From Gammaproteobacteria bacterium (GTDB lineage: Bacteria > Pseudomonadota > Gammaproteobacteria > Magnimaribacterales > Magnimaribacteraceae): a stretch of DNA of 35,323 nt. Shown here in pieces: positions 1 through 35,323 of the stretch. The notes beneath the pieces are model-generated. The model saw nothing but the letters and a program-made list of their open reading frames with translations, ran no database searches and was not told the origin of the DNA. The first letter of the stretch is position 1. Each line of letters begins with the position of its first letter. The DNA is taken from positions 1-35,323 of the forward strand of contig PCBA01000036.1 of the NCBI GenBank assembly GCA_002730855.1. Reading direction: 5' to 3'. The position numbers were made by a program, and so were the translations under genes.

Positions 1-20
1 ACACGTTATAATTACATTAT

Positions 21-96
21 TCCCCGATAGCTCAGTTGGTAGAGCAAATGACTGTTAATCATTGGGTCGCTGGTTCGAGCCCAGCTCGGGGAGCCA
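21..96 (+). tRNA. tRNA-Asn (anticodon GTT), CCA encoded
   Basis: Cloverleaf readable: acceptor TCCCCGA/TCGGGGA, D-arm GCTCAGTTGGTAGAGC, anticodon loop CTGTTAA with GTT, T-arm GGTTCGAGCCC, terminal GCCA. Confidence 0.96.
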
Positions 97-103
97 AACA
101 CTT

Positions 104-134
104 AAAGGCTCGATTAAATATTGAGCCTTTTTTT
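104..134 (+). terminator. Rho-independent terminator after tRNA-Asn
   Basis: Inverted repeat AAAGGCTC (104-111) / GAGCCTTT (123-130) followed by a T-run. Confidence 0.85.
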
Positions 135-162
135 TATTCTTTTTGATACTATCATTGTCTAA

Positions 163-891
163 ATGCCTGCAAAACTATTTAACCCTAACTCGGAAGACCC
201 CTTTGTCTTAAGTAGATCTAGAATTGATAATTTCTTGGAGTGTCGAAGATGTTTCTATTTAACAAATAAAGTTGGAGTCGCTCGCCCACCTTCGTTTCCT
301 TTTAATCTGAATAATGCTGTTGATGAATTATTAAAAAACGAATTTGATATATATAGAGAAAAAGGTGAACCTCACCCGATCATGGTAGAAAACAACTTAA
401 AAGCCTTGCCTTACGAACATCCCGACTTAGAAGAATGGAGAGAATCCTTACGTCATGGTGTAAAAAGGCACCACAAAGAAACTAACCTTATACTTAGGGG
501 GGGTTTAGATGATCTATGGATCAACACAGAAACAAAACAAATAATTGTTGTCGACTATAAGGCTACTTCAAAGAAAGGCGAAGTGAGCATAGATGCAGAT
601 TGGCAAATAAGTTACAAAAGACAAATTGAGTTCTATCAATGGCTCTTAAGAGGGAATTCATTTGATGTTTCTGACATTGGGTATTTTGTCTATTGCAACG
701 GGATTTCGGAAAAAGATGAATTCAACAATCAACTTGAATTTAAAACTAAATTAATACCTTACAAAGGTAATGATTCCTGGGTAGAGCCGACATTATTTGA
801 TGTAAAAGAAACACTAATGCAAGATTCTCCCCCTGAAGCCGCCTCTAAATGCAGCTACTGTGCGTATGTAAAGAAAACATTAATGATCTAA
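163..891 (+). CDS. PD-(D/E)XK nuclease superfamily protein (RecB/Cas4-like)
   Basis: N-terminal SRSRIDNFLECRRCFYL, central GGLDDLW...IVVDYKAT (D...DxK core), C-terminal CSYCAY cysteine pair. Confidence 0.75.
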   Translation: MPAKLFNPNSEDPFVLSRSRIDNFLECRRCFYLTNKVGVARPPSFPFNLNNAVDELLKNEFDIYREKGEPHPIMVENNLKALPYEHPDLEEWRESLRHGVKRHHKETNLILRGGLDDLWINTETKQIIVVDYKATSKKGEVSIDADWQISYKRQIEFYQWLLRGNSFDVSDIGYFVYCNGISEKDEFNNQLEFKTKLIPYKGNDSWVEPTLFDVKETLMQDSPPEAASKCSYCAYVKKTLMI

Positions 892-892
892 T

Positions 893-2266
893 CTACTGAA
901 CTTTCCAAGTTGTCCCTTTATCTGTGTCTTCTAAGACAATGCCTTTTTCAAGCAAAGAATCTCTAATTTTATCTGAGAGCTCGAAATCTTTGCTATCTCT
1001 GGCTTTGTTTCTCTCGTCAATCATGGATTGGATCTCTTCGTTACTTAAAATTGCCCCTAATTGAAAATAATCTTTAGTTTTTTGCTGAAGAATGCCTAAA
1101 GGTTCAGATAAATTAACTAAAGTAGCTCCTAAAACATTGGCCTCTTTCGTATTTCCATTTTCTTTAGCAAGATTGATTGATTTTACTATTTCAAAAAGTG
1201 CCGCAAGTGCAGAAGGTACATTGAAGTCATCTTCCATGGCCTTTTTAAAAGGAGAAATAAGATCGGCATCGTCTGAAGGCTTTTCTTTTTTAGTATCTAA
1301 ACCAATTAACGAAGTGTATAAACGATCTAATGAATTCCTTGCTTCAAGCACTCCTTCTTCTGAATAATTTAGCGGGCTTCTATAATGATTTGAAATTAAA
1401 AAGAATCTAATGACCTCTGAAGAGAATTCCTTTAAAGCTTCTTTTACGGTTATAAAGTTATCCAGAGATTTAGACATTTTCTCTTTATCAATTCTTAAGG
1501 GGCCGGTATGCATCCAACATTTAACGAATTCTTCTCCCGTAGCACAGACAGATTGCGCTATTTCATTTTCATGGTGAGGAAATTTGAGATCTATACCGCC
1601 GCCATGTATATCAAAATTGTTTCCTAAGGCATCCATGCTCATTGCAGAACATTCGATATGCCATCCAGGCCTTCCCTTACCCCAAGGTGAATCCCAAGCA
1701 AGCCCTTCCGTTGCTTGTTTCCATAAAACAAAATCAGCCGGGTTCTTCTTTTCTTCATCAACATCTATTCTTGCACCAGCAATTAAGTCCTGAGTGTTTC
1801 TATTGGAGAGCTTTCCATATTCTTGAAAAGAATCAGTAGAAAAATAGACATCAGACTTTCCAGTATAAGCATGGCCTTTATCAATCAATCCTTCTATTAA
1901 AGAAATAATTGAATTGATGTTTTCGGTTGCTCTAGGTTCTAAATCCGGAACTATCATGCCAAGATCATTGAAATCTTCTTGCATAGATGAGATGTATTTA
2001 TCTGTTAATTGTGTTGCATCAACATCCAACTCTTTAGCTCTAGCAATAATCTTGTCATCAACATCAGTAATATTTCTAATATAATTAACTTTATAACCTC
2101 TATTTCTTAGATACCTTACAATTAAATCGAAGCACAGGAATGTTCTGGCATGGCCTATGTGGGTATCATCGTAGACAGTCATTCCACAGACATACATTCT
2201 GACAAGCTCGCCATCTAGAGGAACTAATTCTTCCTTTTTTCCAGTTAGACTATTAAATATCTTCAC
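893..2266 (-). CDS. cysS: Cysteinyl-tRNA synthetase
   Basis: CGMTVYDDTHIGHART, GWHIECSAM, FPHHENEIAQS and KMSKS motifs; full length. Confidence 0.97.
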   Translation of the reverse strand: MKIFNSLTGKKEELVPLDGELVRMYVCGMTVYDDTHIGHARTFLCFDLIVRYLRNRGYKVNYIRNITDVDDKIIARAKELDVDATQLTDKYISSMQEDFNDLGMIVPDLEPRATENINSIISLIEGLIDKGHAYTGKSDVYFSTDSFQEYGKLSNRNTQDLIAGARIDVDEEKKNPADFVLWKQATEGLAWDSPWGKGRPGWHIECSAMSMDALGNNFDIHGGGIDLKFPHHENEIAQSVCATGEEFVKCWMHTGPLRIDKEKMSKSLDNFITVKEALKEFSSEVIRFFLISNHYRSPLNYSEEGVLEARNSLDRLYTSLIGLDTKKEKPSDDADLISPFKKAMEDDFNVPSALAALFEIVKSINLAKENGNTKEANVLGATLVNLSEPLGILQQKTKDYFQLGAILSNEEIQSMIDERNKARDSKDFELSDKIRDSLLEKGIVLEDTDKGTTWKVQ

Positions 2267-3669
2267 AATGCTGCTGCCTCTTTAAGTCTTTTTAACACCC
2301 TTTCTTGTCCCAAGACTTCCGTGACCTGATCTAATTCAGGGCCCGAAAACTGACCAGTTATTGATGCCCTAATAGGCATAAAAAGACCTTTTCCTTTTGT
2401 TCCTGTCTCTTCTCCAATCAATTTCATTATTTTTGACCAGTCTCCCCAATTATCTTTTACAATTTTTTCAGATATTTTAAAGAAGTCGGACCCTGATTGC
2501 TTGATTAGATCTTTTACCTCTTTAATAGAGCCTAGAGGATTTATAAACAGGCCGTCTAAATACTCTACTGCTTCAACAGGAAAAACAATATTATCTTTAA
2601 TAAGCTCTACAAAAATATCTTTTTCTATATCTTTTGGTAGATTCTTCAAGTGCGATTCAAGCCAAGAGCTTAATTCCTCGGTGGATTTAGATTCGACCAC
2701 ATTTTTTTGCCAAAAAGCTAATTGATCATGGTCAATCCTACTTGGTGACGTTGAAATATTATCGACATTGAATACCGAAGATAATCCTTCTAAGTCCCTT
2801 AATTCATTATCAGGAATTGTATGTCCTACTCTTGAAAGATAATTGATAACGGCCTGAGGAAAATATCCTATTTCTCTTAGCTCTTTTACAGAAAGACTAC
2901 CGTTCCTCTTGGATAAAGGGGCCCCATCGTCACCTGTAAATAAAGCCACATGAATGAATTCTGGAATCTCAAGATTGAGAGCTTCCAGTAAGGCAATCTG
3001 TCTCGGTGTATTACTTAAATGATCCTCTCCCCTTAAGACCACATTTACTCCCATCAAAGAATCATCTATTGCATTGGCAAACATGAAGGTTGGACTTAAA
3101 TCTTTTTTCCTTACTATGAAATCATCTAGATCACCAGTATGAAAAGACTGCTCACCCTTAACTAAATCCTTAAAAGTTATTGTTTTATCTTTGGGTAGTC
3201 TAAATCTGTATACAGGCTGAGCACCTTTTTCTAGTTCTTTTTTAACATCTTCTTTCGAGGCATTGGCCCAAACCCCAGTGTACCTAGGAGGTTTGCCAGC
3301 TGCCATTTGATTTCTTCTTATTATTTTTAATTCTTCATCGCTAGTGAAACATGGATAAATCAAATCTTGTTCAAGTAACTTTTCATAGAAAGCTTCGTAT
3401 ATTGAGTTTCTTTCGGATTGATAATACGGGTCTTGCGAACCTCCAATTCTCGGCCCTTCTTGCCAATCCAGACCCATCCATTCCAGATCATCACAAACTG
3501 CTTCAGAAAATTCAGTTTTAGATCTTTCTGCATCTGTGTCTTCAATTCTCAATATAAAAGTACCTCTCGACTTAATTGCTAAGAGCACATTCAAAAGCGC
3601 TGTCCTTAGATTTCCTAAGTGCAAAAGCCCTGTCGGGCTTGGACAAAATCTTGATTTATATGCAGGCAT
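2263..3669 (-). CDS. gltX: Glutamyl-tRNA synthetase
   Basis: RFCPSPTGLLHLGNLRTALLN (HIGH-like), LRGEDHLSNTPRQ, PLSKRNG (KMSKS-like); 4-bp overlap with cysS. Confidence 0.93.
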   Translation of the reverse strand: MPAYKSRFCPSPTGLLHLGNLRTALLNVLLAIKSRGTFILRIEDTDAERSKTEFSEAVCDDLEWMGLDWQEGPRIGGSQDPYYQSERNSIYEAFYEKLLEQDLIYPCFTSDEELKIIRRNQMAAGKPPRYTGVWANASKEDVKKELEKGAQPVYRFRLPKDKTITFKDLVKGEQSFHTGDLDDFIVRKKDLSPTFMFANAIDDSLMGVNVVLRGEDHLSNTPRQIALLEALNLEIPEFIHVALFTGDDGAPLSKRNGSLSVKELREIGYFPQAVINYLSRVGHTIPDNELRDLEGLSSVFNVDNISTSPSRIDHDQLAFWQKNVVESKSTEELSSWLESHLKNLPKDIEKDIFVELIKDNIVFPVEAVEYLDGLFINPLGSIKEVKDLIKQSGSDFFKISEKIVKDNWGDWSKIMKLIGEETGTKGKGLFMPIRASITGQFSGPELDQVTEVLGQERVLKRLKEAAAL

Positions 3670-3743
3670 TTTCTAATTTAATTGGAAGCTATTCTTTAAA
3701 GTACGTATTATAGCCTCCTCACGGCAATGATTATTAAAGAAAA

Positions 3744-4331
3744 ATGAAACAACTCTTATCTATCATTAGTTCAATAATAATACTTATTGGACTTCTTTGG
3801 CTAACGGGCTGTTCTCAAGACAAGGAGATAAAAGTGATAACGTTCGAAACAACCTTAGGGCCTGTAGTAATAGAGTTATTTGAAGAAGAAGCGCCAATAA
3901 CCTCAAAGAATTTCTTGGAATACGCTGAAAGCGGTTTTTTTAATGGAACCTTGTTCCATAGAGTTATACCTGGATTCGTTATTCAAGGAGGTGGAATGGA
4001 ATCAGGAATGATAGATAAAAGAGGCAAAGACCCAATCCTAAATGAAGCCAACAACGGTATAAAAAATCTAAAATGGACTTTGTCAATGGCAAGAACAAAC
4101 GAACCTCACTCAGCCAGTTCTCAATTTTTCATTAACCTTGTAAACAATAGTTCTTTGGATCATACAGAAGAAACTATTCAAGGATGGGGTTACGCTGTCT
4201 TTGGCGAAGTAGTAGAGGGCTTTGAAACTGTAGAAGCTATAGCTGCAGTTGCAACTGGAAGCTCGGGCTTTCATCAAGATGTGCCTTTAGAAGAGATTTC
4301 AATACTAGACACAAAGGTTACTACGGAGTAG
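3744..4331 (+). CDS. Cyclophilin-type peptidyl-prolyl cis-trans isomerase, predicted lipoprotein
   Basis: N-terminal signal with lipobox LTGC; cyclophilin core FHRVIPGFVIQGG, SASSQFFINL, VFGEVVEG. Confidence 0.92.
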   Translation: MKQLLSIISSIIILIGLLWLTGCSQDKEIKVITFETTLGPVVIELFEEEAPITSKNFLEYAESGFFNGTLFHRVIPGFVIQGGGMESGMIDKRGKDPILNEANNGIKNLKWTLSMARTNEPHSASSQFFINLVNNSSLDHTEETIQGWGYAVFGEVVEGFETVEAIAAVATGSSGFHQDVPLEEISILDTKVTTE

Positions 4332-4333
4332 GA

Positions 4334-5056
4334 ATGGCTTATTGTTTTATATCTGATCTTCACTTACACGAAGGCAGACCAGATATTACTCAAGCCTTTG
4401 TAAGGTTTCTTGAAGAGACCGCCTCAAAAGCAGAAAAACTATATATCCTTGGTGATTTATTTGAAGCCTGGATAGGAGATGATGATCAAAATGATTTTAT
4501 CTATGAAATCAGAGATGCTTTACTAAAGACTAAAAAAACAACGGAAATCTTTATAATGCATGGAAATAGAGATTTTCTAATAGGACCTGAATTCGCTTCT
4601 TCTTCTGGCATGAAACTCTTAAATGATCCAATTATAGAAGAAATGTTTGGTAACCCAGTTCTCTTAATGCATGGGGATCTGCTTTGTATTGAAGATGTTG
4701 ATTATCAATCCTTTAGAAAAACCACTAGAGATCCAAAATGGCAAGAAGAATTCCTAAGTAAATCATTGAATAAAAGAAAAGAGATTGCAAAAGACTTAAG
4801 GGATAAGAGCAAACAAGCCACTGGTCAAAAGAAAGAGGACATTATGGACGTTACCCCTTCAGAAGTAATTAAAACCATGAAAGAATCATCTGTAAATCTA
4901 CTAATACATGGTCATACGCACAGGCCAAACACTCACGAGATTGAAATTAACAACCGCTCTGCCAAAAGAATGGTATTAGGGGACTGGGGTGAATGTGGGT
5001 GGTATATTTGGATGGACTTTGGATCTTGTGAGCTAAAAAAATTCTCTATTTCTTAA
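4334..5056 (+). CDS. lpxH: UDP-2,3-diacylglucosamine diphosphatase
   Basis: Calcineurin-like motifs SDLHLHE, LGDLFEAWIGDD, HGNRDFLIG, HGDLLC, HGHTHRP; 2 bp after the PPIase gene. Confidence 0.95.
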   Translation: MAYCFISDLHLHEGRPDITQAFVRFLEETASKAEKLYILGDLFEAWIGDDDQNDFIYEIRDALLKTKKTTEIFIMHGNRDFLIGPEFASSSGMKLLNDPIIEEMFGNPVLLMHGDLLCIEDVDYQSFRKTTRDPKWQEEFLSKSLNKRKEIAKDLRDKSKQATGQKKEDIMDVTPSEVIKTMKESSVNLLIHGHTHRPNTHEIEINNRSAKRMVLGDWGECGWYIWMDFGSCELKKFSIS

Positions 5057-5663
5057 CCTCTCTCAATCTCAAAGATAAACCAAACACCAAAAAAACTAAT
5101 CCTAGGATGAATCTAGGGTCACTTAAATATATTTGAGTTTCAACTGGATAAGCAATGGTTTTTTCTAAAGCAGCTATTTTGAATTCATGCTTACCAGACA
5201 TATCAGGATGTATAACAATCTCCATAAATGCTCTTCTGCTTTTATACCTCATCAAGGCTGCTTGATCCCAGTTCTCTGCGCCCTCGATTCCAACTATATC
5301 CATTGCGGTCGAAACCGCTTTACCTGCAAAAACAGGATGGCAAGCTCTTTTAAGCAATTGCGGATACATATGTTCCATATATCGACCAAGTAAACTCTCC
5401 GCGGACTCTCCAGGCTCAGCTCCTTCAACGTCTTCTGGTTCTTCATCTATATCTATATTATTAACCATTAAAAACTGTTTTCCTGAATCGTTCTCCATAA
5501 AGCTCTTGATGGATTCATACATCTCAGAATTCAAATCACCATTATTTTCTTGAAGTTTTTCTAAGAAAAAATTAACTTCTTCTGAATCCAGTTTTCCTCC
5601 TAAATCTGTGTACCAAAAGAAAAACCCTAAATAAATGATTGTTAAGCTTGCCCAAATTTTCAT
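5046..5663 (-). CDS. Putative membrane-anchored protein with DUF1330-like (dimeric alpha-beta barrel) C-terminal region
   Basis: N-terminal hydrophobic segment, C-terminal TM segment (FILGLVFLVFGLSL); RYKSRRAFMEIVIHP...HEFKIAALEKTIAYP resembles DUF1330-type proteins. Homology by eye only. Confidence 0.5.
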   Translation of the reverse strand: MKIWASLTIIYLGFFFWYTDLGGKLDSEEVNFFLEKLQENNGDLNSEMYESIKSFMENDSGKQFLMVNNIDIDEEPEDVEGAEPGESAESLLGRYMEHMYPQLLKRACHPVFAGKAVSTAMDIVGIEGAENWDQAALMRYKSRRAFMEIVIHPDMSGKHEFKIAALEKTIAYPVETQIYLSDPRFILGLVFLVFGLSLRLREVKK

Positions 5664-5736
5664 ATTTTTTATCTCCGAACTACATCCTACTTAAATTTTA
5701 TTAAATGAAAAGCTTTACAAAATTAACCTTTAATTA

Positions 5737-5756
5737 TACTGTATATATATACAGTA
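5737..5756. promoter_or_regulatory. LexA (SOS) box upstream of umuDC
   Basis: TACTGTATATATATACAGTA, a perfect palindrome identical to the gammaproteobacterial LexA consensus, 19 bp before the umuD start. Confidence 0.93.
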
Positions 5757-5775
5757 TTAATTTTACGAAACCCTT

Positions 5776-6204
5776 ATGAAAATTGACTATCTGGGCGATG
5801 CTACAGAGGAAGATTTGCCTCTCTTAGAAATACCCTATTTTCTAAATACCGTTAGAGTAGGATGGCCAAGCCCTGCCGATGACTATGTTGAGAGACCGAT
5901 AGATTTAAATGAGTACCTCATAAAAAATTCTGCAGCTACTTATTTTGTCAGGGTAAGTGGTGATTCAATGATCAATGCCAACATTGGTGACGGAGCTGTA
6001 CTGATAGTAGATAGGAGTATAGAGCCGACTCACAATAAAATTGTCATAGCATCAATTGATGGCTCTTATGCGTGTAAACGACTATTGCTCAAGCCTAGAG
6101 TTTGTCTAATATCTGAAAACCCTAAATACTCTCCTATATTTATTAACAGAGAAGAAGAACTAAAATTTGAAGGCACAGTAATTGCTTCAATTAACCTTTA
6201 TTAG
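5776..6204 (+). CDS. umuD: UmuD-like S24 peptidase / DNA polymerase V subunit
   Basis: GWPSPADDYVERPIDLNEYLI, ATYFVRVSGDSM (catalytic Ser), ACKRLLLKP (catalytic Lys); LexA box upstream, umuC downstream. Confidence 0.95.
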   Translation: MKIDYLGDATEEDLPLLEIPYFLNTVRVGWPSPADDYVERPIDLNEYLIKNSAATYFVRVSGDSMINANIGDGAVLIVDRSIEPTHNKIVIASIDGSYACKRLLLKPRVCLISENPKYSPIFINREEELKFEGTVIASINLY

Positions 6205-6206
6205 AA

Positions 6207-7463
6207 ATGACCTACGCATTAGTGGACTGCAATAGCTTTTACGCTTCGTGTGAAAGGATATTCAGACCTGATATAAGAAACAAGCCCGTAGTGGTTTTAT
6301 CAAACAACGATGGCTGTGTGGTGGCATTATCTAAAGAAGCTAAGCAAGTTGGTGTAAAAATGTGTGAGCCATGGTTCAAAATAGAGAAGCCTTTTCTGAG
6401 AAAAGGCGGTATAGCCTTCTCTTCAAACTATGAGCTTTACGCTGATGTGTCATCCAGAGTCATGCAAACTTTAGAACGCCTCGCACCTAAAGTAGAGGTA
6501 TACAGCATAGATGAAGCCTTCTTAGACCTCACGGGTTTAAGGGATTTCGAGAAGTTTGGTCATGAATGCCGTGAAACAATAAATCAGTGGGTGGGTATGC
6601 CTGTTTGTGTTGGTATAGGACCAACAAAAACATTAGCCAAAGTTGCTAATTACGGTGCAAAAAAATACCCCGCAACAAATGGAGTTGTTGATGTGACGAA
6701 TCAAGAGAGACGGCGTAACCTAATGGCAATAATGCCCGTAAGAGAGGTTTGGGGCGTAGGAAGCAGAATTGACAAGAGACTAAACTCTTTGGGTATTACA
6801 ACGGCACTGCAGTTATCAGAGCTGGATACTAAATTAATAAAAAGGAAATTTAGCAGTGTATTAGAAAGAACCGTTATGGAATTAAAAGGTTATTCCTGCA
6901 TAGGGTTAAAAGAGCAAGCAACAACAAAAAAACAGATCGTGGTAAGTAGAACTTTTAGTAGAAAGGTAACAGACTTAAATTCAATTAATGAGGCTATAAG
7001 TGACTACGCATCTCGTGCGTGCGAGAAATTAAGAAAAGAAGAGCAATATTGTAAAATGGTTTCGGTATTCATGAGAACCAACTACTTTAGGAAACAAGAC
7101 AAACAATACCACGGCTCTATGAGTTTTAAATTACACTCACCAACGAATGATACTAGAGACATTTTAGGCGCCACAAAAATGCTATCGGAAAAAGTGTTTA
7201 AGAAAAATATTAATTTTATAAAAGCTGGTGTGATGCTTAGTGATTTTTACGATGAAGGGGTTCATCAAGGTGACTTATTTAGAGTACTTAGAAATAGATC
7301 AAGAAGTAAAGAGTTAATGATGACAGTAGATAAAATAAACTCTTCGGGTATTGGAAAAGTAACTTTCGCTGCTCAAGGCATAAAAAAAACATGGTCCATG
7401 AAGAGATTCTTACAATCTCCAAGGTACCTAACTAATTGGGAAGAAATACCAGTTGTAAAATAA
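6207..7463 (+). CDS. umuC: DNA polymerase V catalytic subunit (Y-family)
   Basis: ALVDCNSFYASCERIFRP, VVLSNNDGCVVALS, YSIDEAFLDL; likely beta-clamp motif QGDLF. Confidence 0.97.
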   Translation: MTYALVDCNSFYASCERIFRPDIRNKPVVVLSNNDGCVVALSKEAKQVGVKMCEPWFKIEKPFLRKGGIAFSSNYELYADVSSRVMQTLERLAPKVEVYSIDEAFLDLTGLRDFEKFGHECRETINQWVGMPVCVGIGPTKTLAKVANYGAKKYPATNGVVDVTNQERRRNLMAIMPVREVWGVGSRIDKRLNSLGITTALQLSELDTKLIKRKFSSVLERTVMELKGYSCIGLKEQATTKKQIVVSRTFSRKVTDLNSINEAISDYASRACEKLRKEEQYCKMVSVFMRTNYFRKQDKQYHGSMSFKLHSPTNDTRDILGATKMLSEKVFKKNINFIKAGVMLSDFYDEGVHQGDLFRVLRNRSRSKELMMTVDKINSSGIGKVTFAAQGIKKTWSMKRFLQSPRYLTNWEEIPVVK

Positions 7464-7465
7464 AA

Positions 7466-8053
7466 TTAATAACCGCTATGAAACCTAAAAGTTTTATCTG
7501 CTTGATTGATATAAGAAGATTCAATAGCGGATAAATAATCCAGCCTTTCAGTGTAATCTTCTTCAAAAATTTCAGAATAAATATCTAGATATAGATCACA
7601 ATGCCTTGCTTCAGCTTCATGGAGCTTCGAATAAAAATTACTTAAAGATATAGGCAATAAAGGAATTAAAGCATCAAAACGCTCACATGAGCGAGCTTCA
7701 ATTAAGGCGCAAATAATTAGAGCATCCTTAAGTCTTTGAGGTTCTTGTTTTGAGGAAGCTTCAAATAAAGTTCTAGCATATGCACCAGGTCTAAGATTTC
7801 TATAACTATAGCCTTCTTTCTTAATAAGCCTTAAAACTTGTTCAAAATGAAGGAGCTCCTCTCTGGCTAAGGGAGAGAGCTTTCTTACTAAATCCTTATC
7901 AGGGTATCGATGTATTAAAGAAATTGCAGTGGTTGCAGCCTTCTTCTCGCAATGAGCATGATCTATTAGAAGTATTTCTTGAGAATTAATTGCCCTCTCT
8001 AACCATCTTTTGGGAGTCTGAGAATGCAATATTTCTTCCCACTTATCAGGCAT
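7466..8053 (-). CDS. miaE: tRNA-(ms2io6A) hydroxylase-like diiron protein; start moved to the internal Met (ORF track starts at 8122)
   Basis: EILLIDHAHCEKKAATTAISLIHRYP, REELLHFEQV, EARSCERF, HEAEARHCDLY diiron ligand pattern. MPDKWEEIL start gives an 8-bp overlap with the upstream gene instead of 77 bp. Confidence 0.88.
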   Translation of the reverse strand: MPDKWEEILHSQTPKRWLERAINSQEILLIDHAHCEKKAATTAISLIHRYPDKDLVRKLSPLAREELLHFEQVLRLIKKEGYSYRNLRPGAYARTLFEASSKQEPQRLKDALIICALIEARSCERFDALIPLLPISLSNFYSKLHEAEARHCDLYLDIYSEIFEEDYTERLDYLSAIESSYINQADKTFRFHSGY

Positions 8054-8501
8054 TAAAATGTTTTCCAACCTCAAAATAACGCTGGTAATGAGCTTCAGAT
8101 AACTCGAATAACTCTTCTTCAATGATCTTTTTTAAAACCAATAGGTTATTTGTTTCTTTTGTGATTATTTTGAATCCAAACTTAGAGGGGTCTCCAATAG
8201 ACTTACTGGCATGCCTAAATAAATCGAAAACCCAACAATAAGGATTAGTTTCTTTATTGAAAACTATTTTCAAAGCTTCAAGCTGATCTTTGAGGAGGCT
8301 TTGATCAGAGATAAAGACTTTTGATTCCATTATTTGAGTTTTGAGAGTTTCAAGACGTGCTAATACAGAATCCTTCTCAGAATCTGAGTAAGAGTTCCAT
8401 TCAATTACTTCATGTTGAAACCTTTTACAGCCTCTACAAACATCATCTCCAAAAACTGTAGAACAGACTCCTATACAAGGTGTTTTTACCGACTTACTCA
8501 T
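8046..8501 (-). CDS. DUF1289-containing protein
   Basis: N-terminal TPCIGVCSTVFGDDVCRGCKRFQHEVIEWNSYSDSEK Cys motif typical of DUF1289; the remainder is not recognised. Confidence 0.75.
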   Translation of the reverse strand: MSKSVKTPCIGVCSTVFGDDVCRGCKRFQHEVIEWNSYSDSEKDSVLARLETLKTQIMESKVFISDQSLLKDQLEALKIVFNKETNPYCWVFDLFRHASKSIGDPSKFGFKIITKETNNLLVLKKIIEEELFELSEAHYQRYFEVGKHFNA

Positions 8502-8598
8502 CTATTTGTATGATATATCTAAGATGCATCAACGCAACTTTAAATTTAACTTTATGCTAATATGCCGCATCAAATACTAGTATCTAACCTTATATATC

Positions 8599-11178
8599 GT
8601 GTTAAAAGAATATAAAAAACATGTTGATGACAGAGCAGAGCTAGGCATTCCGCCACTACCGTTAAATGCGGAACAGGTTGCTTCTCTCATCGAATTGATA
8701 AAAGAACCCCCTTCAGGTGAAGAAAAATTCGTTTTGGACTTGTTGACCAACCGGACCCCTGCGGGCGTGGACCCAGCCGCTTATGTGAAGGCAGCATTTT
8801 TAACTGATCTTGCTAAGGGAAATACAAGTTCACCTCTGATTAATAAAAAACATGCCACTGAACTCTTAGGCACAATGTTGGGCGGGTATAACGTGGAATC
8901 ACTAATTGGATTACTTGAAGACGAAGAAGTAGGGCTAATAGCGGCTAATGGCCTTAGTAACACTTTGCTAATGTTTAACTCAAAACACGATGTTATCGAA
9001 TTAGCAAAAAAGAACGAGAATGCAAAAAGAGTGGTAGATTCATGGGTTAATGCTGAATGGTTTAGTAACAGACCGGAATTGCCAAAAATAATTAAAGCCA
9101 TAGTCTTTAGGGTCGATGGAGAAATAAATACTGATGATTTATCTCCTGGTCAAGATGCTCCCTCAAGACCTGACATACCTCTTCATGCTTTAGGAATGTT
9201 GAAGAAAACATTTAAAGATCCAATAGAGACAATAAATAAATTAGAGGAGTCTGGTTTACCAGTGGTATTCGTTGGAGACGTAGTAGGAACTGGATCTTCA
9301 CGTAAATCTGCAACTAACTCACTTCTATGGCACATAGGAGAGGATATTCCTTTCATACCTAATAAGAGACAAGCTGGAATATGCATAGGAGGCAAGATAG
9401 CCCCCATATTCTTTAATACGTTAGAGGATTCTGGAGCTTTAGCGTTTGAATGTGATGTTAGTAAGATGAATCTAGGAGATGTAATAGATATTTATCCTCA
9501 TGAGAAGAAAGTTGTCTTATCTGAAACAGGTGAAGTGCTTTGTAATTACGAATATAAATCCAATACTTTGCTTGATGGCGTAAGAGCCGGTGGAAGAATT
9601 CCTCTTATCATTGGTAGAAGTCTAACTGATGAAACTAGAGAGATACTTAAATTAGACTCTTCTGATACTTTTGTTCGACCTGATGTAGCTGAAAAAAGTG
9701 ATAAAGGCTTTACCCTAGCTCAGAAAATGGTTGGAAGAGCTTGCGGGGTTGAAGGTATTAGACCTGGAATTTATTGCGAACCTAGAATGTCTACCGTAGG
9801 CAGTCAAGATACTACAGGTCCTATGACAAGAGACGAACTTAAAGAACTAGCCTGTTTAGGATTTAATTCAGATCTAGTTATGCAGTCTTTCTGCCATACA
9901 GTTGCTTATCCCCTTCCAAAAGACATAGAAACACAACATACTCTTCCAGAATTCATTAAGACTCGTGGAGGCGTGGCCCTGAAACCGGGTGATGGAATAA
10001 TACATTCATGGTTAAACCGTATGCTTTTACCGGACATGGTTGGAACAGGCGGAGATTCTCATACTAGATTCCCTTTAGGTATAAGTTTCCCTGCAGGTTC
10101 AGGGTTGGTAGCTTTTGGAGCTGCTTTAGGTGTAATGCCATTAGATATGCCTGAATCAGTTTTAGTTAGATTTAAAGGCGAGTTACAACCCGGTATTACA
10201 CTTAGAGATTTAGTGAACGCTATTCCTTACGCAGCTATTCAAAGCGGTCAACTAACCTTGCCTAAAGAAGGTAAAGTTAATGTCTACTCCGGAAGATGTC
10301 TTGAAATAGAAGGATTACCGGACCTTAAAGTCGAACAGGCTTTTGAGCTATCTGATGCTTCTGCAGAAAGATCTGCATCTGGATGCACTATTAAACTTAA
10401 CGAAGAGCCTATCAGAGAATACCTAGAATCAAATATTACTCTTCTTAGATGGTTGATTTCTGAAGGTTATGAAGATGAAAGAACTTTAGAAAGAAGAGCT
10501 CAGGCTATGGAAGCATGGTTAGAAAATCCGGTATTAATGGAAGCAGATGACGATGCCGAATATGCAGCAGTTATTGAAATAGATCTAAATGAAATCACAG
10601 AACCGCTACTTGCATGTCCAAATGATCCTGACGATATAAAGCCATTGTCTGAAGTTGCTAAAACTAATATAGATGAAGTCTTTATTGGTTCTTGCATGAC
10701 AAATATAGGACACTTTAGAGCCGCAGGTAAATTGCTTCATGAAGTAACTGAGCTTCCTTCCAGATTGTGGATTTCTCCGCCTACTAAAATGGATAAACAT
10801 CAATTAACAGAAGAAGGTTACTATGATATCTTTGAAAAGGCAGGAGTAAGGCTTGAAATTCCTGGCTGCTCTTTATGTATGGGTAACCAGGCACGTGTGG
10901 AAGCGGGTTCAACTGTTGTATCAACCTCAACCAGAAATTTCCCTAACAGACTTGGTGATGACGCCAATGTTTTCTTAGCTTCGGCTGAACTTGCTGCAAT
11001 TTCCGCAACATTAGGTCACATCCCTACAATTGATGAATACAATGAATTCATGGCAGAAATAAATACCATGGGATCTGAAGTCTACAGGTATCTAAATTTT
11101 CATGAGATTGCTTCTTATAAAAAAGCCGCTAAAAATGCAATACTGCCAACTATTACAATAGAAGAGGCCAAGAGCTGA
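8599..11178 (+). CDS. acnB: Bifunctional aconitate hydratase 2 / 2-methylisocitrate dehydratase (GTG start)
   Basis: MLKEYKKHVDDRAELGIPPLPLNAEQ N-terminus, VGTGSSRKSATNS, GTGGDSHTRFPLG, FIGSCMTNIGHFRAAGK, PGCSLCMGNQARV. Confidence 0.97.
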   Translation: MLKEYKKHVDDRAELGIPPLPLNAEQVASLIELIKEPPSGEEKFVLDLLTNRTPAGVDPAAYVKAAFLTDLAKGNTSSPLINKKHATELLGTMLGGYNVESLIGLLEDEEVGLIAANGLSNTLLMFNSKHDVIELAKKNENAKRVVDSWVNAEWFSNRPELPKIIKAIVFRVDGEINTDDLSPGQDAPSRPDIPLHALGMLKKTFKDPIETINKLEESGLPVVFVGDVVGTGSSRKSATNSLLWHIGEDIPFIPNKRQAGICIGGKIAPIFFNTLEDSGALAFECDVSKMNLGDVIDIYPHEKKVVLSETGEVLCNYEYKSNTLLDGVRAGGRIPLIIGRSLTDETREILKLDSSDTFVRPDVAEKSDKGFTLAQKMVGRACGVEGIRPGIYCEPRMSTVGSQDTTGPMTRDELKELACLGFNSDLVMQSFCHTVAYPLPKDIETQHTLPEFIKTRGGVALKPGDGIIHSWLNRMLLPDMVGTGGDSHTRFPLGISFPAGSGLVAFGAALGVMPLDMPESVLVRFKGELQPGITLRDLVNAIPYAAIQSGQLTLPKEGKVNVYSGRCLEIEGLPDLKVEQAFELSDASAERSASGCTIKLNEEPIREYLESNITLLRWLISEGYEDERTLERRAQAMEAWLENPVLMEADDDAEYAAVIEIDLNEITEPLLACPNDPDDIKPLSEVAKTNIDEVFIGSCMTNIGHFRAAGKLLHEVTELPSRLWISPPTKMDKHQLTEEGYYDIFEKAGVRLEIPGCSLCMGNQARVEAGSTVVSTSTRNFPNRLGDDANVFLASAELAAISATLGHIPTIDEYNEFMAEINTMGSEVYRYLNFHEIASYKKAAKNAILPTITIEEAKS

Positions 11179-12666
11179 CTAGTTTAACTCTACCTGTCTA
11201 AGTATCTTAGTCTTATCGTTTCGTGCATCCTCAAGGTTCTTAAGGTACTCCGCATCGATATCATCGGTGACATACTTACCATCAAAGATCGAACATTCAA
11301 ACTGACCTATGCTTTCATTTCCAAGTTGAGCTGCCTGTATAAGATCTGGTAAATCTTGATAGATTAGCCAATCAGCACCAATGAAATCTTGGATTTCAAC
11401 TTCATTCCTGTTATGAGCAACCAACTCAGTTGTTGCAGCCATATCTATGCCATAAACATTTTGATGTCTTATTGGAGGGGCTGCGGAAGCAAAATAAACT
11501 TTCTTAGCTCCAGACGATCTAGCCATTTCTATTATCTGTCTACTGGTTGTGCCTCTCACAATAGAGTCATCCACTAAAAGTACGACTTTGCCATTAAATT
11601 CAAGGTCGATAGCATTCAATTTCTGCCTAACTGATTTTTCTCTCTTTTCTTGAAATGGCATAATAAAAGTTCTTCCAATATATCTATTCTTCACAAACCC
11701 TTCTCTGTATTTAATACCAAGAGAAGAAGCTAATTGAAGAGCTGAAGTTGTACTGCTATCTGGGATAGGAATAACAACATCAATATCATGATCTGGTCTT
11801 TCTTTAAGAATCTTCTTTGCAAGAAATTCTCCCATTCTCAGTCTAGATTTATGCACAGATATGTTATCAATTTTTGCATCAGGTCTTGCTAGATACACAT
11901 ACTCGAATATGCAAGGTGTAGGAACAGGATTATTGATGCATGACTCCATCTCTATCTCCCCATCTGGACTTATAAAGACAGCTGATCCTGCGCTTATATC
12001 ATCAATAACTTCATATCCTAATGAGTCCAAGACAGTACTTTCAGAAGCAACCATATAATCATTACCAATAAGATCGCTTTCCTTAGTACCCAATATTAAT
12101 GGCCTTATTCCAAAGGGATCTCTAAAACCTACAATTCCTATTCCGTTTATCATTACTACTACAGAATAAGCTCCTCTAACTCTTTTATGAAGACCTCTTA
12201 CAGCTGCAAAAATCTCTTTAGAAGTTGGCTTAACTGAACCTTGTTTTTGAAGCTCGTGTGCAAAAACATTTAATAAAACTTCACTATCTGAATCAGTATT
12301 TAAATACCTAAAATCTTCATTAATTAGAGTTTCTCTAAGCTCTTCATGATTAGTAAGGTTTCCATTATGTGAGATGCTAATTCCAAATGGAGAATTAACA
12401 TACATTGGCTGTGCCAGCTCTCTATCTTCACTACCTGCTGTAGGGTATCTAACATGGCCTATACCCATTTGCCCTCTTAAATTAATAACATCCTGATTTC
12501 TTATGACGTCCCTAACTAGTCCCAATTGTTTTCTAATGAAAAATTTATCGTTAGTAGACGTTGCTATACCGGCAGCATCTTGACCTCTGTGCTGAAGAAT
12601 AGTTAGTGCGTCATATATAATCGGTGAAACTTCCGATTGACTAACAATCCCGACGACTCCGCACAT
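11179..12666 (-). CDS. purF: Amidophosphoribosyltransferase
   Basis: MCGVVGIV N-terminal nucleophile, HRGQDAAGIAT, VVLLVDDSIVRGTTSRQI PRPP motif. Confidence 0.97.
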   Translation of the reverse strand: MCGVVGIVSQSEVSPIIYDALTILQHRGQDAAGIATSTNDKFFIRKQLGLVRDVIRNQDVINLRGQMGIGHVRYPTAGSEDRELAQPMYVNSPFGISISHNGNLTNHEELRETLINEDFRYLNTDSDSEVLLNVFAHELQKQGSVKPTSKEIFAAVRGLHKRVRGAYSVVVMINGIGIVGFRDPFGIRPLILGTKESDLIGNDYMVASESTVLDSLGYEVIDDISAGSAVFISPDGEIEMESCINNPVPTPCIFEYVYLARPDAKIDNISVHKSRLRMGEFLAKKILKERPDHDIDVVIPIPDSSTTSALQLASSLGIKYREGFVKNRYIGRTFIMPFQEKREKSVRQKLNAIDLEFNGKVVLLVDDSIVRGTTSRQIIEMARSSGAKKVYFASAAPPIRHQNVYGIDMAATTELVAHNRNEVEIQDFIGADWLIYQDLPDLIQAAQLGNESIGQFECSIFDGKYVTDDIDAEYLKNLEDARNDKTKILRQVELN

Positions 12667-12680
12667 ATCTTTATTCTATA

Positions 12681-13208
12681 TCAAAGTGGTAATTTTAAAT
12701 TATCTTTATTCATTAATATTTCTGCATCCGATCTCCATTCACTTATTATTGGGTCTGCTATTTCCGAAAATAGAAGTGCATACTCTCTTGTTTGTGAATC
12801 TAACCACCACTTTTTTTGATCTAAAAATTCCAAGTTGTATAAAAATAAACTTGTAAGAATAGCCGAAACCTTTATAGCCCCAAAAAAGAAACCAAAAATC
12901 CTATCTATGCTCTTAAGCCCAATGGCACCAGTCAATTTAGACAAAAAAGAACCCATAAACTTGAAGGCCACGAAAAATGATATGAACAAAAGAAGAAAAG
13001 ATACTGCCTTCATTATTTGTTCTGTCTCTATATAGGAGGTCATGAGAGGAAATAAGAGAGGCCCGTAATACCAAGCAATTATGAGGGAAAATATCCAAGC
13101 CGCTGCAGAAAATATCTCTTTCATAAGCCCGTTAAAAAAACCAGTTATCCCAAAAATAATTAAAAGAGACACTGTAATCCAATCTATAACTAAGAGGCTC
13201 TCAATCAT
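12681..13208 (-). CDS. cvpA: CvpA family membrane protein (start set at internal Met; ORF track starts at 13283)
   Basis: WITVSLLIIFGITGFFNGLMKEIFS, multiple TM segments, directly upstream of purF. Confidence 0.9.
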   Translation of the reverse strand: MIESLLVIDWITVSLLIIFGITGFFNGLMKEIFSAAAWIFSLIIAWYYGPLLFPLMTSYIETEQIMKAVSFLLLFISFFVAFKFMGSFLSKLTGAIGLKSIDRIFGFFFGAIKVSAILTSLFLYNLEFLDQKKWWLDSQTREYALLFSEIADPIISEWRSDAEILMNKDNLKLPL

Positions 13209-13668
13209 AAGGTATAACCTCCGGTGTATAGCCAGAAAGATGAGGAATTGATAAGGACAGATTTGTAGAATCTTTCTTTTCAATAGTTGGACCTACATAC
13301 AAAACGAAGCGATTAATGTCTTTATTCTTGTACCGTATGTAGGACCTAAAGCCTTTCTTCTTTAATAAATTAAAATTATTCATTAGGTCTTCTTTGTTGG
13401 AATATTCTGCAACTTGTATGGTCCATGCAGGCACCTTATTATCATCGTGCCTTAATCTTGTTTCCTTGTCATCTAAGCTAGGAAGATATGCATCTATATT
13501 AAAAGATTCACCTTCGCTCTCTACTCGCTGCATGTCTAAATCCTTGTCTGGTATTAGAACTTCAAAGTCTTTGTACAGCAGTTCATTGGCAGGCTCCTTT
13601 TCTACAAAATATGATAAAGCTACGAAAGCTATTATCAGAGAGACAAAGAAATAGTTTATCTTTATCAT
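13201..13668 (-). CDS. dedD: SPOR-domain protein at the dedD position
   Basis: N-terminal TM segment, C-terminal SPOR-like WTIQVAEYSNKEDLMNNFNLLKKKGFRSYI...RVLYVGP-type pattern (RFVLYVGP); located folC-dedD-cvpA. Confidence 0.75.
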   Translation of the reverse strand: MIKINYFFVSLIIAFVALSYFVEKEPANELLYKDFEVLIPDKDLDMQRVESEGESFNIDAYLPSLDDKETRLRHDDNKVPAWTIQVAEYSNKEDLMNNFNLLKKKGFRSYIRYKNKDINRFVLYVGPTIEKKDSTNLSLSIPHLSGYTPEVIPYD

Positions 13669-14918
13669 CAGATTGACAATTCTTCTAAAGATGAAAGCGA
13701 TTCATAAGCTTCTTTTACAGTGAAAAAAGAACCAAATACTACAAAAATATCTTTTCCCTTTCTTTTATATCCTGCTTCAACCGCTGAATGCACTGAATCA
13801 AATTCAGTAATTTTTTTATCTGAGTTTCCAAGGATAATCTGTTTTAGGTCAAAACTGCTCATTGCTCTTTCAAGAGTAGGTGAGCAAGCATACCATTCGT
13901 AAACAATATGGTTAATCTCTTTTATCATAGCTGCCGCCTGCTTGTCTTGCATAACTCCAATTATTGCTATGACTCTTGTATCTTTAGAATATTCTTTTAA
14001 CAGGTTCTTTAATCTCTTCACAGAAGAGGGATTATGAGAAACATCTAAAACAAAATTATCTCTTTTATCACATCTTCCCAAGAGACTCGTACCTTCAATA
14101 CTTTCTTTAGCATTAACTTCTACATTACTAATTAACCCGTAAGCAACTAAAGCACATGCCGCCGATTCAACGCTCAGATTTGTTAAACGTATATCAGAAA
14201 TCTCGTAATTATTTTTTTTGTTTATAAAATTCCACGAACCTCCATTATTTTCGATAAAAAAGTCCTTGCCTAGTTGATAGGCTGTGTTCCCATTATTATG
14301 TACCCTATTGATAACTGATTCAGGCATCTCTTTAGATCCTAATATCGCAACCTTTTTAGGTCTAAATATTTCAGATTTCTCAGTTCCTATTTTTTCAATT
14401 GTATTTCCTAGCCAAGCCTGATGGTCTAAATCAACATTGGTTAATATTGATATGTCAGAATCAACTAAATTTACAGGATCGTGTCTACCGCCTATTCCAA
14501 TTTCCAGAATAACGACGTCAAGTGATTCACTTACAAAGATCTGAAATGCTGCGAGAGTAGCATAATCAAAATAAGTTAACTTTGTTTCTCCTTTAATTTC
14601 ATCTATTCGCTTAAAGGCATTTACTATCTCATTATCTGAAACAGATCTGTTATTTATACGTATCCTTTCATTAAATTGGAATAAGTGAGGGGAAGTATAA
14701 GCCCCAACCTTTAATTTACTTTTCCGAATAAGGTTGCTTAAAAACTCTACAGTAGTGCCTTTTCCGTTAGTTCCCCCCACAACAATAACCTTACTGGCTA
14801 TTGGCCTTGATAAGATCTTGTTTGAAATATCAGACAGTCTATCCAAACCAAACTCCCCTTCCAGAGGTCTATTTGAATCAATATAATCAAGCCAGTCTTC
14901 TAGCAAATCAGATTTCAT
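13668..14918 (-). CDS. folC: Dihydrofolate synthase / folylpolyglutamate synthase
   Basis: VVGGTNGKGTTVEFL, GAYTSPHLFQFNERIRIN, LEIGIGGRHDPVN, DVSHNP. Confidence 0.95.
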   Translation of the reverse strand: MKSDLLEDWLDYIDSNRPLEGEFGLDRLSDISNKILSRPIASKVIVVGGTNGKGTTVEFLSNLIRKSKLKVGAYTSPHLFQFNERIRINNRSVSDNEIVNAFKRIDEIKGETKLTYFDYATLAAFQIFVSESLDVVILEIGIGGRHDPVNLVDSDISILTNVDLDHQAWLGNTIEKIGTEKSEIFRPKKVAILGSKEMPESVINRVHNNGNTAYQLGKDFFIENNGGSWNFINKKNNYEISDIRLTNLSVESAACALVAYGLISNVEVNAKESIEGTSLLGRCDKRDNFVLDVSHNPSSVKRLKNLLKEYSKDTRVIAIIGVMQDKQAAAMIKEINHIVYEWYACSPTLERAMSSFDLKQIILGNSDKKITEFDSVHSAVEAGYKRKGKDIFVVFGSFFTVKEAYESLSSLEELSI

Positions 14919-14924
14919 CTAGAT

Positions 14925-15788
14925 CTATCTATCTTTGTTTGCAAGCAGTCCCTTAAGGAGTCTATATATGGTTTCTTTAAGGTCTTTCCTGTGAACTATC
15001 ATATCAATTGCCCCGTGATCTAACAGAAACTCACTTCTTTGAAATCCCTCTGGCAGTTGAACATTCAAAGTTTGTTCTATTACTCTTGGGCCTGTAAAAC
15101 CAACTAACGCTTTCGGCTCAGCTATATTTATATCACCCAGCATTGCAAGACTAGCTGAGACTCCACCATATATCGGATCTATCATTACAGAAACGTAGGG
15201 TAGCTTAGCTTGATGCATTTTTTCAATAGCTGCACTAGTCTTGGCCATTTGATATAAAGACACTAAAGATTCTTGCATTCTAGCCCCTCCACTAGTTGAG
15301 AAGCATACAAATGGAAGTTGATTATCTATAGCATGATTAATTCCTTCTACAAATTTCTGCCCTACAACAGCCCCCATAGATCCACCCATATATCTAAATT
15401 CAAAGGCAGCTGCTACTATCGAAAGCTTATTCAACTTCCCCTCCATAACAATTAATGCTTCCTTTTCATTACTGCCCTTCTCAGCTAAATCGATCCTTTC
15501 CTTATAAGTTTTTGTATCTTTAAATTTTAACCAGTCTTTTGGGGAAGTGTTCTCAGAAATCTCTTTAGTTCCTATTGGGTCTAGAAAGAGCTCGAGCCTT
15601 TTCCTCGCCCCTAACCTAATATGATGATCGCACTTAGGGCAAACAAAAATATTTGCTTCTAACTCTGGAACATAAAGAATGTTATTGCATGCACTACAAC
15701 TTTGCCACAACCCTTCAGGAATGGAAGATTTCTTAGTTGTTCCTTTTCTAATGAAAGAAGGAAGTATTTTTTCAAACCAATTGGCCAT
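14925..15788 (-). CDS. accD: Acetyl-CoA carboxylase carboxyltransferase beta subunit
   Basis: [13 protein letters not shown]...[12 protein letters not shown] zinc ribbon, [33 protein letters not shown]. Confidence 0.97.
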
Positions 15789-16579
15789 TATGATTTAATT
15801 GCCGTAGATAACTCGCTAGTTTTTGAAGCGATATTTTTCACTACATCCCCTCCCTTACCTATCAGCTCTACGAACACACTTCCTACCACTATACCATCAG
15901 CTATATCCTTTAATGATAATGCTGACTCAGCATCTTTTATTCCAAAGCCTATGGCTATAGGGAGGTTTGTTTCCTTAGTTAATAATTTAACTTTTTCTTT
16001 AACATCTTCTGAATCTAAATCATTTGCTCCCGTTATGCCTTTAACCGAAATGTAATAAATATATCCAGAAGATAAGTTACATATCTCTTTAACTCTACTT
16101 AAATTTGTAGTTGGGGCTATTAACCTTATCACATCTAAGCTATTTTCTTTGGCCTCTCTAGAAAATTCTGAACTCTCCTCTGGAGGCATATCAACTATAA
16201 GCATTCCATCTACTCCTTTTTCAGAAGCACTCTTACAAAATTCTTTTGCTCCCATGGATTCAAAAGGATTCATATAACCCATAAAGACAACAGGTGTAGC
16301 TTGATTTGAAGCTCTAAAGCTTGATATCAAGTCTAGGGAATCTTGTAATGTTGTTTTATTCTGTAAAGCTCTTTCATGGCCTTTTTGTATAGATACTCCT
16401 TCAGCCATTGGGTCTGAGAAAGGAATACCTACTTCGATGATATCAGCTCCTTCTTCAACCATGACATTCATAATCTTTATAGTTGTTTCAAGATCAGGGT
16501 CACCGGCTACGATATAAGTGATTAGAGCTTTCTTATCTTTTGAAGCCAACTCATCAAATTTTTTCTTTATTCTACTCAT
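15788..16579 (-). CDS. trpA: Tryptophan synthase alpha subunit
   Basis: [48 protein letters not shown]. Confidence 0.97.
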
Positions 16580-17781
16580 TAAAGTCGAATTCCTTCTATG
16601 GAAGCAACAGTATCTATATCTTTATCACCTCTACCAGAAACGTTAACCACAATTGTCTGATCAGGTTCCATGGTAGGGGCTAATTTCTTAACATAAGCCA
16701 AGGCATGAGCTGACTCTAAGGCAGGCATTATTCCTTCTGTTTTCGTTAGCTCTTTGAAAGACTCCAAAGCCTCATCATCGTTTGCAACCACATATTCAGC
16801 TCTTCCAGTGTCTTTTAGCCACGCGTGTTCTGGTCCAACTCCTGGATAATCTAAACCAGCAGACAATGAGTGCGTTTCCATGATTTGACCAGACTCATCT
16901 TGCATTAGATAAGTTCTCATGCCGTGTAAAACACCTTCTTTGCCATCATTTAATGGGGCGGCATGCTTACCAGTGCTCAAACCTAAACCCCCTGCTTCTA
17001 CTCCAATTAACCTAACATCTTTAGATTGGATAAAAGGATAAAAAAGCCCTAAAGCGTTAGAGCCCCCTCCAACACAAGCCACTAACACATCCGGACTCTT
17101 GCCTATTTCTTTTTTACTTTGTTCTATTACCTCTTCGCCAACAACGGCATTAAAGTCCCTAACAATTAGTGGGTAAGGGTGCGGGCCAGCCACACTTCCA
17201 ATAATATAATAAGTATCATCCACGTTTGTTACCCAATCTCTCATGGCTTCATTCATGGCATCCTTTAAAGTGCGAGTTCCTGAACTTACTCCTACTACTT
17301 TTGCACCTAAAAGTTTCATTCTAAAAACATTCAATGATTGTCTATTTATATCTTCTTCCCCCATATAAACAACACATTCAAGCCCATGACGTGCAGCCAC
17401 AGTCGCACTTGCAACACCGTGCTGACCTGCTCCCGTTTCAGCTATGATCCTTTTTTTTCCCATATGTTTTGCAAGCAATATCTGGCCAACTGTATTGTTT
17501 ATTTTGTGAGCTCCAGTGTGATTTAAGTCTTCCCTTTTAAGGTAAACTTTTGCTCCACCTAATACCTCAGTCCACCTTTTAGCAAAATAAAGCGGGGAAG
17601 GTCTTCCAACATAATCAGAAAGGTCTTTACGAAAATTATTTAAGAAATTCTTATCTGTTTTAATTATTTTATATTGTTTATCAAGCTCGTCTAAGGCTGG
17701 GACTAGAGTCTCAGCCACATACCTTCCTCCATAGACTCCAAAACGGCCCTTGCTATCTGGAAAAGTATCTTCAGACATCAA
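16579..17781 (-). CDS. trpB: Tryptophan synthase beta subunit
   Basis: [50 protein letters not shown]. Confidence 0.98.
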
Positions 17782-18394
17782 ACCTCCTAACTTTCTCTAT
17801 TAAATTCTTAACTTTTACTGGATCTTTAACACCCGGTTTAGACTCTACTCCTGTACTAACATCAACGCCCTTACAAGAAACAGAAGATAAAGCCTTTTCT
17901 ACATTCATTGTATCTATTCCACCTGCTAACAAGAAAGGAATTTTTACTCTAGTATTAATTAAATCCCAGTTGAATGTTTTTCCAGATCCTCCGTAAGAGT
18001 TTTTCTCATATGAGTCTAAAAGTAGCATCTTTGCATTCTTAAAAGTCTTATTTATATCCCTAAAATCTATACTCGCATTAACTCTTATGGCTTTTACAAA
18101 ATCTGTGTTGAAACTCTCGCAAAACTCGGCACCTTCCTCACCATGGAATTGAGGAATGGCTTGAGGAATCTTACTTAAACATTCTGATACAAAATCGTGA
18201 TTGCTATTAACAAAAACCAAAAATACCTCTACACGGTTCTTAATTGATTTTAATATATTTACCACCTTATCTATTTCTACAAATCTTTTGCTCTCTTCAT
18301 ACATGATAAAGCCCATAGCATCTACTCCCAAAGCTTCAACCATTTGAGCATCCTTCTCGGAAGTAATTCCACAAATTTTTATATAATGAGTCAT
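17771..18394 (-). CDS. trpF: Phosphoribosylanthranilate isomerase
   Basis: [49 protein letters not shown]. Confidence 0.96.
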
Positions 18395-18438
18395 GTTATT
18401 ATCTCAATTATAACTTATCTGTTTTGACGAATAATTTC

Positions 18439-19230
18439 TTACAAAATTGTAATCTTTGGCTTAGGTAATCCAAAGCTTCTTGGGTATTCAGGTCCTACAA
18501 AATATAAACCTGATGCATTTACTGTTTTACCTGCTTCTTTCCTATCTTTTAGCTCCAATATATTTCTAACATCTAGCGGTTGAATTTCTTTTTTACCCAC
18601 CATTATCAAAGTGCCAACAATCACTCTAACCATATGTAATAAAAAAGCGTTAGCCTTTAGATCAATATATATAAATTCCTTATTTCTATTTATTTCTATG
18701 TGCTTCATATTCCTAATGGACGTCTTTGATTGGCACCCTGAACCTCGAAAAGAACTAAAATCATGTTCTCCTATTAAATATTTAATAGCTCTCTTCATGG
18801 CCTTTAAGTCTAATTCAGCTGGAATAAATAAAGACCTATTAGCCCACAGAGCAGAAGGTGAATTTGTGTTTCTTATGATATATCTATAAGACCTATATTT
18901 CGCAGAGAATCTTGCATGAAACGAATCTTCTAGTTCTTTAGCCCATACGACTCTTATATCATGGGGTAGATACGAATTTACTCCTCTTACCCACTCATGT
19001 TCTCGTCTAGAAGACTCCGTTTTAAAGTGAACGACCTGCATTAAAGCGTGCACCCCACTGTCTGTCCTTCCACTACAGAATGATCTTACTGAATGGTTGG
19101 CAACCTTAGAAAGGCTATCCTCTACATGTCCTTGGATAGTTCTTTTACTGCTTTTTTGCTTCTGGAAACCTAGATAATTAGTACCTTCATACTCTAGACC
19201 AAGAGCCACATGATAATTATCCTCGACCAT
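18439..19230 (-). CDS. truA: tRNA pseudouridine(38-40) synthase
   Basis: LGLEYEGTNYLGFQKQ, FCSGRTDSGVHALMQVVHF, NAFLLHMVRVIVGTLI. Confidence 0.97.
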   Translation of the reverse strand: MVEDNYHVALGLEYEGTNYLGFQKQKSSKRTIQGHVEDSLSKVANHSVRSFCSGRTDSGVHALMQVVHFKTESSRREHEWVRGVNSYLPHDIRVVWAKELEDSFHARFSAKYRSYRYIIRNTNSPSALWANRSLFIPAELDLKAMKRAIKYLIGEHDFSSFRGSGCQSKTSIRNMKHIEINRNKEFIYIDLKANAFLLHMVRVIVGTLIMVGKKEIQPLDVRNILELKDRKEAGKTVNASGLYFVGPEYPRSFGLPKPKITIL

Positions 19231-19564
19231 TAGAAATTTGATCTAAGAGAGAATCGGCAATTTTCTTTTCTTTACTAGACAATTCATTAGACTCAACAAC
19301 TTCTATTAACAATCTATAAGCCTCGGACAGTTGATCCATCTCTATTAAACTCCTTGATAGATTAATTTTAGCTATATTCTCATCTCCAACTTCAGACAAA
19401 TTTGAGGCTTCTATAGTAGGTTTACTAGTGCTTCTTTCAAACCTTAGCGCCAAAATAACCAAACAAAAAAAACACAAACCTACAATCAAGCCTGCTACTC
19501 CACCTAAATTAATACCTGTAACGAAAAAGAAGGCAGTCTCTAAATTTACAAAAAAGTTTTCCAT
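19217..19564 (-). CDS. Short FimV-like protein: TM segment plus FimV C-terminal-type helical motif
   Basis: 115 aa at the asd-[fimV]-truA position; one TM helix, then ENIAKINLSRSLIEMDQLSEAYRLLIEVVESNELSSKEKKIADSLLDQI resembling the FimV C-terminal motif. Confidence 0.65.
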   Translation of the reverse strand: MENFFVNLETAFFFVTGINLGGVAGLIVGLCFFCLVILALRFERSTSKPTIEASNLSEVGDENIAKINLSRSLIEMDQLSEAYRLLIEVVESNELSSKEKKIADSLLDQISNGRG

Positions 19565-19572
19565 TAATTTAA

Positions 19573-20580
19573 TCAGTCAAACAATAATGAGGCTATTTGA
19601 ATGCTATTTAAGGCTGCTCCTTTTAGCAAGTTATCAGCTACAATCCAAAGATTGAGCCTATTGTCACTCCATAAGTCTTTTCGTATTCTCCCTACTTGAA
19701 CTAAGTTATTTCCATCACCATCCGTGAAAGCAGTTGGATAATCTTCTTCAGAAATGCCGTATTTAATTGATAATCCTGATGCTTCTTTTAAAAGAGAAAC
19801 TGCCAGCTTTTCCGTTATAGGTTTTTTAGTCTTTATATGAACTGATTCCGAATGACCATTAAGGACAGGGACTCTTACACACGTAGCTGCTACTTCTATA
19901 TTTGAATCTAGTATTTTATGAGTTTCTTTAACTAATTTATTTTCTTCTCTTGTGTACCTATTCTCTTCAAAAACATCGCAATGAGGAAGAACATTGTTAG
20001 CAATTGGTTTTGCATATACAGAACTATTAAAATTCTTCTTTCCTCTGTATGCATCTATTTGACTAATTAACTCTTCCGTAGCTTCTTTACCAGTTCCAGA
20101 AACTGCCTGAAATGTAGTAACATCAATTCTTTCTATAATAAACTCATCATGTAGAGGTTTTAAAGCTACTAGCATCTGAATGGTTGAACAGTTTGGATTT
20201 GCAATAATGCCAGGCAACTGAAATTGATCCAACACTTCGCTATTAACTTCGGGCACCACTAAAGGGATTTGCTCTTGATATCTAAAACATGAAGAATTAT
20301 CAACCACAACACATCCTTGAGATACTGCCTTGGGTGCATAGATAGAAGCCACCGAAGATCCTGCCGAAAAAAGAGCAAGGTCTGTGTCAGTAAAATTAAA
20401 TTCAGACAATTCTCTAACCTTATAATTTTTTCCTCTAAAGATAATTTCTTTACCTTTAGAGTTGCTACTTGCTAGTAAAACTATTTCAGAATCTTTGAAC
20501 GAATCTTCAAGAATCTTTAAGAAGGCCTGTCCAACCATTCCTGTAGCTCCAACTATTGCTATCTTATTCGCTTTATTCAT
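19573..20580 (-). CDS. asd: Aspartate-semialdehyde dehydrogenase
   Basis: IAIVGATGMVGQAFL, VDNSSCFRYQEQIPLVVPEVN, IANPNCSTIQM catalytic Cys, TFQAVSGTGKEA. Confidence 0.96.
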   Translation of the reverse strand: MNKANKIAIVGATGMVGQAFLKILEDSFKDSEIVLLASSNSKGKEIIFRGKNYKVRELSEFNFTDTDLALFSAGSSVASIYAPKAVSQGCVVVDNSSCFRYQEQIPLVVPEVNSEVLDQFQLPGIIANPNCSTIQMLVALKPLHDEFIIERIDVTTFQAVSGTGKEATEELISQIDAYRGKKNFNSSVYAKPIANNVLPHCDVFEENRYTREENKLVKETHKILDSNIEVAATCVRVPVLNGHSESVHIKTKKPITEKLAVSLLKEASGLSIKYGISEEDYPTAFTDGDGNNLVQVGRIRKDLWSDNRLNLWIVADNLLKGAALNSIQIASLLFD

Positions 20581-20581
20581 C

Positions 20582-21658
20582 TTAATTTTTTAGATTATCT
20601 AGTACTTTTTTTCCCATCTCATCTGTGCTCAATTGTGTATCTTGCGACCCTTCTAGGTCATGAGTCCTATACCCCTCTGCAAGAACTTTATCAATAGCTA
20701 CTTCAATATTACTTGCCGCTTCTTCAAAACCAAAACTATACCTAAGCATCATTGCCGCAGAAAGAATAGTAGCCAATGGGTTAGCTAACCCCTTTCCCGC
20801 TATGTCTGGTGCAGAGCCATGAACCGGCTCAAACATACCCTTATTTTCGGAATTAACAGAAGCTGAGGGCAACATCCCAATGGAGCCTGTCATCATTGCA
20901 GCTATATCCGACAATATATCCCCAAACAAATTACCTGTAACTATTACATCGAATTGCTTTGGTTCCCTTACTAATTGCATAGCCGCGTTATCTACCAACA
21001 TATGAGATAATTTTACATCAGGGTATTCTTTAGAGAGATCTGAAATTACCTCTCTCCATAAAACACTAACTTCAAGGACATTTGCTTTATCTACTGAGCA
21101 AAGATTCTTATTTCTTTTTTGAGCGGCTTCAAATGCCACCCTGCCTATTCTCTCGATCTCTTCTTGACTGTATATCATGGTATTAAAAGCTACTGGTTTA
21201 TCTTCTTTTCTCCCTCTTGGTTCTCCGAAGTAGATTCCACCTGTTAATTCTCTGATGATTAACAAATCTAGATTCTCAACCTTTTCTGGCTTTAAGCTCG
21301 ATGAAGAAGTTAAATGCTTAGAAAGAATTGCAGGTCTAAAATTAGCAAATAAATCTAGTTCTGATCTTAACCCTAATAAAGCTCTTTCTGGTCTGTATTG
21401 ATACTCTAATTCATCCCATTGGTGCCCTCCAACAGCGCCTAATAAGATCGAATCAGCTTTCCTGGCTGCTTCTAAAGTCTCTTCAGGTAAAGGTATTCCT
21501 GTTTCTTCATAGGCAGACCCTCCTACCAAAGCTTCCTCGAAGGATAAACCTAAGTCGTAGATATGACTTACAGATTCAAGGATATTTTTAGCGGGTTTAC
21601 ATACTTCAGGACCTATACCATCACCAGGAAGTATGAGTATTGTTTTTTTCTTATTCAT
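20582..21658 (-). CDS. leuB: 3-isopropylmalate dehydrogenase
   Basis: [64 protein letters not shown]. Confidence 0.97.
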
Positions 21659-22295
21659 CAGTATTAAAAATCCATGGAGCTTCTTTTTCTCTCTTTAATT
21701 CATATTGTTTTATTTCTTCAGAGTACTTTAAGCTAAGGCCTATCTCGTCTAAACCTTCTAAGATGCACTGTTTTCTAAAGGGATCTATATCAAAATCTGT
21801 TAATTTCTTTCCTCCACATAAAATTATTTGTTCAATTAAATCTACTTCAATTTCTTTGTTCTCTTCAGAAAGAAGGAACAAATCTTCAATAATATTTTCA
21901 GGCAATTTAATGGGCAAGAGCCCATTGTTGAAGCAGTTATTATAAAAAATATCGGCAAAGCTTTCAGCAATGACAACCTTAAAACCATAATCCATTAAAG
22001 ACCAAACGGCATGTTCTCTACTTGAACCACATCCAAAATTCTTCCTACTAATCAAAATATCAGCGCCTGTATATTTATCTTGATTAAGAACAAAGTCTTC
22101 CTTTAAAGACCTATTATTATTATCTTGCCCTGGGTACCCTTCATCTTCATATCTCCAAGCATCAAAAAGATTAGGTCCAAAACCACTCTTCTTAATCGAC
22201 TTCAAGAATTGCTTTGGAATAATTTGGTCTGTATCTACGTTATCTCTAGACAAAGGTATAATTCTTCCAGAATGGAAAATATACTGATTCTTCAT
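21651..22295 (-). CDS. leuD: 3-isopropylmalate dehydratase small subunit
   Basis: [53 protein letters not shown]. Confidence 0.97.
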
Positions 22296-23686
22296 TAAAA
22301 GAACTCCCTTACATCAACAAATTTTCCTTCTATGGCTGAAGCTGCTGCTGTAGCTGGACTAACTAAATGAGTTCTACCTCCATAACCTTGCCTGCCTTCA
22401 AAATTACGGTTTGAAGTAGATGCACAATGCTCCCTCTCTCCTAAATGATCTGGATTCATTGCTAAACACATAGAACATCCTGGTGCTCTCCATTCAAACC
22501 CAGATTCTTTAAAAACCTTATCTAACCCTTCTTTTATTGCTTGCTCAGCTACAAGCCCAGATCCTGGAACAACAATAGCCCTTTTAATTTCTGGAGAGAT
22601 CTTCTTTCCTTCAATTATTTTTGCTGCCAACCTAAGGTCTTCGATTCTAGAATTTGTGCACGATCCTATAAAGATCTGATCTAGCTTAATATCGGAAATT
22701 TTCATTCCTGCTTCAAGGCCCATATATTCAAGGGCATGCAGAATAGACTCAGAATCCGCCTCTGGGACTATCCCATCAACATCAAGGACCATCTCTGGTG
22801 AGGTGCCCCATGTAACCTGAGGTTTAAGACTCGATCCATCTATGAAAATAGTTTCATCAAAATGCGCATCTTGATCACTTTTTAAATCTTTCCAATCAGA
22901 TGAAGCTACTTCCCACTCTTCTTCTTTAGGGGCAAAGGGTCTATTTTTTACGTATTCTTCAGTTATTTCATCAAACGCAACTAGACCTACCCTAGCTCCT
23001 GCTTCTATCGACATATTACATACTGTCATCCTGCCTTCAATGCTCATATTTTCTATAACAGATCCAGAATATTCAATAGCATAACCTGTTCCACCGGCAG
23101 TACCGATTTTACCTATCACAGCTAAAGTAACATCTTTAGCTGTAACTCCTGGAGAAAGCTTACCGTCAATTAAAACTTTCATATTTTTTAATTTAGATGC
23201 TTTTAAACATTGAGTTGCTAACACATGTTCTACTTCAGAAGTGCCTATCCCCATGGCAAGAGTGGCTAGAGCTCCATGTGTGGATGTGTGAGAATCACCA
23301 CAAACTAGAGTCATACCAGGCAAAGTTACCCCTTGCTCAGGCCCCACTACATGAACTATCCCTTGCCTCTTATCCAGAATATCAAATTGAAGAATACCTA
23401 AATCAGAACAATTTTTATCAAGTGTTGTTACTTGAAGTTTTGCAACTTCATCTTTAATTCCTTCTATACCTTTCTCTCTTTCAGTTGTAGGAACATTGTG
23501 ATCTGGAGTAGCTATAATTGAAGATATTCGCCATGGCTCTCTCCCGTTCATTTTTAGACCTTCAAAAGCCTGAGGTGAAGTTACTTCATGTATTAAATGC
23601 CTATCAATATAGAGCAAAAAAGTACCGTCTTCTCTTTCTGCAACTTCATGAGAATCCCACAATTTATCGTAAAGCGTTTTAGCCAT
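22295..23686 (-). CDS. leuC: 3-isopropylmalate dehydratase large subunit
   Basis: [63 protein letters not shown]. Confidence 0.98.
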
Positions 23687-23691
23687 GTTAA

Positions 23692-24789
23692 TTACTGTTT
23701 AGAAGGGATATCAGGAGTATCAGATACTACATCAGCATTTTGAGCCCTATTTCTTAAGAAATGATCAATCAAAACTAGAGCTAACATAGCTTCAGCAATA
23801 GGTGTAGCTCTAATACCAACGCATGGATCATGACGACCTTTAACCTTTACCTTAGTTGCACTACCTGTAGTGTCTACAGTGTCACCTTCCTTTGCAATAC
23901 TAGAAGTAGGCTTTAAAGCTATTCCAGCGACTATTTCTTGGCCAGTACTTATTCCTCCAGCAATACCTCCAGAAGAATTTGTTTTAAAGCCTTTGGGAGT
24001 AATTTCATCCCTGCTTTCAGATCCTTTAGCGCTTACCAAACTAAATCCATTGCCTATTTCTACACCTTTGACTGCATTAATACTCATAAGACCTTTTGCT
24101 ATATCAGCATCAAGTTTGTCAAAAACTGGCTCTCCAAGCCCAATAGGTAAATTAGAAGCCATCACCTCAATTCTTGCTCCAATAGAATCCCCTTCTGACC
24201 TTAAATCATCTATTAGAGTTTCTATACTTCCAACAATCTCAGGATCCGGACAAAAGAATATATTCTTGTCTACTTCAGCAAGATCAACTTTCTTAACACT
24301 TATATCTCCTATCTGAGATAAATAACCTTTAATATTCACCCCAACTACCTCTTTTAAGTATTTTTTTGCAATTGAGCCGGCAGCTACCCTCATAGTGGTT
24401 TCCCTTGCCGAAGATCTTCCACCTCCTCTATGATCTCTAAAACCATACTTTTTGGTATAGGTATAATCTGCATGAGAAGGCCTAAAGACTTTTTTTAAAT
24501 CATCATAATCTTTGGATTTTTGATCTTTATTCTTAATCAATAAGCCTATAGGTGTTCCGGTTGTCTTACCTTCAAATACACCTGAAAGTATTTCAACTGA
24601 ATCATCTTCTTTCCTTTGAGTCGTGTATTTAGAACTTCCTGGTTTTCTTCTATCTAAATCTTTTTGTATATCTTCAGCTTTAAGCTCTAATCCTGGAGGG
24701 CATCCGTCAATAATACAGCCAAGAGCAACCCCATGACTCTCACCAAAAGTGGTCACTACAAACGATTTTCCAAATGAATTTCCTGACAT
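23692..24789 (-). CDS. aroC: Chorismate synthase
   Basis: [72 protein letters not shown]. Confidence 0.98.
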
Positions 24790-24899
24790 GTTCTTATCTA
24801 AATCTTGTTTTGGGGGTGCGATTATAGGATTTTTCAGCTTTTTAGGTATTAAATTTAATATTTATTTCATATTTTCAATATACTGAGAACCTTATTTTA

Positions 24900-25556
24900 A
24901 TGAGAAAACATATGATTAAAGCAGTATTCTGGGATTTTGGAGGTGTCATAACTAGCAGTCCCTTTGAAGCCTTCAATAAGTATGAAGAAGAAAATAATTT
25001 GCCTTCTAACTTCCTTAGAAAGGTAAACTCGACAAATCCAGATGATAACGCATGGGCAAAATTAGAAAGGAGCAAAGTTAATTTAGATGAGTTCGACCTT
25101 TTATTTGAAAAAGAAACTAAAGATCTAGGCTATGCAATAAAAGGGAAAGAAGTTATAGCCTTGCTCCAAGGTAAAGTAAGACCAGAGATGGTTAAAGCAC
25201 TACAAAATATTAAAGGAAAACTAATACAAGCATGCTTAACAAATAATATCCAGTCACTGAAGGAAGAAACCTTTGATAACGGAAATGTATCTGTAGCAGG
25301 TAAAAACGATGAAATCATGGAATTATTTGATTTCGTGATTGAATCCAGCAAAGTAAATGTGAGAAAGCCCGATCCTGCTTTTTATAAAATGGCATGTGAG
25401 AAAGCAGAAATAGAACCTTCTGAAGCAGTCTTCCTGGACGACTTAGGCATCAATCTAAAACCTGCAAAACAGTTGGGAATGGAGACAATAAAAGTAATTG
25501 ACTCTATAGATGCACTAAATGAATTACAAAAACTTATCCCAACGAAAATACTATAG
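24900..25556 (+). CDS. HAD-IA family hydrolase, epoxide-hydrolase-N-terminal-domain-like phosphatase type
   Basis: IKAVFWDFGGVITSSPFEAFNKYE, CLTNN, KPDPAFYKMACEKAEI, FLDDLGINLKPAKQLGM. Met at 24912 is an alternative start. Confidence 0.85.
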   Translation: MRKHMIKAVFWDFGGVITSSPFEAFNKYEEENNLPSNFLRKVNSTNPDDNAWAKLERSKVNLDEFDLLFEKETKDLGYAIKGKEVIALLQGKVRPEMVKALQNIKGKLIQACLTNNIQSLKEETFDNGNVSVAGKNDEIMELFDFVIESSKVNVRKPDPAFYKMACEKAEIEPSEAVFLDDLGINLKPAKQLGMETIKVIDSIDALNELQKLIPTKIL

Positions 25557-25558
25557 AG

Positions 25559-27007
25559 TTATTCTGCAATCATTAAATTCATAAAATCAATAACTGAGGT
25601 ATTCTCCAAAGTTGATTGATCGTCACACAAAGAAAGAATTTCTTTACTCCTACTGTCAGAAAACTGGGTACTTAAATTATTCCTAAATTTTTCTATTAAA
25701 AGAGGGATGCCTTGTTCTCTTCTTCGTCTATGACCAATTGGATATTCAACTTCTACCTTTTCAGTTGAAGAACCATCTTTATAGTGAATAATAATTGCAT
25801 TGGCTATGGATCTTTTATCGTCTTCCAAATATTCTTTGGTATATCTTTTATCTTCTTTAATTACCATTTTTCTTCTCAATTCATCTATCTTAGGATCGGA
25901 AGCAACATCATCTTCATAGTCTTCTGCAACTAGATCTCCTTTTAAAAGGCCTATCGCTGTCATGTATTGAATACAGTGATCTCTATCAGCTGGGTTATTT
26001 AAAGTGCCCTCTTTACTAATGATTCTTATTGCTGATTCATGAGTAGTAATTTCAATAGTGTCTATTTCATCCAATCTGTCTTTAATTTCCTCATGCAGAA
26101 TAACAGCAGCTTCTACCGAAGTTTGTGCATGGAATTCTGCGGGGAAAGAGATCTTAAATAAAATATTCTCCATGACATAAGAATTAAATTCTCTAGGTAA
26201 ACTAAATTGGTTACCTTTAAATTGGACATCATAAAAACCCCAAGTAGGAGCTGTTAAAACACTTGGGTAGCCTATTTGCCCTTTTTGAGTTAATAAAACT
26301 AATTGAAGTGCTCTACTTGTTGCGTCTCCAGCCGCCCAAGATTTTCTTGGACCTGCGTTTGGTGCATGCCTATAAGTTCTCAAACTCTGTCCATCGACCC
26401 AAGCTTGGGACAAAGCATCTATTGTTTGTTCCTTGTTCAATCCTAGCATCGCAGAAATAACAGCTGTAGATGCCACCTTAACCAAAACAACATGGTCTAA
26501 ACCAACCCTATTAAAGCTATTTTCTAGAGCAAGAATTCCCTGTATTTCATGAGCTTTAATCATATAAGTCAGGACATCTTTCATTAATAAAGGATCTTTT
26601 CTTTCAGAGGTATTTTTTTGAGATATGTAATCTGCTGCAGCTAAGATTCCACCTAAATTATCAGATGGATGACCCCACTCCGCAGCAAGCCAAGTATCAT
26701 TAAAATCTAGCCATCTTATTATCGCTCCAATATCCCAAGCACCTTTGACAGGGTCTACAACATGTTTAGTACCTGGAACTCTTACTCCTCCAGGAACTTC
26801 TGTCCCCTCGACATAAGGACCTAAAAGTTTCACACAATCGGGGAAAGTTAGAGCTAAAAGTCCACAACCTAAAGTATCCATTAAGCAATACCTCGCTGTG
26901 CTGTATGCTTCATCACTATCTATTTGTTTATCAAGCACATAGTCAGTAATTTTTACTAATACGCCATCTGGACTTGGACGTACGTTAGTTTCAACGTTTC
27001 CGGACAT
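25559..27007 (-). CDS. prpD: 2-methylcitrate dehydratase (MmgE/PrpD family)
   Basis: [57 protein letters not shown]; follows prpC. Confidence 0.94.
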
Positions 27008-27025
27008 TATTTTCTTCCTTAAATA

Positions 27026-28150
27026 TTAACGATCTGCCATATCAACCCAAACAGAGTTATCTGGGCCAATGTATTCTTCACTAGGACGGATTATTCTATT
27101 ATCTGCTCTTTGTTCCATAATATTAGCAGCCCAACCAGAAGTTCTTCCTATGACAAAAAGTGGAGTAAATATCTGCGTGGGAATACCTAAATAATGATAA
27201 GCAGAAGCCATAAAGAAATCTGTATTTGCGAACATACCTTTTTCTTCATCCATGACTTTTTCTATTTCATCAGAAACTTCATATAAAGTAGCATCCCCAT
27301 CTAGCTCAGATAGTTTTTTAGAACATTCTTTGATGATACGGTTTCTAGGATCCTCATTACTATAAACTGCATGACCAAATCCCATGATCTTCTCTTTGTT
27401 TGCTAACAATTCTAAAAGACCAGATTTTGCCTCCTCTCTTGAGCTGTATTTTTCTATCATTTCCATGGCAGCTTCATTCGCTCCTCCATGCAGAGGACCT
27501 CTTAAAGTTCCTATTGCTCCAGTAATGCATGAATGCATATCAGATAAGGTTGATGCGCAAGTTCTTGCAGCAAAGGTTGACGCATTAAAACCGTGTTCTG
27601 CATAAAGAATAAGTGATACATCTAAAACTCTAGAATGTTCCTCAGAAGGTTCTTGACCTGTTATCAAAGATAAAAATTGGCCTCCAATAGTTGGATGATT
27701 AGTTGCCGTCTCAACCTTAACTCCTTCATGAGAATATCTATACCAATAAGTAACAATTGAAGCCATAGAAGCCAGTATTCTGTCTGCTGTTTCACTTTGA
27801 TTAGAAAAATCTCCTTCAGGCTCTAGGTTTCCTAACATAGAACAACCCGTTCTCATAACATCCATAGGGTGTGTATCTTCAGGAATCTTTTCTAGAACCT
27901 CTTTAAGTTCTTTAGGCAAAGACCTATAAGACTTCAACTTAGAAGAATAGTCATCATATTCGGATTGAGTTGGTAATTTCCCGTACAGCAGCATGTAAGC
28001 AACTTCTTCAAATGTGGCTTTCTCAGCTAGTTCTTCTATCGCATAACCTCGATATGTTAACCCTTTACCTGCCTTTCCTACTGTCGATAAGGCAGTGTTG
28101 CCGGCTACTTGCCCCCTTAAGCCTGCTCCTTCTAATTTTTTCTCACCCAT
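27026..28150 (-). CDS. prpC: 2-methylcitrate synthase
   Basis: Citrate synthase fold motifs LYAEHGFNASTFAAR, GPLHGGANEAAMEM, MGFGHAVYSNEDPRNRI; between prpB and prpD. Confidence 0.94.
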   Translation of the reverse strand: MGEKKLEGAGLRGQVAGNTALSTVGKAGKGLTYRGYAIEELAEKATFEEVAYMLLYGKLPTQSEYDDYSSKLKSYRSLPKELKEVLEKIPEDTHPMDVMRTGCSMLGNLEPEGDFSNQSETADRILASMASIVTYWYRYSHEGVKVETATNHPTIGGQFLSLITGQEPSEEHSRVLDVSLILYAEHGFNASTFAARTCASTLSDMHSCITGAIGTLRGPLHGGANEAAMEMIEKYSSREEAKSGLLELLANKEKIMGFGHAVYSNEDPRNRIIKECSKKLSELDGDATLYEVSDEIEKVMDEEKGMFANTDFFMASAYHYLGIPTQIFTPLFVIGRTSGWAANIMEQRADNRIIRPSEEYIGPDNSVWVDMADR

Positions 28151-28160
28151 CTTGTCCTCT

Positions 28161-29039
28161 TTATTCTTTAAATAACTCGTCTAATTTATTTTCGAACGAA
28201 TGATAATCTAGTACGTCATAAAGTTCATCTCTAGTTTGCATATTTTTTATCTGACCTTCTTGAGTTCCGTTCTTGTTTATATCTAAATAAACTGCTTCGG
28301 CTGCTTTACTCATAGCCCTAAAAGCTGATAAAGGGTACAAAACCATATCTACACCAGACTGACTAAGCTCTTCGCAACCAAAAAGTGGAGTCTTTCCAAA
28401 CTCTGTAATGTTAGCAAGGATCGGAATTTTTACACTTTTCTTAAGTTCTTTGTACTGATCCAGTTCAATGAAGGCTTCAGGAAAAAGCGCATCTGCTCCA
28501 GCTTCTTGATAAGCAAAAGCTCTTTCTATGGCACCATGCAAACCTTCGTTTGCGAGTGCATCTGTTCTTGCCATTACAACAAAGTCTTCATCTGTTTTAG
28601 CATCCACTGCAGCTTTAATTCTATCAATCATTTCTCCAGTAGAAACAATCTCTTTATTTGGTCTATGACCGCATCTTTTTTGCGCAACTTGATCTTCTAT
28701 ATGCATTCCTGCTGCTCCATAACTAATTAAAGATTTAACAGTTCTAGATATATTGAATGCTCCACCCCAACCGGTATCTGCATCAACCAAGAGCGGAAGA
28801 GAAGATGCATTGGTTATCCTTTCAACATCAATTAATACGTCTTGTAAGGTGGTAATGCCTAGATCAGGAACGCCTAAACTCGAAGCTGCTACGCCACCTC
28901 CAGATAAATATATAGCTTTATGACCTGCTTTTTCTGCCAGTAAGGCTGTATACGCATTTATAGTTCCTACTATTTGTAAAGGATTACCTTCTTTAATCGC
29001 TTTTCTTAGATTCTTACCTTGAGAAATTACCTCTGACAT
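28161..29039 (-). CDS. prpB: 2-methylisocitrate lyase
   Basis: [72 protein letters not shown]. Confidence 0.95.
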
Positions 29040-29657
29040 TTATTCCCCTCTTTCAACAAACTGAGATTTAGATATAAATAATTCTTTTAATTCTGTATGG
29101 CTATTTACTACATCAATATTTGGAAATTCATCTTTAATATGTTCAGGAGCTTGAAAAAATACTCCATAATCAGCCTCGTTAAGCATTTGAATATCATTAT
29201 AAGAGTCCCCAGACGCGAAAACAGTAAATTTCATTTCTTTTAATGCTTGTACAACTTTCTGCTTGTTGTTGCTCTGTCTAAGTTTATAGCCCTTTAACTC
29301 TCCATCTTGAATGTCTAAATAATGACAATTGATAGAAGGAGTTCCTAGCTTTCTTATGAGTGGCCAAGTTAACTCATAAAAAGAATCCGAAACAATTGTT
29401 AATTGGAAGTTATCCCTAACCCAATCTAGAAATTCTCTTGCCCCTTCAAAAGGCTCCATGGAATCAACAATGTCATTGATATCTTTCATATTTATATTTA
29501 AAGATCGAACAAGCTCCATCCTCATATCCATAAGTTCTGAATAATCTTTTAGGTCCTGAGTAGTCAATTTAAACTTATCTTCGCCTGTATGTTTGGCGAC
29601 TTCAGCCCAAATTTCCGGAACTAAGACCCCTTCTAAATCAAGGCAAATATGTTCCAT
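29040..29657 (-). CDS. thrH: ThrH-like phosphoserine phosphatase / homoserine phosphotransferase
   Basis: CLDLEGVLVPEIWAEVAKHTG, VSDSFYELTWPL, ASGDSYNDIQML; HAD-family. Confidence 0.87.
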   Translation of the reverse strand: MEHICLDLEGVLVPEIWAEVAKHTGEDKFKLTTQDLKDYSELMDMRMELVRSLNINMKDINDIVDSMEPFEGAREFLDWVRDNFQLTIVSDSFYELTWPLIRKLGTPSINCHYLDIQDGELKGYKLRQSNNKQKVVQALKEMKFTVFASGDSYNDIQMLNEADYGVFFQAPEHIKDEFPNIDVVNSHTELKELFISKSQFVERGE

Positions 29658-29663
29658 GTATTA

Positions 29664-29677
29664 ATAACAGTTGTTAT
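29664..29677. promoter_or_regulatory. Short inverted repeat upstream of thrH-prpBCD, candidate operator
   Basis: ATAACA-GT-TGTTAT immediately upstream of the thrH ATG. Confidence 0.35.
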
Positions 29678-29719
29678 ACAAAATGAATATTGAGATGTAA
29701 TTATACCTTGTTTTTATGA

Positions 29720-30598
29720 TTAATTTTTTTGATTGATACTTATAACGTGACCAGTCGGGATCTTTTGACTGGCAGATGTGCAATTCTCAATTTGATCATC
29801 AAAGAAAATATCTGCTCCGAAATCTTTTAAAAACTTAGCTTTATCAAGGCCGCCTAGAAAAAGCGATTCATCAATTCTTATACCCCAATCTCTAAGAGTT
29901 CTAATCACTCTCTCATGCGAAGGTGCTGATCTGGCTGTAACAAGAGCTATCCTGATAGGACAATCCTTGTAAGGGAAATCTTGTTGAATATTATAAAGCT
30001 GAGAGAGAAATGGTTTAAAGGGGCCTCCTAAGAGAGGTTTCTTTGCTAAGTTTCTTTCATTCTCATCAAAAGCCTTTAAACCTTTACTATAAAAAATTGA
30101 TTGTGATTCTTCAGAAAAGATTACTGAGTCTCCATCAAAAGCCACTTTAAGAGTTTCATCATTTATGTCCGTTTTACCAGATGGAATTATCCTGGCTGCA
30201 GCAACGCCATTTTCAATAGAAGATTTACAATCAGAAAACTCAGTAGATAAAAATAATTGGGCTCCAAAAGATTTAGCATAAGTGTGTGGACTGCCTCCTC
30301 CGCAAAATGCTGCTCTTTTAATATCCAGACCGTGATGTTGGATTGAATTAAAGATTCTTAAACCTGTATCAGCAGAATTCCTACTTAACAGAATTACTTC
30401 TACCTTCTTATCTTTATTGATCTTGTGATTTAAAGATAAAAGTTTATTTACTAAAGGGAATGCTTGGCCTGGATTAAGGGGGGTATTTTCATTGGTCACT
30501 TGAAAATCTTTGTATGCCTCAAGACCCTTATCTTCATATATTTCATGACTTTCATCTAAATCAAAAAGGGCTCTTGATGTTATTCCTATTACCAACAT
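29720..30598 (-). CDS. Cytosolic 5'-nucleotidase (cN-I type); start set at the second Met (ORF track starts at 30616)
   Basis: VIGITSRALFDLDESHEIYEDKGLEAY, VILLSRNSADTGLRIFNSIQHHGLDI, VAFDGDSVIFS, LFLGGLDKAKFLKDFGADIFFDDQ. Met7 begins the conserved region; Met1 lies against the LexA box. Confidence 0.85.
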   Translation of the reverse strand: MLVIGITSRALFDLDESHEIYEDKGLEAYKDFQVTNENTPLNPGQAFPLVNKLLSLNHKINKDKKVEVILLSRNSADTGLRIFNSIQHHGLDIKRAAFCGGGSPHTYAKSFGAQLFLSTEFSDCKSSIENGVAAARIIPSGKTDINDETLKVAFDGDSVIFSEESQSIFYSKGLKAFDENERNLAKKPLLGGPFKPFLSQLYNIQQDFPYKDCPIRIALVTARSAPSHERVIRTLRDWGIRIDESLFLGGLDKAKFLKDFGADIFFDDQIENCTSASQKIPTGHVISINQKN

Positions 30599-30615
30599 AT
30601 TTACAAATAATAACA

Positions 30616-30635
30616 TACTGTATATAATTACAGTA
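30616..30635. promoter_or_regulatory. LexA (SOS) box in the lexA / 5'-nucleotidase divergent region
   Basis: TACTGTATATAATTACAGTA (CTG-N10-CAG with full 5-nt arms), 54 bp before the lexA start. Confidence 0.92.
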
Positions 30636-30689
30636 ATTTATATTAATAGTTTAACTTAAGGATACGACAATTAATGTCGCTTATTTATT

Positions 30690-31295
30690 ATGAAAAATTT
30701 AACAGATAGGCAGAAAGAAATATTAAATCTAATAAAATCTTTTATTGGTGATTATGGTTTCCCTCCTACTCGAGCAGAAATCTCGAAAGAACTTGGTTTT
30801 AAATCTGCTAATGCCGCAGAACAGCATCTTAGAGCTATAGAAAAAAAAGGATTCATAAAAATACTTTCTGGTGCTTCTAGAGGAATCGTCTTAAGTAAAG
30901 AAGAAGAGAAAGGTATACCTGTTATTGGCTTGGTAGCTGCTGGTGGACCAATACTAGCCCAAGAAAATATAGAAAAAAGAATACCTGATTCTCAAAGTCT
31001 TTTATCGGAAAGTGTTGATTATTATCTTAGGGTTAAGGGAGACAGCATGGTAGATGTCGGTATTTTTGAGGAAGACCTAATTGGTGTTAAAAAAACAAAT
31101 GATATAAAAGTAGGCTCAGTAGTCGTTGCTAGGATTAATGACGAGGTAACTGTTAAGACACTTAAGAAATTTTCTTCAGAAGAAGTTATTTTAAAAGCCG
31201 AGAATGAGAACTACTCCGATATAAAAGTTAACCCTTCTGTTGATGAATTAAATTTTGAAGGTACTTGTGTTGGTTTATTGAGAAATCTGTCCTAA
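30690..31295 (+). CDS. lexA: SOS transcriptional repressor LexA
   Basis: LTDRQKEILNLIKSFIGDYGFPPTRAEISKELGFKSANAAEQHLRAIEKKGFI HTH; VAAGGPILAQ with Ala-Gly site; VKGDSM Ser; VARINDEVTVKTLKK Lys. Confidence 0.97.
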   Translation: MKNLTDRQKEILNLIKSFIGDYGFPPTRAEISKELGFKSANAAEQHLRAIEKKGFIKILSGASRGIVLSKEEEKGIPVIGLVAAGGPILAQENIEKRIPDSQSLLSESVDYYLRVKGDSMVDVGIFEEDLIGVKKTNDIKVGSVVVARINDEVTVKTLKKFSSEEVILKAENENYSDIKVNPSVDELNFEGTCVGLLRNLS

Positions 31296-33901
31296 ATTAA
31301 CTCACAATCTTCTAGGTACTTGAATTTTTCCCCATCCTTCAACTTTAAAGTTTCGTTGACAATAAAAGACTGCTGATCCTTTTCTAATTTATACCAATCA
31401 GAAGGTACTTCGGTTTCTATATCTCCTATTTTTATATTCTTAATAAACTTAAATGCTTTGCCTGGCTTTCTAATCTTAATCCCTACTGGTTTAATTGTTC
31501 CATCTTTGTAATACACAAAACCTATTATTCTTAAAGAATTTAAAACATACCTTCTTCCAGATTCACTTTCATAATCAACCGTATTGGGCTCATAATAAGA
31601 AACTTTTGGACTAGGATCCTTATCTTCAGGCTTGAGTTTAGTAGCCTTATTAAATCCATCATATTCTGTATATTCTCCGAATCTACCGTTCTTTAGAGTT
31701 ATTGGCAGGCCAGAATTTATTTCAGTGAAGAGTATATTTTCTGCATTGCTTCGTTCAATAAGTTCAACAGCCCTATTCAATCCAATATCTAGAATAAATT
31801 CATCTTCATCAGGGGTTCCAAAGATTTTCTTCTCTTCTTTCATGGTCCATACACATGGGCCATTTATCGTCATGTCTGCATAGATTGTTTCGTTTAAATC
31901 TGGATGAAGTCCAAGATCTTTGGGTAATTCTTGATAAGTTTCCCAATTAGTTTTAAAATCAAATGGCTTTTTAGTCCACTTACATTTAGCACAACCAACA
32001 AAATAACCCCAAGCCCCTGATTTCAAGCTTATCTCTTCAGAACATTTAGGACACTCTTTTAGGATTGTGCCATCTTTAGTTTTAGGAAAAATAACATCAT
32101 GCAGTTCTTGATTTAATAAATCTAAGACTTGTCTAGTTTTAAATTCATCTTTATTACTTATTTCTATATCGTTTATTTTTTTATTCAAGTACTGCTGTAA
32201 ATCAACCCAAAACTTATCCAAAACTGACTGCCATGATTTATTGCCTGATGCTATTTCATCTAAATCAAATTCCATCTTCGCTGTGAACTTGGTTTCAATA
32301 AAGAAATCCTCAAATACGTTTTTTAAATAAGAAGTTAAGATTCTTCCAAGATCAGAAGGCGCTATAGATTTAGTTCCATAAGTATACTTCTTAGTTCTAA
32401 GAGCTTTTACTATGGTAGCGTATGTAGAAGGTCTTCCAATTCCCTCCTCTTCCATCCTTTTAATCAAAGAAGCTTCAGAAAATCTATTTGGAGGAGTTGT
32501 GAATTTCTGCTCTGCTTCTCTTGAAGTTAGATCTAAATTAATGCCTTTAACTAAATTCTCAGGAAATTGAAATTCTGTTTCTTCTCCTTCTTTAGTTAGG
32601 GTCTCAAAGCCCAAAAATACATTCTTTCTAGAAGAAGCTTTAAAAGTGTACTTCTTGTCATGAGATTCTATTGTAAGGATTTTCCTTTCATATTTAGAAT
32701 TAACCATCTGACTTGCTACAGTTCTGTTCCAGATTAATGAATACAGCCTTTCTTCATCATTACTAAGACTAACTTCATCTGGGCTTTTAGAAATATCAGT
32801 AGGCCTTATAGCTTCATGTGCTTCCTGTGAATTTTGAACCTTAGCTTTATAAACCCTGACTTTTTCCGATAGATATGAATCACCAAATTTATTTGAAATT
32901 AGATTTCTTATTTCCTGTAAGGGAGGAGGTCCTGGGTTCTCTTCTGAAAAAGGATCACCAGTATTTGGCGAAGTACTAATTGAAATACCATCAGTTCTTA
33001 AATAAGTTATCAAGCCTCCCTCATAGAGCTTCTGTGCAGCATTCATTGTCCTATCTGCAGTAAAACCAAGCGAGCTTGAGGCTGCCATCTGCAAAGTAGA
33101 AGTTCTAAAAGGAGGCTTAGGAGAACTAGATTGAGGTTTGGTTTCTACCTCAGAGAGTAAAAAGGTGCATTCATCGAGCTCTTCGATAACCTTCTTCACT
33201 TCATCTTCGCTATTTAATGGATGGTTACTTAAATTTCTATCATTTACTGAAACTAAATCGGCATCAAATTTTGACTCTTCAAAAGTAAAGGTTGCTTTAA
33301 GGGGCCATAATTCTTTCGCTACATGTGCATCCCTTTCATCTTCTTTTTCACAAATAATTCTTAGAGTTGGAGACTGAACTCGACCTGCAGATTTTGCTCT
33401 AGAAACATGACGCCACAATAAAGGTGAAACCTTAAATCCAATTAAATGGTCTAAGATCCTCCTGGTTAAATAAGCATCTACTAAATCTTGGTCTATAGTC
33501 CTTGGATTCTCAATTGCAGTTTTAATCGCCGAAGAAGTAATTTCAGTAAAAGTTATTCTTTTTACGTCCACATTCTCGAGTAAATTCTTTTCTTCAAAAT
33601 CGCTACGCAAATGCCAAGCAATAGCCTCTCCTTCTCGATCAGGGTCAGTTGCTAAATACAGAGTATCTATTTCTTTACAAACTTTTCTAAGTGCTTTTAT
33701 GGTCTTCTTCCCCTTTGGGGTTTCTTTCCATTTTAAGTCAGTCCAAATTTCAGGATTAACTGCCGTCTCTTCATCGGGAAGATCTCTTATATGACCCAAA
33801 CAGGCCTCAACCTGCCAACTCTGATCTTTAAAATTAGCATCAAGATAGCCTTTAATCTTTGTAGCTTTAGCTCCTGATTCAACAATAACTAATGAATTCA
33901 T
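31292..33901 (-). CDS. topA: DNA topoisomerase I (type IA)
   Basis: VESGAKATKIKGYL TOPRIM start, LATDPDREGEAIAWHL, RAKSAGRVQSPTLRI, GLITYLRTDGISIS active Tyr, EEEGIGRPSTYATIV, one 4-Cys zinc ribbon. Confidence 0.93.
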   Translation of the reverse strand: MNSLVIVESGAKATKIKGYLDANFKDQSWQVEACLGHIRDLPDEETAVNPEIWTDLKWKETPKGKKTIKALRKVCKEIDTLYLATDPDREGEAIAWHLRSDFEEKNLLENVDVKRITFTEITSSAIKTAIENPRTIDQDLVDAYLTRRILDHLIGFKVSPLLWRHVSRAKSAGRVQSPTLRIICEKEDERDAHVAKELWPLKATFTFEESKFDADLVSVNDRNLSNHPLNSEDEVKKVIEELDECTFLLSEVETKPQSSSPKPPFRTSTLQMAASSSLGFTADRTMNAAQKLYEGGLITYLRTDGISISTSPNTGDPFSEENPGPPPLQEIRNLISNKFGDSYLSEKVRVYKAKVQNSQEAHEAIRPTDISKSPDEVSLSNDEERLYSLIWNRTVASQMVNSKYERKILTIESHDKKYTFKASSRKNVFLGFETLTKEGEETEFQFPENLVKGINLDLTSREAEQKFTTPPNRFSEASLIKRMEEEGIGRPSTYATIVKALRTKKYTYGTKSIAPSDLGRILTSYLKNVFEDFFIETKFTAKMEFDLDEIASGNKSWQSVLDKFWVDLQQYLNKKINDIEISNKDEFKTRQVLDLLNQELHDVIFPKTKDGTILKECPKCSEEISLKSGAWGYFVGCAKCKWTKKPFDFKTNWETYQELPKDLGLHPDLNETIYADMTINGPCVWTMKEEKKIFGTPDEDEFILDIGLNRAVELIERSNAENILFTEINSGLPITLKNGRFGEYTEYDGFNKATKLKPEDKDPSPKVSYYEPNTVDYESESGRRYVLNSLRIIGFVYYKDGTIKPVGIKIRKPGKAFKFIKNIKIGDIETEVPSDWYKLEKDQQSFIVNETLKLKDGEKFKYLEDCELI

Positions 33902-33985
33902 ACTTATTTAAAAATTTAATTTCCTTTACAGTATAAAGTTCAGAACTAGGTAATCTGTCAAGTAAAAAAATAAAATAGTGTATAT

Positions 33986-34966
33986 TTATTTATTGAGAAT
34001 ATCGTTTATCAGTTTAGGTCCTTCGTAAATAAATCCAGTATATATTTGAACTAAATCTGCCCCTGAATCAATTTTTTGTAGGTAGTCTTCTTTAGACATA
34101 ACTCCACCAGAAGCTATTATAGGGAATTCATCTCCTAAGAACTTTCTGGCAATTCTCAAAGTTTCAGTTGAAGGTCCCAATAAAGGCTTGCCGCTTAATC
34201 CTCCTGAACCAGATGGATGGTTATGATTGACTGTAGTATTACTACATATCAAACCATCAATAGAAAATTTTAATAACGTCCTACAAATATCTTCTACATC
34301 TTTTCGATCATTATCAGGGCTAATTTTTAAAAATAAGGGTTTATACCCAAAATCTTTAGTTAATTCTAGTTGCCTCTCTTTTACCGGTTTAATTAAATTT
34401 TCTAGTTTATTCTCTGCCTCAAAATCTCTTAAATCTTTCGTATTTGGTGAAGAAATATTAATTGCGATGTAGTCTGCAAATTCATAAATCTTTTCTAAGC
34501 AACAAATATAATCTTTATGGGCCAATTCATTAGGGGTTTCAAAATTCTTACCAATACTTACCCCTACAGGTATCTTAGTTTTTCTTTCTCTTAGTTTTGA
34601 AACTAAATGGTCTACTCCTTTATTATTAAAACCCATTTTATTAACTAATGCTTTAGAAGCTCTGATTCTGAAGAGTCTAGGCTTCTTATTTCCATTTTGA
34701 GAAAGCGGGGTTACAGTGCCTAGCTCTATAAAGCCGACACCTAAAGAAGCCAAGCAATCTATAAAGTCTCCGTTTTTATCTAATCCTGCAGCTATTCCTA
34801 GTTTATTATTAAATTGTATGCCGCTTAAATATTTAATTTCTTCAGGGAGATCAATCTTGAAACCACATAGATAAACAGCCTTTAAACCGTATAAGGCTAA
34901 ATAATGGGACATCTCAGGTGGAATAAAATGAAGTGTTTTAGTTATTATTTTAAGCAGTAACAACAT
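33986..34966 (-). CDS. pyrD: Dihydroorotate dehydrogenase (quinone), class 2
   Basis: GIAAGLDKNGDFIDCLASLGVGFIELGTVTP, NKMGFNNKG, INISSPNTKDLRD, LICSNTTV, GLSGKPL, IIASGGV. Confidence 0.96.
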   Translation of the reverse strand: MLLLLKIITKTLHFIPPEMSHYLALYGLKAVYLCGFKIDLPEEIKYLSGIQFNNKLGIAAGLDKNGDFIDCLASLGVGFIELGTVTPLSQNGNKKPRLFRIRASKALVNKMGFNNKGVDHLVSKLRERKTKIPVGVSIGKNFETPNELAHKDYICCLEKIYEFADYIAINISSPNTKDLRDFEAENKLENLIKPVKERQLELTKDFGYKPLFLKISPDNDRKDVEDICRTLLKFSIDGLICSNTTVNHNHPSGSGGLSGKPLLGPSTETLRIARKFLGDEFPIIASGGVMSKEDYLQKIDSGADLVQIYTGFIYEGPKLINDILNK

Positions 34967-35073
34967 TAAGTAGTGATTAATTTAAGTAATGATACATTTT
35001 TCTAAAAAAAAACAATATAAAACAACTAAATGCGTAATATCAACTTATATTAAGCAAATATTGCATACAAAAA

Positions 35074-35102
35074 TTGACTTTATAATTCAAATTGGTTCTA
35101 AT
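35074..35102 (+). promoter_or_regulatory. Candidate sigma70-type promoter for the Gly-X-Y repeat protein
   Basis: TTGACT (35074-35079), 17-bp spacer, TCTAAT (35097-35102), about 46 bp before ATG at 35149. Confidence 0.5.
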
Positions 35103-35148
35103 TCAAGTATTGTAAGTCAATCTGGCGATACATATAGGGAAAAGAATT

Positions 35149-35323
35149 ATGAAATCTTGGTTAATAAAAAATAAATTATTGTCTTCGATAGTTTCTATTT
35201 TAATTGCTGTAGTACCTCAAAGTCTTCTCTCTGCTGAAGAAGCAGAAGGAGCTACTGGAGGAGAGGGTTCAGCTGCAGGAGCTGAAGGAACTGCAGGAGC
35301 TGCAGGAGCTGAAGGAACTGCAG
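35149..35323 (+). CDS. Secreted collagen-like (Gly-X-Y) repeat protein, 3'-truncated by the window edge
   Basis: Open frame MKSWLIKNKLLSSIVSILIAVVPQSLLSAEEAEGATGGEGSAAGAEGTAGAAGAEGTA...: signal-peptide-like N-terminus then Gly every third residue; purine-rich AGGGA upstream of ATG. Not in the ORF track because it has no stop in the window. Confidence 0.75.
   Translation, partial: MKSWLIKNKLLSSIVSILIAVVPQSLLSAEEAEGATGGEGSAAGAEGTAGAAGAEGTA
35272..35323 (+). repeat. 27-bp tandem repeat with internal 9-bp sub-periodicity
   Basis: GCTGCAGGAGCTGAAGGAACTGCAGGA at 35272-35298, followed by an identical 25-bp partial copy at 35299-35323; sub-units GCTGCAGGA / GCTGAAGGA / ACTGCAGGA. Confidence 0.93.

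Follow-up and report, generated by a model that had tools for sequence, protein, structure and literature searches.

The window, a stretch of 35,323 bp, is one entire contig (G000:C36) of an assembly with 63 contigs and a completeness of 71%. At its right end, an open reading frame next to pyrD codes for a truncated secreted low-complexity product (Table 1). The truncation arises because the contig breaks off within a perfect repeat of 27 bp, which agrees with the original prediction of a protein cut at the right edge.

Table 1. Features at the right end of the window
Feature	Position	Strand	Remark
pyrD (dihydroorotate dehydrogenase)	33986..34966	-	Divergent neighbor; named from sequence and relatives
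Promoter-like block TTGACT-N17-TCTAAT	35074..35102	+	Kept in G004
Shine-Dalgarno-like AGGGA	35136..35140	+	8 nt before the ATG
ORF, translation MKSWLIKNKLLSSIVSILIAVVPQSLLSAEEAEGATGGEGSAAGAEGTAGAAGAEGTA	35149..35323	+	ATG start at 35149; frame open through the last base
Signal-peptide-like leader MKSWLIKNKLLSSIVSILIAVVPQSLLSA	35149..35235	+	Cleavage predicted before EE; judged by composition
Start of the mature protein EEAEGATGGEGSAAGAEGTAGAAGAEGTA, a Gly/Ala/Glu/Thr linker with Gly at period 3	35236..35323	+	Cut by the contig end
Perfect tandem repeat with a 27-bp period, coding for AAGAEGTAG	35271..35323	+	Contig ends within the repeat

The ORF, which was missing from the supplied gene track, is real. 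Its translation is as described, it is preceded by the Shine-Dalgarno-like sequence and the promoter-like block, and it has orthologs. A short, low-complexity frame at the edge of an assembly may be a chance or dead reading frame, but the probability of this is negligible: the leader is conserved, a ribosome site and a promoter-like block are present, and the explanation is refuted by intact orthologs of 226 to 281 amino acids in three genomes of the same genus. The block upstream of the ORF is the same in one of them, G004, and related blocks, TTGACA-N17/18-TCTAAT or TTTAAT, occur at five other SAR86 loci. A standard promoter scan with a stricter rule did not list the block, since the second hexamer must have A as its second base there. 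The leader has an n-region with K, a hydrophobic stretch, and the site LSA|EE, all kept in G003, G004, and G005. As judged by composition, a Sec signal peptide is present in the ORF and in all orthologs, so that the product was correctly regarded as secreted.

The gene cannot be completed from its own genome since neither the other flank of the 27-bp repeat nor YjbF was found in the 71% complete assembly. The pyrD gene marks the equivalent genomic place in relatives. The closest ortholog is located in the uncultured SAR86 cluster bacterium AG-319-O13 (G004, CABXQE010000016.1), likewise beside pyrD, and shares 75% identity across residues 1 to 57 (E = 8.8e-14), which places the window in SAR86 as well. 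Full-length forms have 226 amino acids in G004, 281 in G003, and 266 in G005, with the latter two being similar in form to the first. In the aligned orthologs, the signal peptide is followed by a Gly/Ala linker that varies in both length and content, and this by a hydrophobic helix with a D/S/G motif behind it (AAVGGxTxGTIAAVxAIAAAAAAISDS). Proline-threonine runs come next, then (TATRTTGA)n, acidic repeats with Tyr/Val, and finally a Thr-rich tail such as TVPAVAASTATATATATREVN. The window copy ends ahead of the helix and the tail. In SAR86 (family f1), lengths range from 226 to 788 amino acids; most genomes have the TATRTTGA octapeptides and others proline-threonine runs. The octapeptide copy number varies between 0 and 6 among the species, and in the DNA of G004 the array is a nearly perfect 24-bp repeat of 5.2 copies (99%). 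Cysteine is absent from the SAR86 forms except for two residues in G011. An AlphaFold model of the G004 protein had a mean pLDDT of 41, which is low confidence; it displayed helices at residues 2 to 23 (signal peptide) and 73 to 89 (membrane helix), two tiny strands near the C terminus, and otherwise nothing folded. The 788-residue version of G011 (L124:3774-6140) is alike in its N-terminal half, followed by a long region with DPNTGG.APGYLGDYVT repeats.

A glycine at every third residue with one register shift, from which the start of a collagen-like protein had been deduced, is indeed visible in the window. The longest period-3 run of 5 (P = 0.0145) and the number of Gly-to-Gly(+3) pairs (P = 0.002) both exceed chance for the same composition, and the periodicity is genuine although just 9 glycines are visible. 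A true collagen-like surface protein, in which an extended linker repeat of this genome would form a triple helix, needs to be considered because the period is above chance in the window copy and in G013, and because both assemblies stop in perfect repeats. The ortholog of G013 is cut in the same linker, and its contig ends in a perfect 18-bp repeat 58 bp long (L007). The perfect repeats run for 53 and 58 bp up to the breaks, which suggests that G000 and G013 contain arrays exceeding the reach of the assembler, and the linker length in the window is not fixed by the assembly since two assemblies break within it. The short stretch with Gly at each third residue is what the ORF shares with bacterial collagen-like proteins (PF01391). 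In contrast to these, the tract contains neither Pro nor Lys, the Pfam search gave no match to PF01391 at E ≤ 1, and nearly all orthologs have lost the period, which is absent or not above chance in G003, G005, G024, G014, G022, G023, G019, G011, G012, G032, and G035. Moreover, the orthologous tract comprises only about 20 to 40 residues between leader and helix, and the helix and Thr-rich repeats come next. A collagen is thus very improbable, and the Gly tract is a variable linker, which is no evidence of one. The original prediction held with respect to truncation, secretion, a low-complexity protein probably at the cell envelope, and its fallback of a "low-complexity linker," exactly what the orthologs display, but not with respect to collagen. 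No OmpA-like, autotransporter, or PEP-CTERM anchors, which it had suggested, occurred among the Pfam and NCBIfam matches of the orthologs. The NCBIfam matches (InlK, SslE, TonB, and Ig-blocking) were rejected as low-complexity noise, far below the cut-offs and mostly on the proline-threonine runs. A protein resembling GfcA in G294 (L126:6117-6458) has a Gly-rich tail, GGPGPGGPGTGGTGGTGG, with the period-3 glycines in the tail and not in the linker.

The gene had also been called unusual beside compact housekeeping genes. Its place in the relatives is the border of a polysaccharide export cluster, which is not visible in the window because it would lie past the contig end. The order in G004 and G005 is a Wza-like export gene, yjbH, and yjbF, then the Thr-rich gene on the opposite strand, and then pyrD; in all three relatives of the same genus, the Thr-rich gene is convergent to the cluster. 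YjbF (PF11102) was identified with E values of 2e-29 (G004) and 6e-31 (G005), YjbH (PF06082) with 1e-184 and 5e-179, and the export protein by Poly_export and SLBB plus weak GfcC domains. Adjacency to yjbF was found in G003, G004, G005, and eight more SAR86 genomes, while the window contig ends before this point. Whenever pyrD and yjbF were on one contig, the Thr-rich protein was between them (all 11 such genomes among the SAR86 genomes searched), and complete pyrD loci in SAR86 genomes without yjbF gave no match; G000 and G013 were left out of the latter count as the gene is cut there by the contig end. In G012, the gene is at a contig end beside pyrD, with yjbF on a different contig. This gene set is that of polysaccharide export by gfcABCD and yjbEFGH in E. 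coli. The absence of a separate gfcC/yjbG gene in SAR86 may be due to GfcC-like C-terminal domains in the Wza-like exporters (L041:2978-4798, L040:4009-5808); PF06251 was above the cut-off in the export protein of G005 (23.2 bits). G010, a single contig 95% complete from the same family, had no match to the PyrD of the window, so that this gene was lost or replaced there.

The ORF therefore very probably represents the 5' part of a GfcA/YjbE gene in its SAR86 form, whose product is a secreted partner of YjbF (GfcB) and YjbH (GfcD) in polysaccharide export. Because the window copy stops before the helix, this membership rests on ortholog and synteny; helix, Thr-rich tail, and yjbF/yjbH should continue past the contig end. 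E. coli GfcA (YmcD), annotated as "threonine-rich inner membrane protein" and encoded next to gfcB (yjbF family) in the group 4 capsule operon gfcABCDE-etp-etk, likewise has a signal peptide, a Gly/Ala/Thr linker, a single hydrophobic helix, a DSGDGG-like motif, and a Thr-rich tail. It differs in length, 101 amino acids compared to 226 to 281 in the genus of the window, and has no proline-threonine or octapeptide repeats. Moreover, gfcA is the first gene of its operon and on the same strand in E. coli, whereas the SAR86 gene converges on yjbH-yjbF. Layout and partner genes also agree with those of E. coli YjbE (PF11106, yjbEFGH operon), which, however, has 80 amino acids, and PF11106 had no match for the SAR86 proteins P0001 to P0004. 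E. coli GfcA was not matched by PF11106 either. The GfcA/YjbE layout reaches well beyond the YjbE model of Pfam, and the SAR86 protein is a repeat-rich form of this already known kind. True homology across the family is hard to prove due to the low complexity, and convergence on composition is possible.

The breadth of this layout was evaluated with a filter for a signal peptide, a G/A/T/S/P linker, an Ala/Gly/Val-rich hydrophobic helix, and a T/S-rich tail. The filter was fixed after the discovery loci had been viewed. Just its later run counts as a test, in which it was applied without change to 66 additional yjbF loci belonging to two other orders and, as controls, to 39 stretches that were about 3.6 kb long and came from the same genomes. 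A match was found at 46 of the 66 new loci (45 of 65 distinct places, as L148 and L149 are one place) but in none of the 39 controls. The matches span at least seven families, with loci related within genera and not independent of each other. Looser inspection added one locus, L140, and about 30% of the yjbF loci had no such neighbor within 1.5 kb. The cut-off of the Pfam YjbE model was reached by close relatives only. The most regular parts across 68 family members were the helix and the last 10 or so residues: the T/S content was 61% in the last 12 residues, excluding the final one, versus 28% in the whole mature chain, and the C-terminal residue was R, N, or Q in 44 of the 68. Two tandem genes of this kind beside one yjbF were present in several genomes, at L065, L174, L221, L224, and L231, which suggests duplication and perhaps hetero-assembly.

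GfcA and YjbE are required for or implicated in the export of capsule or exopolysaccharide, and Pfam covers only the close relatives of YjbE. The comparison indicates that YjbF is often accompanied by a GfcA/YjbE-type protein, defined by layout and not by sequence, across the Gammaproteobacteria. The helix, the D/N/G motif that follows, and the Thr-rich tail, in which the last residue is mostly R, N, or Q, are the three conserved parts and hence the pieces to mutate. SAR86 bacteria are marine, uncultured, and streamlined, and gain a candidate locus for the export of a surface polysaccharide.

A gfcA deletion mutant of enteropathogenic E. coli was unencapsulated, and complementation restored the capsule (PMC3853201). 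GfcB and GfcC jointly bind GfcD, a barrel in the outer membrane, according to the summary of PMC8592465 in PMC9603273, and GfcD was modeled as a lipid-anchored polysaccharide exporter (PMC11494523). Larson et al. 2021 proposed that Ser/Thr residues of GfcA might carry O-antigen and be directed to or exported by GfcD (PMC8592465). A search of one literature library for a function of GfcA/YjbE beyond deletion phenotypes, and for SAR86 capsules, found none.

For the SAR86 protein, the sequence features would be compatible with export by Sec and an Ala-rich helix that keeps the protein in or against a membrane. From this helix would extend a long, disordered, hydroxyl-rich chain that cooperates with the lipoprotein YjbF and the barrel YjbH while the polymer is exported; its most likely role would be to carry the polysaccharide or to serve as its attachment point. 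The Gly-X-Y tract may be a flexible spacer from the cleavage site to the helix, varied by repeat slippage. Long hydroxyl-rich repeats with nearly no cysteine would fit a disordered chain carrying or guiding a polymer, and the carrier mechanism for the Thr-rich chain is put forward tentatively, at somewhat less than an even chance. A role that is structural only is almost equally probable: the helix may lend stability to the export complex, with the Thr-rich tail packing as a strand on YjbF/YjbH and no sugar attached. The regularity of the helix and the last residues, the often alternating TxTxTx pattern of the tail, and a second barrel of GfcD with an odd number of 13 strands (PMC11494523) argue for this role, but a single strand needs no such very long Thr and proline-threonine repeats as in SAR86. 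Alternatively, the chain may be secreted through YjbH as a matrix protein of fibrous or amyloid-like type, since it is of low complexity and rich in Ala, Gly, and Thr, and since a study of OPX proteins reports a match between the amyloid transporter FapF and the N-terminal half of GfcD/YjbH (PMC9603273). This is improbable because the hydrophobic helix near the signal peptide suggests membrane retention, and the small E. coli forms have just about 58 to 80 residues once cleaved. Returning to the carrier, a rather unlikely reading is that GfcA was lengthened by repeats in SAR86 and that this long protein is the glycosylated carrier which YjbH exports; such a polymer would be a conjugate of protein and polysaccharide, and E. 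coli would have a short, minimal form of the carrier.

The last 20 or so residues of the export protein at L040:4009-5808, SDLAVSAAAIAAISNNN, resemble in their make-up the helix and motif of the GfcA-like protein, IAAAAAAISDSDD, possibly as a shared membrane or packing element.
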